Origin: Variovorax paradoxus
Lineage (GTDB): Bacteria; Pseudomonadota; Gammaproteobacteria; Burkholderiales; Burkholderiaceae_C
Direction of reading: 5' to 3'
NCBI RefSeq assembly: GCF_000834655.1
Contig: NZ_JXQQ01000038.1
Location: 1 to 64,000, forward strand
DNA: 64,000 nt
Shown here: positions 1 to 64,000 of the stretch, in pieces
How positions within the stretch are numbered: the stretch's first letter is position 1
Layout of the letters: every line of letters begins with the position of its first letter
Notes under the pieces: generated by a model
Database searches by the model: none
The model's input: the letters and a program-made list of their open reading frames with translations, nothing else
What the model was told of the DNA's origin: nothing
Program-made: the position numbers and the translations under genes

Positions 1-756
1 GACGCCGACGGGCGCAGGCGCCGCGGCGGGCGCGAGGCTGGCCGCGGCAGGCGCGCGCTCCGGCGGCGTCGTGACCAGGACGGCCGCAGATGCGGATGGC
101 GCGGCCGGCGACGGTGCCAGCACGATCCTGGGCGTGTGCTGGCCGGGCGGCGTGACGGCCGGCACCGGCACGAGCTTCTGCGACGAGACGGGGCGCACGG
201 GAATGGCCGCGCCGCGGGGCTTGGCCGGGGCCTGCTCGGCGAGCTTGCGCTTTTCTTCTTCGCTCAAGGCCTGGTATTGCTCCCACTTGGCCTTGCGCTC
301 GTCGGCTGGCACACGCTTGACCTCGGCGAAATTCAGGCGCGCCTGGGCACGCTGCTGGTTGCTCAGGGCGGCCCACTCGATCATGCGGCTGTGCAGGGTG
401 ACTTGGTCATCGGCCGACATGTTCGCGTAGTTTCGTGACAGTGCCAGCCACTTGCGCTTTTGCCCGGTGTTCATCGTGGTCCAGTGCGGGACCAGGGGCT
501 TGAGGGCCTGCTGCTGTTCGGCGGTGAGTTCGTGCCAGAGCGGCTTGGTCGCGGGAACCGCCTTGGCGCTACCGGCTGACGCGGAATTCGCAACGCCTGT
601 CTGCCCAGCCTTGTTGGCCTCGGAGGGCGGCTGGGCGCAGGCGAGCGTCAGGCCGAAGGCCGCAACGGCAAACGCGCCAGCCCAAACGAATGCGCCCGCC
701 GTAAGCGGGTGCAAGGGACGGGGGGTGTTTGCGCTGGAATTGGGGCGGCGTCGCAT
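1..756 (-). CDS. DUF3106 domain protein (partial, runs off left edge)
   Basis: The first 252 codons of a gene cut by the window edge. A short basic N-terminus is followed by a hydrophobic stretch (about residues 21-38) ending in LTLACAQ, so the product is probably exported and could be a lipoprotein. Residues ~65-145 carry the Trp/Lys-rich pattern of DUF3106 (WTTMNTGQKRKWLALS, then repeated A..RMIEWAALSNQQRAQAR helices and ALSEEEKRKL), followed by a Pro/Ala/Val-rich low-complexity tail. The ATG lies 14 bp after the stop of the DUF3619 gene, so it is the third gene of the sigma-factor operon. Its molecular function is unknown; an envelope role is inferred from the export signal only. Confidence 0.8.
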   Translation of the reverse strand, partial: MRRRPNSSANTPRPLHPLTAGAFVWAGAFAVAAFGLTLACAQPPSEANKAGQTGVANSASAGSAKAVPATKPLWHELTAEQQQALKPLVPHWTTMNTGQKRKWLALSRNYANMSADDQVTLHSRMIEWAALSNQQRAQARLNFAEVKRVPADERKAKWEQYQALSEEEKRKLAEQAPAKPRGAAIPVRPVSSQKLVPVPAVTPPGQHTPRIVLAPSPAAPSASAAVLVTTPPERAPAAASLAPAAAPAPVGV

Positions 757-770
757 TCGGTCGGGGAGGG

Positions 771-1193
771 TCAGTCGGAGGCGCCGTCGGCCTTCAGGAA
801 TTGGGCGAAGCCCGGATCGGTGTAGGCGGCGGGGGGGAGGTCGCCGGTGAGAAGGGCGGAGTCGACTTCGGCCAGTTCGCTGGCGCGGTCGTCGTCCTGC
901 ATCACGCTGATGGTGATGAGGCCGGCCACGAGCGCGATCAGCGGCACCACCGATCCCACACGGGTCCACCAGCCACCGCCCAGCGTGAGCGTGCTGCCGG
1001 ACCGCACCACCTCGGGCGCGGTTCGCAACTGCGGCGCCTGCTTGCGCGCGGCCACGGCCTGAGCGCGTGCAACGCGCAGCCGCTCGCCGATGTCGTGCGG
1101 CAGTTCCTGGTTGCCGGCGGACAGCCGGGCAGCCAGGCGCTGACCGAACTGGTCTTCGGTGGCGGTAGAAGAGGTTGGAACCTTAGTGTTCAT
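771..1193 (-). CDS. DUF3619 membrane protein, probable sigma-factor partner
   Basis: A 140-residue protein with a cytoplasmic N-terminal half (motif DQFGQRLAARLSAG, about residues 12-25) and one transmembrane helix near residues 95-112 (VGSVVPLIALVAGLITIS), followed by an acidic periplasmic tail. The start ATG overlaps the sigma-factor stop by 4 bp (ATGA), implying translational coupling. Position and one-TM topology resemble anti-sigma factors, and the family regularly sits beside this sigma factor, but I see no known anti-sigma domain. That role is an inference. Confidence 0.8.
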   Translation of the reverse strand: MNTKVPTSSTATEDQFGQRLAARLSAGNQELPHDIGERLRVARAQAVAARKQAPQLRTAPEVVRSGSTLTLGGGWWTRVGSVVPLIALVAGLITISVMQDDDRASELAEVDSALLTGDLPPAAYTDPGFAQFLKADGASD

Positions 1194-1756
1194 AGCGATA
1201 TTCCCTTGGCCTTGAGCGCCTTGCTCAGAGCGTGAACGGCTCGCGAACAATGGGTTTTGACGCTGCCCTCGGAGCAGCCCATTGCCGCGGCCGTCTCTGC
1301 GACGTCCATTTCCTCCCAGTAACGCATCAGGAAAGCCTCGCGTTGACGGCCCGGCAATGCGGCGATCTGCTCCTCGATCTCGTGGAAGACCTGTGCGCGG
1401 CGGGTGGTGTCTTCTGCGCTTTCCGTCTCTCTGGAGTCGGTTGGCGAGACGAAGTTCTCCAGAAGGTCGAAATCGCCGTCGTCGTCGACCGATTCGAAAT
1501 CGCTGAGATTCGAGAACAGCGCGCGGCGTGTTTTCTGGCGGCGGAACCAGTCGAGCGTGCAGTTCGACAGGATGCGCTGGAACAGCATCGGCAGCTCGTT
1601 GGCCGGCTTGTCGCCATAGTGCTGCGCCAGCTTCATCATGCTGTCCTGCACGATGTCGAGCGCCGCTTCTTCGTCCCGCACGTGATAGACCGAGCGCTTG
1701 AAAGCGCGTCGTTCGACGCTTTTCAGGAAGTCGGAGAGTTCTTGTTCAGTGGCCAA
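1190..1756 (-). CDS. RNA polymerase sigma factor, ECF (sigma-70 family)
   Basis: A 188-residue ECF-type sigma factor. Region 2 lies in the N-terminal third (FKRSVYHVRDEEAALDIVQD, then LFQRILSNCTLDWFRR) and region 4 near the C-terminus (AALPGRQREAFLMRY and the helix-turn-helix ETAAAMGCSEGSVKTHCSRA). A TTG start at 1756 is chosen because homology appears to begin at ATEQELSDFLKS; the frame stays open to an ATG at 1888, giving a 232-residue alternative with a low-homology basic extension. No strong Shine-Dalgarno precedes either start. It is the first gene of an operon with DUF3619 and DUF3106, divergent from ilvB. Target promoters cannot be read here. Confidence 0.88.
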   Translation of the reverse strand: MATEQELSDFLKSVERRAFKRSVYHVRDEEAALDIVQDSMMKLAQHYGDKPANELPMLFQRILSNCTLDWFRRQKTRRALFSNLSDFESVDDDGDFDLLENFVSPTDSRETESAEDTTRRAQVFHEIEEQIAALPGRQREAFLMRYWEEMDVAETAAAMGCSEGSVKTHCSRAVHALSKALKAKGISL

Positions 1757-2040
1757 GCGAGAGGGGGCGCGAAGGGCGCGCCGCGTGGGAAGGGATGTCT
1801 TGCGAACGCTTATGGTTGTCCGCCGCGGATTATGCCCCGGCGCCTTTACAGGCGACCTGAAGCGAATCTGAACGGCCGGTGATGTCATAATCCGCCCTGC
1901 AAGTCAAAAGGCAAACGGGTCAAGGTCCGGCGGAACATCAGTCCGCTCATGGCTATGGCCTCAAGTCCTGGCGCGACCCCACAAGGGTTGGCAAGGGGCA
2001 CCCAAGGTTTTTCGTTCCCGAAAAAACACAAAGGTTGATC

Positions 2041-3825
2041 ATGGAAATCTCGAAGGCGGAGATCATCTCCGCAGCAGCCGCGTCCTCTGGCGCCGGCAAC
2101 CCAACGCAAGAACTCATGGGCGCTGAAGTGCTGGTCAAGGCACTGCAGGCCGAAGGCGTCCAGTACATCTGGGGCTACCCCGGCGGCGCGGTTCTGTACA
2201 TCTACGACGCGTTCTACAAGCAGGACACCATCCAGCACGTTCTGGTGCGCCACGAGCAGGCCGCCGTGCACGCAGCCGACGGCTATGCGCGCGCCACCGG
2301 CGAGGTCGGCGTGGCACTTGTCACCTCCGGTCCCGGCCTGACCAATGCGGTCACCGGCATCGCCACGGCGTACATGGACTCCATTCCGATGGTGATCATT
2401 TCTGGCCAGGTGCCGACGGCCGCCATCGGCTTGGACGCCTTCCAGGAATGCGACACGGTCGGCATCACCCGCCCCATCGTCAAGCACAACTTCCTCGTCA
2501 AGGATCCGAAGGATCTGGCCATGACGATGAAGAAGGCCTTCCACATCGCACGCAGCGGCCGTCCGGGCCCGGTGGTGGTGGACGTGCCCAAGGACGTTTC
2601 CTTCAAGAAGACGCCTTACGCCGGCTATCCCGACAAGGTCGAGATGCGCTCGTACAACCCGGTGCGCAAGGGCCACGGCGGCCAGATCCGCAAGGCGCTG
2701 CAGCTGTTGCTGGCGGCCAAGCGCCCCTACATCTACACCGGCGGCGGCGTGCTCCTGGGCAACGCCTGCAACGAACTGCGCACGCTGGTCGACATGCTCG
2801 GCTACCCGGTCACCAATACGCTGATGGGCCTGGGGGCCTATCCGGCGAGCGACCGCAAGTTCCTCGGCATGCTGGGCATGCACGGCACGATCGAAGCCAA
2901 CAACGCGATGCAGAACTGCGACGTGCTGCTGGCCGTGGGTGCGCGCTTCGACGACCGCGTGATCGGCAACCCCAAGCACTTCGCGACGAACGAACGCAAG
3001 ATCATCCACGTCGACATCGACCCGTCGAGCATCTCCAAGCGCGTGAAGGTCGACATCCCGATCGTCGGCGATGTGAAGGACGTGCTCACCGAGCTGATCT
3101 CGATGATCCGCGAGAGCACCACCAAGCCCGACGCCGGTGCGCTGGCCGATTGGTGGAAGACCATCGAGGCCTGGCGCTCGCGCGATTGCCTCAAGTACGA
3201 CCGCGGCAACAAGGACGTGATCAAGCCGCAGTACGTGGTCGAGACGCTCTGGAACATGACCAAGGACGCCGACGCGTACATCACGTCGGACGTGGGTCAG
3301 CACCAGATGTGGGCCGCCCAGTACTACCGCTTCGACGAGCCGCGCCGCTGGATCAATTCGGGCGGGCTGGGAACCATGGGCGTGGGCATTCCCTACGCCA
3401 TGGGTATCAAGCTCGCCAAGCCCGATTCGGAAGTGTTCACGATCACCGGCGAAGGCTCGGTGCAGATGTGCATCCAGGAACTCTCCACCTGCCTGCAATA
3501 CAACACGCCGATCAAGATCTGCTCGCTCAACAACCGCTACCTGGGCATGGTGCGCCAGTGGCAGGAGATCGAATACTCCGGCCGCTACAGCCACAGCTAC
3601 ATGGACGCGCTGCCCAACTTCGTGAAGCTCGCCGAGGCCTATGGCCACGTCGGCATGCTGATCGAGCGTCCACAAGACGTGGAGCCCGCGCTGCGTGAAG
3701 CGCGCAAGCTCAAGGACCGCACGGTGTTCATGGACTTCCGCACCGACCCCACCGAGAACGTGTTCCCGATGGTGAAGGCCGGCATGGGCATTACCGAAAT
3801 GCTGTTGGGCTCCGAAGATCTCTGA
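2041..3825 (+). CDS. ilvB: Acetolactate synthase large (catalytic) subunit
   Basis: A 594-residue TPP-dependent enzyme that condenses two pyruvates, or pyruvate and 2-oxobutyrate, in the first shared step of valine, leucine and isoleucine synthesis. The N-terminal domain has the catalytic Glu in VRHEQAAVHAADGYAR, the middle is the FAD-binding region, and the C-terminal PP domain has TGEGSVQM and SLNNRYLGMVRQWQ (GEGS where many homologues have GDGS). ATG 2041 is preferred over an upstream in-frame TTG because AAAGG lies six bases before it. It is followed by ilvH and ilvC. I see no regulatory leader peptide rich in branched-chain residues upstream. Confidence 0.97.
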   Translation: MEISKAEIISAAAASSGAGNPTQELMGAEVLVKALQAEGVQYIWGYPGGAVLYIYDAFYKQDTIQHVLVRHEQAAVHAADGYARATGEVGVALVTSGPGLTNAVTGIATAYMDSIPMVIISGQVPTAAIGLDAFQECDTVGITRPIVKHNFLVKDPKDLAMTMKKAFHIARSGRPGPVVVDVPKDVSFKKTPYAGYPDKVEMRSYNPVRKGHGGQIRKALQLLLAAKRPYIYTGGGVLLGNACNELRTLVDMLGYPVTNTLMGLGAYPASDRKFLGMLGMHGTIEANNAMQNCDVLLAVGARFDDRVIGNPKHFATNERKIIHVDIDPSSISKRVKVDIPIVGDVKDVLTELISMIRESTTKPDAGALADWWKTIEAWRSRDCLKYDRGNKDVIKPQYVVETLWNMTKDADAYITSDVGQHQMWAAQYYRFDEPRRWINSGGLGTMGVGIPYAMGIKLAKPDSEVFTITGEGSVQMCIQELSTCLQYNTPIKICSLNNRYLGMVRQWQEIEYSGRYSHSYMDALPNFVKLAEAYGHVGMLIERPQDVEPALREARKLKDRTVFMDFRTDPTENVFPMVKAGMGITEMLLGSEDL

Positions 3826-3876
3826 TCTGCGGCGCATTCGCTTAACTCTTTACTGACGAATCTATTGCCCGCCGAG

Positions 3877-3898
3877 CCCGCGCATTACCGTGCGCGGG
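3877..3898 (+). other. GC-rich hairpin in the ilvB-ilvH gap
   Basis: A perfect 8-bp stem (CCCGCGCA / TGCGCGGG) around a 6-base loop lies in the 128-bp ilvB-ilvH gap. There is no T-run after it, so it is unlikely to be an intrinsic terminator. It may be an mRNA-processing or stability element that sets ilvB/ilvH stoichiometry (inference). Confidence 0.4.
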
Positions 3899-3953
3899 GG
3901 AGGGCGGCGAAAGCGAAAGCTTCCGCGTTGGCGAAATGAGGAGTCACGCAAAC

Positions 3954-4445
3954 ATGAAACACATCATTGCAGTGCTGCTGGAAAACGAGCCGGGTGCTCT
4001 TTCCCGCGTGGTGGGCCTGTTCTCGGCCCGTGGCTACAACATCGAATCGCTGACCGTCGCGCCGACCGAGGATGCCAGCCTCTCGCGCATGACCATCGTC
4101 ACGACGGGTTCGGACGACGTGATCGAGCAGATCACCAAGCACCTGAACCGCCTGATCGAGGTCGTGAAGGTCGTCGACCTGACCGAAGGTGCCTACACCG
4201 AGCGCGAGCTCATGATGGTGAAGGTGCGCGCGGTGGGCAAGGAACGGGAAGAAATGATGCGCATGGCCGAGATCTTCCGTGGCCGCATCATCGACGTCAC
4301 CGACAAGAGCTACACCATCGAACTCACCGGCGATCACGGCAAGAACGACGCTTTTTTGGAAGCGATCGACCGTAGCGCTATCCTCGAGACTGTCCGCACC
4401 GGTGCCAGCGGCATCGGGCGCGGCGAGCGCATCCTGCGCGTGTAG
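3954..4445 (+). CDS. ilvH: Acetolactate synthase small (regulatory) subunit
   Basis: A 163-residue subunit that binds IlvB, raises its activity and usually carries valine feedback inhibition. The N-terminal ACT domain is clear (MKHIIAVLLENEPGALSRVV, then GLFSARGYNIESLTV), followed by the ALS small-subunit C-terminal domain (about residues 80-160). The ATG at 3954 is preferred to an upstream in-frame alternative because TGAGGAG lies 10 bases before it and the family starts at MKHI. It is expressed with ilvB and ilvC. Confidence 0.96.
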   Translation: MKHIIAVLLENEPGALSRVVGLFSARGYNIESLTVAPTEDASLSRMTIVTTGSDDVIEQITKHLNRLIEVVKVVDLTEGAYTERELMMVKVRAVGKEREEMMRMAEIFRGRIIDVTDKSYTIELTGDHGKNDAFLEAIDRSAILETVRTGASGIGRGERILRV

Positions 4446-4499
4446 GGGGTGAAGATCCCCTCAGTTTCACTGTTTCAAATCAACATGAGGAGAAGGTAA

Positions 4500-4763
4500 A
4501 TGCAAGACTTGCTGGGTTTCGAGAAGATGGTGACCCCGATCATCATTCGGATTCTGTATTTCCTCGGACTGCTGGGCGTGCTGGCTGCAACGGTGATTTC
4601 GTTGTTCCAGGGCCGCATCCTGGCTGCCATCGGTATTCTTGTTTTCGGCGCGATCATGGTTCGCGTCTATAGCGAATTGCTGATCCTGCTGTTCCGCATT
4701 CACGACAACCTCGTGTCCATCAACCAGCAAATGAAGGACCGGAATCCCTCCGGCCAACTGTGA
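4500..4763 (+). CDS. DUF4282-type small membrane protein
   Basis: An 87-residue protein with two predicted transmembrane helices (about residues 14-35 and 40-60), ending in a polar helix HDNLVSINQQMKDR. The pattern matches DUF4282. A strong Shine-Dalgarno (AGGAGAAGG, 4487-4495) precedes the ATG. It lies between ilvH (54 bp upstream) and ilvC (53 bp downstream) in the same direction, so it is probably cotranscribed with branched-chain amino acid synthesis. No function is known; the context does not explain why a membrane protein sits here. Confidence 0.82.
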   Translation: MQDLLGFEKMVTPIIIRILYFLGLLGVLAATVISLFQGRILAAIGILVFGAIMVRVYSELLILLFRIHDNLVSINQQMKDRNPSGQL

Positions 4764-4804
4764 GTGAACGCACCCCCGCTTGAGGGGTGCTCGAGATTAA
4801 ATAG

Positions 4805-5833
<1,029 letters not shown>

Positions 5834-5870
5834 TCTGCGAAGCAGAAGGGGTGCTTTGGCACTCTTTTCC

Positions 5871-5903
5871 AAGGGCCACCCGTTGCGGTGGCCCTTTTGT
5901 TTG
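5871..5903 (+). terminator. Rho-independent terminator after ilvC
   Basis: A 10-bp perfect stem, AAGGGCCACC / GGTGGCCCTT, with the loop CGTTGC, followed by TTGTTTG. It ends the ilvB-ilvH-DUF4282-ilvC unit and separates it from pssA. Confidence 0.85.
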
Positions 5904-5951
5904 TCGGGGGCGCGGCGCCCCCTGAACTACACTGCGAACCATGCGACTCAC

Positions 5952-5995
5952 AGATCAAAATGCTATCGATTGGATAGCTGCTCGCGCAGTGCCCA
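5952..5995 (+). repeat. Dispersed palindromic repeat upstream of pssA
   Basis: Contains the perfect inverted repeat GCTATC-GATTG-GATAGC (5962-5978) followed by TGCTCGCGCAG. I recognise this as the kind of short intergenic repeat (AAATGCTAT..ATAGCTGC..GCGC) scattered through Comamonadaceae genomes. The recognition is from memory, not from a search. Confidence 0.5.
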
Positions 5996-6016
5996 TGAGG
6001 GATGGAGGCAATTTCA

Positions 6017-6841
6017 ATGCATGACGACACGCTCCCCGACGATGTGCAGCCGCGCAAGCGTCGCAAGGGCATCTACATCCTGCCGAACCTGTTCACGCTG
6101 GCGGCGTTGTTCGGCGGCTTCTACTCGGTCGTGATGGCCATGAACGCGCGCTTCGACCTCGCGGCGCTCGGCGTGTTCGCCGCGATGATTCTCGACAGCC
6201 TGGACGGGCGCGTCGCGCGAATGACGAACACGCAAAGCGCTTTCGGCGAGCAGATGGATTCGTTGTCCGACATGGTGTCGTTCGGCGCTGCGCCGGCGCT
6301 CATCGCCTACGAATGGTCTCTCAAGGGCCTCGGCCGCTGGGGCTGGATCGCGGCCTTCGTCTACTGCGCCTGCGCGGCCCTGCGGCTTGCGCGCTTCAAC
6401 GTGAATACCGGCGTGGTCGACAAGCGCTGGTTCCAGGGGCTGCCGTCGCCCGCCGCAGCGGCGCTCGTGGCGGGCTTCATCTGGCTCGTGAACGAATGGG
6501 GCAAGCGCGGCGGTGAGGTGCTGTACCTCTCGTGGACGCAGATCACCTGGGTCACCTTCGCGTTCACGCTCTATGCGGGCCTCTCGATGGTGACGAACGC
6601 GCCGTTCTACAGCTTCAAGGACGTGCAGATGAAGAAGAGCGTGCCCTTTGTCGTGATCGTGCTCATCGCACTGGGCATCGCGGTCATCAACATCCATCCG
6701 CCAACGGTGCTGTTCGGCCTCTTCGTGGCTTACGGCTTGAGCGGTTATGTGGTCTATGCGTGGCGCAAGGCCAAGGGCCAGCCGGTCAGCGTGATCAGCA
6801 CCTCGACCGAAGAACCGGACGAGCGGGGCTTGCATAACTGA
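6017..6841 (+). CDS. pssA: CDP-diacylglycerol-serine O-phosphatidyltransferase
   Basis: A 274-residue integral membrane enzyme that makes phosphatidylserine from CDP-diacylglycerol and L-serine, the precursor of phosphatidylethanolamine. The CDP-alcohol phosphotransferase signature is complete at residues 63-85 (D63-G-x2-A-R ... G77 ... D81-x3-D85). About seven hydrophobic segments follow. The ATG at 6017 is chosen over 6002 because GGAGG (6004-6008) sits nine bases before it. The last 12 residues are polar. No gene overlaps it; the leuA leader region begins immediately after the stop. Confidence 0.95.
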   Translation: MHDDTLPDDVQPRKRRKGIYILPNLFTLAALFGGFYSVVMAMNARFDLAALGVFAAMILDSLDGRVARMTNTQSAFGEQMDSLSDMVSFGAAPALIAYEWSLKGLGRWGWIAAFVYCACAALRLARFNVNTGVVDKRWFQGLPSPAAAALVAGFIWLVNEWGKRGGEVLYLSWTQITWVTFAFTLYAGLSMVTNAPFYSFKDVQMKKSVPFVVIVLIALGIAVINIHPPTVLFGLFVAYGLSGYVVYAWRKAKGQPVSVISTSTEEPDERGLHN

Positions 6842-6860
6842 ATCTCGCTTGTGCTACATT
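6830..6860 (+). promoter_or_regulatory. Candidate promoter for the leuA leader
   Basis: TTGCAT (6830-6835) and TACATT (6855-6860) are separated by 19 bp; TG one base before the -10 box makes it an extended -10. The predicted transcription start is near 6867, so the leader peptide ATG at 6871 would be almost leaderless, which fits the absence of a Shine-Dalgarno before it. The promoter is predicted by eye. Confidence 0.4.
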
Positions 6861-6870
6861 CGCAACCCTC

Positions 6871-6927
6871 ATGACCAAGATTTCGCTGCTGGCCCTACTA
6901 GCCCTCCCTCACGGGCGGAGACGGTAG
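6871..6927 (+). CDS. leuA leader peptide (18 residues, Leu-rich)
   Basis: A short frame encoding MTKISLLALLALPHGRRR and ending in TAG. Five of 18 codons are leucine (CTG, CTG, CTA, CTA, CTC), including a CTA-CTA pair that stands out in a high-GC genome. The Leu codons are at 6886-6906. An intrinsic terminator lies 21 bases after the stop, and the leader bases 6911-6916 (ACGGGC) can pair with 6952-6957 (GCCCGT) inside the 5' arm of that terminator. This is the arrangement of ribosome-mediated attenuation: stalling at Leu codons would free 6911-6916 to block the terminator. The reading is structural; it is not a database match. Confidence 0.8.
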   Translation: MTKISLLALLALPHGRRR

Positions 6928-6948
6928 CGCACGCGCAAATCCCTCACC

Positions 6949-6985
6949 ACGGCCCGTTCGCACCAGCAACGGGCCGTTTGTTTTT
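6949..6985 (+). terminator. Attenuator (intrinsic terminator) before leuA
   Basis: The 10-bp stem ACGGCCCGTT (6949-6958) / AACGGGCCGT (6968-6977) has a 9-base loop and is followed by TTGTTTTT. It lies 41 bases before leuA and just after the Leu-rich leader peptide. Its 5' arm can alternatively pair with the leader coding region, so it should act as a leucine-controlled attenuator. Confidence 0.85.
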
Positions 6986-7026
6986 GGGGTTGCTGGTTGA
7001 TTACCAACCATCACAGAGAAATCGAC

Positions 7027-8730
7027 ATGCTCAAGCAACCTCAAGCCAAATACCGCGCATTCGCCCCGATCGGCCTCAAGGACCGCACCTGGCCCGATGC
7101 CGTGCTGACCAAGGCACCGATCTGGCTGTCGACCGACCTGCGCGATGGCAACCAGGCCTTGGTCGAACCCATGGACATCGCGCGCAAGATGCGCATGTTC
7201 GAGACCCTTGTGGCGATCGGCTTCAAGGAAATCGAAATCGGCTTCCCCTCCGCATCGCAGGTCGAATTCGACTTCGTTCGCAAGCTCATCGAGGAAGACC
7301 GCATTCCCGACGACGTGACGATCCAGGTGTTGACGCAGGCGCGCGACCACCTCATTGCCCGCACCTTCGAATCGCTGCAAGGCGCCCCGCGCGCCATCGT
7401 GCATCTCTACAACGCCGTCGCCCCGGTGATGCGCCGCGTGGTGCTCGGCATGGACGAGGACCAGATCGTCGAACTCGCCAGCAGCCACGCACGCATGTTC
7501 AACGACTTCGCCGCCAGGCAGCCGGCCACGAAGTGGACCTTCCAGTATTCGCCCGAGATGTTCTCGGGCACCGACGTTGTCTTCTCCAAGCGCGTGGTCG
7601 ATGCGGTCACCGAAGTCTGGGCGCCGACGCCCGAGCGCAAGTGCATCGTCAACCTGCCCACGACGGTCGAGCACTCAACGCCCAACATCTTTGCCGACAT
7701 GATCGAGTGGATGCATCGCAACCTGGCGCGTCGCGATTCCATCGTGTTGTGCGTGCATCCGCACAACGACCGCGGTACCGGCACAGCCGCCGGCGAACTG
7801 GCCTTGATGGCCGGCGCCGAGCGCATCGAGGGCTGCCTCTTCGGCAACGGCGAACGCACCGGCAATCTCGACCTCGTGAACGTCGCGCTCAACCTCTACA
7901 CGCAGGGCGTCTCGCCCGAGCTGGACTTCTCGAACATCGACGAGATCCGCGCGACGGTCGAGCACTGCAACCAGATCCCCGTGCATCCGCGCCATCCGTA
8001 CGTCGGCGAACTCGTGTACACCTCGTTCTCCGGCTCGCACCAGGACGCGATCAAGAAGGCCTTCGCCGCGCGCAAGGAAGGCGACATCTGGGACATGCCC
8101 TACCTCCCCATCGACCCGAAGGACGTGGGCCGCAGCTACGAGGCGGTGATCCGCGTGAACAGCCAGTCGGGCAAGGGCGGCATGGCCTACCTGCTCGAGA
8201 GCGAATACGGCCTCGAGATGCCGCGCCGCCTGCAGATGGAATTCATGCAGAGCGTGCAGCGCGTGATGGACATCGCCGGCAAGGAACTCACCGCGGCGGA
8301 CCTCTGGCAGCTCTTCGTGAGCGAATACGGCATCGAGACCGCGCAGTCGCTGCAGCATCGCGTGATCGAGGAAGAAGGCGAGGGCGCCAACGCCTCGGTC
8401 GTCCTGCGCGGCGATCTTCCGTGGGATGGTGAAACCCGTGCCATCGAAGGCCGCGGCAACGGCCCGATCGATGCCTTCACCCAGGCACTGAGCAAGGCCA
8501 CGGGCCACACCGTGCGCGTGATGGACTATCACCAGCACGCCATCGGCGCTGGAGCCGATGCGAAGTCGGTGGCCTACCTGGAACTGCGCGTGGACGAGAG
8601 CCAGACGCTGTTCGGCGTCGGCATCGACGCGAACGTGATCACGGCGTCGCTCAAGGCCATCGTCTCGGGCGTTCAACGGGCGCGGAGCCGGGGCGCGCAC
8701 AGCGCACAATCGGCGGTTGAAGTCGCCTGA
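7027..8730 (+). CDS. leuA: 2-isopropylmalate synthase, long class (type 2)
   Basis: A 567-residue enzyme condensing acetyl-CoA and 2-oxoisovalerate, the first committed step to leucine. The HMGL/TIM-barrel domain has the catalytic Arg in [15 protein letters not shown] and the metal His pair in [22 protein letters not shown] follows. The C-terminal LeuA dimer/allosteric domain begins around residue 430. The length and STDLRDGNQ signature place it in the long (actinobacterial and fungal-like) class. Start ATG 7027 fits the family start; the RBS (AGAGAA) is weak. It is preceded by a leucine attenuator and followed by a second leuA. Confidence 0.95.
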
Positions 8731-8749
8731 AGGCATGACCCCCGCGCTC

Positions 8750-8823
8750 CCGCACCGCGTGTCGTCGCAGCCCCCGAAGGGGGCCGCAGGCCGCCTTGGG
8801 AGCGGCCCGGCGTCGGCCTGATC
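8750..8823 (+). repeat. REP-like palindromic repeat between the two leuA genes
   Basis: The segment contains CCCCCGAAGGGGG (8772-8784), then GCCGCAGGCCGCC and CGGCCCGGCGTCGGCC. The same architecture, in the same order, is found at 12884-12955 inside bpt. It fills most of the 124-bp gap between the two 2-isopropylmalate synthase genes. Confidence 0.65.
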
Positions 8824-8854
8824 GACGGCTGAATAGAACCCAAGGAGATTCACG

Positions 8855-10393
8855 ATGGCTGACCAACTCATTATTTTCGACACCACCTTGCGCGACGGCG
8901 AGCAATCTCCCGGCGCCTCCATGACGCGCGACGAGAAGATGCGCATCGCCAAGCAGCTCGAGCGCCTGAAGGTCGATGTGATCGAGGCCGGTTTTCCGGC
9001 CAGCTCGAACGGCGACTTCGAGGCGGTCAAGGCGATCGCCAATGCGATCAAGGATTCGACCGTGTGCGGCCTGTCGCGCGCCAATGACCGCGATATCGCG
9101 CGTGCCGCAGAAGCCCTCAAAGGCGCGGCGCGCGGGCGAATCCACACGTTCATCGCGACTTCGCCGCTGCACATGGAAAAGAAGCTGCGCATGTCGCCTG
9201 ACGAGGTGCACGAGCAGGCCAAGCTCGCCGTGCGTTTTGCGCGCAACCTCGTGAGCGACGTGGAGTTCAGCCCCGAGGACGGCTACCGCAGCGACCCGGA
9301 CTTCCTGTGCCGCGTACTCGAAACCGTGATCGCCGAGGGCGCCACCACCATCAACGTGCCCGACACCGTCGGCTACGCCATCCCCGAGCTCTACGGCAAC
9401 TTCATCAAGATGTTGCGCGAGCGCGTTCCCAATAGCGACAAGGCGATCTGGTCCGTGCATTGCCACAATGACCTCGGCATGGCCGTGGCCAACTCGCTGG
9501 CCGGCGTGAAGATCGGCGGCGCGCGCCAGGTGGAGTGCACGATCAACGGCCTGGGCGAGCGCGCGGGCAACTGCTCGCTCGAAGAGGTGGTGATGGCGGT
9601 CAAGACCCGCCGCGACTACTTCGGGCTCGATCTGAACATCGACACCCAGCACATCGTGGCCGCGAGCCGCATGGTGAGCCAGACCACCGGCTTCGTGGTG
9701 CAGCCCAACAAGGCCGTGGTGGGCGCCAACGCATTCGCGCACGCATCGGGCATCCACCAGGACGGCGTGCTCAAGGCGCGCGACACCTACGAGATCATGC
9801 GGGCCGAGGACGTGGGCTGGGCCGCCAACAAGATCGTGCTGGGCAAGCTGAGCGGCCGCAACGCATTCAAGCAGCGGCTGCAGGAACTGGGCGTGACGAT
9901 GGCCGGCGAGGCCGACATCAATGCCGCTTTCCTGCGCTTCAAGGAACTGGCCGATCGCAAGTCCGAAATTTTTGACGAAGACATCCTCGCGCTCGTCAGC
10001 GCGGAAGAGTTGTCGAACGTTGACGAACAGTTTGCATTTGTCTCTCTTTCCCAGCACAGCGAAACCGGCGAGCGCCCCCAGGCGAAGGTCGTCTTCACCG
10101 TCCAGGGCAAGGAAGTGACCGGAGAATCCGAGGGCAATGGCCCGGTCGATGCTTCGCTGAAAGCCATCGAGTCGCACGTCAAGAGCGGGGCCGAGATGGT
10201 TCTTTACTCGGTGAACGCGATCAGCGGCTCGACAGAGAGCCAAGGTGAAGTTACAGTTCGGTTACAAAACGCAGGGCGGGTGGTCAACGGTGTGGGTGCA
10301 GACCCGGACATCGTGGTTGCTTCGGCAAAGGCTTATTTGAGTGCTCTCAATAAGTTACAGAGCCAATCTGAGAGAGTTGCAGCGCAAGGTTAG
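8855..10393 (+). CDS. leuA: 2-isopropylmalate synthase, short class (type 1)
   Basis: A 512-residue enzyme for the same reaction as its upstream neighbour but of the typical bacterial class. The catalytic-barrel start is [17 protein letters not shown], with [14 protein letters not shown] as metal-binding motif and [15 protein letters not shown]. The regulatory LeuA dimer domain covers about residues 370-510. AAGGAG (8841-8846) precedes the ATG. It is clearly divergent from the upstream gene and so is not a recent duplicate. Citramalate synthase is a less likely alternative because the sequence follows the leucine-type signature. Confidence 0.93.
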
Positions 10394-10447
10394 GTTTTCA
10401 GGCGTTCCTTGGTATTCGAATGAAGAAGAGGATGCAAGTAACTGATA

Positions 10448-10476
10448 TTGCGTGTCTTTTTTGAATTCGATACACT
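10448..10476 (+). promoter_or_regulatory. Candidate sigma-70 promoter for pbpG
   Basis: TTGCGT (10448-10453) and TACACT (10471-10476) are spaced by 17 bp, placing a start site about 30 bp before the pbpG ATG, in an AT-rich patch unusual for this genome. Confidence 0.55.
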
Positions 10477-10510
10477 GCGGTCCTCGTTTGTCGCCGCTGG
10501 AGATTTATTA

Positions 10511-11734
10511 ATGCCTGAAGCCCGTCTCCGCCGAGTTTCCAGCCAGCGGTTCCTACCCGCATTCAAATTCATCGCCGTCGCGCTCTGTGCCACGGCGTTT
10601 TTGCTGCCTGGCGCCCAGGCCGCGAAGAAAGAAAAGCCCGCCGCCGCCAAGACCGCCAATGCCGCTGCCTCCAAGAAGGCGAAGGGGCCGGTGCCGGTCG
10701 AAGTCAAGCGCAACGCCTCTGCCAAGGGAGCACGCGTCGCCGCGGTCGCCTCTCGCGGCGGGCGTGCCGAGCGAAATGAAAAGGTCGACAAGGTCGTTCG
10801 CGGTGGTCGCAACGTGGTGGCCACGATCCGCAAGAAGAACGGCAAGACCGTGGTGGCGGTCCAGCGCCGCTCGGTGGTGCGCGTCGAGGCGCCTCCCCGC
10901 CAGTCCTTCGGCCAGATGGCCGGCCTGCACGGCACGGACGATGCGCTCGACCTGAAGTCGAGCGTCGCTCTCGTGATCGACCAAGACACGCATGAAGTGC
11001 TGTTCAGCAAGAACGATCACGCCGTGCTGCCGATCGCGTCGCTCACCAAGCTGATGACCGGCTTGCTCATCAGCGAAGCCCATCTGCCGAACGACGAACT
11101 GATCACCATCACCCAGGACGACGTCGATACCGAAAAGGGCAGCCGCTCGCGCCTGACCATCGGCTCGACGCTGTCGCGCGGCGAACTGCTGCACCTGGCG
11201 CTGATGTCGAGCGAAAACCGCGCGGCGCATGCGCTGGGCCGCACCTATCCGGGCGGCCTCACGACCTTCGTGAGCATCATGAATGCCAAGGCCAAGATGC
11301 TCGGCATGAAGGACACGCGCTACGTGGAGCCCACGGGCCTGTCGAGCCGCAACCAATCGAGTGCGCAAGACCTGGCGCTGCTGGTCAACGCCGCCTATTC
11401 CGATGCCACGGTGCGCTCGCTCTCCACCTCGCCTGAATACCAGGTCGAGGTCGGCAACCGCGTGCTGCAGTTCAACACCACCAATCGCCTCGTGAAGAGC
11501 CCTGACTGGGAAATCGGCGTGCAGAAGACGGGCTTCATCAACGAAGCCGGCCAATGCCTCGTGATGCAGGCCAAGGTTGCCGGTCGCAAGCTGATCATGG
11601 TGTTCCTGGATTCGGCCGGCAAGTTCAGCCGCATCGCCGATGCAGAGCGCGTTCGCCGCTGGGTCGAGGCAACGCATGCCATCCCGGGCTCGCCGGCTGC
11701 TTCGCGCAACGTGACCTACCAGGTCGCTGGCTGA
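10511..11734 (+). CDS. pbpG: D-alanyl-D-alanine endopeptidase (S11 family, PbpG-like)
   Basis: A 407-residue periplasmic penicillin-binding protein that cuts peptidoglycan cross-links. A signal peptide covers about residues 1-37 (hydrophobic IAVALCATAFLLPGAQA). A Lys/Ala-rich linker of ~100 residues precedes the catalytic domain. All three S11 motifs are present: SLTK (in IASLTKLMTG), SEN (MSSENRAA) and KTG (VQKTGF). GGAG ends eight bases before ATG 10511. The long basic linker is larger than in E. coli PbpG. It is closed by a strong terminator shared with the facing iclR gene. Confidence 0.92.
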   Translation: MPEARLRRVSSQRFLPAFKFIAVALCATAFLLPGAQAAKKEKPAAAKTANAAASKKAKGPVPVEVKRNASAKGARVAAVASRGGRAERNEKVDKVVRGGRNVVATIRKKNGKTVVAVQRRSVVRVEAPPRQSFGQMAGLHGTDDALDLKSSVALVIDQDTHEVLFSKNDHAVLPIASLTKLMTGLLISEAHLPNDELITITQDDVDTEKGSRSRLTIGSTLSRGELLHLALMSSENRAAHALGRTYPGGLTTFVSIMNAKAKMLGMKDTRYVEPTGLSSRNQSSAQDLALLVNAAYSDATVRSLSTSPEYQVEVGNRVLQFNTTNRLVKSPDWEIGVQKTGFINEAGQCLVMQAKVAGRKLIMVFLDSAGKFSRIADAERVRRWVEATHAIPGSPAASRNVTYQVAG

Positions 11735-11765
11735 GCCACCGCGCCGCGATAGCGGCCGCCAAAAA

Positions 11766-11795
11766 GAAAACGGGCCCTCGGGCCCGTTTTGTCTT
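11766..11795. terminator. Bidirectional terminator between pbpG and iclR
   Basis: AAAACGGGCCC-TC-GGGCCCGTTTT, a near-perfect palindrome with an A-run on one side and a T-run on the other. It lies between two convergent genes, so it can terminate both. Confidence 0.88.
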
Positions 11796-11816
11796 TCAAA
11801 GCCCTTGCAAAGAGGG

Positions 11817-12653
11817 TCAGGCGCTCGCTGGAGGCGTTCCGCCTGACGGGGAAGGGAGCGTCGTCGCCGCAGCCATACCGTCCTTGAATCCCAGCGCGCC
11901 CGAGATTTCGTTGGCGGTTGCCTGCAGCTTGGGCAGCCAGCCTTCGTCCAGCCGGTCGGCCGGTGCCGAGATCGACAGCCCGGCCACCAGCTTGCCCTGG
12001 TCGTCGTAGATGCCGGCGGCCATGCAGCGCACACCCAGTTCGAGTTCCTCGTTGTCGCGGGCGATGCCGTACTGGCGCGCCTTCGACAGTTCGCGCTCGA
12101 GCGCGGGCAGTTGGGTGATGCTGTTGCGGGTATGGCCCGCCAGGCCCGTGCGGGTGGCGTAGCTGCGCACCCGTGCCGGGTCGTCGGCCGCCAGGAAAAG
12201 CTTGCCGGTGGAGGTGAGATGCAGCGCCGCGCGCCCGCCGATGGCGCGCACGACCTGCATGCCCGAGCGCTCGCTGTACGAGCGCTCGATGTAGACGATC
12301 TCGTCGCCCTGGCGCATGCTGAGATTCACCGGCTGCTGCGTGAGCTTGTGCAACTCGCGCATCGGGCCGAGCGCAGCGTCGCGCACGTTGAGCCGGCCCT
12401 TCACCAGGTTGCCCAGCTCCAGCAGGCGCATGCCGAGCCTGTAGCTGCCAGCCTCTGGCCGGTCGACGAAGCGGCCGACCGCCAGGTCGTTGAGGATGCG
12501 GTGCGTGGTCGAAGGATGCAGCCCGGTCTTCTCGCTGATTTCCTTCAGGGAGATGGCCTCCTCACGAGACGCCAGGACGTCGATCAGCGCGAACATGCGC
12601 TCGATCACCTGGATCACGGGAACGGCAGGAACGTCGGATTGGTTTTTTCTCAT
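11817..12653 (-). CDS. IclR-family transcriptional regulator
   Basis: A 278-residue regulator. The winged helix-turn-helix lies at about residues 14-75 (ISLKEISEKTGLHPSTTHRI), and the effector-binding IclR domain follows (VYIERSYSERSGMQVVRAIG, then LHLTSTGKLFLA and CMAAGIYDDQGKLVAGLSIS). The C-terminal PSPSGGTPPASA is low complexity and resembles the palindromic-repeat-derived tail seen on the kinase ending at 22890. No metabolic operon is adjacent (pbpG converges; bpt is codirectional upstream), so the target cannot be inferred. Confidence 0.9.
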   Translation of the reverse strand: MRKNQSDVPAVPVIQVIERMFALIDVLASREEAISLKEISEKTGLHPSTTHRILNDLAVGRFVDRPEAGSYRLGMRLLELGNLVKGRLNVRDAALGPMRELHKLTQQPVNLSMRQGDEIVYIERSYSERSGMQVVRAIGGRAALHLTSTGKLFLAADDPARVRSYATRTGLAGHTRNSITQLPALERELSKARQYGIARDNEELELGVRCMAAGIYDDQGKLVAGLSISAPADRLDEGWLPKLQATANEISGALGFKDGMAAATTLPSPSGGTPPASA

Positions 12654-12683
12654 GGCGCTGTGCGGTGATGACCGAGCGCCATT

Positions 12684-13517
12684 TTACCTTGTGAAATCGC
12701 CGGATGGCTGCCAATGTCCATCCACCAGTACTTCGTGCGGAGAAAAGCGCGCCTTGTAGTGCATCTTGGGGCTGCGCTCGATCCAGTAGCCGAGGTAGAC
12801 GTGCGGCAAGCCCAGCTTGCGCGCCTGCTCGATCTGCCAGAGCACGCTGTAGGTGCCGTAGCCCGTGGATGTGGCCCCCACGCTCGGCACTGCGTGCTCT
12901 CGCTGCCCCCCGAGGGGGCCGTCCGCTTGCTCGGGGCGGCCCGGCGCTGCGCGGGTATCCGGCTCGTAGAAGGTGTAGACGGCCGAGATGCCGTCGTTCA
13001 GCACGTCGAGGATCGACACCATCTTGAGCGCACCCGCGCTGCCGTCCGCCAGCGTCTCGCGGAACTCCACCAACCGCGAGTTGACCCGGCTCTGCAGCAG
13101 GAACTGGGTGTACTGATCGATGCTGTCGTGGTCCATGCCGCCGCCCGCGTGGCGGCCGTTCTGGTAGCGCAGGTAAAGCTGGTAGTGCTCGGGCACGAAG
13201 CAGAGCTTGAGCACGCGCGCCTGCAGGTCGGCATGCTGCTTGGCGGCGCGACGCTGGCTGCGCGTGGGCTGGAAGCTGTTGGCCAGCACGCGCAGCGGAA
13301 TGCAGGCGCGGCAGCCGTCGCAGTAGGGCCGGTAGGTGAACATGCCGCTGCGCCGGAACCCGCTGAGCACGAGGTCGGAATATGCGTCGTTGTGGATCAG
13401 GTGGCTGGGCGTGGCCACCTGCGACCGGGCCTGGCGATCCGGCAGATAGCTGCAGGGATAGGGCGCCGTCGCATAGAACTGCAGCGTGTGAAGCGGGAGA
13501 TCCTTGAGGTGCGTCAC
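12684..13517 (-). CDS. bpt: Aspartate/glutamate leucyltransferase (Bpt) with in-frame repeat insert
   Basis: A 277-residue aminoacyl-tRNA-protein transferase that adds Leu to N-terminal Asp or Glu, marking proteins for ClpAP. The N-terminal ATE domain has the cysteine motif CDGCRACIP; the C-terminal domain has [21 protein letters not shown] 13517 is chosen because it overlaps the aat stop (GTGA) and gives the usual [17 protein letters not shown] start. Residues ~188-217, between FYEPD and GYGTYSVLW, are extra compared with the normal ~250-residue family and are encoded by a palindromic repeat. Whether the insert is tolerated is not known; the frame is intact. Confidence 0.9.
12884..12955 (-). 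repeat. REP-like repeat inserted in frame inside bpt
   Basis: Contains GCCCCCCGAGGGGGC (12904-12918) and CGGGGCGGCCCGGCG (12941-12955), the same layout as the repeat at 8750-8823. It encodes about 28 extra residues at a surface-loop position of Bpt (around residues 188-217) without a stop. Confidence 0.7.
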
Positions 13518-14269
13518 GTCGGTGAAAGAGGTCGCGCGGAAAGGAGTTCGGTCCAGTATACGGGCTCGAATTGCCATCGTGGCCCCTCCTGTTCCCGGGC
13601 CTTGGCCACATGGGCGACGAAGCGATTGCGCGGCATCTCGCGGGCGCCGAGGCTGGCGAGGTGGGCGGTGTTCTGCTGGCAGTCGATCATCTGCACGCCG
13701 GCGCTGCGGCACAGGCTCACCAGCGCAGCCAGCGCGATCTTCGAGGCGTCCGGGCGGCGGGTGAACATCGACTCGCCGAACACCGCACGGCCGAGCGCCA
13801 CGCAGTAGAGGCCGCCCGCGAGTTGGCCGTCGATCCAGGTCTCCACGCTGTGCGCATGGCCCGCCGCGTGCAACCGGGTATAGGCCTCCACCATGTCCGG
13901 CACGATCCACGTTCCCGACTGCCCCACGCGCGGCGAGAGCGAGCAGGCCTTGATGACCGCCGCGAAATCATGGTCGATGCGCACCTCGCAGCCCGGGGTG
14001 TACGCGAACCGGGCCAGGGTCTTGCGAAGCGACCGGTGCAGCCTGAAATCGGCCACCTGCAGCACCATGCGCGGGTCGGGGCTCCACCACAGGATCGGCT
14101 GGTCGTCGCTGAACCACGGGAAGACGCAGCGGCTGTATGCCTGCACCAGCGTATCGACGTCGAGCGCGCCCCCCGCCGCAAGAAGGCCGGGAACGGGGTC
14201 GGCCACGCCCCATGCCGATGCCGGGTCGGGCAGGGTGTCTCCGGGTTCGAGCCAGGGCAGTTGTCGCAT
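13514..14269 (-). CDS. aat: Leucyl/phenylalanyl-tRNA-protein transferase
   Basis: A 251-residue enzyme that attaches Leu or Phe to N-terminal Lys or Arg of proteins in the N-degron pathway. Family motifs are [21 protein letters not shown], where the first ~20 residues are the AAT signature, and the later [36 protein letters not shown] and [16 protein letters not shown]. The ATG at 14269 gives the family start ([11 protein letters not shown]); the frame is open upstream to 14419. It overlaps bpt by 4 bp, so the two transferases form one operon. Confidence 0.95.
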
Positions 14270-14489
14270 GGCCGTAGGTATACACGGCTTCGGTCGCAGG
14301 CCCTGCGGATAGGTGAAAATGCCCGCCGCGCGGTCAAGAGTCGCAAACGATTGCGGTTCGTGCGCCACAGGCTGTTGTCCTAGCGGACAAGAACTCCCGA
14401 AGCCCATATAGTGCTGCATCTATTTGCCCCCCAAAAGCGGATCCAGTTGGCCAACGTTGCCCGCCGGGGATCAGCACAAGAGGACCACG

Positions 14490-16820
14490 TTGACCACTGA
14501 ACTGAACCCCACCCGCTTTGGCAGCGGCCAGGCGGTGCGCCGCCTCGAAGACGAAAGCCTGCTGGCAGGCGCAGGACGCTACACGGACGACGTCACGCTC
14601 CCCGACCAGGCGCATCTCGTCTTCCTTCGCTCTCCCTATCCGCACGCACGCATCGTTTCCATCGACACGAGCACGGCCGCCGGCATGCCTGGCGTGCTGC
14701 GCGTCATAACCGGCGCCGACCTGGTGGCCGCGGAGGTCAAGCCGATGCCGGGCGCCGCCGGGTTCAAGCGTGCCGACGGCGGCGACAGCGCCAGCCCGCC
14801 GCGCCATGCCTTGGCGAGCGAACGCACGCGCTTCGTGGGCGAGGCGGTGGCCGCGGTGATTGCCGACACCGTCCAGCAGGCGCGCGACGCCGCCGAGGCC
14901 GTGATGGTCGACTACGAAGACCTCCCCATGGTGGTCGACCTCGCCAGCGCCACCGCCGAAGGCGCGCCGCAGCTGTGCGAAGAGGCCACCGGCAACATCG
15001 CCGCCGAAATGCGCCACGGCAGCAGCGAGGCGGCAACCGCCGCCTTCGCCGAGGCCGCCCACGTGGTGGCGCTCGACGTCATCAACCAGCGCGTGGTCGC
15101 GCTCACCATCGAGCCGCGCTCTGTGCTCGCCGCGCACGACGCCAAGACCGACCGCCTCACGATCCGCATGAGCACGCAGATGCCCTCGGGCGTGCGCGAT
15201 TCCGTGTGTGCCGCCATCGGGCTTGCCAAGGAAAAGGTGCGCGTGGTGGTGGGCGACGTGGGCGGCGGTTTCGGCATGAAGACCGGCGCCTATCCCGAAG
15301 ACATCGCGGTCGCCTTCGCCGCGCTGCAGGTCCAGCGCCCGGTGAAGTGGGTGGCCGAGCGCAGCGAAGAATTCCTCTCGAGCGCGCACGGCCGCGACAT
15401 CGAGGCGCGGGCCGAGCTCGCGCTCGATGCCGAGGGAAAGATCCTCGCGCTGCGCATCAAGACGCTGGCCAACGTGGGCGCCTACGCCACCGGCACGGGC
15501 GTCGCGATCCAGCTGCTCATCGGCCCCTGGGTGCAGACCAGCGTCTACGACATCCAGACCATCGACTTCCATTTCAAGGCGGTGCTCACCAACACCGCGC
15601 CCACCGGCGCCTACCGCGGTGCGGGCCGGCCCGAAGCCATTTTCACCATCGAACGCCTCATGGACGAGGCCGCGCGCCAGACCGGCATCGACCGCATCAT
15701 CCTGCGCCGGATGAACTTCATCCAGCCTGACCAGATGCCGTACAAGAACCCGATGGCGCAGGTCTACGACACCGGCAATTTCGAGTCGGTGATGGACCAG
15801 GCCCTCACGCTGGCCGACTGGCAGGGCTTCGAGGCGCGCGCCGCCGACTCCGCGAAGAACGGCAAGCACCGGGGCCTCGGGATCGCCACCTTCCTCGAAT
15901 GGACCGGCGGCAACGTGTTCGAGGAGCGCGTCACCGTGTCGGTGCAGGCCGATGGCGTGATCGAGGTGTTCTCAGCCGTCAACGCGATGGGGCAGGGCAT
16001 TGCCACCTCGCTCGCGCAACTGGCAGTCGATGCCTTCGGCGTGCCCATCGAGAAGGTGCGCGTCGTGCTGGGCGACACCGACCGCGGCGACGGCTTCGGC
16101 AGCGCCGGATCGCGCTCGCTCTTCACCGGCGGCTCGGCCGTGCGCATCGGCGCGGAGCGCACCATCGACAAAGCGCGCGAGCTCGCGGCGCAGGAGTTCG
16201 AGGCCGCCATCGACGACATCATCTACAGCCGCGGCAGCTTCTCGGTGGCCGGCACCGACCTGGAACTCGACCTCTTCACGCTCGCGGGCAAGCAGCCCGA
16301 CCGCGAGATCTTCGTGGACTCCACCAGCACCGTGGCCGGCCCGACCTGGCCCAACGGCTGCCACATCTGCGAGATCGAGCTCGATCCGCCCACCGGCGAA
16401 ATCAGCGTGGTGGCCTACAGCTCGGTCAACGACGTGGGCCGCGTGATCAACCCGATGATCGTGCGTGGCCAGCTCGAAGGCGGCGCGGTGCAGGGCATCG
16501 GACAGGCGCTGTACGAGCAGGTGGTGTACGACCAAGAAACCGGCCAACCAGTCACCGGCAGCCTGATGGACTACGTCGCGCCGCGCGCCGACATCGTCGA
16601 CACCATGTTCAACATGGAAATGGACGAATCGACGCCCTGCACCAACAACCCGCTGGGCGTGAAGGGCGTGGGCGAGCTGGGCACCATCGGCGCCACGCCG
16701 GCCATCGTGAACGCGGTGGCCGATGCCTTCGCGCGCAACGGCCTCGCTGCGACCGCGCCTCGCCTGCACATGCCGCTGAGCCCGTCGCGGGTGTGGGCGG
16801 CCATGCACACGGTGGACTGA
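14490..16820 (+). CDS. Xanthine dehydrogenase-family molybdopterin-binding large subunit
   Basis: A 776-residue protein of the CoxL/xanthine dehydrogenase family. The a/b hammerhead domain is N-terminal (GAGRYTDDVTLPDQAHLVFL) and the molybdopterin domains follow (GGGFGMKTG, GAYRGAGRPEA, GQGIATSLAQL, GVKGVGELGTIGATPAIVNAV). AYRGAGR marks a form-II CODH-like protein, so CO oxidation is not implied. A TTG start at 14490 is supported by AAGAGGA (14478-14484); the open frame extends to 14424. No FAD subunit or [2Fe-2S] subunit is nearby, which is odd because the family normally needs both for electron transfer. The substrate is unknown. Confidence 0.87.
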   Translation: MTTELNPTRFGSGQAVRRLEDESLLAGAGRYTDDVTLPDQAHLVFLRSPYPHARIVSIDTSTAAGMPGVLRVITGADLVAAEVKPMPGAAGFKRADGGDSASPPRHALASERTRFVGEAVAAVIADTVQQARDAAEAVMVDYEDLPMVVDLASATAEGAPQLCEEATGNIAAEMRHGSSEAATAAFAEAAHVVALDVINQRVVALTIEPRSVLAAHDAKTDRLTIRMSTQMPSGVRDSVCAAIGLAKEKVRVVVGDVGGGFGMKTGAYPEDIAVAFAALQVQRPVKWVAERSEEFLSSAHGRDIEARAELALDAEGKILALRIKTLANVGAYATGTGVAIQLLIGPWVQTSVYDIQTIDFHFKAVLTNTAPTGAYRGAGRPEAIFTIERLMDEAARQTGIDRIILRRMNFIQPDQMPYKNPMAQVYDTGNFESVMDQALTLADWQGFEARAADSAKNGKHRGLGIATFLEWTGGNVFEERVTVSVQADGVIEVFSAVNAMGQGIATSLAQLAVDAFGVPIEKVRVVLGDTDRGDGFGSAGSRSLFTGGSAVRIGAERTIDKARELAAQEFEAAIDDIIYSRGSFSVAGTDLELDLFTLAGKQPDREIFVDSTSTVAGPTWPNGCHICEIELDPPTGEISVVAYSSVNDVGRVINPMIVRGQLEGGAVQGIGQALYEQVVYDQETGQPVTGSLMDYVAPRADIVDTMFNMEMDESTPCTNNPLGVKGVGELGTIGATPAIVNAVADAFARNGLAATAPRLHMPLSPSRVWAAMHTVD

Positions 16821-16859
16821 GCGCCTTCCACGACAAGGTGTTGGAGGGGCACAGAAGCC

Positions 16860-17771
16860 ATGCTCATCACCACCGAACTGCAGACCGACCCGATCCGCGT
16901 GTCCAGCTACCGCTGCGACGCGGGCCCCGGTGCGCCGTCGTTCACCGAGATGCACGAGGACTACTCGGTCTCCTACGTGCGCAAAGGCAGCTTCGGCTAC
17001 CGCACGCGCGGCAATGCGTATGAACTGGTCGCCGGCTCGGTGTTGGTGGGTTGCCCGGGCGACGAGTACGTCTGCACCCACGACCACCACATCTGCGGCG
17101 ACGAGTGCCTGGCATTCCACCTCTCGCCCGGCTTCGTCGACCTGGTCGGCGGCGACAGGCAGACCTGGCGCACGGCAGGGCTTCCGCCGTTGCCCGAACT
17201 CATGGTGCTCGGCGAACTCGCGCAGGTCGCGGCCGAGGGCGAGAGCGACATCGGCCTGGACGAGCTGGGCATGTGGTTCGCCAGCCGCTTCGTCGAAGTG
17301 GTGGGCGGGCGCGGCAAGCCGGCGCCGCAGTCCGCCGCGCCGCGCGACAGGCGCCGCGCCGTGGATGCCGCGATGTGGATCGACGCCAATTCGCACGACG
17401 ACATCGGCCTCGAAGGCGCGGCCTCCGAGGCGGGCCTGAGCCCTTTCCATTTCCTGCGCCTGTTCTCGCAGGTGCTCGGCGTGACGCCGCACCAGTACCT
17501 GGTCCGCTCGCGCCTGCGCCATGCGGCGCGCCTGCTGGCGGACGACGACCGCCCCGTGACCGAGGTGGCGCTGGACGTCGGGTTTGCCGACCTCAGCAAC
17601 TTCGTTCGCACCTTCCACCGGGCGGCCGGGGTGTCGCCCCGGGGCTTTCGCCAGGCCGCCAAGGGCGATCGCAAGATTCTCCAAGACCGCATGGCGACCC
17701 TGCTCGATGATGACCGCCTGGTTCATTCATCAAGCAGGAAGTCATCGCCATGTACGACCACATCGGACTGA
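16860..17771 (+). CDS. AraC-family transcriptional regulator
   Basis: A 303-residue regulator with an N-terminal cupin-like sensing region containing many Cys and His residues ([21 protein letters not shown], ~65-85) and a C-terminal double helix-turn-helix (about residues 170-270; [20 protein letters not shown] and [20 protein letters not shown]). The sensing segment could bind a metal or respond to thiols (inference). It begins 39 bp after the molybdopterin subunit gene and its stop overlaps the next gene by 22 bp, so it is part of the same unit and may control it. Confidence 0.88.
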
Positions 17772-18118
17772 AAGTCAAAGACCTCGCCGCGAGCCGGCGC
17801 TTCTACGAAGCCGCGCTCGCACCGCTCGGCCATGTGCCGGGCCCCCACGACGACAGCTATGCCGGCATCGGCCCGGCCGACGCACCAGCCCTCTGGCTCT
17901 ATGCAGACAAGGGCGCGAAAAACGCCAACGGCCCGGGCACGCACATCGCGTTTCGCGCACCCGATCACGAGGCCGTTGCGGCCTTCCACAAGGCGGGCCT
18001 GGAGGCCGGCGGCACAGACAACGGCGGCGCCGGCCCGCGCGCCGACTACAGCCCGACCTACTACGCCGCCTTCCTGATCGACCCCGATGGCAACAACGTC
18101 GAGGCGGTCTGCCCCTAG
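17750..18118 (+). CDS. VOC-family (glyoxalase/dioxygenase fold) protein
   Basis: A 122-residue single-module vicinal-oxygen-chelate protein. Start [20 protein letters not shown] and end [15 protein letters not shown] are typical; the metal ligands would be His4, His in THIAFRA and Glu near the end. It overlaps the AraC gene by 22 bp. The fold covers lyases, dioxygenases and resistance proteins, and the exact reaction cannot be told. Confidence 0.85.
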
Positions 18119-18141
18119 GCGCGCAGGCGCGGAGACACACC

Positions 18142-19834
<1,693 letters not shown>

Positions 19835-19856
19835 AACAGTTCGACGGAAACCCCGA

Positions 19857-20627
19857 ATGACCATCGCCAAGGCCGATTTCATCGAGGGCATCGCCAAGGG
19901 AATGGCGGTGCTCGAAAGCTTCGACACCGAGCGCCAGCGGCTCAATGCCACGCTGGCCGCCGAGCGCGCCGGCCTCACGCGCGCCGCCGCCCGCCGCCAC
20001 CTGCTCACGCTCGCCCACCTGGGCTACCTGGAGACCGACGGCAGCTACTTCTGGATGGCGCCCAAGGTGCTTCGCTTCTCGGGCAGCTACCTCGCCTCGT
20101 CGCGCCTGCCGCGCGCGCTGCAACCCACGCTCAACCGCCTCGCGGCGCAGACCGGCGAATCGTTCTCCGCCGTGGTGCTCGACGGCGAAGAGGTGGTCAT
20201 CGTCGCGCGCAGCGGCAGCTACGGCACGCCGACGCGGGTGCTGGCCTACGGCCTGCACCTGGGCGCGCGGCTGCCGGCGCATGCGACATCCACCGGACGC
20301 GTGCTGCTGGCGGCGATGCCCGCCGCACAGCTCACGCAGTGGCTCAAGGGGCGGCACCTGGCGCGGTTGACACCGCACACCGTCACGCAGGCGCGGGGCC
20401 TGCGGCAGCTGATTGCCCGCACGCGCAAGGACGACTATTGTTTTGCCAGCGAGGAGCACGAGCTCGGCGTGCAGGCGCTCGCGGTGCCGCTGCGCGACAT
20501 GCAGGGCCACACGGTGGCCGCGCTCAACGTGGTGCTGTCGGGCACGCGCTACCAGGAAGAGGCCCTGCAGCGCGAGATGCTGCCGCTTCTGTTCGAGGCC
20601 GCGCGCGAAGTCCGGTCGCTGCTCTGA
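19857..20627 (+). CDS. pobR: IclR-family regulator of pobA (PobR/PcaU-like)
   Basis: A 256-residue regulator. The winged helix-turn-helix is at about residues 8-70 (ERAGLTRAAARRHLLTLAHLGYL), the effector domain follows (GESFSAVVLDGEEVVIVARSG, HATSTGRVLLAAM, FASEEHELGVQALAVPL). Gene order (divergent from pobA) and length match IclR-type PobR of Acinetobacter-like systems, and differ from the AraC-type PobR of Pseudomonas. The expected inducer is 4-hydroxybenzoate or protocatechuate (inference). The stop lies inside one arm of a long inverted repeat. Confidence 0.85.
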   Translation: MTIAKADFIEGIAKGMAVLESFDTERQRLNATLAAERAGLTRAAARRHLLTLAHLGYLETDGSYFWMAPKVLRFSGSYLASSRLPRALQPTLNRLAAQTGESFSAVVLDGEEVVIVARSGSYGTPTRVLAYGLHLGARLPAHATSTGRVLLAAMPAAQLTQWLKGRHLARLTPHTVTQARGLRQLIARTRKDDYCFASEEHELGVQALAVPLRDMQGHTVAALNVVLSGTRYQEEALQREMLPLLFEAAREVRSLL

Positions 20628-20706
20628 GAGGCTGAGAGGCAATCCGACATGACCGCTCATCCCCGCAAACCTGCTCGGTCGCGCCGAATTGCCTCTGAGC
20701 CTCTCA
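20625..20706. repeat. Long inverted repeat at the 3' end of pobR
   Basis: The arms 20625-20643 and 20688-20706 are 19 bases each and complementary with one mismatch (left arm TGAGAGGCTGAGAGGCAAT). The 44-base loop itself contains GACCG ... CGGTC (20651-20655 / 20676-20680). There is no T-run, so it is not a standard terminator; it could be a MITE remnant or an mRNA 3' end stabiliser. Confidence 0.6.
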
Positions 20707-20765
20707 ACTGAACTTCGCCACGGCCACTGCCTCGAATCCCGCAGACCGTACAACGGAACACAACC

Positions 20766-21425
20766 ATGCGACTCCTGCTTCTCGAAGACGACGTGATGAT
20801 CGGCGAGGCCGTGCTCGACCTGCTGCGCGCCGAGCAATACGCGGTGGACTGGGTGAAAGACGGCGAGGCCGCCGAGTCGGCCCTGCGCACCCAGCAATAC
20901 GACCTGGTGCTGCTCGACCTGGGCGTGCCGCGCCGCGACGGCCTGGAAGTGCTGCGCAGCCTGCGCGCCCGCAAGCAGCGCATGCCGGTGCTGATCGCCA
21001 CCGCGCGCGACTCGGTGCAGCAGCGCATCGAAGGGCTCGATGCCGGCGCCGACGACTACGTGCTCAAGCCCTACGACCTCGACGAGCTGCTGGCCCGCAT
21101 CCGCGCCTTGCTGCGCCGCGCGGCCGGGCGCGCCGAGCCGGTGTACGAGCACATGGGCGTGAGCATCAACCCGGCCACGCGCGAGGTCACGGTGGCCGGG
21201 CAGCCGGTGGTGCTGTCGGCGCGCGAATGGGCGGTGCTCGAGCCGCTGCTGGCGCGCCCTGGCATGGTGCTTTCGCGCGCCCAACTCGAGGAAAAGCTCT
21301 ACAGCTGGAAGGACGAGATCAGCAGCAATGCGGTCGAGGTCTACGTGCACGGCCTGCGCAAGAAACTCGGCGCCGAATTCATCCGCAACGTCCGCGGCGT
21401 CGGCTACATGGTGCCGAAAATATGA
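20766..21425 (+). CDS. Response regulator, OmpR family
   Basis: A 219-residue regulator with a receiver domain (LLLEDDVMIG; phospho-acceptor Asp in LVLLDLGVPRRDG, near residue 51; conserved Lys in YVLKPYDLDELLARI) and an OmpR-type winged helix (residues ~125-215, ending FIRNVRGVGYMVPKI). It resembles QseB/TctD regulators. The cognate kinase follows after 109 bp containing a repeat. The target is not evident; the DegQ-like gene downstream of the kinase is a candidate. Confidence 0.92.
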   Translation: MRLLLLEDDVMIGEAVLDLLRAEQYAVDWVKDGEAAESALRTQQYDLVLLDLGVPRRDGLEVLRSLRARKQRMPVLIATARDSVQQRIEGLDAGADDYVLKPYDLDELLARIRALLRRAAGRAEPVYEHMGVSINPATREVTVAGQPVVLSAREWAVLEPLLARPGMVLSRAQLEEKLYSWKDEISSNAVEVYVHGLRKKLGAEFIRNVRGVGYMVPKI

Positions 21426-21436
21426 CTCGCCCCCAG

Positions 21437-21505
21437 GCTTCGCGTACTTCGTGTCGCTTCGCCCACCCCCTGCCGGGGGCGACGCCAACGGCCCGGCAAA
21501 GCCGG
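21437..21505 (+). repeat. GC-rich palindromic repeat between response regulator and kinase
   Basis: Contains CCCCCTGCCGGGGG (21466-21479) and CGGCCCGGCAAAGCCGG (21489-21505). It resembles the REP-like element class at 8750 and 12884 but with a different core, and splits the two-component operon. Confidence 0.5.
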
Positions 21506-21534
21506 TTCCGTGTCGTCCCACGGAGGGAGTGCGC

Positions 21535-22890
21535 ATGAGCAGGATCATGGGCTCGCTGACCGGATCGCTGCGCGCGCGCCTGCTGTGGTTCCTGCTCGCG
21601 GCCATCGTGCTGGCCGCCGGCGCGCAGGCCCTGGTGGCCTACCGCACGGTGCTGCACGAGGCCGACGACATCTTCGATTACCACATGCAGCAGATGGCGA
21701 TGTCGCTGCGCTCGGGCCTGCCGCCCAGCGCGGCCGTCGGCGGCATCGGCGGGGGCGAGCAGAACTTCGACTTCGTGGTGCAGGTGTGGACCGCCGACGG
21801 CGTGCGTGTCTTCGAGTCCGCCGAGCAGGCGGCGCTGCCGCAGCTCGCGGTGCTGGGCTTTGCCGACGTGCGCGCACGTGGCACCACCTACCGCGTGTTC
21901 TCGATGCAGACGCGCGGCCTCGTGATCCAGGTGGCGCAGGACATGGCGGCGCGGCGCAGCATGGCCGGCACGCTGGCACTGCGCACCATCGCGCCGGTCG
22001 CGTTGATGGCGCCGCTCCTGATGCTGGTCGTGTGGTGGGTCGTGAGCCGCTCGCTCGCGCCGGTGGCGCGCGTGAGGAAGCAGGTGGCCTCGCGGCAGGC
22101 CGACGATCTTTCGCCGGTCAGCGAAGAAGGCCTGCCCGAAGAGGTGCGCCCGCTGGTGCAGGAGCTCAACCTGCTGTTCGGCCGGGTGCGCCACGCCTTC
22201 GATGCGCAGAAGCACTTTGTCGCCGATGCCGCGCACGAGCTGCGTTCGCCGCTCGCGGCATTGAAGCTGCAGGTGCAGGGCCTGCAGCGCGCGCCCGACG
22301 ATGCCGCGCGCGACATCGCTGTGAGCCGGCTGGTCGCGGGCATCGACCGCTCGACGCGGCTGGTCGAGCAGATGCTCGCGCTGGCGCGGCACGAGGCCAG
22401 CATGGCGGCCGGTGCGAAGCCGGAGCCGGTCGATCTGGCCGAAGTGGCGCGGCTGGCGATTTCGGATGCCGTGGCGGCCGCGCAGGCCCGGCGCATCGAC
22501 ATCGGTGTCGCCCATGCCGATGCCGCGGTGGTCGAAGGCCAGCCCGAGGCGTTGCGCATGCTGTTGCGCAACCTGCTCGACAACGCGGTCAAGTACACGC
22601 CCGAGGAGGGGCGCGTCGACATCGGCATCGCCAGGCTCGGCGATGCGGTCGAACTCAGCGTGGACGACAGCGGCCCCGGCCTGCCCGAGGTGGAGCGCGA
22701 GCGCGTGCTCGATCGCTTCTACCGTTCGGGCGAACCGCAGGCGCCCGGCAGCGGCCTCGGGCTGGCCATCGTCAAGTCGATTGCCGACCTGCACGGCGCC
22801 ACGGTGACGCTGGAGAAATCCCCCAGTCTCGGCGGGCTGCGCGTGCGCGTCGTATTCGCTCCCTCGCCCTCGGGGAGAGGGCTGGGGTGA
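21535..22890 (+). CDS. Sensor histidine kinase (QseC/TctE-like)
   Basis: A 451-residue membrane kinase. TM1 is at about residues 13-33, a periplasmic domain of ~120 residues follows (with GGIGGGEQNFDFVVQVW), and TM2 is near residues 150-172. The HisKA H-box is HFVADAAHELRSPLAALKL, the N-box LLRNLLDNAVKYTP, and G-boxes are DDSGPGLP and GSGLGLAIV. The ATG at 21535 has GGAGGGAG six bases upstream; the frame is open further upstream through the repeat. The last residues (PSPSGRGLG) and the stop are encoded by a repeat element, so the C-terminus has been re-formed. Confidence 0.92.
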   Translation: MSRIMGSLTGSLRARLLWFLLAAIVLAAGAQALVAYRTVLHEADDIFDYHMQQMAMSLRSGLPPSAAVGGIGGGEQNFDFVVQVWTADGVRVFESAEQAALPQLAVLGFADVRARGTTYRVFSMQTRGLVIQVAQDMAARRSMAGTLALRTIAPVALMAPLLMLVVWWVVSRSLAPVARVRKQVASRQADDLSPVSEEGLPEEVRPLVQELNLLFGRVRHAFDAQKHFVADAAHELRSPLAALKLQVQGLQRAPDDAARDIAVSRLVAGIDRSTRLVEQMLALARHEASMAAGAKPEPVDLAEVARLAISDAVAAAQARRIDIGVAHADAAVVEGQPEALRMLLRNLLDNAVKYTPEEGRVDIGIARLGDAVELSVDDSGPGLPEVERERVLDRFYRSGEPQAPGSGLGLAIVKSIADLHGATVTLEKSPSLGGLRVRVVFAPSPSGRGLG

Positions 22891-22893
22891 GGG
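22858..22893 (+). repeat. Repeat element supplying the kinase C-terminus
   Basis: A CCCTCGCCCTCGGGGAGAGG-type sequence followed by GCTGGGGTGAGGG. A matching element occurs at 57008-57046 (reverse orientation). I recognise it as a class of dispersed repeat common in high-GC proteobacteria that often extends reading frames with SPSGRGLG-like tails. Confidence 0.55.
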
Positions 22894-23060
22894 TGCCCTG
22901 CGCCCGATGAGGTGCGGCGGTTGGGTCAAGGCCGATGCCTTCACACCAACATCTCCCAGGGGAAGAGAGAGCAACTCCCGTTTAAGCGGCGCTTAAGTCA
23001 GCGCAACGACATTCCTTTCATCGTGTTTTGCGTCCAAACGCAACTGAAAGGAACCGACCC

Positions 23061-24536
23061 ATGAACACCCGCCTGACTTCCCCCCGCGCCCTGGTGATCG
23101 CCCTGGCGAGCGCCGGCGTGATCGGCGCCATCGGTGCCGGCGCCTACACCAGCGCCGTGAGCGCACCGACCAACGCCACCCCCATCGCCGCGGCCCCCGC
23201 GATGGTGACGCTGCCCGACTTCTCGACCATCACCTCGCGCGACGGCCCCGCCGTGGTCAACATCAGCGTGACCGGCACCATGAAGGCGTCCGACGACGAA
23301 GCCGCGGCCGAGATCCAGGGCATCGACCCCGAAGACCCGATGTTCCAGTTCTTCCGCCGCTTCCAGGGCCAGAGCCCGCGCGGCCACCAGCAACAACGCG
23401 ACGTGCCGGTGCGCGCACAGGGTTCGGGCTTCATCGTCGACCCGAGCGGCATCATCATCACCAACGCCCACGTCGTGAAGGACGCCAAGGAGGTCACCGT
23501 CAAGCTGACCGACCGCCGCGAATACCGCGCCAAGGTGCTGGGCGCCGATGCCAAGACCGACATCGCCGTGCTGAAGATCGATGCGAAGAACCTGCCCGTG
23601 CTGGCCCTTGGCAACACCAAGGACCTGAAGGTCGGCGAATGGGTGCTGGCCATCGGCTCGCCCTTTGGCTTCGAGAACACCGTGACCGCCGGCGTCGTGA
23701 GCGCCAAGGGCCGGTCGCTGCCCGACGACAGCTACGTGCCGTTCATCCAGACCGACGTCGCGGTGAACCCGGGCAATTCCGGCGGCCCGCTGCTCAACAC
23801 GCGCGGCGAGGTGGTCGGCATCAACTCGCAGATCTACAGCCGCAGCGGCGGCTACCAGGGCGTGTCGTTCGCGATCCCGATCGACGTCGCCGTGCAGGTG
23901 AAGGACCAGATCGTCGCGACCGGCAAGGCCTCGCACGCGCGCCTGGGCGTCGCGGTGCAGGAGGTGAACCAGGCCTTCGCCGATTCGTTCAAGCTCGACA
24001 AGCCCGAAGGCGCGCTGGTCTCGAACATCGAGAAGGGCGGCCCCGGCGACAAGGCGGGCCTGAAGGCGGGCGACGTGATCCGCAAGGTCGACGGCCAGGC
24101 CATCGTCTCCTCGGGCGACCTGCCCGCGGTGATCGGCCAGCAGGCGCCGGGCAAGAAGGTCACCCTCGAGGTGTGGCGCCAGGGCGAACGCCAGGAGCTG
24201 CAGGCCAAGCTGGGCGATGCCAGCGACAAGCCGGCCCAGGTGGCCAAGGCCGACACCGGCACGGGCCAGGGCAAGCTCGGGTTGGCGTTGCGCCCCCTGC
24301 AGCCGCAGGAGAAGCGCGAGGCCGGCGTCGAGAGCGGCCTCCTGATCGAAGACGCGGCGGGCCCCTCGGCACAGGCTGGCGTGCAGGCCGGCGACGTGCT
24401 GCTGGCCATCAACGGCACGCCGGCGCAGAGCCTGGAGCAGGTGCGCGAGGTGGTGGCGAAGGCCACCAACAAGTCGGTGGCGCTCCTGATCCAGCGCGGC
24501 GAAGACAAGATCTTCGTCCCGGTTCGCATCGGCTGA
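23061..24536 (+). CDS. DegQ/DegP-like periplasmic serine protease
   Basis: A 491-residue HtrA-family protease for quality control in the periplasm. A signal sequence or anchor covers residues ~9-35. The trypsin-like triad is complete: His in NAHVV, Asp in KTDIAVLK, Ser in GNSGGPL. A flexible Gln/Arg-rich loop (FQGQSPRGHQQQRD) precedes the active site. Two PDZ domains follow (about residues 285-370 and 400-490). AAAGGA precedes ATG 23061 (in-frame codons extend to 23028). It follows the two-component operon and may be regulated by it. Confidence 0.93.
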   Translation: MNTRLTSPRALVIALASAGVIGAIGAGAYTSAVSAPTNATPIAAAPAMVTLPDFSTITSRDGPAVVNISVTGTMKASDDEAAAEIQGIDPEDPMFQFFRRFQGQSPRGHQQQRDVPVRAQGSGFIVDPSGIIITNAHVVKDAKEVTVKLTDRREYRAKVLGADAKTDIAVLKIDAKNLPVLALGNTKDLKVGEWVLAIGSPFGFENTVTAGVVSAKGRSLPDDSYVPFIQTDVAVNPGNSGGPLLNTRGEVVGINSQIYSRSGGYQGVSFAIPIDVAVQVKDQIVATGKASHARLGVAVQEVNQAFADSFKLDKPEGALVSNIEKGGPGDKAGLKAGDVIRKVDGQAIVSSGDLPAVIGQQAPGKKVTLEVWRQGERQELQAKLGDASDKPAQVAKADTGTGQGKLGLALRPLQPQEKREAGVESGLLIEDAAGPSAQAGVQAGDVLLAINGTPAQSLEQVREVVAKATNKSVALLIQRGEDKIFVPVRIG

Positions 24537-24552
24537 CCGCAGGGCGCAGCGG

Positions 24553-24894
24553 ATGAAGCCGCCAGGCCAACGGCCCCTCGTCGTGGTTCAGGAGCGCGCG
24601 GCGGCCAGCGGCCTCTCCGCGCACATCCTGCCCACGTCGGCCACGATGATCGGCGTGTGCATGACCGTCATGTCGATCGGCCACCTCGGACCGCGCGACG
24701 ACATGCGGCTCCTGATCGACAGGCTCCTTGCCATCGACGCGCTGGTCTTCCTGGCCAGCGCGCTGCTGTCGTTCATCTCGATGCGTTCGCGCCGCTCGGG
24801 CGTGCGGCTGGAGACCTGGGGGGAGGTTGTGTTCATTGCCGGGCTTGGGCTGCTGGCGCTCGGCGCGGTCACGCTGGCGTTTGCGCTGCGCTGA
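24553..24894 (+). CDS. Small hypothetical membrane protein
   Basis: A 113-residue protein with three hydrophobic segments (about residues 27-46, 58-80, 90-112) and an intervening basic loop (MRSRRSGVRLETW). It begins 17 bp after the DegQ-like gene and is codirectional. Its 3' end overlaps the convergent WYL regulator gene by 26 bp. I do not recognise a family; a membrane accessory role is all that can be said. Confidence 0.6.
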   Translation: MKPPGQRPLVVVQERAAASGLSAHILPTSATMIGVCMTVMSIGHLGPRDDMRLLIDRLLAIDALVFLASALLSFISMRSRRSGVRLETWGEVVFIAGLGLLALGAVTLAFALR

Positions 24895-25870
24895 CCCGCG
24901 CTCCTGATCGCCTGCGTGCAGCCTTGCCGAGCCGCTCGGCCACGCGCGCGATGTGTTCGACCAGTTCGTTCGGTATTTCGACCTCGAAGTCGTGCCCGAG
25001 GCAACCGAGCCAGACGGCCAGCGCATCCAGCGAATTGGCCGCGGTTGAAATGCGCGTCGTGCCTTCGTCGATCGCCTCCGGCACGCCGCCCACCCAGCCC
25101 AGGTGCGCCTCGAGCGCCTTGGCCGGCGCATGCACCACGATGCGCGCGTAGTGCAGGTAGGGCGAGATCCGCAGCGCCTGCTCCATGTACGCCGCCACAT
25201 CGCCGTGCGGCAGCCTGCGTGCCGCGAAGCGCGCGCCTGTCGGCACGGGCGCCACGATGCGGTCGAGGCGAAAGGTGCGCCAGTCTTCGCGCGCCGTGTC
25301 CCAGGCCAGCAGGTACCAGCGCTGGCCCGTCTGCACCACGCGGTGCGGCTCCACCGTGCGCGCGGTCGCCTTCGCGTGGTGGTCGCGGTAGTCGAAGCGC
25401 AATTCGGCCCGGTCGGTACAGGCTTCTGCGAACAGCGTGACCGCCTTCAGCCGCACTTCCGACTTGCCGCGCGCGATCGGCACCACCGACGCGCGCACGC
25501 TGTCCAGGCGCTTGCGCAGGCGCGGCGGCATCAACTGCTCCAGCTTGGCCAGCGCGCGCATCGAGGCGTTCTCGATGTCGCCCTTGCCGTCGCTCGGGTT
25601 GCCCAGGCCCAGCGCCACCGCAATGGCCTCTTCGTCTTCCAGCAGCAGCGGGGGCAGGGCGGTGCCCGCGCCCAGCCGGTAGCCGCCGGCCACGCCCGAG
25701 GTCGAATCGACCGTGTAGCCGAGGGTGCGCAGGCGGTCGACGTCGCGGCGCAGCGTGCGTTCGGTGATCTCGAGGCGTTCGGCCAGCCCGGCGCCCGTCC
25801 AGGAGCGTTGGGCCTGGAACAGGGAGAGGAGGCGGATCAGGCGTGCGGAGGCAGACAGCATGGGCCGCAT
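24869..25870 (-). CDS. WYL-domain transcriptional regulator (YafY type)
   Basis: A 333-residue regulator. The N-terminal HTH_11 winged helix is at residues ~5-60 (WTGAGLAERLEITERTLRRD), followed by a WYL domain (about residues 140-215; GQRWYLLAWDTAREDWRTFRLDRI) and a C-terminal WCX-like segment. ATG 25870 is chosen; an in-frame ATG at 25861 and a longer frame to 26299 are possible. It is divergent from the GFA-family gene with 81 bp between them, so it may regulate that gene. Confidence 0.86.
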   Translation of the reverse strand: MRPMLSASARLIRLLSLFQAQRSWTGAGLAERLEITERTLRRDVDRLRTLGYTVDSTSGVAGGYRLGAGTALPPLLLEDEEAIAVALGLGNPSDGKGDIENASMRALAKLEQLMPPRLRKRLDSVRASVVPIARGKSEVRLKAVTLFAEACTDRAELRFDYRDHHAKATARTVEPHRVVQTGQRWYLLAWDTAREDWRTFRLDRIVAPVPTGARFAARRLPHGDVAAYMEQALRISPYLHYARIVVHAPAKALEAHLGWVGGVPEAIDEGTTRISTAANSLDALAVWLGCLGHDFEVEIPNELVEHIARVAERLGKAARRRSGARVSAAQTPA

Positions 25871-25951
25871 GATGCCCCGGATCGAGGACAGAATCTGTCC
25901 GCAATGGGTCGTAGCCTCGGGTTTCTCTCCAACCGCTCCAAGGACATTCCC

Positions 25952-26356
25952 ATGAAGAAGACATACAACGGCAGCTGCCACTGCGGCAAGGTTCGCTTCC
26001 AGGCCCTGATCGACCTGGCCGCAGGCACCGGCAAGTGCAATTGCTCGATCTGCATGAAGTCCCGCGGCTGGGGCGCGATCGTCAAGCCCGAAGACTTCAC
26101 GCTCCTCTCGGGCGAACAGGACCTGTCGAGCTACCAGTTCGGTTCGTACAGCGCGGAGCATCTTTTCTGCAGGACCTGCGGCATCAAGTCGTTCGGGCGC
26201 GGCAACGTGCCGGAGATCGGCGGCGCCTACGTCAGCGTGAACGTGACCTGCCTGGACGACGCGACGCTGGAAGAACTCTCGACCGCCCCGGTGCGCCACA
26301 TGGACGGGCGCAACAACAACTGGTTCGAGGTGCCGGCCGAGGTGCGTTACCTCTGA
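25952..26356 (+). CDS. GFA-family (Mss4-like, zinc) protein
   Basis: A 134-residue protein of the glutathione-dependent formaldehyde-activating family. The zinc-binding Cys are complete: C9-x-C11, C29-x-C31-x2-C34, C73-x2-C76 (CHC, CNCSIC, CRTC). AAGGA (25940-25944) precedes the ATG. Divergent from a WYL regulator. GFA proteins are often misannotated; glutathione-formaldehyde adduct binding is known for one member only, so the substrate here is open. Confidence 0.88.
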   Translation: MKKTYNGSCHCGKVRFQALIDLAAGTGKCNCSICMKSRGWGAIVKPEDFTLLSGEQDLSSYQFGSYSAEHLFCRTCGIKSFGRGNVPEIGGAYVSVNVTCLDDATLEELSTAPVRHMDGRNNNWFEVPAEVRYL

Positions 26357-27045
26357 GGGGCGGGCGCCATGCCGTGGCGGCGCTTGGCTTCGGCGCTGTC
26401 GTCCGAGGCCATGAAGTCGAGCAGGCTGCGCACCTCGGCCGGCTGCGCAGCGCCGAGGCCCAGTGCCGCGGAGAAAGTCGTGACGATCTGGATTTCCGGC
26501 GGCAGCGGGCCGAGCAACCGGATGCCTTCGACGCCGATCAATTCGCTCATCTGCTGGAACCCCAGCGCAGCCTCGCCGCGCGCGACCAGCGAGCCGACCG
26601 GCACGCCCGGCGGCGCCTGCACGAGGCGACCGCGAATGTCATCGGCGATGCCCCAGCGCTCGAACAAGGCAATCAGCGCAACGCCGCTCGGGCCGGTCGA
26701 ATAGGCGATGCGGGCTGCCGCCCGGACGGCGTGGCGCACCGCATCCTCGGTGGCAATGCCGGGCGGCTGTGCATCCGCAGGCACCGCGATGCCGACCTCC
26801 GAACGAACGATATCGACCTTGCCTGCCGCATCGAGCCTGCCCGCGGCAACGAGCTTGTCGATCGCATCCGAGGCCAGCGCCACCACGTCGAACTGCTCGC
26901 CATCGGCCACGCGCCGCGCGGCTTCGACACCGCCCACCGCCACGAACGAAACCGGCACGTCGGTGCGCTGCGTGTACGCGGCCGCAAGCTCGTCCAGCAA
27001 CCCGCGGGTCGCCATCGAGCAGATTCCCCGGAGGGGCGTTGGCAT
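26347..27045 (-). CDS. Periplasmic-binding-protein-like (ModA-type) protein without signal peptide
   Basis: A 232-residue type 2 periplasmic-binding fold (TRGLLDELAAAYTQRTDVPVSFVAVGG near the N-terminus; the first 20 residues cited here are TRGLLDELAAAYTQRTDVPV; then VVALASDAIDKLVAAGRL, GALGF-type QQMSEL). It resembles ModA and related oxyanion/organic-anion-binding proteins, but the first residues MPTPLRGICSMATR are not a signal peptide, so the protein may be cytoplasmic. It lies 5 bp after the Bug-family gene in the gallate operon and its end overlaps the GFA gene by 10 bp. A regulatory or chaperone role would be inference. Confidence 0.75.
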   Translation of the reverse strand: MPTPLRGICSMATRGLLDELAAAYTQRTDVPVSFVAVGGVEAARRVADGEQFDVVALASDAIDKLVAAGRLDAAGKVDIVRSEVGIAVPADAQPPGIATEDAVRHAVRAAARIAYSTGPSGVALIALFERWGIADDIRGRLVQAPPGVPVGSLVARGEAALGFQQMSELIGVEGIRLLGPLPPEIQIVTTFSAALGLGAAQPAEVRSLLDFMASDDSAEAKRRHGMAPAPQR

Positions 27046-27050
27046 GCGGG

Positions 27051-28046
27051 TCAGTCCGGCTTGATGTTGGCTTCGCGGATCAGCTTGCCGTAGCGGGCCG
27101 CGTCGCTCTTGAGCAGCTTCTCGAACTGCGCGGTCGGTCCGGGCAGCGGCACGCCGCCGGCTGCTGCGAGCTGCTCGCGCACCTCTTTCGAATCGATCGC
27201 CTTCTGCACCGCATCGTGCAGCTTCTCCAGCACTGGCTTGGGCAACCCCGCGGGCGCCACGAAGCCATACCAGACGCTGGCCTCGAACCCCGGGTAGCCC
27301 GACTCGGCCACCGTCGGCACGCCCGGCAGCACGGCGGAGCGCTCGGTGCTCATCACCGCGAGCACCTTCAGCTTGCCGCCCTTCACGAGCGGCAGCACTT
27401 CGAGCGCATTGACCGCCACCACGTCGACATGCCCGCCGAGCACGTCGGTGATCGCCTGCGCGCCGCCCTTGTAGGGCACGTGGCTCAGCTTGAGGCCGGC
27501 GGTGTGCTGGAACAGTTCCATCGCCAGGTGCGGCGTCGCGCCGTTGCCCGGTGTCGCGACGGTCACGCCGCCCGGCTTGGCCTTGGCTGCGGCCACGAAC
27601 TCGGGCAGCGTCCTGATCGGCGAGCCCTCGCGCACCGCGAACACCACGGGCACGCGGCCGACCATCGAGATCGGCGTGAAGTCGTGGTCCAGGTCGTAGG
27701 GCGCGGGCTGGTACATCGAAGGGTTCACCGCCAGCGCATTGGCCGCCAGCAGCAGCGTGTAGCCATCGGGCGCGCTCGTGGTCAGCGACTTGATCGCGAT
27801 GTTGGTGCCGGCGCCAGGCTTGTTCTCCACGACCACGGGCTGGCCGAGGATGCTCGCCATGCGCTGGCCGACCGAACGCGCGATGGCATCGACCGCGCCG
27901 CCGGCGCTGTAGCCGACGAGGATCTTCACGGGCTTGGAAGGGTAGGCGTCCGCGGCGCTTGCGCGGATCGAAGCGCCGAGCGCAAGCGCCCCGGCGAGGG
28001 TGAGCGAGAGGGCGAGGAATGGGCGGCGGAGGGAGGAGGTCTTCAT
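27051..28046 (-). CDS. Bug-family tripartite tricarboxylate transporter solute-binding protein
   Basis: A 331-residue periplasmic binding protein with a signal peptide (residues ~1-31, ending SIRASA-A) and family motifs YPSKPVKILVGYSAGGAVD, VVVENKPGAG and the carboxylate-binding GNGATPHLAMELF. The start overlaps the dioxygenase stop by 4 bp (ATGA), so it is translationally coupled to aromatic-acid catabolism. A likely ligand is gallate, a related aromatic acid or a tricarboxylate intermediate (inference). No TctA/TctB membrane subunits are nearby. Confidence 0.92.
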   Translation of the reverse strand: MKTSSLRRPFLALSLTLAGALALGASIRASAADAYPSKPVKILVGYSAGGAVDAIARSVGQRMASILGQPVVVENKPGAGTNIAIKSLTTSAPDGYTLLLAANALAVNPSMYQPAPYDLDHDFTPISMVGRVPVVFAVREGSPIRTLPEFVAAAKAKPGGVTVATPGNGATPHLAMELFQHTAGLKLSHVPYKGGAQAITDVLGGHVDVVAVNALEVLPLVKGGKLKVLAVMSTERSAVLPGVPTVAESGYPGFEASVWYGFVAPAGLPKPVLEKLHDAVQKAIDSKEVREQLAAAGGVPLPGPTAQFEKLLKSDAARYGKLIREANIKPD

Positions 28047-29353
28047 GGTTTCACGGAAGGTTGGGACTGCTGTGCGTCCCAGGTCTGCGGCGCGGCATCC
28101 TTGCCGGCCACCGAATACAGCGCGCCGGGCGCGTTGCGTGTCTGCTGGAACGCTTCCAGCGTCTGGCCGCGCATGGCGGCATAGATGTGCAGGTTCGAGA
28201 CGCCGACCACCGCGCCCAGCTTCTCCAGCATGAAGAAGATCACGCCGTAGTGGATGAGCCCGCGCCAGTCGCGTTCGCGCACCAGCGTGCGTTCTTGCGG
28301 GGTCAATGCCGCCGCCTCGAACGCGGCTTCTTCATCGGCGAGGAAGAGGGCGCGATGCGCGGGCCGCGTCATGCCGTGCAGGAACTTGTTGAGGCGGTAT
28401 GCGCGCACGCTGGTCGCGAGCGTGAAGGGGTGCGTGCCTGCCAGCGATTCGATACCGGCCAGTTGCTCATCCATGTGACGGCGGTGGCGATCCACCTCGC
28501 CGGCCACCGGCGGGCTCGCGAGGTTCTCGTAGACGGCGGTCGCGATGCCCGTCATCGACGGCAGGTAGTAGCTCTGGTGCGTCTTGCGGATGTTGGACGA
28601 GAGCGCGCCGCGCATCACCAGCCACATGATGACCTCGGCGCCCTCCATGCCGCCGAGCGCCGCGAGCTCGGCCTGCGTCATTTCGGCCAGGCGCACCGGG
28701 TCGTTCTCGATGAGGTCGAGGAACTGCGCGTCCCATGCGGTGTTGTTGAAGCCTGCGCGCTCGCCGTGCACCTGGTGCGACAGGCCGCCGGTGGCGACGA
28801 TGGCCACCTTGAGGTCTTCGGGGTAGCTCTCGATCGCGCGGCGCAGTGCCTGCCCGAGCCGGTAGCAGCGCCGCGCCGAGGGCACGGGCGACTGCAGCAC
28901 GCCGACCTGCAGCGGGATCACCGGCGTGGGCCATTCGGGCTCGTGCAGACACAGCAGCGACATCGGCGAAAACACGCCGTGGTCGAGCGCGCGGTCCTGG
29001 AAGAACGACATGTCGAACTCGTCCGCCACCAGCGAGCGCCCGATGTGCTGCGCGAGCGCCGGATGGCCCGCGAGGGCAGGCAGGTCGCGCGCGCCGCCGC
29101 CTTCGTCGGCCACCGCATGCCGCTCGCCCACGCCGAGCGAGAAGGCCGAGTAATGGTCGAAGAAGAACGAGCTGACGTGGTCGTTGTAGATGAAGAAGAG
29201 CACGTCGGGCTTGCGCTCGGCGAGCCAGCGCTGAACGGGCGCGAAGGCCTCGAAGATCGGCGCCCACACCGGGTCCTGCTGCTTCTGCTTGTCGTACGCG
29301 AAGCCGATGGTGGGCGTGTGCGAGCACGCGACGGCGCCGATGATGCGAGCCAT
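28043..29353 (-). CDS. galA: Gallate dioxygenase (DesB/GalA type)
   Basis: A 436-residue extradiol dioxygenase with a N-terminal LigB-like catalytic domain (metal His in CSHTPTIG, then HVSSFFFDHY, and GGLSHQVHG) fused to a C-terminal LigA-like small domain (from ~residue 335, YRLNKFLHGMTRPAHRALFL). The fused layout is that of gallate dioxygenase, whereas protocatechuate 4,5-dioxygenase has separate subunits. The product is 4-oxalomesaconate. It is followed by LigK/GalC-type aldolase and LigJ-type hydratase genes upstream on the same strand. Substrate preference between gallate and methylgallate is not certain. Confidence 0.88.
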   Translation of the reverse strand: MARIIGAVACSHTPTIGFAYDKQKQQDPVWAPIFEAFAPVQRWLAERKPDVLFFIYNDHVSSFFFDHYSAFSLGVGERHAVADEGGGARDLPALAGHPALAQHIGRSLVADEFDMSFFQDRALDHGVFSPMSLLCLHEPEWPTPVIPLQVGVLQSPVPSARRCYRLGQALRRAIESYPEDLKVAIVATGGLSHQVHGERAGFNNTAWDAQFLDLIENDPVRLAEMTQAELAALGGMEGAEVIMWLVMRGALSSNIRKTHQSYYLPSMTGIATAVYENLASPPVAGEVDRHRRHMDEQLAGIESLAGTHPFTLATSVRAYRLNKFLHGMTRPAHRALFLADEEAAFEAAALTPQERTLVRERDWRGLIHYGVIFFMLEKLGAVVGVSNLHIYAAMRGQTLEAFQQTRNAPGALYSVAGKDAAPQTWDAQQSQPSVKP

Positions 29354-29364
29354 GGCCGTCTCCT

Positions 29365-30063
29365 TCAGTCGATGTAGCGCAGGCCCGCCTTGGCCAGCGG
29401 CTCGCGCATCGCGTACATGTCCAGGCCCATTTCGCCCGCGGCGAAGCGCTCGCGCTTGGCGGTCTCGTTGGACTCGCGGGCTTCGGCGGCGTCGGCCACC
29501 TGCTGCGCGCGCGCTGCCGGCACCACCACCACGCCATCGATGTCGGCAACGACCACGTCGCCGGGGTTCACCAGCGCGCCCCCGCACACCACCGGCACGT
29601 TGACCGAGCCGAGCGTCGCCTTGATGGTGCCCTTCGAATGGATGGCGCGGCTGAACACCGGGAAGCGCATCGCGTTCAGGTCGCGCACGTCGCGCACGCC
29701 GCCGTCGATCACCAGGCCCTTGCAGCCGCGCGCCTTGAACGAGGTGGCCAGCAGGTCGCCGAAGAAGCCGTCGGTGCTGTCGCTGGTGCAGGCGGCCACC
29801 ACGACGTCGCCGGGCTGGATCTGCTCGGCCGCGACATGCAGCATCCAGTTGTCGCCGGGCTGCAGCAGCACGGTGACGGCCGTGCCGCAGAAGCGCGCAT
29901 CGGGGTGGATGGGGCGGATGCGCGGCTGCATCAGGCCGAGCCGGCCGAGCGCTTCATGCACGGTCGAGACGCCGAAGCGCGAGAGCTTTTCGACGGCGGC
30001 CGCGTCGGCGCGCACGATGTTGCGATGGACGACGCCAAGTTGTTGTTGAAGGGTGTTGGACAT
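29365..30063 (-). CDS. galC: 4-carboxy-4-hydroxy-2-oxoadipate aldolase (RraA-like fold)
   Basis: A 232-residue class II-type aldolase/oxaloacetate decarboxylase that cleaves 4-carboxy-4-hydroxy-2-oxoadipate to pyruvate and oxaloacetate. The RraA-fold motif is [22 protein letters not shown], of which the first 20 residues are decisive, followed by [17 protein letters not shown] with metal-binding Asp. Located between the dioxygenase (11 bp gap) and the hydratase, so it completes the lower gallate pathway. It is sometimes called LigK or ProA. Confidence 0.9.
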
Positions 30064-30066
30064 GGG

Positions 30067-31095
30067 TCAGAGGCCTTTGGCGATGAGTGCGCGGTCGAGG
30101 CGCGGATAGACGCGGCGTGCGTTGCCTTCGAAAACCTTGTGGCGCGTCTGGGCGTCGAGCATCGGCGTCGCGTCGATGTAGCGGCGCGTGTCGTCGTAGA
30201 AGAACCCGGTCTCCGGATCGATGCCGCGCACCGCGCCGATCATCTCGCTCGCAAAGAGGATGTTGTCGACGGGAATCACGCGCGTGAGCAGGTCGATGCC
30301 CGGCTGGTGATACACGCAGGTGTCGAAGAAGATGTTGTTAAGCAGGTGGTCCTTGAGCAGCGGCTTCTTCATTTCCTGCGCGAGCCCGCGAAAGCGCCCC
30401 CAGTGGTAGGGAACCGCGCCGCCGCCGTGCGGGATCACGAAGCGCAGCGTCGGAAAGTCGGTGAAGAGGTCGGAAGTGAGGCACTGCATGAACGCGGTGG
30501 TGTCCGCATTCAGGTAGTGCGCGCCGGTGGTGTGGAAGCACGCGTTGCAGCTCGTGCTGACATGCACCATCGCCGGGATGTCGTGCTCGACCATCTTCTC
30601 GTAGAGCGGGTACCAGTGGCGGTCGGACAGCGGCGGCGAGGTCCAGTGCCCGCCCGAGGGGTCGGGGTTGAGGTTGATTGCCACGAAGCCGTAGTCGCGC
30701 ACGCAGCGCTCCAACTCGGGGATGCAGCTGCGCGGGTCCACGCCGGGCGACTGCGGCAGCATCGCCGCGCCGATGAAGTGATCGGGAAAGAGCTCGCTCA
30801 CCCGGAAGCACAGCTCGTTGCAGATCGCCGCCCAGATCGACGAGGTTTCGAAGTCGCCGATGTGGTGCGCCATGAAGCTTGCGCGCGGGCTGAAGATCGT
30901 GAGGTCGCTGCCGCGCTCCTTCATGAGGCGCAGTTGGTTGCCTTCGATGGATTCGCGCAGCTCGTCGTCGCTGATCTTCAGGTCGGCGACGCGGGGCTTC
31001 ATCGCGGGGTCTTTCAGCCCTGCAATCTGCTGGTTGCGCCAGTTTTCCAGCGCCTTGGGCGCGGTGGTGTAGTGGCCGTGGCAGTCGATGATCAT
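30067..31095 (-). CDS. ligJ: 4-oxalomesaconate hydratase (LigJ-type amidohydrolase)
   Basis: A 342-residue amidohydrolase-superfamily hydratase that adds water to 4-oxalomesaconate. The N-terminal metal motif is MIIDCHGHYTTAPKAL (HxH), with a later His at HVSTSCNAC and HGGGAVPYHWGR. The ATG at 31095 is chosen because the family starts MIIDCHGH; no clear Shine-Dalgarno is seen and the frame continues to 31146. It is the first gene of the minus-strand operon and is divergent from the LysR gene. Zinc dependence is expected from the family. Confidence 0.9.
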   Translation of the reverse strand: MIIDCHGHYTTAPKALENWRNQQIAGLKDPAMKPRVADLKISDDELRESIEGNQLRLMKERGSDLTIFSPRASFMAHHIGDFETSSIWAAICNELCFRVSELFPDHFIGAAMLPQSPGVDPRSCIPELERCVRDYGFVAINLNPDPSGGHWTSPPLSDRHWYPLYEKMVEHDIPAMVHVSTSCNACFHTTGAHYLNADTTAFMQCLTSDLFTDFPTLRFVIPHGGGAVPYHWGRFRGLAQEMKKPLLKDHLLNNIFFDTCVYHQPGIDLLTRVIPVDNILFASEMIGAVRGIDPETGFFYDDTRRYIDATPMLDAQTRHKVFEGNARRVYPRLDRALIAKGL

Positions 31096-31223
31096 TTGTT
31101 GCAACCCAATCGGTTGTTGGCTCGAATGCATCGAGTGTGGTTGCACACGCCCTCGCGTGGGGTGAGTTCGGGTTGCCCTAACATCAGACTTTCTTATCGA
31201 TAGGGTTTACCCCGGGGATCGAA

Positions 31224-32513
31224 ATGAGTCCGGCGAACCAGCAAGACAAAGTGATCGGCAGCGCGCTCGCCATCAACCTGCGCCACCTGCGCGCGTTCTC
31301 GGCCGTGTCCGCGGCCGGCAGCATCGCCAGGGCCGCGGACGAGCGCCTGTACCGCGTCGCCTCGGGCGTCACGCGCTCGATCTCGGAGCTCGAGAGCGTG
31401 CTGGGCCGGCCGCTGTTCGACCGCCGCGCGCGCGGCATGGCGCTCAACTCCTACGGCGAGCTGGTGCTGGTGCGCGCGCGCCGCATCGAGCGCGAGTTCG
31501 AGGATGCGCGCGTGCAGCTCGTCGCGCGCGGCGGCATCGGCGCGGCCGCCGATGTGCCATCGCTGTTTGCCTCGATCCTCAACGGCAGGCGGCTCGCGGT
31601 CATTGCGAGCCTGGTCGAGAAGCGCAACATGCCAGTGGTCGCGCGCGCATTCGGCATCACCCAGCCGGCCATCAGCAGCGCGCTGAAGGACCTGGAGGGC
31701 GGGCTCGGCGCTGTGCTGCTCGAGCGCAAGGCGCGCGGCCTCGCGCCCACATTGGCCGGCGAGATCGTGGCCTTCCACTTCAAGCGCGTGCTCGCGGAGC
31801 TGCGCCACATCGGGCCCGACATCGCTGCGAGCGAAGGCACGCTGCAGGGGAGCGTGACCGTCGGCGCGCTTCCGCTCGGGCGCACGCAGGTGCTGCCGCT
31901 GGCCATCGCCTCGCTGCTCGCGCGGCATCCGCGGCTGCACGTCGCCACGGTCGAGAGCCCGTACGACGCGCTGGCCGCGCTGCTCCGCAGCGGCGACATC
32001 GACTTCATCCTCGGCGCGCTGCGCAGCCCCGCCGAGGCCAAGGACCTGCAGCAGGAAGCGCTGTTCGAAGACCGCATCTCGGTGATCGCGCGCGCGGGCC
32101 ACCCGCTGGCGCATGCGAAGCGCATCGACTTCGATGCGCTGCGGCAGGCGACCTGGGCGCTGTCGCGGCACAACACGCCCTCGCGCGAACTGCTCGAACG
32201 GTTCTTTTCGTCGGCGCGCGAGGCGCCGCCGATTCCCGCAGTGGAAACCGGCGACCTCGCCGTGCTGCGCGGCCTGCTGCTGGAGAGCGACATGCTGACC
32301 GCGATCTCCCCGCACCAGCTGCGCTACGAGATACGCGACGGCAGCCTCGTGGTGCTGGACTTTCCGCTCGACGAGACGCGGCGCGAGATCGGGCTGACGC
32401 AGCGGCAGGGCGCATTGGCGTCACCCGGGGCGAGGGCGTTGATGGCGGAAATCGCGGCGGTGGTGGCGCGGTCCCCGGATTTCCGGGCGACGGTGCAGCG
32501 AGCGGGTGGTTGA
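31224..32513 (+). CDS. LysR-family regulator with two helix-turn-helix domains
   Basis: A 429-residue protein, about 125 longer than a normal LysR. Residues ~18-75 form one LysR winged helix (INLRHLRAFSAVSAAGSIAR), and residues ~110-170 a second (LAVIASLVEKRNMPVVARAF, then GITQPAISSALKDLE). The effector-binding domain follows (185-410; QGSVTVGALPLGRTQVLPLA). Divergent from the gallate-type operon, so it is the likely regulator; an 8-bp palindrome TATCGATA (31195-31202) lies in the 128-bp intergenic region. Double-HTH LysR proteins exist but are a minority. Confidence 0.9.
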   Translation: MSPANQQDKVIGSALAINLRHLRAFSAVSAAGSIARAADERLYRVASGVTRSISELESVLGRPLFDRRARGMALNSYGELVLVRARRIEREFEDARVQLVARGGIGAAADVPSLFASILNGRRLAVIASLVEKRNMPVVARAFGITQPAISSALKDLEGGLGAVLLERKARGLAPTLAGEIVAFHFKRVLAELRHIGPDIAASEGTLQGSVTVGALPLGRTQVLPLAIASLLARHPRLHVATVESPYDALAALLRSGDIDFILGALRSPAEAKDLQQEALFEDRISVIARAGHPLAHAKRIDFDALRQATWALSRHNTPSRELLERFFSSAREAPPIPAVETGDLAVLRGLLLESDMLTAISPHQLRYEIRDGSLVVLDFPLDETRREIGLTQRQGALASPGARALMAEIAAVVARSPDFRATVQRAGG

Positions 32514-32533
32514 TCGGCGCTTTCGATCGGCGC

Positions 32534-33661
32534 TCACTGGGCCGCGGGTGCGCTTCGATCGAACCGGAGTCCTGCAGCGGTTCCGCTCTCGAGATCGAGC
32601 ACGAAGCGCATCCCTGCGTCTTCTGACACAAGCTGGAGCCTGAGCTTCGCCTGAAGCGTGTCGCAGCGCAGGTGCGCATTCTTCGCCGCGGTGGCCGCGT
32701 CACGGACCGACAGCGAGTCGATCTCCGTCGTCACGCCGCGGCCCACGGCCTCGGAATGCAAGCCGATGCGGTTGCGGCCGTCGTCGCGGCCTTCCAGTTG
32801 GCCTCGCAATCCCGGGAGCACGAAGCGCCCGTCGCCCAGCTGCAGGTCACCGGACAGCGAGGTGCGTCCCAGCAGCTGGCGTGCCTGCTCGGTCAGCCCC
32901 TCGTGCCCCTGGCCGCGGCCCCGGCGCAGCATCGACTCGGCGAATTCCTGCAACTGCAGCTTGCCGCGCTCGGAGACCCACCGGCTCAGCAGTGCGCCGC
33001 GGCGTTCGAACGTCACGCCGGCGAGCGGGGCCGAGGCGAACTGGTAGACGTAGCTGCGGCCGTTGGGCGCATCGACATAGATGCCCAGGCGGCTCACGCC
33101 CATGCGCGAGTCGGGGCCGATGTGCTCGACCGTCGCGTCGTTGAAATCGATCTGCCCACCGCGTACCGGCACCGTCACATCGGCATCGAAGAGCAGGTGC
33201 GCATCGGTGATCTGTCCGCGGATGGTGCCGTGGGCCGTGCCGAGCGGGGCGAGGCTTGTCTCGTCGGCCGATGCCTGAGAGGCCAGGGCCTCGGCGGCGG
33301 GCGCGGTGTTCCATGCCTCGTGCAGCTGCGGCGGCACGCGCAAAGGGCCATGCAGCTTCAGGCCCGAGAACTCGGCCTCAGGCGCCTCGACGCCGGCCAA
33401 CTGCGGCGCGCCGGCCTCGTTGCGTATCTGCGCAACGAGGCCGCGCACGGCCACACGGCCGATTTCCAGCGTGAGCTCCCCCGAGGTGAGCTGAAGGGAT
33501 GTCGCTTCGAGTCGATCGATGCGGATGCTGGCCGCGCCATCCTTTTCCGGTCCCCAGGCGAGGCCTTCGATCGCGAAGCGATTGCCTGCGGTTTCATCGG
33601 AGGTGCCGATGTCCACGCCGAACAGCAGTTGGAGGATGGAGGACGCGAGAGGAGTCGCCAT
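32534..33661 (-). CDS. Hypothetical protein (375 residues)
   Basis: I do not recognise this protein. It has no signal peptide; the N-terminus MATPLASSILQLLFGVDIG is weakly hydrophobic. The rest is rich in strand-like alternating patterns (SLQLTSGELTLEIGRVAVRG, GQIDFNDATVEHIG, LQLGDGRFVLPGLRG) reminiscent of AsmA-like or lipid-transfer beta-repeats, but this is a resemblance only. It converges on the LysR gene and is upstream of the alpha/beta hydrolase gene by a 98-bp gap. Confidence 0.72.
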   Translation of the reverse strand: MATPLASSILQLLFGVDIGTSDETAGNRFAIEGLAWGPEKDGAASIRIDRLEATSLQLTSGELTLEIGRVAVRGLVAQIRNEAGAPQLAGVEAPEAEFSGLKLHGPLRVPPQLHEAWNTAPAAEALASQASADETSLAPLGTAHGTIRGQITDAHLLFDADVTVPVRGGQIDFNDATVEHIGPDSRMGVSRLGIYVDAPNGRSYVYQFASAPLAGVTFERRGALLSRWVSERGKLQLQEFAESMLRRGRGQGHEGLTEQARQLLGRTSLSGDLQLGDGRFVLPGLRGQLEGRDDGRNRIGLHSEAVGRGVTTEIDSLSVRDAATAAKNAHLRCDTLQAKLRLQLVSEDAGMRFVLDLESGTAAGLRFDRSAPAAQ

Positions 33662-33759
33662 GGCGTTGTTCTACCAGACCTCGCCATGTCGGCGTGTCGG
33701 CCTCCGGCGCATGTGCGGCGCCCCGGATGGCGGCGCTTCAACCGGCTAGCGCCCGGCCT

Positions 33760-34632
33760 TCAGGGCTTGCGCACGACGCGCGCAAGCCACGCCAGCAGCA
33801 CCGCCACGACTTCATCCCGGTTGGTTTCGTTCAGCGTCTCGTGGCGCGCGCCGCCGAACACATGACACGACACATCGCGCAGCCCCGCATCGCGGTAGCG
33901 CTGCACCAGCGGATAGAACCATTCGGCCTTGTTGCTGACCGGGTCCTGATCGCCGATGAAGAGGTACAGCGGCAGCTCGGACCGGATGCGCGATTGCATG
34001 GCCGTGGGCGTCAGGTCCTCGAGGTTCGCGAACATCGAACCCAGCCCCTCGGCCGAGACAGTGAAGCCGCACAGCGGATCGGCGATGTACTTGTCGACTT
34101 GCGCAGGGTCTCGGCTGAGCCAGTCGAACGGCGTGCGCACCTCGGGCAGCGCGGCGTTCATGTCTTCGAGGCGGAACCCGCTCTGCAGCGCGGTGCCCAG
34201 CAGGTCCAGCGCCGCGGTGCCCGAGAGCACCGCGCCGGACAGCAGCTCGCTGTGCCGCACCAGGTAGTACTGCGTGGCGAACGAGCCCATGCTGTGGCCG
34301 ATGAGGATGAGCGGCAGGCCGGGGTGCGCGGCGCGCGCATGCCGGCTCAGCAGCGCCATGTCGTCCACGAGGCCGGCGAAATTGCGCGGGCCGAATTCAC
34401 CCAGTTCGTTGTTCGCCGAGGCATAGGCGCCATGGCCGCGGTGCTCGTTCGCGTAGACCACGCAGCCGGCCTGCGTGAGCGCATCGGCGAGCGGGCGATA
34501 GCGCAGCGAATGCTCGCCCATGCCGTGCGCGAGCTGCACGATGGCCTGCGGTGCGGCGCCTTGCCAGCGATGGGCTTCCACCGGGTGGCCGTCGTTGGCG
34601 GTCAGTTCGAAGTTTGTCTCGGTATTTGGCAT
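33760..34632 (-). CDS. Alpha/beta hydrolase (monoacylglycerol lipase-like)
   Basis: A 290-residue serine hydrolase. Nucleophile elbow GHSMGSF (Ser near residue 112), oxyanion region QLAHGMGEHSLRY, acid in FIGDQDPVS, and His in GGARHETLNE. The motif set fits the PldB/monoglyceride-lipase group (lysophospholipase-like). AGAGGAC precedes ATG 34632 on the minus strand; the longer start at 34662 lacks a comparable site. Substrate is unknown. Confidence 0.85.
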   Translation of the reverse strand: MPNTETNFELTANDGHPVEAHRWQGAAPQAIVQLAHGMGEHSLRYRPLADALTQAGCVVYANEHRGHGAYASANNELGEFGPRNFAGLVDDMALLSRHARAAHPGLPLILIGHSMGSFATQYYLVRHSELLSGAVLSGTAALDLLGTALQSGFRLEDMNAALPEVRTPFDWLSRDPAQVDKYIADPLCGFTVSAEGLGSMFANLEDLTPTAMQSRIRSELPLYLFIGDQDPVSNKAEWFYPLVQRYRDAGLRDVSCHVFGGARHETLNETNRDEVVAVLLAWLARVVRKP

Positions 34633-34663
34633 GCGGTGTCCTCTGTGGAAGAGGGTTGCCATC

Positions 34664-35566
34664 CTAGTCGTTGAAGGCCCTCAGCATCGCCTTGCGCAGC
34701 CACATCTCCGCCGAGTCCTTGTCCGTCACCGCGCGCCAGGCGAGCTTGATCTGGTAGTCGGGGCTTTCGAAAGGCAGGGCCTCGAAGCGAAGCCCGCCTT
34801 GCGCGGACAGCGCCAGCGCCACGTGCTCGGGCACGGTGGCCAGCAGGTCGGTGCCGGCGAGCACGGCGGGGAGGCTGCCGAACTGCGGCACCGAGAAGGC
34901 CACGTCGCGCTGCCGCCCGATTTCGCCGAGCGTTTCGTCGACAGTGCCGCACAGGTCGCCGGCATAGGTCACGAGCACGTGGCGACGCCGGCAGTAGTCG
35001 TCGAGCGAGAGCTTCCCGGGCACGGTGTCGGCGCGCAGCATGGCGAAGCGCGCAGTGCGGACCTTGCGCACCTTCGCATCGGCGGGCAGGTCCTTCAGGA
35101 AAGACATCACCGCGCTGACCTCTCCCTGCTCCAGATAGCGCATGGCGTTGCGGTAGCAGACCGTGAGCGTCACCAGCCTGGCGCCTGGCACTTCGGCGCT
35201 GAGGGCGCGCAGCAGGCGGGGCAGCATCGCGATCTGCAGGTCGTCGGTCAGGCCGATGCGGAACACCGGCGCGGCACGCTCGGGCTCGAAGTCGGCCTGC
35301 GCGCGGAACGTGGCCTCGATCTGTTCGAGCGCGGGGCCCAGGCCCTGCATCAACGCCAGCGCGCGCTCGGTCGGCTCCATCACGCGGCCCTGGCGCACCA
35401 GCAGCGGATCGCCGGTGAGTTCGCGCAGCCGCGCCAGCGCATGGCTCACCGCAGGCTGGCCGAGGTTCAGCCGCTCCGCCGCGCGGCTGACGTGCCGCTC
35501 GCGCATGAGCGCGGCCAGCACGGTGAGCAGGTTCAGGTCGATGCGATTGAGTTCGATGGGCTTCAT
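34664..35566 (-). CDS. LysR-family transcriptional regulator
   Basis: A 300-residue LysR with a typical N-terminal helix-turn-helix (LNLLTVLAALMRERHVSRAAERL, of which VSRAAERLNLGQPAVSHALA is the core) and an effector domain. It is divergent from the quinone-reductase gene (115 bp gap), so it is the likely regulator of that gene (inference from layout). The intergenic region contains repeated CGAT-ATCG halves but no operator I can define. Confidence 0.92.
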   Translation of the reverse strand: MKPIELNRIDLNLLTVLAALMRERHVSRAAERLNLGQPAVSHALARLRELTGDPLLVRQGRVMEPTERALALMQGLGPALEQIEATFRAQADFEPERAAPVFRIGLTDDLQIAMLPRLLRALSAEVPGARLVTLTVCYRNAMRYLEQGEVSAVMSFLKDLPADAKVRKVRTARFAMLRADTVPGKLSLDDYCRRRHVLVTYAGDLCGTVDETLGEIGRQRDVAFSVPQFGSLPAVLAGTDLLATVPEHVALALSAQGGLRFEALPFESPDYQIKLAWRAVTDKDSAEMWLRKAMLRAFND

Positions 35567-35681
35567 CGGTATTCCTGGAGATATCGATTGCGCGCATAGC
35601 CGATATCCCGCGAATCGATTTCCTCGATTGTCCCGCGGCTTCTAGATTCGAGCCATCGATCGTTTGAAGCAGGAGATTTCG

Positions 35682-36695
35682 ATGGGCAAGATGGTTCGCT
35701 TTCACGCATTCGGGGGCGCCGAGGTCCTGAAGATCGAGGAGGCCCCGACCCCGGCACCGGGGGCTGGCGAGGTGCGCATCGCGGTGCAGGCCATCGGCCT
35801 GAACCGGGCCGATGCGCTGTGGCGCGAGAGGCTCTACATCGAGGATGCAACGCTGCCGGCGGGCCTCGGCAACGAGGCCGCGGGCGTCATCGAAGCCGTG
35901 GGCGAAGGCGTCGACGGTTTGCGCGTAGGGGACCGGGTCGCGGTGCTGCCGGGCGCGAGCCAGGGGCTGTACCCGACCTACGGCGACAGCATCCTTTTTC
36001 CGGCCACGCATGTGGTGCGGTATCCGCCCAGCCTGTCGGCCGCGCAAGCCGCGGGCGCGTACATGGCCTACCTCACGGGCTACTTTCCGATGTTCGAGAT
36101 GGCGCGGCTGCAGCGCGGGCAGACGGTGCTCGTCACCGGGGCGTCGTCGGGCACCGGCATCGCGGCGCTGCAGATGGCGCGTGCGGCGGGCATCGTCGCC
36201 ATCGCCGTCACCCGCACGGCCGCCAAGCGCGAGGCGCTGCGGGATGCCGGTGCCGCGCACGTGGTCGTCACGGACGAGGAAGACGCGGTCGAGCGCGTGT
36301 TGACGCTCACCGAGGGCCGAGGCGTCGAGCTTGTGTACGACGGCGTTGGCGGCGCGCAGGTCGAGCGGCTCGGCGACGTGGTCGCGCACCGCGGCTGGTA
36401 CGTCCTGTACGGCCTGTCGGGCGGCGCCGAGTTCAAGTACCCGGCGGTCGCGCAATTCCGCAAGAGCTGGCGCTTCCATGTGTACAAGGTGCTGGAGCAC
36501 ACGGGTGCGCCCACGATGGGCCTGCCCCGCGACGAGGGCGCGCTCGGCCGTGCGCTGGCGTTCATCGACGCGGGCCTTGCCGGCGGCACGCTGCGGGTGC
36601 GGATCGACCGCGAGTTCGCATTCGGCGACGTGGTGCAGGCGCACCGATACCTGGAACGCGCCGGGCACGTCGGCAAGGTGGTTCTCACGGTCTGA
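35682..36695 (+). CDS. Zinc-independent MDR-family oxidoreductase (quinone reductase-like)
   Basis: A 337-residue medium-chain dehydrogenase/reductase. GroES-like domain first (about residues 1-125), then Rossmann fold with TVLVTGASSGTGIAALQMA. No structural zinc cluster is seen, so it is a QOR-type NADPH-dependent reductase rather than an alcohol dehydrogenase. ATG 35682 has AGGAG seven bases upstream; an earlier in-frame start at 35664 is less likely. Divergent from a LysR gene. Confidence 0.88.
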   Translation: MGKMVRFHAFGGAEVLKIEEAPTPAPGAGEVRIAVQAIGLNRADALWRERLYIEDATLPAGLGNEAAGVIEAVGEGVDGLRVGDRVAVLPGASQGLYPTYGDSILFPATHVVRYPPSLSAAQAAGAYMAYLTGYFPMFEMARLQRGQTVLVTGASSGTGIAALQMARAAGIVAIAVTRTAAKREALRDAGAAHVVVTDEEDAVERVLTLTEGRGVELVYDGVGGAQVERLGDVVAHRGWYVLYGLSGGAEFKYPAVAQFRKSWRFHVYKVLEHTGAPTMGLPRDEGALGRALAFIDAGLAGGTLRVRIDREFAFGDVVQAHRYLERAGHVGKVVLTV

Positions 36696-36831
36696 CCGGT
36701 GCGCCGGGGGAGGGCCGGGCAAGCTTCTTGCACGTCGGGGCAAGCCCCATGGCGGCAAGCGCGACCCGGCGGTAGATTGCGGGCACGCCCCCAGTGGCAA
36801 ACAACGGTTTCCAACCCCCTGACCCCCAGGA

Positions 36832-37839
36832 GTGCCCGTGGACGCATGGTCGAGCCAGCAGCTTTCTCCCTTGTACGGACGCGAGGTGTTCCGCTCGCGC
36901 GAGGCGGACGAAACCCATGCGCTGGTCGCCCATGAACTGAAGGACCACCGCAGCGTCTGGGGGCACGGCAAGGTCGATTCGGTCTTCTGCCGCGCCGAGC
37001 TGGGCGCACTGTCGCTGTGCATCCTGCGCTATGGCTGCGACGTCGACATCGAGCCCGATGCGCTGGGCAACTTCGTGCTGGTGCAGATGCCGCTGCGCGG
37101 CCATGCCGAAATCCACACCGGCGGCCAGACGCTGCACATCCATCCGGGGCAGGGCGCGGTGGTCTCGGCGCACAAGCCGGTGCGGCTGCGCTGGCATGCC
37201 GACTGCGAGCAACTGATGCTCAAGATCGAACTCAGCCGCCTGCAGGAGGTGGCGCGCCGCGCCTTCGCCACGCGCCATGCCGACGAGGTGGGCGAGATCG
37301 ATTTCGACATGCCCCTCAGGCTGGACGACGCTGCCGGCACGCAGTGGTGCCGCATGGTGGCCAACCTCGCGTCGCTGCTGCCTTCTGCGAGCGACAGCCC
37401 TTCGTACGACCCGCGCTGGCTCGCCCACTGCGAGGACAACCTCATGCTCTACCTGCTGTGCCACCGGCCCAACTCGGTGCGGCGGCGGCACGACGCGCTG
37501 CGCCTCGGGTCGGAGGCGACCGGCCTGCGGCAACTGCAGCGCGCTGAGGAGTTCATGCGCAGCCGGCTCGATGCGGCGCTCTCGCTCGAGGACGTGGCCG
37601 ACGCCGCGGGCGTGAGCCGCCGCACGCTGGCGCAGCTCTTCCGGCGCCACCGCGAGCTGTCGCCGATGGAGGTGCTGCGCAACATGCGGCTCGATGCGGC
37701 GCATGCGCAGCTTGCGCGGCACGACGGCGCGAGCGTGACGCAGATCGCGCTCGACTGCGGCTTCTCGCATCTGAGCCGTTTTGCCGCCTGCTACCGGGAG
37801 CGCTTCGGCCAGCTCCCGCGCGAGACCTCCAGACACTAG
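36832..37839 (+). CDS. AraC-family regulator (catabolic type)
   Basis: A 335-residue activator with an N-terminal cupin-like ligand domain (about residues 30-165; QTLHIHPGQGAVVSAHKPVR region) and a C-terminal AraC double helix-turn-helix (from ~235; LEDVADAAGVSRRTLAQLFR and VTQIALDCGFSHLSRFAACY). It resembles regulators of Rieske dioxygenase operons such as anthranilate and benzoate activators. The start is GTG 36832; a second GTG at 36838 is possible. The Rieske operon begins 1.4 kb downstream, with only the solute-binding protein gene between. Confidence 0.88.
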   Translation: MPVDAWSSQQLSPLYGREVFRSREADETHALVAHELKDHRSVWGHGKVDSVFCRAELGALSLCILRYGCDVDIEPDALGNFVLVQMPLRGHAEIHTGGQTLHIHPGQGAVVSAHKPVRLRWHADCEQLMLKIELSRLQEVARRAFATRHADEVGEIDFDMPLRLDDAAGTQWCRMVANLASLLPSASDSPSYDPRWLAHCEDNLMLYLLCHRPNSVRRRHDALRLGSEATGLRQLQRAEEFMRSRLDAALSLEDVADAAGVSRRTLAQLFRRHRELSPMEVLRNMRLDAAHAQLARHDGASVTQIALDCGFSHLSRFAACYRERFGQLPRETSRH

Positions 37840-37846
37840 GCCTGCT

Positions 37847-39034
37847 CTAGGACTTCATCGCGCACTTGGCGGCCGTGGTGTCCTGGTAGTTCTGCAGCAC
37901 GGTGCCGATCACCTTGTTGGTGATGCGGCCGCTCGCGTCCCTGCCGATCACGCGCAGGTAGTAGTTCTGGATGGGAAAGTTGTTGGCGCCGTAGCTGAAG
38001 TCGCCGCGCACCGACTTGTACTTCGCGGCCTTGATCGCCTTGAGCAGCGCGGGCCGGTCGGCCACCTTGCCGCCGGCGTCGCGCACGGCCGCGTCCATGG
38101 CCATCAGCACGTCGTAGGCCTGGCCGGCATAGAACGAGGGGTTGCGCCCGTTGTTCTGCTGGCGGAACTCGGCCACGAAGCGCTGGTTGGCGGGGTTGTC
38201 CAGGTCGTAGGACCAATGCGCGGTGTTGAAGAGCCCGAGCATCGGCTCGCCCACGGCGGGGATCATGTCCTCGTCGGCCGAGAAGGCGGTGGAGATCAAC
38301 GCCACGTCCTTCGACAGGCCCGCCCCCACGAACTGCTTGATGAAGCTCACGCCCATCGCGCCGGGCAGGAAGAAATAGAGCGCATCCGGCTTACTCGCGC
38401 GGATCTGCGCAAGCTCGGCCGAGTAGTCGAGCTGGCCGAGCTTGGTGTAGAGCTCGTCGCCCACGGCGCCCTTGAAGTTGCGCTTGAAGCCGCTGGCCGC
38501 GTCCTTGCCGCCGGGGTAGCTGGGTGCGATGAGCGCCACCTTCTTGAAGCCCTTGTCGCTCGCGAACTTGCCCGCGGCCTCGTGGTACGCATCGTTCGGG
38601 TACGACGCGCCGAAGAAGTAGGGGTTGCACTTGGCGCCCGAGTAGTCGCTAGGCCCGGTGTTGCTCGACAGGTAGGGCACCTTGGCGGCGAAGAGCGGTG
38701 GCCCCACGGCCAGCGCGACCGACGAGCCGATGGGTCCGGTGAACAGGTCGATCTTGTCGCGCAGCAGCATGCGCTCCACCACCTGGCGGGCGAGGTCGGG
38801 GTTCCCGGCGGTGTCGGCCTCGACGAACTCGACCGGCACGCCGCCGAGCTTGCCGTTGAGCTGCTTCATCGCCACCGCGAAGCCGGCCTTGGCCTCGGCG
38901 CCGCCGACGGCGAACGGGCCCGAGAGGTCCATGGCGATGCCGACCTTGACGGGTTGGCCCTGAGCCAACGATGCCGATGCGCCGGTGACGACGGCGACGG
39001 CCAACAAGGCCGTCCGGATGCTTGCCTGCGACAT
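37847..39034 (-). CDS. Branched-chain-type ABC transporter substrate-binding protein
   Basis: A 395-residue periplasmic binding protein (LivJ/Leu-Ile-Val group; type 1 fold). Signal peptide to about residue 24 (SLAQG), then VKVGIAMDLSGPFAVGGAEA. Catabolic solute-binding proteins of this family often bind aromatic acids, which fits the neighbouring Rieske operon. Convergent with araC (7 bp between stops) and divergent from the dienelactone hydrolase gene. No permease or ATPase genes for it are in the window. Confidence 0.9.
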   Translation of the reverse strand: MSQASIRTALLAVAVVTGASASLAQGQPVKVGIAMDLSGPFAVGGAEAKAGFAVAMKQLNGKLGGVPVEFVEADTAGNPDLARQVVERMLLRDKIDLFTGPIGSSVALAVGPPLFAAKVPYLSSNTGPSDYSGAKCNPYFFGASYPNDAYHEAAGKFASDKGFKKVALIAPSYPGGKDAASGFKRNFKGAVGDELYTKLGQLDYSAELAQIRASKPDALYFFLPGAMGVSFIKQFVGAGLSKDVALISTAFSADEDMIPAVGEPMLGLFNTAHWSYDLDNPANQRFVAEFRQQNNGRNPSFYAGQAYDVLMAMDAAVRDAGGKVADRPALLKAIKAAKYKSVRGDFSYGANNFPIQNYYLRVIGRDASGRITNKVIGTVLQNYQDTTAAKCAMKS

Positions 39035-39223
39035 GAGAGATCTCCTCTGGAGGGATTCGGTTGCGTGGGGGGTGAATGCAATGCGGGTCGGAGTCTGCGT
39101 GCCGCCGCCGCGGCGGGCTATCCGTTTCCTGCAGCGACGTCGCTTGCAAGAAGTGGACAGACACCGGGGGAGGGCGCTGCCCAGAATTGCGCCGCAAGCC
39201 CCATCACTCAGGAGACACCCACG

Positions 39224-40483
39224 ATGAGCCAGTACATCGACATCCCGGCCGGCGACGGCCGCAGCTTTCGCGGCTACCTCGCACTGCCGGCCTCGGGCAG
39301 CGGCCCCGGCATCGTGCTGTGCCAGGAGATCTTCGGCATCAACGCCTATGTGCGCGAGGTGGCCGATCTCTACGCCGAGGAAGGCTACGTGGTGCTCGCG
39401 CCCGATCTCTTCTGGCGCATGGAGCCCGGCGTCGATCTCGGCTATTCGCCCGAAGACTGGCAGCGCGCCTTCGGCTTCTTCCAGAAGTTCGACATCGACG
39501 CCGGCATCGCCGACGTCACCGCCAGCGTGAAGGCGCTGCGCGCGCACCCGGCCTGCACCGGCAAGGTGGGCGCGCTGGGCTATTGCCTCGGCGGCAAGCT
39601 GGCTTACCTGGCGGCCGCGCATTCGGGCGTGGATGCGGCGGTGGGCTACTACGGCGTCGGCATCGAGGCCGCGCTCGACCTGGTGCCAAAGATCGAATGC
39701 CCGATCGCGCTGCACTTCGCCGAGCTCGACAAGTTCTGCCCGCCCGAGGCCCGCGCCCAGGTGCTGGAGGCCTTTGCCGGCAAGGCCGGCGCGCAGATGT
39801 ACGTCTACCCCGGCGTGGACCACGCCTTCGCGCGCACCGGCGGCGAGCACTTCGACAAGCCTTCCACGCTCATGGCGCACCAGCGCTCCATGGCGCTCTT
39901 CAAGGAGGCCATCGGGCCCGTGTACGACCTGTCGGCGCTCTGGGACAAGCACTGCGAATACGAGTTCGCCACGCGCGACGTGGTCGCCACCATGGGGACG
40001 ATGGTGAGCGAGCCCTATGTCAACCACATCCCGACGATGACCGGCGGCGTGGGCGCGAAGGAGCTGTCGCGCTTCTACAAGCACCATTTCATTCCGACCA
40101 CGCCGCCCGACACGCAGCTCACGCCCATCTCGCGCACCGTGGGCGCGACGCAGATCGTGGACGAGATGCTCTTTCGCTTCACCCACACGGTGGAGATCGA
40201 CTGGATGCTGCCGGGCATCGCACCGACCGGCAAGCCGGTGGAGATTCCGCTGGTGGCCATCGTTAAGTTCCGCGGCGACAAGCTCTACCACGAGCACATC
40301 TATTGGGACCAGGCCAGCGTGCTGGTGCAGATCGGCCTGCTCGATGCCAAGGGACTGCCGGTGGCGGGCGTGGAGACCGCGCGCAAGCTGGTGGACGAGA
40401 CGCTGCCGTCGAACACGCTGATGCCGCGTTGGCCCGAGTCCGACGGCCTCACGATCGCCGACCCCGCTCTGCCGCTCGGATGA
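39224..40483 (+). CDS. Dienelactone hydrolase fused to a SnoaL/NTF2-like domain
   Basis: A 419-residue two-domain protein. Residues 1-235 are a dienelactone hydrolase domain with triad Cys121 (YCLGG), Asp169 (ELDKFCPP) and His200 (VDHAFARTGG). Residues ~250-410 are a SnoaL/nuclear transport factor 2-like domain (PIDWM-type VEIDWMLPGIAPTG, VAIVKFRGDKLYHEHIYWD). Typical dienelactone hydrolases are about 235 residues. ATG 39224 has GGAG nine bases before it; its stop overlaps the next gene (ATGA). It probably acts in the ring-cleavage or lactone step of the pathway encoded here. Confidence 0.85.
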   Translation: MSQYIDIPAGDGRSFRGYLALPASGSGPGIVLCQEIFGINAYVREVADLYAEEGYVVLAPDLFWRMEPGVDLGYSPEDWQRAFGFFQKFDIDAGIADVTASVKALRAHPACTGKVGALGYCLGGKLAYLAAAHSGVDAAVGYYGVGIEAALDLVPKIECPIALHFAELDKFCPPEARAQVLEAFAGKAGAQMYVYPGVDHAFARTGGEHFDKPSTLMAHQRSMALFKEAIGPVYDLSALWDKHCEYEFATRDVVATMGTMVSEPYVNHIPTMTGGVGAKELSRFYKHHFIPTTPPDTQLTPISRTVGATQIVDEMLFRFTHTVEIDWMLPGIAPTGKPVEIPLVAIVKFRGDKLYHEHIYWDQASVLVQIGLLDAKGLPVAGVETARKLVDETLPSNTLMPRWPESDGLTIADPALPLG

Positions 40484-41460
40484 CGCAGGGCACGGACATG
40501 CTGGCGCTGGTGGTGGCTTCGGTCACGCCGCTCACGCCGGCCATCAAGGCCTTCGTGCTGCGGCCGGCGAATGGCGGCGACCTGCCGCCGTTCGCACCGG
40601 GCGCGCACCTCAGCGTGAGCGTGCAGACGGCGCCGTCGAGCGGCCAGCGCGCGTATTCGCTGGTGCGGCCGCACGATGGCTCCGGCAGCTACGAGATCGC
40701 GGTGCTGCACGAGCCAGGGGGCACGGGCGGCTCGGCCTGGATGCACGGCCTCGCACCCGGCGCGGTGCTGGCCGCTCACGCGCCGCGCAACGACTTCGCG
40801 CTGCAAAAAGGTGAAGAAGGCGACGAGGGCCGCTTGCGGCCGCTTCTGCTGGCAGGCGGCATCGGCATCACGCCGTTGCTGTGCATGGCGCGCGCGCTGG
40901 CCGCCGAGGGCCGGGCCTTCGACTTCTTCTATGCGACGCGCAGCGAGGAGGCGACCGCCTACCTCGCCGAAGTGCGCACGCTCGGCGGCACGGTGGTGCA
41001 CGACGGCGGCGACCCCGCGCGCGGCCTCGACTTGCGCGCGCTGCTCGCGACGCCGCAGAGCGGCCGCCACCTGCACGTCTGCGGCCCGCGCGGCATGGTG
41101 CAGGCCGTGGTCGACACCGCGCGCGCGCAGGGCTGGCCCGACGACCATGTGCACTTCGAGCTCTTCGCCGGCGCGATCTCGCAGGCCGGCGACACGGCCT
41201 TCGAGGTGCGCACGCTGCGCACGGGCAAGACGCTGACGGTGGCGCGCGGCCAGAGTCTGCTGGACGTGCTGATCGCCGCCGGGCTCGACCCGATGTACGA
41301 CTGCCGCCAGGGCGACTGCGGCGTGTGCGCAGTCGACGTGGTGGAGGGCGTGCCCGACCACCGCGACCACAACCTGAGCCCGCGCGAGAAGGCGGGCGGC
41401 AAGACCCTGTGCACCTGCGTGTCGCGCGCCAAGACGCCGCACCTGGTGCTCGACATCTGA
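40480..41460 (+). CDS. Oxygenase reductase (PDR type, C-terminal [2Fe-2S])
   Basis: A 326-residue electron-transfer protein: ferredoxin-NADP reductase-like FMN/NAD domain (RAYSLVRPHDGSGSYEI; GGIGITPLLCMARALA; HVCGPRGMV) followed by a plant-type ferredoxin (C275, C280, C283 in CRQGDCGVC and a fourth Cys at 311 or 313). This is the phthalate dioxygenase reductase layout; it would pass electrons to the Rieske dioxygenase directly downstream. Overlaps dienelactone hydrolase stop by 4 bp. Confidence 0.92.
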   Translation: MTQGTDMLALVVASVTPLTPAIKAFVLRPANGGDLPPFAPGAHLSVSVQTAPSSGQRAYSLVRPHDGSGSYEIAVLHEPGGTGGSAWMHGLAPGAVLAAHAPRNDFALQKGEEGDEGRLRPLLLAGGIGITPLLCMARALAAEGRAFDFFYATRSEEATAYLAEVRTLGGTVVHDGGDPARGLDLRALLATPQSGRHLHVCGPRGMVQAVVDTARAQGWPDDHVHFELFAGAISQAGDTAFEVRTLRTGKTLTVARGQSLLDVLIAAGLDPMYDCRQGDCGVCAVDVVEGVPDHRDHNLSPREKAGGKTLCTCVSRAKTPHLVLDI

Positions 41461-41483
41461 TGACGCTTCAGGAGACCCACTCG

Positions 41484-42827
41484 ATGAATTCCGTGATCCC
41501 CATCATCCCTATTGCAGCGACAAACCCGATCGACATCCAGTCGCTCGTGCAGCCCGACCGCGTGCACAAGCGCGTCTACACCGACCCCGCCATCTTCGAG
41601 CTGGAGATGGACCGCGTCTTCGGCCAGGCCTGGCTGTACGTGGGCCACGAGAGCCAGGTGCCCAACGTCGGCGACTACTTCACCACGCGCCTGGGCCGCG
41701 AGCCCGTGGTGATGGTGCGCCACACCGATGGCGCAGTGAACGTGCTCTACAACCGCTGTCCGCACAAGGGCGCCAAGATCGTGCCCGACGGCAGCGGCAG
41801 CGCGGGCAAGTTCCTGCGGTGCCTGTACCACGGCTGGACCTTCAAGTGCGACGGCAGCCTCTTGTCGGTGCCGCTGCGCAGCGGCTACGAAGACACGGCG
41901 CTCGACCTCAAGAGCGGGTCGCACTCGGTGCGCAAGGTGGCCCGCGTGGCGAGCCACCGCGGCTTCGTGTTCGCAAGCCTTTCGCAGGAGGGGCCCGAGC
42001 TCGCAGACTTCCTCGGCGGCGTGGCGACCTCGCTCGACAACTTCTGCGACCGCGCGCCCGACGGCGAGGTGGAGGTGGCCGGCGGGGTGCAGCGCGTGAT
42101 CCAGCGCAACAACTGGAAGATCTTCTTCGAGAACCTGCACGACACGATCCATGCGGTGGCCACGCACGAGTCGTCGTGGCGCGCGGCCAAGGAAGAGTTC
42201 GAGGCCATGCCCTCGGGCACGCCCAAGCCCTTCGAGGTGGTGATCGTCGACGGCAACGGCGAGCCGCTGGAGTTCTGGGAGAACCTGGAGCTCAAGGGTT
42301 ACGACAACGGCCACGGCTTCATGGAAGGCATCTTCGTGCCGCCCACCGATCCGGTGAGCCTGGCCTACGTGGCGGCGCTCGAGGCCAGCCAGGGGGCCCA
42401 GCGCGCCGACGAGATATTGCGGGTGAACCGGCACAACACCATCGTCTATCCGAGCTGCTCGCCGCACACCTCGTTCCAGCAGATCCGCGTGATCCGGCCG
42501 CTGTCGGTGGACCGCACGCTGGTGGAGATCTTCAGCTTCCGCCTGAAGGGGGCGCCCGAGGCGACCTTCCAGCGCACGCTGAAGTACACCAACATCGTCA
42601 ACTCGCCCTCGTCGAACGTGATGCCCGACGACCTGGAGGCCTACAACCGGGTGCAGGAGGGGTTGGGCTCCGACGGCGGCGACTGGGTCAGCATGCACCG
42701 CGCGGCCGGGCGCGACCAGCCGCTGCCGGGCGGGCGGGCCTCCAACGGCAACAGCGAGATGCCGTCGCGCAACATGTTCGCGGCCTGGGCCTCGTACATG
42801 GGCGTGCAGAACGGGAGCGCCGAATGA
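41484..42827 (+). CDS. Rieske aromatic-ring-hydroxylating dioxygenase, alpha subunit
   Basis: A 447-residue oxygenase subunit. Rieske ligands are C92, H94 (CPHKGAK) and C113, H116 (CLYHGW); the mononuclear iron site is H223 and H228 in NLHDTIHAVATHE with bridging D220. The start 41484 has AGGAG nine bases before; an upstream ATG at 41460 overlaps the reductase stop (TGATG). Substrate not readable. With a beta subunit, reductase and SDR in the same operon, cis-dihydroxylation of an aromatic acid is expected. Confidence 0.92.
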   Translation: MNSVIPIIPIAATNPIDIQSLVQPDRVHKRVYTDPAIFELEMDRVFGQAWLYVGHESQVPNVGDYFTTRLGREPVVMVRHTDGAVNVLYNRCPHKGAKIVPDGSGSAGKFLRCLYHGWTFKCDGSLLSVPLRSGYEDTALDLKSGSHSVRKVARVASHRGFVFASLSQEGPELADFLGGVATSLDNFCDRAPDGEVEVAGGVQRVIQRNNWKIFFENLHDTIHAVATHESSWRAAKEEFEAMPSGTPKPFEVVIVDGNGEPLEFWENLELKGYDNGHGFMEGIFVPPTDPVSLAYVAALEASQGAQRADEILRVNRHNTIVYPSCSPHTSFQQIRVIRPLSVDRTLVEIFSFRLKGAPEATFQRTLKYTNIVNSPSSNVMPDDLEAYNRVQEGLGSDGGDWVSMHRAAGRDQPLPGGRASNGNSEMPSRNMFAAWASYMGVQNGSAE

Positions 42828-43309
42828 ACTTCAACGACTGGCACGAGCAGCAGGCGATCACGCAGTTCCTGCACCACGAAGCGCGCCTCCTGGATGAGCA
42901 CCGCTGGGACGAATGGCAGCGGCTCTTCACGCCCGAGGGGCTCTACTGGGTGCCGCTGGTACACGGGCAGGCTGACCACATCAATCACGCCTCGCTCTTT
43001 TGCGAAGACGCGCTGCTGCGCTCCATGCGGGCGCGGCGGCTCGAGCAGGCGCGCGCCTATTCGCAGCAGCCGCCCACGCGCACGGTGCATGTGGTGGGCA
43101 ACATCGGGCTCGAATCGCGCGACGGGGAACGCTGTGTCGTGCGATCGACCTTCCTGCTCCTGGAATGGCGCAAGACCGAGCAGCGCACCTTCGGCGGCAG
43201 CGTGCTGCACACCCTGCAGCGCGAGGGCGACGAATTCCGCATTCGGATGAAGCGCGTGGAGCTCGTCAATTGCGATGCGCCGCACGAAGCCCTGCAGGTG
43301 TTCATGTGA
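42824..43309 (+). CDS. Rieske dioxygenase, beta subunit
   Basis: A 161-residue small subunit of the SnoaL-like fold typical of ring-hydroxylating oxygenase beta subunits, with motif EARLLDEHRWDEWQRLFTPE (residues 18-37) and the C-terminal RIRMKRVELVNCD. Overlaps the alpha gene by 4 bp and the next gene by 4 bp. Structural partner of the alpha subunit. Confidence 0.9.
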   Translation: MNFNDWHEQQAITQFLHHEARLLDEHRWDEWQRLFTPEGLYWVPLVHGQADHINHASLFCEDALLRSMRARRLEQARAYSQQPPTRTVHVVGNIGLESRDGERCVVRSTFLLLEWRKTEQRTFGGSVLHTLQREGDEFRIRMKRVELVNCDAPHEALQVFM

Positions 43310-43899
43310 AGGCCGCGCTGCTGGCGATGCACTACCAGAACGACGTGCTGCATGCCGATGGCAAGGTGCGTGTTGGCGTGGCGGCGGACGATCCGGCGCG
43401 GCCGCTTCTCATCGCCTCGGCCGCGCGCCTGATCGCCGGTGCGCGGGCGAACGGCGTGCCGGTGATCTTCGTGCGCATCGCCTTCGCACCGGGGTATGCC
43501 GATTGCCTGCGCAACTGCACGCTGTTCCGCCGCGTGGCCGAAACCGGCGCGGTGCTCGACGGGGAGTGGGGCGCGGAGTTCTATGACGAACTCGCGCCGC
43601 TGCCGGGCGAAGTCGTCGTCACCCACAAGCGCAACAACCCGTTCTGGGCCAGCGGGCTCGAAGACGCGGTGCGCCGCACCGGCGCATCGCGGCTGTACGT
43701 GGCGGGCATCGCGACCAATCACGTGGTGGAGCATGGCGCGCGCCATGCGAGCGACATGGGTTACAACGTGGCGGTCGTCGCGGACGCCTGCAGCACCGCG
43801 CAGGCGCACCTGCACGCGGCGAGCCTGGAAACGCTGGCCATGCTCGCAGACGTGGTGCGTGTCGACGAAGCGGTCGCGCAGATGAAGGGGTTGTCATGA
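43306..43899 (+). CDS. Isochorismatase-like hydrolase lacking the catalytic Cys
   Basis: A 197-residue isochorismatase-fold protein. Asp13 (YQNDVL) and Lys108 (THKRNN) fit the triad positions, but the normal Cys position in AGIATNVCVE reads AGIATNHVVEHGARH, so Val140 replaces the nucleophile. True isochorismatases also lack Cys, so hydrolysis of a vinyl ether-type substrate is possible; amidase activity is unlikely. GTG start overlaps the beta-subunit stop (GTGA) and its stop overlaps the SDR start (ATGA), implying a tightly coupled operon. Confidence 0.86.
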   Translation: MKAALLAMHYQNDVLHADGKVRVGVAADDPARPLLIASAARLIAGARANGVPVIFVRIAFAPGYADCLRNCTLFRRVAETGAVLDGEWGAEFYDELAPLPGEVVVTHKRNNPFWASGLEDAVRRTGASRLYVAGIATNHVVEHGARHASDMGYNVAVVADACSTAQAHLHAASLETLAMLADVVRVDEAVAQMKGLS

Positions 43900-44678
43900 G
43901 CTTCGAAGGAAAAGTCGCCATCGTCACCGGCGCGGCCGCCATGCTGGGCGCCGCCATCGCTCGCGCGTTCGTGAAGGCCGGCGTGCAGGTGCTGGCCGTG
44001 GACATCGATGTCGCGCGCGGCGAGGCGCTGGCCGCCGAGCTGGGTCCGCGCTGCCGCTTCATCGCGTGCGACATCGCCTCCGACACCGCGCTCGATGCGC
44101 TGGTGGCCGATGCGCTGGCCGGCGAGGGGCGCATCGACTTCCTTGTCAACAACGCCGTGGTCTACGGCGACAAGGGACTGGAGGCTTCGCGCGGCGAATG
44201 GCTGCAGGCGCTGGACGTCAACCTGGTCTCCGGTGCGCTGCTGGTGCAAAAGACGGCCGATGCGCTGGCAGCGCAGGGCGGGGCGATCGTGAACATGGGC
44301 AGCGTCGGCGGCAAGTTCGGCACTGCGAACCGCGCGCTCTATCCGGCGGCCAAGGCGGCCATCCTGCAGCTCACGCGCAACCAGGCCGCGAGCCTGGCGC
44401 ACCGGCGCGTGCGGGTGAACTCGGTGTCGCCGGGCTGGACCTGGTCGGACGCGCTCTCCCGCATGGCGGGCGGCGACCGCGCCTACGCGGACCGCATGGC
44501 CGCTCCGCTGCATCCGCTGGGCCGCGCGGGCGACGGCGACGACGTGGCGCAGGTGGTGCTTTTCCTGTGCTCGGACGCCGCGCGCTTCGTGACCGGCGCC
44601 GACATTCCGGTGGACGGCGGATTCTCGATGCTGGGCCCCGACCAGGGCCGCTCGGCGCGCGACTGGTTCGGCGGCTAG
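43896..44678 (+). CDS. Short-chain dehydrogenase/reductase (probable cis-diol dehydrogenase)
   Basis: A 260-residue SDR. Cofactor motif TGAAAMLG, NNAV, catalytic Ser (NMGSVGG) and Tyr-x3-Lys (YPAAK). In Rieske operons this position is normally the NAD-dependent dehydrogenase that rearomatises the cis-dihydrodiol; I infer the same role. Its stop TAG (44676-44678) overlaps the convergent MBL-fold gene stop. Confidence 0.88.
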   Translation: MSFEGKVAIVTGAAAMLGAAIARAFVKAGVQVLAVDIDVARGEALAAELGPRCRFIACDIASDTALDALVADALAGEGRIDFLVNNAVVYGDKGLEASRGEWLQALDVNLVSGALLVQKTADALAAQGGAIVNMGSVGGKFGTANRALYPAAKAAILQLTRNQAASLAHRRVRVNSVSPGWTWSDALSRMAGGDRAYADRMAAPLHPLGRAGDGDDVAQVVLFLCSDAARFVTGADIPVDGGFSMLGPDQGRSARDWFGG

Positions 44679-45754
44679 TCGGCGATCCGGTACCAGCCGA
44701 TGCCGTCGTCTGCGATGTCGCAGACGATCTCGCCGCGGTGCCGCAGGTAGTTCAGGCACGCGAGGCTCTCGCCCGTTGCCATGCCCAGCAGTTGCACATC
44801 GGACTCGGCGATGCTGCGCGCAAAGAGGCTCGCGAACACATCGACGGCACGCCTGGGCGTCTTCAATGCATTGCGCAGCCGGTCGAGCGCGCGGTCTTGC
44901 CCTTGCTGGAGCCGGTCGATGCGCGCATGCAGGCCGCGAAAGCACTCGTTGTGCGAGGGCAGCACGAGCACGTCGTCGGGCACTTCGCGCCGGAGCTTGG
45001 CGAGCGACGAGAGCCAGTCGGCCATCGGATCGGCGTCGGGTTCGATCGGCGAGACCGACACGTTCGACGAGATGCGCGGCAGGATCTGGTCGCCCGAGAT
45101 CAGCACCTTGAGATCGGGGCAATAAAGGCACGCGTGCTCGGGCGAATGGCCGTTGCCGGTGACGATGCGCCAGTCGTGCGCGCCGATGCGCAGCACCTCG
45201 CCGTCGCGCAGCCGCCGGAAGCTGTCTGGCAGAGGATGGATGTGCTTGCCGAAATTGCCGAACCGCGTGCGGTAGGTCTCGATGGCCGCATCGCTCCAGC
45301 CGGCGCGGCGGTAGAAGGCGATGGCATCGTCGGGCGCTTCGCGGCCGGTGTCGGACACCATCACGCGGCACATGAGGTATTCGGAGCGGGTCATCCACAG
45401 CCGCACGCCGAACTTGCGCGTGAGCCAGCCGGCCATGCCGACGTGGTCGGGGTGCATGTGCGTCACGAAGACGCGGGTGAGGCCGCGCGTGTCCGGCGAA
45501 TTGGCGAAGAGCTCGCGCCAGACGGCCACCGTTTCCTCGGTGCGCACGCCCGTGTCCACCACGGCCCAGCCGGCGCCGTCGTCGAGCGCCCACAGGTTGA
45601 TGTGGTCGAGCGAGTAGGGCAGCGGCATGCGGATCCAGTGGACGCCTGGGGCGACCTCGATCGACTTGCCGCGTGGCGGAAGCTCCGCAAAGGGGTAGAC
45701 GAGCTTGCCCTTGGTCGCTTCCGCCGTCTCTTCCAAACCATCCATCGTGTTCAC
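44675..45754 (-). CDS. MBL-fold metallo-hydrolase
   Basis: A 359-residue metallo-beta-lactamase-fold protein with HMHPDHVGM as the first metal motif, then GNGHSPEHACLYCP and GDQILPRIS as later ligands. The C-terminal region has a winged helix-like extension (~residues 270-340), as in glyoxalase II-like MBL proteins. Converges on the Rieske operon, so it may belong to it functionally, for example as a thioesterase or lactonase (inference). Confidence 0.85.
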   Translation of the reverse strand: MNTMDGLEETAEATKGKLVYPFAELPPRGKSIEVAPGVHWIRMPLPYSLDHINLWALDDGAGWAVVDTGVRTEETVAVWRELFANSPDTRGLTRVFVTHMHPDHVGMAGWLTRKFGVRLWMTRSEYLMCRVMVSDTGREAPDDAIAFYRRAGWSDAAIETYRTRFGNFGKHIHPLPDSFRRLRDGEVLRIGAHDWRIVTGNGHSPEHACLYCPDLKVLISGDQILPRISSNVSVSPIEPDADPMADWLSSLAKLRREVPDDVLVLPSHNECFRGLHARIDRLQQGQDRALDRLRNALKTPRRAVDVFASLFARSIAESDVQLLGMATGESLACLNYLRHRGEIVCDIADDGIGWYRIAD

Positions 45755-45816
45755 CTCCAGAGAGATGAATTGTGAACCCCGGCGAAATTCAGACCGGGGC
45801 CGACGGGCTTGCTCGC

Positions 45817-46707
45817 TTACTTGCGCCGGTTACGCGCGGCTGGTGCCGAGGTTTGCGACGGTGCGGCGCCGCCATCCACACCCAAACGGCCGCCACCACC
45901 CAGGCCCTGGCCGCGCACCGTTTGCGCCTTGTAGTTGCGCAGCGAACGGACCATCTGGTTGAAGGCGTCCATGAAGGCCGCGGCGATCACCTTGCCCTGC
46001 GGCGTGCGCGTGTAGCCGCCGATGCCGCCCGCGCCGGAGTAGCCGCCCAGGCCCGCGAAGCCTGCGAAGTCGGTCTTGGAGGCGCTGCCTTCGGAGGCCG
46101 CCACCTGCACGCCCGAGCGGTTGTCGATGAGGGTCAGGAGCGCGCTGGCTTCCTTGGTTTGCAGGCTCGCGCCGATGCTTGCGATGGCACGGCCGCGGCC
46201 GCCTCCCACCAGGCCGCCCAGCGCGCCGCCGAGGCCGCCGGCGTCGTTGTTGCTGAACACGATCTCGGGCGACAGGCCGTAGTCGGAGGCAACCATCTGG
46301 CCGCGGCCGAAGTTGCTGCCGCCGCGCATTTCGCCCGACTGCATGAGGGCGCGCTCGCGCGTCATCGCGTTCATGCCGGCCGCGCCGCGCTCGACCACCA
46401 CGAAACAGTTCGATTGCTGCACCAGAAGGCGCAACAGGTTGGCGGTGGGCGGCAGCTTGTATTCGCCGGTGAGCACGGTGTACCAGCCGGCGTTGACGTT
46501 CTCGATGAGCGAGACGGTGCCCAGCGGCGAATCGCAGCGCTCGAGCGCGCTGCTTTCGCCGGCGGTGGCCGAGCCGGCGGCGCTGCCGGTGGCCACGGTC
46601 TTGGCCGACTGGCTGCCCATTTGCATGTCGGTGGTTGCGCAGCCGGAGAGAACCAGCGCGCCGGCAAGCACGCTTGCGCTTGCGAAAGAAAGTTTGGAAG
46701 AAGCCAT
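45817..46707 (-). CDS. CsgG/HfaB-family outer-membrane lipoprotein
   Basis: A 296-residue lipoprotein: signal peptide ending in LVLSGC (Cys near residue 23), followed by a CsgG-like fold (NVNAGWYTVLTGEYKLPPTA; FVVVERGAAGMNAMTRERAL; DFAGFAGLGGYSGAGGIGGY). C-terminal Ala/Pro/Arg tail ends RNRRK. CsgG family members export curli-like amyloid subunits or anchor holdfast fibres; here no curli genes (csgA/B/E/F) are in view, so the partner is unknown. Confidence 0.85.
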   Translation of the reverse strand: MASSKLSFASASVLAGALVLSGCATTDMQMGSQSAKTVATGSAAGSATAGESSALERCDSPLGTVSLIENVNAGWYTVLTGEYKLPPTANLLRLLVQQSNCFVVVERGAAGMNAMTRERALMQSGEMRGGSNFGRGQMVASDYGLSPEIVFSNNDAGGLGGALGGLVGGGRGRAIASIGASLQTKEASALLTLIDNRSGVQVAASEGSASKTDFAGFAGLGGYSGAGGIGGYTRTPQGKVIAAAFMDAFNQMVRSLRNYKAQTVRGQGLGGGGRLGVDGGAAPSQTSAPAARNRRK

Positions 46708-47021
46708 GTCCGGATCAACAGGTAAGGAATGAAGAGGCGCTCCCGCCGGGAAGCGCCACTCATCGGGTACCGAAGTGGACCGCGTGGCCTGTATGACCTC
46801 CCCCGATTCGTCGCGCCGCCAGCGACCGCGCGACGATACGACCTGGTGCATCGGCAAGCCAGTGCCGAAAGTCATGGTCCGCGCGCAGCGAAGCGGGCGG
46901 GATTATCACTCAGCGAGCGCCTGCGGACAGGGCCGCAAGGCCCCCGGGAACGCGCAGGGAGATGGCCTCGCGCTGGGTGCGGCGCCGGTACAGTCGGGCC
47001 TTCATCACGAGGAGTTTCCAG
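46708..47021. other. Gap of 314 bp before a small ORF
   Basis: Upstream of the csgG-like gene the segment contains an imperfect hairpin, GGCGCT-CCCGCCGGGA-AGCGCC (46733-46754), then high-GC sequence with no convincing gene. A promoter for the minus-strand gene is likely but I cannot define it. Confidence 0.4.
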
Positions 47022-47240
47022 ATGGCAACCACCAAGAAGAATGTCGTTGGCGAAGCGGCAGCCGAACTGACCCGCCAGCAGGTCGCGCAGGCCTTGGCCA
47101 TCGCCGGTGCCTCGAAGTTCAGTGGCGCCTCCGATCCCGCCTTCGTCGGCTCCATCCTCGTGGCCCTGGCCGTCAACACCAGCGCCGTCAGCGCGACCAT
47201 CGACAGCGCGAAGAGCCGCATTCCCGTCGTCCAGCACTGA
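47022..47240 (+). CDS. Hypothetical small protein (72 residues)
   Basis: A 72-residue Ala-rich protein, MATTKKNVVGEAAAELTRQQ at the start and then mainly helical, without membrane segments or Cys. The ATG has GAGGAG (47009-47014) eight bases upstream, the best evidence that it is real. It stands alone on the plus strand, convergent with the Rnk-like gene. I do not recognise a family. Confidence 0.6.
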   Translation: MATTKKNVVGEAAAELTRQQVAQALAIAGASKFSGASDPAFVGSILVALAVNTSAVSATIDSAKSRIPVVQH

Positions 47241-47268
47241 CCTGCATCGAACCAGACTCGCAGGGTCG

Positions 47269-47670
47269 TCAGGTGGTGTAGTCGCCGCTGGCCTCGGGCT
47301 GGAAAAGCACCGTGACCACGCGCGCGGCGTTCTCTTCGCCGCCCGGCGTGTGCCATCGCGCCGTTTCCCCGGCCTTCAGGCCGAGCAGCCCGATGCCCAC
47401 GGGCGACAGCACCGAGACGAAGCCGTCGTTCGGCGCCGCATCGTCGGGGTAGCAGACGACCAGCTTCTGCCGTTGCCGCGTGGGCAGGTCTTCGATTTCC
47501 ACCTGGGTGTACATCGTGACGATGTCCGCGGGCACCTCCCGTGAGGGAAGAACGTCCGCCATGTCCAGGAGATCGGCGAGCGCCGCAGGAGGGTGATTGC
47601 CCGTCAGTTTCTGAAGACGGACGAAGTCCAGTTCGGTGAGCGTGCGCTCTCCGTGAATCGTTGCAAGCAT
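47269..47670 (-). CDS. rnk: Rnk/GreA-type nucleoside diphosphate kinase regulator
   Basis: A 133-residue protein: N-terminal short coiled segment and C-terminal GreA/GreB-like FKBP domain (VEIEDLPTRQRQKLVVCYPD, then FVSVLSPVGIGLLGLKAGE). Rnk proteins interact with RNA polymerase or affect NDP kinase; the gene is compact and isolated between small ORFs. Confidence 0.85.
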   Translation of the reverse strand: MLATIHGERTLTELDFVRLQKLTGNHPPAALADLLDMADVLPSREVPADIVTMYTQVEIEDLPTRQRQKLVVCYPDDAAPNDGFVSVLSPVGIGLLGLKAGETARWHTPGGEENAARVVTVLFQPEASGDYTT

Positions 47671-47927
47671 GAATGAAGCACTCCAATGAACGCGCGGGAG
47701 CGGTGCCCGGCGGTCTATGGTTTGCGCATCAAGGAAAGTAGCGGACCACCGGGCTCAGGAAAGTGCGCAGGTGCGTCGGAACACCGCCGAGATCGCCGCA
47801 ACGATATCCGTGCGACGCGCGCCCGCTGCCGAAGGCAGGGCTGCGCATGCAGGGTGTGGGCGGAACGCGGGCGAGAGAACCATTCGCCCGAGTGTAGGGA
47901 GGTGAGAAGGCCGGTCAAGCAATGGCC
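47671..47927. other. Intergenic region of 257 bp
   Basis: Between the Rnk gene and a downstream minus-strand small gene. No feature recognised except GC-rich sequence; the longer open frames here lack start signals and homology. Confidence 0.4.
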
Positions 47928-48215
47928 TCACGGGCCTTGCCGATAAGCCGGATGCGCTTCGGTCGCGTATATGCACTGGCTGGCCGGCGGCTCTTCGTCG
48001 AGCCACTGGAGTTCGTCCGGTGAGTACGGGCGCGACCAGGTCATGCCGTCGAGGCGAACCCGCACCATCAACCCCCGCGCGGTGGTGACCGTTCCCGGTT
48101 GCCCCTGGAAATAGACACGCGCTCCCTTCTTCGCGGGAACGTTGAAGTGCGCACAAATGTCTTCGAAGCCCGAGCGCGGGGCCGTCTTGCGTTCTGTGTT
48201 GTTGCTACTTGCCAT
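47928..48215 (-). CDS. Hypothetical protein with DUF-like motif, paralogue of the 51072 gene
   Basis: A 95-residue protein with core FNVPAKKGARVYFQGQPGTV and later VRVRLDGMTWSRPYSPDELQWLD (the first 20 residues of which carry the shared pattern). The same layout F(S/N)VPA..G...V.....G......V..VRL.G...G..(H/S)P.EL..L occurs in the 66-residue protein encoded at 51072-51272. ATG 48215 is chosen over an upstream start at 48251 because it follows the family start. Function unknown; the glycine-rich beta pattern is compatible with an SH3- or DUF4224-like small fold (inference). Confidence 0.65.
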   Translation of the reverse strand: MASSNNTERKTAPRSGFEDICAHFNVPAKKGARVYFQGQPGTVTTARGLMVRVRLDGMTWSRPYSPDELQWLDEEPPASQCIYATEAHPAYRQGP

Positions 48216-48299
48216 GCAAGTGCTACGCAGGCGCGGCGCATTCGGATTCAAAAAATCTTCGGGCGCAAGAAAGCGACCGGGGCGCGGCAGGAGAAGTGC

Positions 48300-48959
48300 C
48301 TAGTCCGCCGCGAAATAAGGTACGGGATCGACCGCGTTGCCGTTTCTTCGAAGCTCGAAGTGCAACTTGACGCGCTCGGCTTCGGTGCGGCCCATGTGGG
48401 CGATCACCTGGCCCTTCCTGACGGACTGCCCCTCCTTGACCAGCAGCTTGCTGTTGTGCGCATAGGCGGTCACGAAGACCGCGTCGTGCTTGATCATCAC
48501 CAGCTGGCCGTAGCCGCGCGGGCCCACGGCCGAATAGACGACCTTGCCGTCGCGTGCGGCGATGACGGGATCGCCCTCCGATCCCGCGAAGTCGACGCCC
48601 TTGCTGTTGCCGCCGTTGAATCGCTGGATGACGGTGCCGCTGGATGGGCGAAGGAAGTTCCGCTCCGCCCTGGCCACGGGGGCAGATGGTGTCGCAGGCG
48701 CTGGTTCGCTGCCTCGCGAGCGGCGCTCGGGCGCGGGGCGGGCATCGCTGCGGGCGGCGGGCTTGCCACTTGCCGCTTTCTTCGGCGCGGGTGCGGGGGC
48801 TGGGGCCGGCTTGCTGGCGCAACCGATGAGCAGGATGCTCAATGCGCCGGAGGCAATAGCCAATGCCATCCGATGAGGGATGAGCGATCGGGTCGATCGG
48901 GTCGATCGGGCTGAAGGGAGGTCGGAAAATCGGGGTTCAGCTTGTGGCTTGAGATGCAT
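48300..48959 (-). CDS. NlpD-like LytM (M23) lipoprotein with degenerate active site
   Basis: A 219-residue lipoprotein with a signal peptide (ALAIASGALSILLIGC, lipobox LIGC) and a Pro/Ala-rich linker, then a LytM domain (about residues 120-219; GTVIQRFNGGNSKGVDFAGS, ending LHFELRRNGNAVDPVPYF). The first zinc-site His of active M23 enzymes is replaced by Ser-Lys (GNSKGVDF), as in NlpD, an amidase activator. Start is uncertain: 48959 is given; ATGs at 48869 and 48983 are in frame. An activator of a cell-wall amidase is the inference. Confidence 0.85.
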   Translation of the reverse strand: MHLKPQAEPRFSDLPSARSTRSTRSLIPHRMALAIASGALSILLIGCASKPAPAPAPAPKKAASGKPAARSDARPAPERRSRGSEPAPATPSAPVARAERNFLRPSSGTVIQRFNGGNSKGVDFAGSEGDPVIAARDGKVVYSAVGPRGYGQLVMIKHDAVFVTAYAHNSKLLVKEGQSVRKGQVIAHMGRTEAERVKLHFELRRNGNAVDPVPYFAAD

Positions 48960-49027
48960 GGGCAGCACTGTATGGGAAACCATCGTCCGTCTGGTGACGC
49001 ACGGCCGAAGGGGCGTGCGGTTGTTCC

Positions 49028-49264
49028 TCAATTCCTGACGTGCAACTGCTCCGGGGAATGTGCGCGGCTGTGACCTGGGGACTCCTCCATGGCATCTCTC
49101 AGCTTGCGAAGAATGTTGGTCAGGGCCTGCGGGCTGGTGCCGACTTCGCGGGCCGCGACGCTGGGCCGCGTGCCACTGACAAGAACCATGTATGCGGCAT
49201 CGCGAGAGGGCGTTTCTCGCAGCCTGGCGCGCTTGCACAGCGCGATGAACTCGCTTCGCGTCAT
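49028..49264 (-). CDS. Small helix-turn-helix protein resembling KorA/TrfB
   Basis: A 78-residue DNA-binding protein: MTRSEFIALCKRARLRETPS, then SRDAAYMVLVSG and AAREVGTSPQALTNILRKLR, the helix-turn-helix of TrfB/KorA-type plasmid repressors. The match is from motif memory. Chromosomal copies exist; the role here is unknown. Located alone between the NlpD-like and GAF genes. Confidence 0.7.
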   Translation of the reverse strand: MTRSEFIALCKRARLRETPSRDAAYMVLVSGTRPSVAAREVGTSPQALTNILRKLRDAMEESPGHSRAHSPEQLHVRN

Positions 49265-49387
49265 CTCGTCATTCCTCGTCGGCTCCTTTCGATGGGTGGA
49301 GTTTGACGGGGAGTTTCGCGTCCAGGGATAGTCGCCTTCGGAAATCGCGGGTAGGAATTCTTCCCGTGCAGCGGCTTTTCGATCGGC

Positions 49388-50047
49388 CTAGGGCGCGCCG
49401 TCCAACAGGGGCCGGATGACCCGGGCGACGGCCTTGAGGTGCTCGAACTCGAGGTCGCTCAGCGGCTGCTCTTCCACATCGAAGTGGCAGAGCGATCCGA
49501 ACAGGGCGCCGGTGCTGTCCATGATCGGTACGCCGTGATAGGCGACCATCACGCCCTGATAGGGGTGGCCGTCAAGCCGGTCGTCCTGTGCCGAGTTGCT
49601 GGTGAGGAACAGGCCGTCCCGCAGCACGTACTGGCAAAAGCTCGTGCCCAACGGGACCTCGGCCAGGAATTCAGGTGTGACTTCATGAGCCTTGTCGATG
49701 AGCTCGATGTTCCGCAGCAGATTGCCCTCGAGGCGGTACACCGCGGTGTACCTGTGCGGCACGCGACGGTTCAGTTGCTCCAGCCCGGCCGCCAGCCCCT
49801 CTTTCCGGGAGAACTCCACGAACACCTGGCCCGCATCGCCCGAAGCGGCCTGCGCCTGGGTCATGAGCAGTTGCAGGTAAAGGCGCTCGAGTTCGCGTTC
49901 CCAGGCCGTGCCTGCGTCGAGCAGCGCGAGGTCGGCTGCGCGCTGGTCCCCTGCAGGCGCCAGGGTCGCCAGCGTCGGGTATGGCCTGAGCGCGATTCCT
50001 GCGGCGCGCAGGGCCTGCTCTTTCTGGATGCGGGAGATGGCGGGCAT
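49388..50047 (-). CDS. GAF-domain protein
   Basis: A 219-residue protein whose second half (about residues 80-215) is a GAF domain (VPHRYTAVYRLEGNLLRNIE, then FLAEVPLGTSFCQYVLRDGL and MVAYHGVPIMDSTGALFGSL). A short helical N-terminal segment precedes it. No kinase, cyclase or HTH is attached. The ligand could be a small molecule or chromophore; a Cys in SFCQYV could matter. Confidence 0.8.
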   Translation of the reverse strand: MPAISRIQKEQALRAAGIALRPYPTLATLAPAGDQRAADLALLDAGTAWERELERLYLQLLMTQAQAASGDAGQVFVEFSRKEGLAAGLEQLNRRVPHRYTAVYRLEGNLLRNIELIDKAHEVTPEFLAEVPLGTSFCQYVLRDGLFLTSNSAQDDRLDGHPYQGVMVAYHGVPIMDSTGALFGSLCHFDVEEQPLSDLEFEHLKAVARVIRPLLDGAP

Positions 50048-50095
50048 GTCAGCTTTCGTTGCGCGCCGAGTCTATGCGGCAAAGGGCTCCGATTG

Positions 50096-50133
50096 AAAAT
50101 GCCTCGCTGCCCTTCGGGCAACGAGGCATTCAG
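50096..50133 (-). terminator. Intrinsic terminator (minus strand)
   Basis: Stem AATGCCTCG (50098-50106) / CGAGGCATT (50122-50130), with an inner stem TGCCC/GGGCA; on the minus strand it ends in TTTTC. It follows the small gene 50164-50418. Its sequence is very similar to the terminator after tRNA-Asn at 51486-51520. Confidence 0.7.
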
Positions 50134-50163
50134 GAACCGCGAAGGGTTTGTGTATTTTCCAGA

Positions 50164-50418
50164 TCAGGCCGCAACGGACGGGGCCCGCATCGGCACGAGG
50201 CCCAGGGGCGCGATGCGCGAAACGATCTCCGCGTGCATGAGCCCGAGGGACCGGGCCGGGGTGAAGCTGGCCTGCACGATCACGCCGGCTGCGCCGTGGG
50301 TCCGGTTGACCGTGGCCGTCGTGATTGCACCGGGGAACATGAGCACCTTCTGCACCTGGAGCTGCTGCTCTTCGTTGCAAAGAGGCAGGCTGAATTCGTA
50401 TTGACTCGTGCTTTTCAT
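50164..50418 (-). CDS. Hypothetical protein (84 residues)
   Basis: An 84-residue protein (MKSTSQYEFSLPLCNEEQQL start) with strand-rich composition, no membrane segments. It is followed by a terminator 33 bp downstream. I do not recognise a family. Codon use is like its neighbours. Confidence 0.5.
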   Translation of the reverse strand: MKSTSQYEFSLPLCNEEQQLQVQKVLMFPGAITTATVNRTHGAAGVIVQASFTPARSLGLMHAEIVSRIAPLGLVPMRAPSVAA

Positions 50419-50462
50419 TCAAGACCTCGATTCGATGGACGAGGGGCGAGTCTAGCGTCACC

Positions 50463-50744
50463 TCAGCAACGCTCGGTGGCGCCAAGGTGCTTGTGCTCGG
50501 CCTGGCGCCCCTTCGGGCCTTGCTCGTAGATCCAATGCCCGAGCTCGGCCACGCCTTCCTCGGTGATGCAGTTGACGATCGCCATCTGCGCGGGGGCGTA
50601 CGACTCGGTCGCCTCGAGCGGGTAGATCTCGGCTTCGATCATTCCCGTTGCCTTCAGAACCGACACGAGCTTGATTTCCTCCGGCGTCTGAACGCGCAGC
50701 GGCAGCTGGAGGTGTTGGAGCCTCATCAAGAAATAGAGTGGCAT
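50463..50744 (-). CDS. Hypothetical protein (93 residues)
   Basis: A 93-residue protein. The N-terminus MPLYFLMRLQHLQLPLRVQT is hydrophobic but not a clear signal peptide; the middle is ESYAPAQMAIVNCITEEGVA. Codirectional with the 84-residue gene (44 bp apart) and sharing its transcription unit. Family unknown. Confidence 0.5.
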   Translation of the reverse strand: MPLYFLMRLQHLQLPLRVQTPEEIKLVSVLKATGMIEAEIYPLEATESYAPAQMAIVNCITEEGVAELGHWIYEQGPKGRQAEHKHLGATERC

Positions 50745-51071
50745 GGTGATCCTTGGCTGTTTGTGAACCGCAGACTGGCCATGCGGACTTGCAAGCTCAA
50801 CGCCAGGAACCCCTGAGCCGTTTCGCGCCGATGCGGATAAGGACTCGCTTTGTGAACCAGGTCACAGTTTTTGACCTGTGCCGGCGGGGGGCGCGGCGTT
50901 GCTCGCTCTCCGCTGGCGGCTTGCTGACTTCGCTGGCGCAGGCCTCCGTCCGACATGTGGCATGCCGGCGGAGGTGTTAACTAAAGCTCTCTTTATTGCA
51001 AAACGTGGAGCTGACGCATCGTCCGATCGGATCGGCGACCGCTGGCTCTTTTTTGTTCCCACGGATCTTCG
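50745..51071. other. Gap of 327 bp with a candidate operator
   Basis: Lies upstream of two diverging small genes. Contains a perfect 7-7-7 inverted repeat (50858-50878). The rest is GC-rich with an AT-rich patch at ~50983-51003, a possible promoter for the plus-strand gene. Confidence 0.4.
50858..50878. promoter_or_regulatory. Inverted repeat CAGGTCA-N7-TGACCTG
   Basis: A perfect 7-bp inverted repeat with a 7-bp spacer (21 bp total, two helical turns), in the divergent region before the 50744 and 51072 genes. This is the geometry of a dimeric regulator site; the binding protein is unknown. Confidence 0.5.
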
Positions 51072-51272
51072 ATGACTCTCAAGAAACCAGACAACCTGGC
51101 GTGCCTGCGCCAAAAATTCTCAGTCCCTGCGCGCAGAGGCGGGGCGGTCGAAATTCGGGGACGCGGCGGCGTCATTACAGGGGTGGTGGGCGACTGCGTC
51201 AGGGTCAGGCTGATGGGGACGACGCGGGGCATTCCGTTTCATCCGCATGAACTCACGTATCTCAGCCCTTAG
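51072..51272 (+). CDS. Hypothetical protein (66 residues), paralogue of the 47928 gene
   Basis: A 66-residue protein, MTLKKPDNLACLRQKFSVPA at the start, that aligns with residues ~35-90 of the product of 47928-48215 (FSVPARRGGAVEIRG and VRVRLMGTTRGIPFHPHELTYL). No Shine-Dalgarno is obvious before ATG 51072. The homology between the two supports both being real genes. Confidence 0.6.
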   Translation: MTLKKPDNLACLRQKFSVPARRGGAVEIRGRGGVITGVVGDCVRVRLMGTTRGIPFHPHELTYLSP

Positions 51273-51485
51273 ATTCAACTGAGTCAGAAGCCTCGGATCA
51301 CTACGTCGCGCGACTGAACCTGCTTTGGAGGCCAAATCCATCGCTGCGAGATATGGACGATGCGCGCACGCGGGTGTGATCAGCGCGACGAGAACGATCG
51401 TGATCGATACGCACCACGTGCAATGAAGGCAGGCTTGGTGCTGGAATTTGAAAACTTCAGAACCCGCAACTCAAGACGCCCAATT
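51273..51485. other. Intergenic region before the tRNA terminator
   Basis: A 213-bp stretch between the small plus-strand gene and the tRNA-Asn terminator. I see no gene or palindrome in it. Confidence 0.4.
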
Positions 51486-51520
51486 GAAAATGCCCCGCTA
51501 CCTTTTGAGTAGCGGGGCAT
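51486..51520 (-). terminator. Terminator of tRNA-Asn
   Basis: Minus-strand stem ATGCCCCGCTAC / GTAGCGGGGCAT with a 7-base loop, followed by TTTC. It lies 23 bp downstream of the tRNA 3' end. Confidence 0.85.
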
Positions 51521-51542
51521 CCAGTTGCCTTGCGGCTTATTG

Positions 51543-51618
51543 TGGCTCCTCGACCTGGGCTCGAACCAGGGACCTACGGATTAACAGTCCGGCGCTCTAC
51601 CAACTGAGCTATCGAGGA
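51543..51618 (-). tRNA. tRNA-Asn (GTT)
   Basis: A 76-base tRNA with acceptor stem TCCTCGA/TCGAGGA, D-arm GCTCAGTTGGTAGAGC, anticodon GTT (complement of 51583-51585), T-loop GGTTCGAGCCC, discriminator G and encoded CCA. All arms pair. No integrase or att-like repeat is adjacent. Confidence 0.95.
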
Positions 51619-51701
51619 ACAAGCCTCAGATTATAGCGTGGTTTTTTTGGCCTTCTCAAGCCTCCCCAACTTTTGCGCAAAAAACTTTCGCTCGGATGTT
51701 T

Positions 51702-53846
51702 TCACAGCGCGACGCTCAGGCCCAGGCGCAGCGTGCGCGGCGCACCGGGGAACAGATAGACATGCCCGAACTGGTAAGGCGATTCCTTCCAGTAGCGGCG
51801 ATCGAACAGGTTGTCGACGGCCAGCGTCCAGCTCGTGTCCACGCCACGCAGCTTCGTGTCGTAGCGCAGCACCGCATCGACGCGCGTCCATGAGGGCAGC
51901 GTGATCGAGCCGTCGGCGAGCACGTTGCGCCGTCCTTCGTGCGACAGCTGGCCCGCCACTTCCAGACCCGGCACCGACGGCACGCGATACGCCGCCTGCG
52001 CACGCAGCACCTGCTTGGGCACGTTGGTCGGCCACTGTCCATTGATCGCGGGTTCGACGGTGCTGCCGCGGCGCTTGGCGTCCATCAGCGTCATGCTGCC
52101 GCCGATGCGCCAGGGGCCTTCGGTCCACTGCGCGCCGGCTTCGAGGCCGCGGTGCACGGCGCGGCCGTCGTACTTCGCTTCGCACGGCGCGATGCCAAGG
52201 CGATTGCATGCGTCGAGATTCGTCATCGGACGCTGGATGTCGAACCACGCGAGCTGCCAGTTGAAGGCGTCGTTGCCGCCCTTGATGCCCAGCTCCCACT
52301 GGCGCGACTTCAGCGCGGGCAGGGCCTGCCCGGCGTTGCTGTATTGATCGCTCCGGTTCGGCACGACCTGCGACTCCACGCCCTTGCCCCAGCTCGCATA
52401 GGCGAGGAGCCCGGGCTGGATGGCGAAGCTGGCGGCAATCCACGGCGTGGTCACGCCTTGCTTGTAGCCCGTCGGGTTCGAGCCGTCGTTGCCGATGCTG
52501 CTGCGGTCCAGCTGCGTGTGGCGCGCGCCGAGCCACGTGATGAAGCGATCGTTCCAGCGGATGGCGTCCTGCACCGAGAGCTCGGTCGAGCGCTCGTCGC
52601 GGTTGGTCTGCGGCGCGGTGGCGTCGGGGCTCGGCGGCACCATGGCCGTGGCCCAGATGTTGCCCGTGCCCGCGTAGTTGTAGGCCTGGTTCTGGAAGCG
52701 ATTGCGCATGCGGCTTTGAAGGAGGCCGAAGCCCAGCTCGTGGCGCACGCTGCCGGTCATCACGTTGCCCTTCAGGTTCAGGCTGCCCGCGGTCTGCGTG
52801 CGCCGCTCGTCCTCGCTGCGGAAGTCGTAGACGTCGAACGTGCCGTCCGAGCAATAGCGGTCGTAGTTGCCCTCGGCGCCGCAGCCGAAGGCATAGGCCA
52901 GCCGGTCGTCGCTCCTGAGGCGCTGCTGGCCGATCTGCGCGCTCCAGCGCCAGTCGGCGTTCAGCGCCTGGCTGAAGCGCACCGTGCCCGTCAACGCCTT
53001 GAACACCGAAGGCTGCGACCACGGCTGGTTGTTCAGGTTGATGCGCGGATCGACCGGCGCAGGCAGCACGCTCCCGAGCAGGCTGTAGCCGTTCTGGCTC
53101 GGCTGCGTCTTGCGGCTTTGCTCGACCTCGAACTCCAGCACCGAGTCGCGCGTGATGCGCCAGTCGGCAGCCAGCGAGAACATGTTGCGGTTGCCGTCCA
53201 GGTTGTGCACGAGCGGCTTCAGGTTCTCGCTCGCCACGTTAAGCCGGTAGCCGAACTGGCGGTTCTCGCCGAAGCGCCCGCCCAGGTCGAGCGCGCCGAG
53301 CACGCTGCCGCGGCTCGTGGTCTCGATGCGCACCGTGCGAAGGTCCTGCTCGGTCGGGCGCTTCACGACGTAGTTGACGAGCCCGCCCGGCGCGCTGGTG
53401 CCCGCCTGGATGCCGCTGGTGCCGCGCAGGATTTCCACGCGCTCCTTGTTGTCCAGCGGGATCGAGGTCTCGGCGCTGATCGGCAGGCCCTCGCGCCGGT
53501 AGTTGAAGCGGTTGTCCAGCACGAAGCCGCGCACCGTGAGGTAGTCCCAGTAGCCGGCGGAGTTGTAGGCGTCGGTGACCGATGCGTCGAACTGCGTGAG
53601 GTCGGCGAGCCGGCGCGCGCCGCTGGCGCTCAGCTGCTTGCTGTCGATCACGGTGGCCGAGAGCGGCAGCTCGCGCAGCGGCACGTCGCCGAAGCCGCTG
53701 ACGTCGGCCTGCGGCACGGCCGGGCCCTGGTTGACGACAACCGCAGGCAGCTCAGCCTGCTGCGCGTGCGCGCTGCAGCTGGCTGCAAAAAGCACGACCG
53801 CGATGGCACGCGAGACAGGGGAGGAGGGAAAGCGTCGTTGATTCAT
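51702..53846 (-). CDS. TonB-dependent outer-membrane receptor in the thiamine operon
   Basis: A 714-residue receptor annotated by family as siderophore type. Signal peptide to about residue 29 (SCSAHAQ); plug domain follows with DVSGFGDVPLRELPLSATVI and LTVRGFVLDNRFNYRREG; C-terminal barrel ends with aromatic-rich FPGAPRTLRLGLSVAL. Its ATG lies 8 bp after the thiE stop, so it is translated from the thiO-thiS-thiG-thiE mRNA. The context suggests uptake of thiamine or a thiazole/pyrimidine precursor rather than iron (inference). Confidence 0.9.
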   Translation of the reverse strand: MNQRRFPSSPVSRAIAVVLFAASCSAHAQQAELPAVVVNQGPAVPQADVSGFGDVPLRELPLSATVIDSKQLSASGARRLADLTQFDASVTDAYNSAGYWDYLTVRGFVLDNRFNYRREGLPISAETSIPLDNKERVEILRGTSGIQAGTSAPGGLVNYVVKRPTEQDLRTVRIETTSRGSVLGALDLGGRFGENRQFGYRLNVASENLKPLVHNLDGNRNMFSLAADWRITRDSVLEFEVEQSRKTQPSQNGYSLLGSVLPAPVDPRINLNNQPWSQPSVFKALTGTVRFSQALNADWRWSAQIGQQRLRSDDRLAYAFGCGAEGNYDRYCSDGTFDVYDFRSEDERRTQTAGSLNLKGNVMTGSVRHELGFGLLQSRMRNRFQNQAYNYAGTGNIWATAMVPPSPDATAPQTNRDERSTELSVQDAIRWNDRFITWLGARHTQLDRSSIGNDGSNPTGYKQGVTTPWIAASFAIQPGLLAYASWGKGVESQVVPNRSDQYSNAGQALPALKSRQWELGIKGGNDAFNWQLAWFDIQRPMTNLDACNRLGIAPCEAKYDGRAVHRGLEAGAQWTEGPWRIGGSMTLMDAKRRGSTVEPAINGQWPTNVPKQVLRAQAAYRVPSVPGLEVAGQLSHEGRRNVLADGSITLPSWTRVDAVLRYDTKLRGVDTSWTLAVDNLFDRRYWKESPYQFGHVYLFPGAPRTLRLGLSVAL

Positions 53847-53854
53847 CGATGTCT

Positions 53855-54799
53855 TCAGTTGCCGGTCGCGGCACCCATGGCCGTCATCCATTGGGCGGCG
53901 GTGGCCTCGGGGTCGGTGGCTGTCACCAGCGCGCGCACCACCGCGACGGAGCCCACGCCGGTGGCGAGCACCTCGGGCAGCCGCACCGCGTCGATGCCGC
54001 CAATGCCCACTTGCGGATAGCCGCGCAAGAGGCGTGCATAGGCCGCGAGCCGGGCCACGCCTTGCGGCGCCGTCGCCATCTTCTTGAGGGTGGTCGGGTA
54101 GACCGCGCCCATCGCGATGTAGCTCGGGCTCACTGCATCGGCGCGCACCATCTCTGCGTAGCCGTGCGTGCTGACGCCCAGGCGCAGGCCCGAGGCGCGC
54201 AGTTGCTGCAGTTCATCGGGCGACAGTGCATCGAGATCTTCCTGGCCGAGGTGGATGCCATAGGCGCCCGCGGCGATGGCGACCTGCCAGTGGTCGTTGA
54301 TGAAGAGCAGGGCGCCCGTGCCCTGCACGGCCTCGACGGCCGCCTGCACTTCGCGCTCGATGGACGCGGCATCGTCGGACTTGAAGCGCAGCTGCACCGT
54401 CGGCACGCCGGCACGCGCCATGCGGCCGACCCATGCCGCATCGGGCAGCACTGCGTAGAGGCCGAGCCGCTCGGGGCAGGGCAGGAAAGCGTCGTCGCGC
54501 GCTGCGGGCGGGAACGAGCGCATGCCGAAATCGGCGGGCGCGTCAGGCCACCGGTCGGCGTCGAAATGGCCGATGCATTCGGTCTGCGCATGCCAGGCGA
54601 GCGCGAGGCATTCGGCGTCGACCTCGATGAAGCCGAGCGCCGTGCAGGCCTGCTTGGCACCGCGATAGACAGCGTCGTCCGAAGAGAAAGCGGTGGCGCC
54701 CACGGCCGATGCGGTGATGGCGCCAAAGCGCAACCCGTGCGCCGCGACGATGGCGTGGGCGATGGAACGGGCGTCGTTCATCTGGCTCATGCTGTTCAT
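53855..54799 (-). CDS. thiE: Thiamine phosphate synthase with N-terminal extension
   Basis: A 314-residue enzyme that joins HMP-PP and thiazole phosphate. The ThiE barrel (~residues 110-310) has [43 protein letters not shown] and [21 protein letters not shown] ~105-residue N-terminal domain precedes it; standard ThiE is about 210 residues. Start ATG overlaps the thiG stop by 4 bp. The extension may be a degraded ThiD-like/ThiN-like module (unconfirmed). Confidence 0.9.
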
Positions 54800-55608
54800 G
54801 CGGTGTGGTGCCAGAAGGGCGTGCCGAGCACCGGCGTGCTGGGCTGCGCGGAGTCCTGCGCGGCCATTGCGCCGGCGCGCCACGCGGTGCGGCCGGCCTG
54901 CACCGCATCGGCAAAGGCGCCGGCCATCGCAACGGGGTCCTGCGCGAGCGCGACGGCGGTGTTGAGCAGCACGCCGTCGTAGCCCCACTCCATCACCTGG
55001 CAGGCGTGCGACGGCAATCCGAGTCCCGCATCGACCAGCATCGGCACCTTGAGCCGCTCGCGCAGCACCTGCAGCGCATACGGATTGACCGGCCCGCGGC
55101 CGCTGCCGATGGGCGCGGCCCACGGCATCACGGCCTGGCAGCCCACGTCCACCAGCCGCTGGCACACCACGAGGTCCTCGGTGCAATAGGGCAGCACCTT
55201 GAAGCCGTCGCGGATCAGCTGCGACGCGGCATCGACGAGGTTCAGCGTGTCGGGCTGCAGCGTGTAGTCGTCGCCGATGAGTTCGAGCTTGATCCAGGGC
55301 GTGTCGAACAACTCGCGCGCCATCTGCGCAGTGGCGATCACCTCCTGCACGCTGTGACAGCCGGCGGTGTTGGGCAGCACGGGCACGTCGAGCTTGCGCA
55401 GCAGTGCCCAGAAGCCATTGCTCGTGTCGTTGCCGCCCGAGCCCTGGTTGGCTGTCTGGCGGCGCAGCGATGCGGTGAGCATTGCGGGCCTGGCGCGCTG
55501 GACGGCCGCCTCGAGCAGGTCGGGCGAGGGGTAGCGCGCGGTGCCCAGCAGCAGGCGGCTCTGGAAGGTTTCTCCGTAGAGAACCAGCGGGTCGTTCGGG
55601 GTGGTCAT
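54796..55608 (-). CDS. thiG: Thiazole synthase
   Basis: A 270-residue TIM-barrel enzyme that builds the thiazole ring from dehydroglycine, DXP and ThiS-thiocarboxylate. Motifs: [90 protein letters not shown] 55608 has GGAG nine bases before it. Follows thiS by 24 bp. Confidence 0.95.
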
Positions 55609-55632
55609 GGGTGTCGTCTCCAATCTTTTTTC

Positions 55633-55830
55633 TCAGCCGCCCGTCACGGGGCGGATCACTTCGATGCGATCGTCGGGCTGCAGCGTGCGCGCGGCGTAGG
55701 CCGAGCGCGGCACGAACTCGCGGTTCACCGCTACGGCGAACGGCGGCACGGCCTCCAGTGCGGCCAGTGCGTCGGTGAGCGAGGCGCCGTCGGGCAGCGT
55801 GTAGGGCTTGTCGTTGATCAGGATGTTCAT
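55633..55830 (-). CDS. thiS: Sulfur carrier protein ThiS
   Basis: A 65-residue ubiquitin-like carrier ending in Gly-Gly (RPVTGG), the site of thiocarboxylation. ATG 55830 is two codons after an earlier ATG at 55836 that overlaps the thiO stop; either is possible. It is in the thiO-thiS-thiG-thiE order typical of proteobacteria. Confidence 0.93.
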   Translation of the reverse strand: MNILINDKPYTLPDGASLTDALAALEAVPPFAVAVNREFVPRSAYAARTLQPDDRIEVIRPVTGG

Positions 55831-55832
55831 CG

Positions 55833-56933
55833 TCATGCGTCGTCGGATGTCGGGGGGGCCATGCCGAAGCCCTGTGCGAGTGCGGAGTGGCCGTGCACGA
55901 GCAGTTCCATCGCCGCGTCGAGCAGCGCCGGCGCGATCATGAAACCGTGCCGGTAGAGGCCGTTGATCTGCAGCACGCGCGGCCGCGGCTGGCGGATGGC
56001 GGGCAGGTTGTCGGGGAGCGTGGGGCGGCACTGCGTGGCGATCTCCACGATGCGCGCCTCGGCAAAACCGCTGTGCACGGCGTAGGCCGCGCTCAGCAGT
56101 TCGAGCGTGGAGCGCACGCTCGCGGGCGACATGTCGTCCGACTCGATCTCGGTCGCGCCGATCACGAACAGGTGGTCGGGCTTGGGCGCGATGTAGAGCG
56201 GATAGCGCGGATGCACGAGCCGCGTGGGCCGCTGCAGCGTCACCTCGGGCGCATGCACGCGGATCACTTCGCCGCGCACGCCGCGCAAGGCGCGCCATTG
56301 CGGGCGCGCGCCCAGGCCGCGGCAGTCGATCACCCAGTCGGGCTGGCCGGGCGTGCCGGGCGCGAAGTCTTCCGGCACGTGCGGCGATTGCCAGTGCAGC
56401 GCGACGTTGGCATCTGCCTCGAGCGTTGCGAGCAAAGAGGCGAGCAGCGCGCGGTTGTCGAGCTGGCCCTCGCCCGGAAGGAAGAGCCCCCTGGCGAAGC
56501 GCTGGCCGAGCGACGGCTCCAGCGCAGCGATGCCTGCGCCGTCGAGCGTCTGCATCGGTGGCAACGCAGGCACCTGCGCGCCGGTGTGGGCGAGCACGCG
56601 TTCGAGCCGCGCGGCCTCGGTGGCGTCCTGACGGTGCCACAGCACCAGCGTGCCTTCGCGCTGGAAGAACACGGGTTGCGCCAGCGGCGCGAGCAGGTCG
56701 GGCCAGCGCGACAGCGCGTGGTGCCCCATGCGCACGACCGACACCGGCGCCACCGCAGATTCGGCCAACGGCGCGAGCATCGCCGCCGCAACGCGCGCTG
56801 CCGCGCCTTCGGCTTCGGGGCTGCCGGCTTCGTACAGCGCGACCTTGCAGCCGGCTTGTGCGAGCGTGACCGCCATCAGGCGTCCCATGAGGCCCGCGCC
56901 GATGATCGCGGCCGATTGAAACGGAACGCTCAT
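55833..56933 (-). CDS. thiO: Glycine oxidase ThiO
   Basis: A 366-residue FAD enzyme that oxidises glycine to dehydroglycine for thiazole formation (an aerobic alternative to ThiH). FAD-binding motif GAGLMGRLMAVTLAQAG; C-terminal DAO signature GLYRHGFMIAPALLDAAM. Starts ATG 56933 in the shared intergenic region with thiD. First gene of the minus-strand thiamine operon; no TPP riboswitch is visible before it. Confidence 0.92.
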   Translation of the reverse strand: MSVPFQSAAIIGAGLMGRLMAVTLAQAGCKVALYEAGSPEAEGAAARVAAAMLAPLAESAVAPVSVVRMGHHALSRWPDLLAPLAQPVFFQREGTLVLWHRQDATEAARLERVLAHTGAQVPALPPMQTLDGAGIAALEPSLGQRFARGLFLPGEGQLDNRALLASLLATLEADANVALHWQSPHVPEDFAPGTPGQPDWVIDCRGLGARPQWRALRGVRGEVIRVHAPEVTLQRPTRLVHPRYPLYIAPKPDHLFVIGATEIESDDMSPASVRSTLELLSAAYAVHSGFAEARIVEIATQCRPTLPDNLPAIRQPRPRVLQINGLYRHGFMIAPALLDAAMELLVHGHSALAQGFGMAPPTSDDA

Positions 56934-56940
56934 GGCTTTG

Positions 56941-57050
56941 CTCCTTCCCCTTCTGGGGGAAGGCGGGGATGGGGGCGGGCAGAGCGACCCATGGATGCGC
57001 TGCGTGCCCCCACCCCAACCCTCTCCTGGAAGAGGAGGGAGAAAGAAGGA
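56941..57050. repeat. Inverted pair of GC-rich repeats between thiO and thiD
   Basis: The left element has CCTTCCCCTTCTGGGGGAAG (56943-56962) and GGCGGGGATGGGGG; the right has CCCCACCCCAACCCTCTCCT and GGAAGAGGAGGG (57008-57046). Read on the minus strand the right element resembles the left one and the kinase-tail element at 22858. They fill the divergent promoter region. Confidence 0.55.
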
Positions 57051-57073
57051 GCCGGTCGCCGATAATTTTCGGC

Positions 57074-57940
57074 ATGACCCAAGCACCTTCCCCCGCGCCG
57101 CAAGCGCCCACGCGCTACGCACGCGTGCTTTCGATTGCAGGCTCCGACAGCGGCGGCGGTGCCGGCATCCAGGCCGACCTCAAGACCTTCGCGGCCCTCG
57201 GCTGCTACGGCATGACGGCCATCACCGCGCTCACCGCGCAGAACACGCGCGGCGTCTCGGGGATCCATGGCGTGCCGCCGGCATTTCTCAAGGCGCAGAT
57301 CCAGGCGGTGGTGGAAGACATTGGCGTCGATGCCGTCAAGCTCGGCATGCTGCACGCGCCCGAGGTGGTCGAGGTCGTGGCGTGGGCCATCGACCATTAC
57401 CGGCTGCCGAACGTGGTGCTCGACCCGGTGATGGTCGCCACCAGCGGCGATCGACTGATCGCCTCCGAGACCGTGCAGGTGCTGGTGCGCGAACTCTTCC
57501 CGCGCGCCGTGGTGGTCACGCCCAATCTCGACGAGGCGGCCTTGCTGATCGGCCACGCCATCGACGGCATCGATGCGCTCGATGGCGCGGCCGACGAATT
57601 GCTGGCGCTGGGCGCGAAGGCCGTGCTGCTCAAGGGCGGCCATCTGCCGGGCAACGAAGTGGTCGACGTGCTGCTGCAGGCGGGCGGCCTGCGCAAGCGC
57701 CTGGCTTCGCAGCGCATCGCGAGCCGCAATTTGCATGGCACGGGCTGCACGCTGTCGTCTGCCATTGCCGCGCATCTGGCACTGGGATCGAAGCTGCCCG
57801 AGGCCGTCGAGCGCGCACGCGCCTACATCCTCGGCGCGATGGCAGCCGGTGCGGGCGTGCAGATCGGTACGGGCCACGGTCCGCTCAACCACGGCTTTGC
57901 GCCAGTGCCGATGCATCGCCTGCAGGCGACGGCCGGCTGA
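57074..57940 (+). CDS. thiD: Hydroxymethylpyrimidine/phosphomethylpyrimidine kinase
   Basis: A 288-residue kinase producing HMP-PP. Ribokinase-fold motifs: AGSDSGGGAGIQADLKTFAA, AITALTAQNT, MVATSGDRL, and the GTGCTLSSAIAAHLALG (Asp/Gly) C-terminal active-site motif. ATG 57074 is 9 bases after GATAAT (57060-57065), a possible very close -10 box. Its end overlaps the convergent cytX gene by 56 bp. HMP import by CytX and phosphorylation by ThiD would be a salvage route. Confidence 0.95.
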   Translation: MTQAPSPAPQAPTRYARVLSIAGSDSGGGAGIQADLKTFAALGCYGMTAITALTAQNTRGVSGIHGVPPAFLKAQIQAVVEDIGVDAVKLGMLHAPEVVEVVAWAIDHYRLPNVVLDPVMVATSGDRLIASETVQVLVRELFPRAVVVTPNLDEAALLIGHAIDGIDALDGAADELLALGAKAVLLKGGHLPGNEVVDVLLQAGGLRKRLASQRIASRNLHGTGCTLSSAIAAHLALGSKLPEAVERARAYILGAMAAGAGVQIGTGHGPLNHGFAPVPMHRLQATAG

Positions 57941-59219
57941 TCCACGCGAGCACGAAAGTCGCGGCCAGCGTCGGCAGCGCCGAGCCGAACTGCGGCGCCC
58001 ACTTGGCGAGCACGTGGTACGCGGCGATGCCTGCGATCCAGATCAATGCCGCGGCCCAGTCGATCTGGCGCGTGCCGGCCGGCAACGCCGCCTGGCCGCT
58101 GCCGAGCCGCCCGAGGATCACGCCGTAGAGCGGCACGAACACCGAACTGAGCAGCAGCAGGAAGGGTTCGAGCGTGTGCATCGGCAGCACCAGCGCGAGC
58201 GCGATGCACAGCGCAGCCAGCAAGAGGCCCCACCGCTTGACGCTCCAGCGCGGCAAGAGGCTGTGCGTGGAGACCGAGCCCGAATAGACATCGCCGTACG
58301 CGTTGTCCAGCTCGTCGATGAGGATCAGCCCCAGCGCTACCAGCCCGCCCTGCGCGAGCAGCAGCGCGGTGACGAGGCCCGTGCCCGGCTCGGCCACGCT
58401 CACCACCATCACGCCGAGCGCATAGCACCAGATGTTGGCGAGCGCATAGCCGATCCACGTGCCGCTGAAGGCGCTGCCCAGCCCACCTGCGCTGCGCTTG
58501 CCGTGGCGCGCATAGTCGGCCACCAGCGGCAGCCACGACACCGGCATCGCGATCACCAGGTCGAGCGCGCCGAACAGCCCCAAGCTGCCGTCGCCGGGGC
58601 GCGCCCAGAAGGCGTCCAGGCCCTTGGCCTGCAGCCGCGTCGCGAACTGCCAGGTCAGCCAGAGGAGGGAAATCACCACCAGCGGCAATCCGAAGCGGCT
58701 CACGAAGCGCCGCACCAGCTTGACCATCGAGCCCGCGAGCAGCGCCAGCAGCACCGCGCCCCAGAGCAATGTGGTGAGAACGCCGCCCCAGAAGGTACCG
58801 AGCGATGCGCCGAAGGCAACCTGGCCGATGGCCTGCGTGCCTTCCCGCATGATCACGAGTTCGAAGGTGGTCCAGCCCACCAGCTGCACGATGTTGAGCA
58901 GCACCGGCAACCGCGCGAAGGCGCTGCCGTAGGTGGCGTGCATGAGGCCCGCGCTCGCAAGGCCCGTTTCGCAGCCCAGCCGCGCGGTCCAGGCCAGGAG
59001 GCCGGCGCCGATGACGGACCCCAGCGCAATGGCCAGCGCCGCATCGCGCGTGCCCACGGCCGGCACGAGGTACGCGCCGACCTGCATCACCAGCAGGCCG
59101 ACGCCCAGGCTGAACCAGAGCGAGACGTGATCGGTCCAGCCGAACACGCGGCGGGAGGCGGGCAAGGGCGTCAGCGCCTCGTTGCCGGAAGAGGATTCGT
59201 CTTTGCTGTCGTGTGCCAT
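57885..59219 (-). CDS. cytX: Putative hydroxymethylpyrimidine transporter CytX
   Basis: A 444-residue cytosine permease-family (NCS1) protein with about 12 transmembrane segments, start FGWTDHVSLWFSLGVGLLVM. The family is a known TPP-riboswitch-controlled HMP transporter. ATG 59219 has GGAG seven bases before it. A TPP riboswitch lies ~80 bp upstream, which strongly supports this identification over cytosine uptake. Confidence 0.92.
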   Translation of the reverse strand: MAHDSKDESSSGNEALTPLPASRRVFGWTDHVSLWFSLGVGLLVMQVGAYLVPAVGTRDAALAIALGSVIGAGLLAWTARLGCETGLASAGLMHATYGSAFARLPVLLNIVQLVGWTTFELVIMREGTQAIGQVAFGASLGTFWGGVLTTLLWGAVLLALLAGSMVKLVRRFVSRFGLPLVVISLLWLTWQFATRLQAKGLDAFWARPGDGSLGLFGALDLVIAMPVSWLPLVADYARHGKRSAGGLGSAFSGTWIGYALANIWCYALGVMVVSVAEPGTGLVTALLLAQGGLVALGLILIDELDNAYGDVYSGSVSTHSLLPRWSVKRWGLLLAALCIALALVLPMHTLEPFLLLLSSVFVPLYGVILGRLGSGQAALPAGTRQIDWAAALIWIAGIAAYHVLAKWAPQFGSALPTLAATFVLAWISRPSPAGDASALAQSRG

Positions 59220-59299
59220 CCGTTTGCTCCAGTGCAAAAGGTTTGGCAGGTGGGCGAGGCTCCAGCGGCGCGGCCGTCACGCGAGACAACGCGACGGGC
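59220..59299 (-). promoter_or_regulatory. Riboswitch expression platform before cytX
   Basis: The 80 bases between the TPP aptamer and the cytX ATG hold GC-rich segments that could form a Shine-Dalgarno-sequestering hairpin. I cannot define the exact pairing; it could be translational control. Confidence 0.4.
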
Positions 59300-59392
59300 C
59301 GCCGGACCAGCTTCCCTGCGCGAGGATTACCTCAGTCAGGTTCAAAGGGACTTTCTCAGCCGGCCTGCGCAAACAGGCCAGCACCCCTAGCG
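59300..59392 (-). promoter_or_regulatory. TPP riboswitch (THI element) before cytX
   Basis: On the minus strand the conserved TPP aptamer is readable: GGGGTGC, GGCTGAGA (complement at 59354-59361), CCCTTTGAACCTGA (59336-59349), TAATCC (59325-59330) and GCGCAGGGAAG (59311-59321). It precedes the hydroxymethylpyrimidine transporter gene. Confidence 0.92.
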
Positions 59393-59522
59393 AGCGGCCA
59401 TTTTATGCGCTGCTTCGCCAGCGCAGGGAAAAGTGTCAGGCGTGCGACGGAAATCCGAAGTTCAGCGCCAGCGCCGGGAGCGACATCGCCGACGACGTCG
59501 TGAGCCCCAGGGTCAAGCTGGC

Positions 59523-59702
59523 ATGCCCGTGCCGGCCTTCGGGGCAGAGCAGACCTTCGACGACAACATGGCGATCGTGATGCGCAAGGCGGCAACGAAC
59601 GTGCGCGTGGAGGTCGTCCCGGGCGCAGGGCATTGGCTGATGAAGGAGAGCCCGGCCGCTACGGCCGGGCCGGCCGATCGATTCCTCGCGGCCCCGCAGT
59701 AG
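59523..59702 (+). pseudogene. Remnant of an alpha/beta hydrolase C-terminus
   Basis: A 59-residue tail, MPVPAFGAEQTFDDNMAIVM followed by VVPGAGHWLMKESPAATAG, matches the C-terminal part of epoxide hydrolase/alpha-beta hydrolase proteins, including the catalytic His in GHWLM. The upstream part is absent and the frame appears shifted just before it (KLA...MPVP read in different frames). No valid start signal is visible. Similar genes usually have ~300 residues, so this is a decayed fragment. Confidence 0.65.
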
Positions 59703-59724
59703 CCGCGGGGCTCGCGCGCCGCGG

Positions 59725-61239
59725 TCAGGCCGTGGCGCCGACGTCGAGCGTTGCCGCGGATGAAACGGCCGCCGGTTGCACTGCGGCTTGGACGGCCTCC
59801 CGCTGCTCGACCGCGCCACGCACCTCGATCGCGGCGCAGCGCCCATACGTGTCGTCGAAGCGCACGATGTCGTCTTCGCCCAGGTACCCGCCGGTCTGCA
59901 CCTCGATCACCTCCAGCATCGTCTTGCCGGGGTTCTCCAGCCGGTGGATGGTGCCCGAGGGCAGGTAGATCGACTCGTTCTCCCGCACCAGCAGCACTTC
60001 GCCGCCGCGCGTGGCCTTGGCGGTGCCCTTGACCACGATCCAGTGCTCGGCGCGGTGGTGGTGCATCTGCAGCGACAGCTTGCCGCCGGGCTTGACCGTG
60101 AGGTGCTTCACCTGGAAGCGCTCGCCGGTGTCCACGCTGTCGTAGGCACCCCAGGGCCGCACGACGCGCCGGTGTTCGGTGGCCACGGCCTGGCCCTCGG
60201 TGGCCAGCATGCGCACGACCTCGGCCACCTGCTCGGCGCAGTCCGCGCCGGCCACCAGCACCGCGTCGGGCGTGTCCACGATGATCAGGTCCTCGGTGCC
60301 CAGCGCCACCACCGGCCGGTGCGGCGCATGCACGAAGGTATTGCGCGAACGCAGGACGCTCGCCATGCCGCTCAGGCGGTTGCCCGACTCGTCGGCCGGG
60401 TGCAGCTGGGCCACCGCGTTCCAGCTGCCCACATCGCTCCACGCGCCCTCGAAGCGCACGACCGCCACGTCGGCGTGCTTTTCGAGCACCGCGTAGTCGA
60501 TGCTGTCGCTGCGGCAGCCTTCGAAGGCCTCGCGACCCAGGCGCACGAAACTGCCATCGACCGAATGCGCCGCGGTCGCGCGCTCGCACGCGGCCAGGAT
60601 GTCGGGCGCGTGCGTGCGCAGCGCTTCGATCAGCGTGCGGGCCTGCACGAGGAAGATGCCCGCGTTCCAGCAATAGCCGCCCTGCAGGATCAGCGATTCG
60701 GCCACTGCCGCCGTCGGCTTCTCCACGAAGCGCGCGACCACGTGGCTCGCGCCATGGCCCGTGGGCCCGGCCGCCTCGATGTACCCGTAGGCCGTGCTCG
60801 GAAAGCTGGGCGCCACGCCGAAGGTGACGATGCGCCCGGCCAGCGCGGCCTCGACGCCGCTGCGCACCGTGGCCGCGAACAGCACGGCGTCGGGAATGTG
60901 GTGGTCGGCCGGTGCGAACAGCAGCAGGTCGTCGGGGTCGGCGAGCAGGGCGGCCGCGGCCATCGCGGCGGCGGTGTTGCGCGGCGTCGGCTCGAGGATC
61001 TGCCGGCCCTGGGCCTGCGCGTTGTCCACCGCTTCGCGCACCAGGAAGCGATGGTCTTCCGATGCCACGCAGGTGATGGTCCGGTTCAGGCTCGACAGGC
61101 GTTCGAGCGTGAGCTGCAGCAGGCTCTTGTTGCCGATGAGCGGCGCGAATTGCTTGGGCAGCGCCTTGCGCGACAGCGGCCACAGCCGCGTGCCGCTGCC
61201 GCCGCACAGGAGCACGGGATGAATGATGGGAGCGTTCAT
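59725..61239 (-). CDS. manC: Mannose-1-phosphate guanylyltransferase/mannose-6-phosphate isomerase
   Basis: A 504-residue bifunctional enzyme. Nucleotidyltransferase domain: LLCGGSGTRLWPLSRKALPK at residue 10, then APADHHI and YGYIEA. C-terminal cupin (PMI type II) near residues 380-470 with PGGKLSLQMHHHRAEHWIVV. Makes GDP-mannose, a precursor of exopolysaccharides, and LPS. Next to two regulators and galE, so it belongs to a surface polysaccharide locus. Confidence 0.95.
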   Translation of the reverse strand: MNAPIIHPVLLCGGSGTRLWPLSRKALPKQFAPLIGNKSLLQLTLERLSSLNRTITCVASEDHRFLVREAVDNAQAQGRQILEPTPRNTAAAMAAAALLADPDDLLLFAPADHHIPDAVLFAATVRSGVEAALAGRIVTFGVAPSFPSTAYGYIEAAGPTGHGASHVVARFVEKPTAAVAESLILQGGYCWNAGIFLVQARTLIEALRTHAPDILAACERATAAHSVDGSFVRLGREAFEGCRSDSIDYAVLEKHADVAVVRFEGAWSDVGSWNAVAQLHPADESGNRLSGMASVLRSRNTFVHAPHRPVVALGTEDLIIVDTPDAVLVAGADCAEQVAEVVRMLATEGQAVATEHRRVVRPWGAYDSVDTGERFQVKHLTVKPGGKLSLQMHHHRAEHWIVVKGTAKATRGGEVLLVRENESIYLPSGTIHRLENPGKTMLEVIEVQTGGYLGEDDIVRFDDTYGRCAAIEVRGAVEQREAVQAAVQPAAVSSAATLDVGATA

Positions 61240-61274
61240 GGGGACCAACCTTTGTGGAGTGGATGGAAGCGGGC

Positions 61275-62009
61275 TTACCGGCGTGAAGACGCCATGACGG
61301 CCCCGGATGCGATCGCCGGGCTCGCAAGGGCCGGGCGACTCGCGTGGACCGCACGGCCTCCGAGCGGCAGGATCACGCCCACTCGCAAGCCGCACGGCGA
61401 CAAATTCGAAATGCCGATGCCCGCGCCGATGGCTTCTGCGCGCGAGCGCATGGTGCGAAGGCCCCGGCCGGGAGAGCGCGGCGATGCCGGCCCGGCGTCG
61501 CCGCCGGCCGACGAATGCGGGAGCCCGCGGCCGTCGTCGCTCACCTCCAGCGTCAGCAGCTCGTTGCCGCGGCGGTGCGCGATCCGCACGCGCACCCGCA
61601 CGTGGCGGGCACCCGAGTGGCGCAGCGCATTGGCCAGCGCCTCCTGCGCGATCTTGCAGAGCTCGCGGTGAATCCGCGCGTCGTCGGGGGCCTCGGTCTC
61701 CAGGTCCGACACGTCCCACTGGAACTCGATGCCGCTGCGCCGGAAGGCCGGCTCGAAACGGTGGCGCAGGTTGCCGAGCATTTCGCCCAGCGACATCTGC
61801 TCGGCGATCAGACCATCCACCGTCACCTGCAGCTCGAGCAGGCACTCCTGCAGGCCGCGCGCGATCTCCGCGTTCAGGGGGCTGTCGACCGGAATGCTGG
61901 CCAGCAGCATCATCAGGCGCGAGGCGACGCCGTCGTGCAGGTCGTCGGCGATCCGCTGGCGCTCGGCGAGCATGGCCGACAGGCTGGTGTCACGGGCTTC
62001 GGATGGCAT
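61275..62009 (-). CDS. Soluble sensor histidine kinase (HisKA_3, NarL-partner type)
   Basis: A 244-residue kinase without transmembrane segments or a recognised sensor domain. The H-box is AERQRIADDLHDGVASRLMM (phospho-His near residue 25), followed by ELCKIAQEALANALRHSGA (N-box) and SDDGRGLPH, GRGLRTMRSRA. Type HPK7. Lacks the usual ~200-residue N-terminal sensor; its signal would come by protein contact. 36 bp upstream of the manC start. Confidence 0.88.
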   Translation of the reverse strand: MPSEARDTSLSAMLAERQRIADDLHDGVASRLMMLLASIPVDSPLNAEIARGLQECLLELQVTVDGLIAEQMSLGEMLGNLRHRFEPAFRRSGIEFQWDVSDLETEAPDDARIHRELCKIAQEALANALRHSGARHVRVRVRIAHRRGNELLTLEVSDDGRGLPHSSAGGDAGPASPRSPGRGLRTMRSRAEAIGAGIGISNLSPCGLRVGVILPLGGRAVHASRPALASPAIASGAVMASSRR

Positions 62010-62052
62010 GAAAGGGTCTCCCCCGGTCGTTGGCGGGCGGGAAGTCCGCCGC

Positions 62053-62874
62053 TCAGATGAGGCCGCTGTGAACGGCCAGGTTCACGGCCTGCGCACGCGA
62101 ATGCACGTGCAGCTTCTTGTAGATGCTCTTGATGTGCACGTTCACCGTCTGCCCCGTGATGCCGAGCCTGGAGCCGATCTCGGCCGAGACGTAGCCGCAC
62201 GCCACGAAACGCAGGATCTCGCTCTCGCGCGGCGTGAGCGTCGCATCGCGCGAAGGCGCACGCGCCATGGGCAAGGCGTCGCCGAACGGTTCATCCTGAT
62301 GAGTGTGATGGTGATTGGTCTGGTTCATGCGGTGCAGCAGGCGCCGCGCGAGCCGGGGCGTGATGGCGGCGCCGCCGTTCACCACGTGCAGCACCGCTTC
62401 GGCAAAGCTCTGCAGCCACGCGTTCTTCAGCAGATAACCAGTGGCACCCAGCTCGAAGGCGCGCAGCACGTGCGAGTCGTCCTCGAGCGCCGAGATCACG
62501 ATGATCTCGCCGTTGCTGTGGTGGTTGCGCGCCTCGTCGATCAGCTCGAAGCCCATGCCGTCGCTCAGGCGCAGGTCGACCATCAGCACGTCGAACTCGT
62601 GCGTGGCCAGCAGCTTGCGTCCTTCGCGGATGCTGTCGGCCTGGCCTTCCAGCTGGATGCGCAGGTCCGACAGCAACTCCTGCGCGATCACCCGCCGCAC
62701 GAACTCGTCGTCGTCGATGAGCAGCACGCGCACCGGCGCTGTCTCCTGCCCCGTGAGGAAATCCGGCCAGGGCATCGCCGCAGGCGTGCACACGCCGGCG
62801 GCGTACCCCGCGCGACGCTCGGCGATCGTGGCCGAAGGCCGCTCGCCGGAAAAGTGAAGCGTGTTGTCAAGCAT
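62053..62874 (-). CDS. Response regulator, NarL/FixJ family
   Basis: A 273-residue regulator. Receiver domain starts late, at about residue 48 (VRVLLIDDDEFVRRVIAQEL), with a phospho-acceptor Asp in VLMVDLRLSDG and Lys in GYLLKNAWL. A LuxR-type helix-turn-helix ends the protein (LTPRESEILRFVACGYVSAE, TVNVHIKSIYKKLHVHSRAQ). A 47-residue N-terminal extension is unusual and could be a late start artefact. Precedes the kinase gene by 43 bp, so the pair is cotranscribed. Confidence 0.88.
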   Translation of the reverse strand: MLDNTLHFSGERPSATIAERRAGYAAGVCTPAAMPWPDFLTGQETAPVRVLLIDDDEFVRRVIAQELLSDLRIQLEGQADSIREGRKLLATHEFDVLMVDLRLSDGMGFELIDEARNHHSNGEIIVISALEDDSHVLRAFELGATGYLLKNAWLQSFAEAVLHVVNGGAAITPRLARRLLHRMNQTNHHHTHQDEPFGDALPMARAPSRDATLTPRESEILRFVACGYVSAEIGSRLGITGQTVNVHIKSIYKKLHVHSRAQAVNLAVHSGLI

Positions 62875-63048
62875 TTGGATGCCCTCGGTTTTCGTGAATT
62901 CGGGTGGATGACGTTTCTAGCAACAAAAAGATAACAAATGTCTTAAGTTTGTAAAAGATAGCGCTTTGGTTCATTAGGCATTTGGCGTACTTCCATTGGC
63001 TGTAGGACAGGGTGGGAGGCGGCGGTGTCGGTTTGTCCCTTGCGGCTG
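62875..63048 (-). promoter_or_regulatory. AT-rich promoter region before the response regulator
   Basis: A 174-bp gap between galE and the response regulator, unusually AT-rich for this genome (especially 62930-62970). A possible minus-strand promoter has TTTACA with TTATCT 15 bp after it. Low GC suggests a regulated or xenogeneic-silenced promoter (inference). Confidence 0.4.
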
Positions 63049-64000
63049 TCACTCGGCAGTGATGGCCGGCGCTGGCGGCGCAGGCGGCACCAGCTCGGGC
63101 TCGGGTTCGTCGAAGCCGCGCGGGTTGGCGAGCTGCCAGCGCCAGCAGTCCGTGCACATCTGGTCCAGGCTGCGGCGGGCGCGCCACCCCAGCCGGTCGC
63201 GGGCATGCCGTACGTCGGCCCAGTAGGCCGGGGCGTCGCCGGCCCGGCGCGGCCCGATGTGCACCGGAATGGCCCGGCCGCACGCCCGCTCGAAGGCCGA
63301 GATCACCTCCAGCACCGAGGCGCCGCGGCCGGTGCCGAGGTTGACCGTCAGGAGGCCCCGGTGGTTCGTGGCGTGCCGCAGGGCCGCCACATGGCCCTCG
63401 GCCACGTCCATCACGTGCACGTAGTCGCGCACGCCGGTGCCGTCGGGCGTCTCGTAGTCGTCGCCGTGCACGACGACGTGCGTGCGCTCTCCCACCGCCA
63501 CCTGCGAGACGTACGGCAGCAGGTTGTCGGGCGGCCCGTGCGGGTGCTCGCCCAGGAGGCCGCTCTCGTGCGCCCCGATCGGGTTGAAGAAGCGCAGGCA
63601 TGCGATGCCCCAGCGCTTGTCGGCCCGGGCGAGGTCCGCGAGCATGCGCTCGACCATCACCTTGGTCCGCCCGTAGGGGTTGACGGCCGCATAAGGCGCG
63701 CTTTCGCGGATCGGCGAGCGCTGCAGGTCGCCGTAGACCGTGGCCGACGACGAGAAGATCAGCGTGCGCACCCCCGCGCGCTCCATGGCGCGCACCAGCG
63801 CGAGGCTGCCCGCCACGTTGACGTCGTAGTAGCCGATCGGATCGCTCACCGAATGGCCCACCGCCTTGAGCCCCGCCAGGTGCAGCACCGCGTCGACCCC
63901 GTGCTCGGCGAACGCGCGGTCCAGCGCCACCGCGTCGCGCACGTCGCCGCGCACGAGCGTGGGCTCCACGCCGGTGATGCGCGCCACGCGCAGCAGCGAG
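63049..64000 (-). CDS. galE: UDP-glucose 4-epimerase (partial, runs off right edge)
   Basis: The C-terminal 316 codons of an extended SDR sugar epimerase, continuing past the window. Motifs: VLHLAGLKAVGHSVSDPIGY, FSSSATVYGD, catalytic Tyr-x3-Lys in PYGRTKVMVE, and NLGTGRGASVLEVI. The N-terminal NAD-binding GxxGxxG is outside the window. Ends with a Pro/Glu-rich tail. Produces UDP-galactose for exopolysaccharide synthesis, consistent with manC nearby. Confidence 0.93.
   Translation of the reverse strand, partial: SLLRVARITGVEPTLVRGDVRDAVALDRAFAEHGVDAVLHLAGLKAVGHSVSDPIGYYDVNVAGSLALVRAMERAGVRTLIFSSSATVYGDLQRSPIRESAPYAAVNPYGRTKVMVERMLADLARADKRWGIACLRFFNPIGAHESGLLGEHPHGPPDNLLPYVSQVAVGERTHVVVHGDDYETPDGTGVRDYVHVMDVAEGHVAALRHATNHRGLLTVNLGTGRGASVLEVISAFERACGRAIPVHIGPRRAGDAPAYWADVRHARDRLGWRARRSLDQMCTDCWRWQLANPRGFDEPEPELVPPAPPAPAITAE

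Follow-up and report, generated by a model that had tools for sequence, protein, structure and literature searches.

What is the function of the interval between pssA and the first leuA gene in this window (the whole analysed stretch of 64,000 nucleotides), where it lies on the same strand as pssA, and how far does it follow the classical design of a leucine attenuator? A sequence-only reading of the DNA had proposed such an attenuator, with a Leu-rich leader peptide, before leuA, and the proposal is supported by the conserved anatomy of the region, the enrichment of CTA codons in the leaders and the recurrence of leuA downstream. The interval holds a Leu-run leader, a U-tract terminator before a structural gene, an antiterminator that competes for the 5' arm of this terminator and a biosynthetic gene downstream (Table 1). 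Classed by this anatomy, the stretch would be, with a probability of roughly 0.88, a ribosome-mediated transcription attenuator of the trp/his/leu type with charged leucyl-tRNA as its signal, and this switch very probably turns leuA on when leucine is short, as is known from E. coli.

Table 1. Coordinates, in the window, of the elements of the proposed attenuator and of the synthase genes behind it.
Feature	Position	Strand	Sequence and basis
Extended -10 promoter element	6850..6860	+	TGTGCTACATT; 9/9 defined positions match
Leader peptide ORF	6871..6927	+	MTKISLLALLALPHGRRR; ATG 6871, stop TAG 6925-6927, 18 codons
Predicted leader self-hairpin (segments 1:2)	about 6879..6941	+	fold; core CTACT 6895-6899 with GGTAG 6923-6927
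Antiterminator strand (segment 2)	6911..6916	+	ACGGGC; exact complement of GCCCGT 6952-6957
Intrinsic terminator	6949..6985	+	5' arm ACGGCCCGTT 6949-6958, loop 6959-6967, 3' arm AACGGGCCGT 6968-6977, T-run 6978-6985
Post-terminator pairing, 5' strand	6962..6970	+	ACCAGCAAC; terminator loop and first three nt of 3' arm
Post-terminator pairing, 3' strand (segment 5)	6989..6997	+	GTTGCTGGT; begins four nt past the T-run
2-isopropylmalate synthase type 2, regulated gene leuA	7027..8730	+	TIGR00970/NF002991, above curated cut-offs
Second 2-isopropylmalate synthase, type 1	8855..10393	+	TIGR00973, above curated cut-offs

The genes of the window are arranged in the order ilvB, ilvH, ilvC, pssA and two tandem 2-isopropylmalate synthases, ilvH being named from its position and from the ilvH RNA that precedes it in the same cluster (RF02993, 3855-3921, + strand, 86.1 bits). 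A consensus scan placed a strong terminator behind ilvC (5871-5896, + strand); hence, transcription of ilvBHC probably stops before pssA. A TPP riboswitch match at 59296-59398 on the - strand lies barely above its gathering score (55.1 versus 54.3 bits). The two synthases (7027-10393, + strand) are unlike each other and share one attenuator here, and many relatives carry the type-1 gene alone at this place. Among the best 80 of 304 relatives, the closest named LeuA proteins come from Variovorax (99% to V. boronicumulans), in agreement with the earlier attribution of the DNA to a Comamonadaceae-type genome.

We searched LeuA in 200 genomes of the GTDB family, which gave about 104 type-2 rows and 90 fetched upstream regions, and the same Leu-run leader with a GGCCCG-type terminator recurred in 72 of the 90; the Leu codons and the terminator are thus conserved upstream of leuA across the family, as the sequence-only reading had expected. 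The other 18 loci (L072-L087, L089, L090), with other leader types or none, were set aside, and 42 of the 72 kept loci served to build a covariance model, R1. This model, run with the stricter filters of Infernal, which may miss weak matches, and counted down to its weakest matches (E near 0.001), finds one match in the genome of the window itself, and matches 97 of 100 genomes of the genus (86/86 of the more complete ones) and 161 of 200 genomes, or 119 of the 141 genera sampled, of the family. In an order-wide sample it matched 16 of 399 genomes, namely 11 from the same family, 4 from one other family and 1 partially. Further R1 matches numbered 71 (60 fetched and 11 delivered as loci), and leuA follows just downstream in 69 of them: 65 have the TIGR00973-type (type-1) gene directly behind a leader of the same kind and 4 have a type-2 gene, so that the switch appears to precede whichever leuA comes first. 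The two matches without leuA are one partial match and one leader of aromatic appearance; L136, L137 and L175 were dropped from the 71 before the 140-locus counts given below.

Several single loci deserve separate mention. In L138, a short stretch between the leader and type-1 leuA resembles the beginning of a type-2 leuA (MLKQPVLKHP), perhaps the remnant of a lost gene. In L137 (G020:C27:31728-31932), a similarly built leader carries a run of aromatic residues, MQARRHASFYFWFRSPGGSEARA, and is followed by a terminator; the downstream ORF presumably encodes a protein resembling DAHP synthase. The attenuator design may therefore, judging from L137, be usable for other amino acids. A third leader form (...LGLVPGRGLPAF...) stands before more distant type-2 leuA paralogues in L081, L083-L087, L089 and L090, and L083 and loci like it show a 10-base complement, GGCCGGGGTC with GACCCCGGCC, and no clear U-tract terminator.

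The leader of the window indeed has the claimed 18 codons with five Leu codons (CTG CTG CTA CTA CTC, with CTA-CTA at 6895-6900). Two leader forms prevail among relatives, ...SLALLLxPxGRRR and ...LLLLGEPRVR, and the median Leu fraction of 140 leaders is 0.235. CTA makes up 323 of the 626 Leu codons in these leaders, which, like those of the -10 counts below, were picked by a script and may have a wrong start in a few loci, versus 0 of 192 in the six coding sequences of this window, a background that represents one genome. By these codon counts, the rarity of CTA marks it as the control codon of the leader. CTA is the control codon of the E. coli and Salmonella leu leaders as well. The two CTA codons of the window (6895 and 6898) sit 16 and 13 nt 5' of the antiterminator strand, a distance that across loci mostly falls between 9 and 25 nt.

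No Shine-Dalgarno-like purine run was found 5' of 6871, and the sequence-only reading had suspected an almost leaderless ATG. This suspicion fits the position of the extended -10 element (TGTGCTANANT), which is present with at least 7 of 9 matching positions in 66 of 72 loci, with 6-8 nt separating it from the ATG of the leader in 58 of 72 and 10 nt in the window. Counting +1 about 7 nt past the -10 element, a gap of 6-8 nt would let the RNA begin at the ATG or no more than 2 nt from it, and the gap in the window would give a 5' leader of 3-4 nt. Hence, we infer from the -10 position that the leader mRNA is leaderless or nearly so. A simple promoter and terminator consensus scan returned no sigma-70 promoter at this stretch and did not list the terminator. 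Elsewhere in the same genome, one other match to this -10 ahead of a leaderless start was seen, at the start of a regulator-like ORF.

The intrinsic terminator and T-run before leuA read as had been described, and 93.5% of the terminator cells are paired in alignment A1 (42 class I sequences); the region 6866-6995 folds with a z of -2.44, and 3 of 200 shuffles fold equally well. The 5' arm of the terminator constitutes segment 3, in which 6952-6957 pairs with 6911-6916, and the 3' arm constitutes segment 4. This 6-bp alternative pairing, also put forward earlier, is exact in the window and is paired in 97.2% of cells in A1, in 94.4% in A3 (51 type-1 sequences, drawn from 68 set-B loci after exclusion of 17 long or class-II-like ones) and in 85.2% in A2 (30 sequences of class II), an alignment in which the pairing was extended by one pair on one side; at one position of A2 the pair is A-U in 13 sequences and G-C in 5. 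The expectation that the pairing would be conserved was borne out, but the covariation expected with it is weak, with one double change each in A1 and A3, because the pairing is nearly invariant. In a swap test, it scored 16.27 against a permutation maximum of 16.19 (5,000 permutations), a slight margin, and the script did not find it in 5 of 140 loci (L027, L048, L056, L061 and L184). In folded nascent RNA that ends ahead of the 3' arm, the probability of the antiterminator has a median of 0.94 and exceeds 0.5 in 92.6% of loci (n=135).

A further pairing joins the terminator loop and the beginning of its 3' arm to a segment past the T-run. In class I, 90.7% of its cells are paired, with 19 double-change cells versus 5.3 in shuffles; at one pair, A-U is replaced by G-C in 12 sequences, and the same A-to-G change converts a terminator U-A pair to U-G in them. 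Type-1 loci are paired in 75.2% of cells, with 33 double-change cells versus 7.1 in shuffles. Class II is paired in 79.0% of cells; its double changes do not rise above shuffles (6 versus 4.0, reached by 107 of 500), and its covariation score is reached in 6 of 500 shuffles. When partners were swapped among 140 loci, strands scored 20.4 with their own partner and 15.0 with swapped ones, and none of 10,000 permutations (maximum 16.2) reached the observed value; the test leaves relatedness in, and the signal appears in each set (A, 22.0 versus a maximum of 18.5; B, 18.8 versus a maximum of 16.1). Taken singly, the pairing is significant (p <0.05) in 107 of the 140 loci and not in 33, and a helix of at least 6 pairs was not found in 15 of 140. 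Fifty-seven other terminators from the same loci, used as a control, do not show it as a group (12.1 versus 11.6 shuffled; 5/57 at p <0.05), and 28 attenuator-like terminators score 21.6 versus 12.1 shuffled by the same measure (23/28 at p <0.05). Comparative evidence thus argues that in most members the post-terminator strands do pair, at variable spacing. Relative to the classical attenuator description, what is new, as read from these alignments, is an additional conserved RNA pairing that involves sequence immediately beyond the terminator. The sequence-only view of a single pairing in place of a four-segment design is not supported, given a predicted leader hairpin (of weak covariation) and this further conserved segment past the T-run.

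Could the region be explained in a simpler way? Lying directly 3' of pssA on the same strand, the terminator might be an ordinary pssA terminator next to a chance Leu-rich ORF, a reading that hardly merits belief in view of a leader, CTA codons and pairings kept across the family, and of the leuA gene behind 69 of the 71 further matches. More weight is due to a two-state attenuator, in which antiterminator and terminator compete in the absence of a leader hairpin, so that an untranslated leader would let transcription read through into leuA. It would account for the fuller leader hairpin of one member being 78.0% paired on A1 with covariation below that of shuffles, and for A3 (51 type-1 sequences) yielding no predicted leader helix. 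Folding points the other way: the probability of the antiterminator has a median of 0.95 with a stalled ribosome versus 0.018 on the bare leader (n=120), and bare native leaders lower it more than codon-shuffled upstream sequences do in 98 of 120 cases (mean 0.245 versus 0.599). Moreover, the core pairs (CTACT/GGTAG and CCC/GGG) are paired in 97.6% of cells in the 42 sequences of A1, the alignment from which this structure was itself derived. We consider the two-state attenuator unlikely. Given the folding support, together with the absent covariation of the fuller hairpin, we regard it as likely that, as modelled, the 1:2 leader hairpin hides the antiterminator strand when the ribosome is absent.

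The pairing past the T-run has to be weighed in the same manner. Operators can be inverted repeats near the promoter-proximal region, and the repeat could in principle be bound as DNA by a regulator protein rather than pair as RNA. This idea was rejected on the variable spacing and the sequence variety: the strands are 14 to 42 nt apart and the 106 loci with a strong helix hold 60 distinct 5' strands, which favours RNA over a DNA operator. G-U pairs also occur in the pairing and one strand always lies within the terminator loop and 3' arm, and we regard the operator as very improbable. Somewhat better placed, though still improbable, is a translational layer that loosely recalls the LEU element of Actinobacteria: while the terminator is folded, the post-terminator segment would pair with the first leuA codons and hide the start. 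Such a pairing can be drawn in the window between TGGGGTTGCT and AGCAACCTCA (leuA codons 3-6). Among type-2 loci, the match to codons 1-10 is better than in swaps (0/5,000) and shuffles, but it is weaker within subclasses (17 and 233 of 5,000), where relatedness may explain part of it, and type-1 loci score below both swaps and shuffles. Pairing of the segment with leuA codons was consequently rejected as a general mechanism, since type-1 loci lack such a match. As to what the pairing does, the geometry sets a limit: the segment lies 3' of the U-tract and is absent from the RNA when termination is decided, and can therefore act on read-through RNA only. We tentatively suggest, at somewhat less than even odds, that it is a fifth working segment, in which the loop and 3' arm pair beyond the T-run after read-through, as a hairpin, or as a pseudoknot with the terminator folded; leuA would thereby come under a second control after the transcription decision, exerted on translation initiation, on decay of the mRNA or by trapping the antiterminated fold, and governed by the ribosome on the same leader. 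In forced folds (n=101), the leuA start region came out slightly less paired with the antiterminator and the extra pairing (unpaired 0.58) than with the terminator folded (unpaired 0.50; Wilcoxon p 8e-10). Combining the antiterminator with the post-terminator pairing costs about 9.8 kcal/mol in stability relative to the terminator fold; hence, the switch must be kinetic, and a 'holding' role is doubtful at equilibrium. In large-loop loci, a pseudoknot of the post-terminator segment with the folded terminator is possible.

Returning to the leucine attenuator with a leader hairpin, we propose that transcription would start at the leader ATG or a few nt 5' of it, as the promoter position suggests, and that the (nearly) leaderless RNA would be translated. 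If, as in established attenuation, the ribosome stalled at the rare CTA codons (6895/6898) when leucine is short, it would break the leader self-hairpin and free ACGGGC, 13-16 nt downstream. This strand, whose pairing with the terminator 5' arm is conserved, is predicted to pair with it before the 3' arm is made, and polymerase would continue into leuA. With ample leucine, the ribosome would reach the TAG and cover ACGGGC, and the terminator would form; with no ribosome, the leader would fold on itself and the terminator would presumably form as well. In read-through RNA, the freed loop and 3' arm could then pair with the segment past the T-run, a pairing to which covariation testifies, and this would most likely hold the antiterminated fold and leave the leuA start region somewhat more open.

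How does this element relate to known systems? With the leu attenuator of E. coli and Salmonella (leuL; PMC6123439), as described in the excerpted part of that source, it has in common the leader with Leu codons, the terminator, the alternative pairing and leuA downstream; it differs in a leader of 18 codons (28 aa in leuL), in a near-leaderless start and in having a segment past the T-run whose partner is the terminator loop. The Rfam 15 covariance models, those of the enterobacterial leucine leader and the T-box among them, give no match in 6800-7100 up to E 10, and none here at gathering scores, so the region is not detectably the enterobacterial leucine leader RNA. S. meliloti trpL (PMC7298713) likewise has a leader RNA that starts at or near the ATG and attenuation that yields a short terminated RNA, but it responds to tryptophan rather than leucine, and the excerpts of that paper do not mention a post-terminator pairing. 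The LEU element of Actinobacteria (PMC1262725) likewise precedes leuA and has in common a leader with a run of Leu codons as well as alternative RNA structures, one of them a pseudoknot. By the excerpted description, which is given without a terminator, the Leu codons there pair with the leuA Shine-Dalgarno, whereas here an intrinsic terminator is present and the Leu codons are predicted to pair with the stop region of the leader itself. Anti-antiterminator, antiterminator and terminator hairpins, the first of them predicted here, are also described for ilvBNC of C. glutamicum (PMC11857589), a different gene in a different phylum, with no post-terminator segment mentioned in the excerpted text. 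In the open-access literature we found no leuA attenuator described for this family; subscription papers were mostly outside this scope, and a related prediction may be found in Vitreschak et al. (2004).

This version of the attenuator is present in 119 of the 141 sampled genera of one large family, yet has neither an Rfam match nor a description that we could find. Its near-leaderless leader would offer a compact natural case for asking how a ribosome initiates on leaderless RNA early enough to govern a terminator. The post-terminator pairing appears to have been maintained by evolution in at least 60 sequence forms, and if it works, the textbook view that nothing past the U-tract matters would miss a part of the switch.
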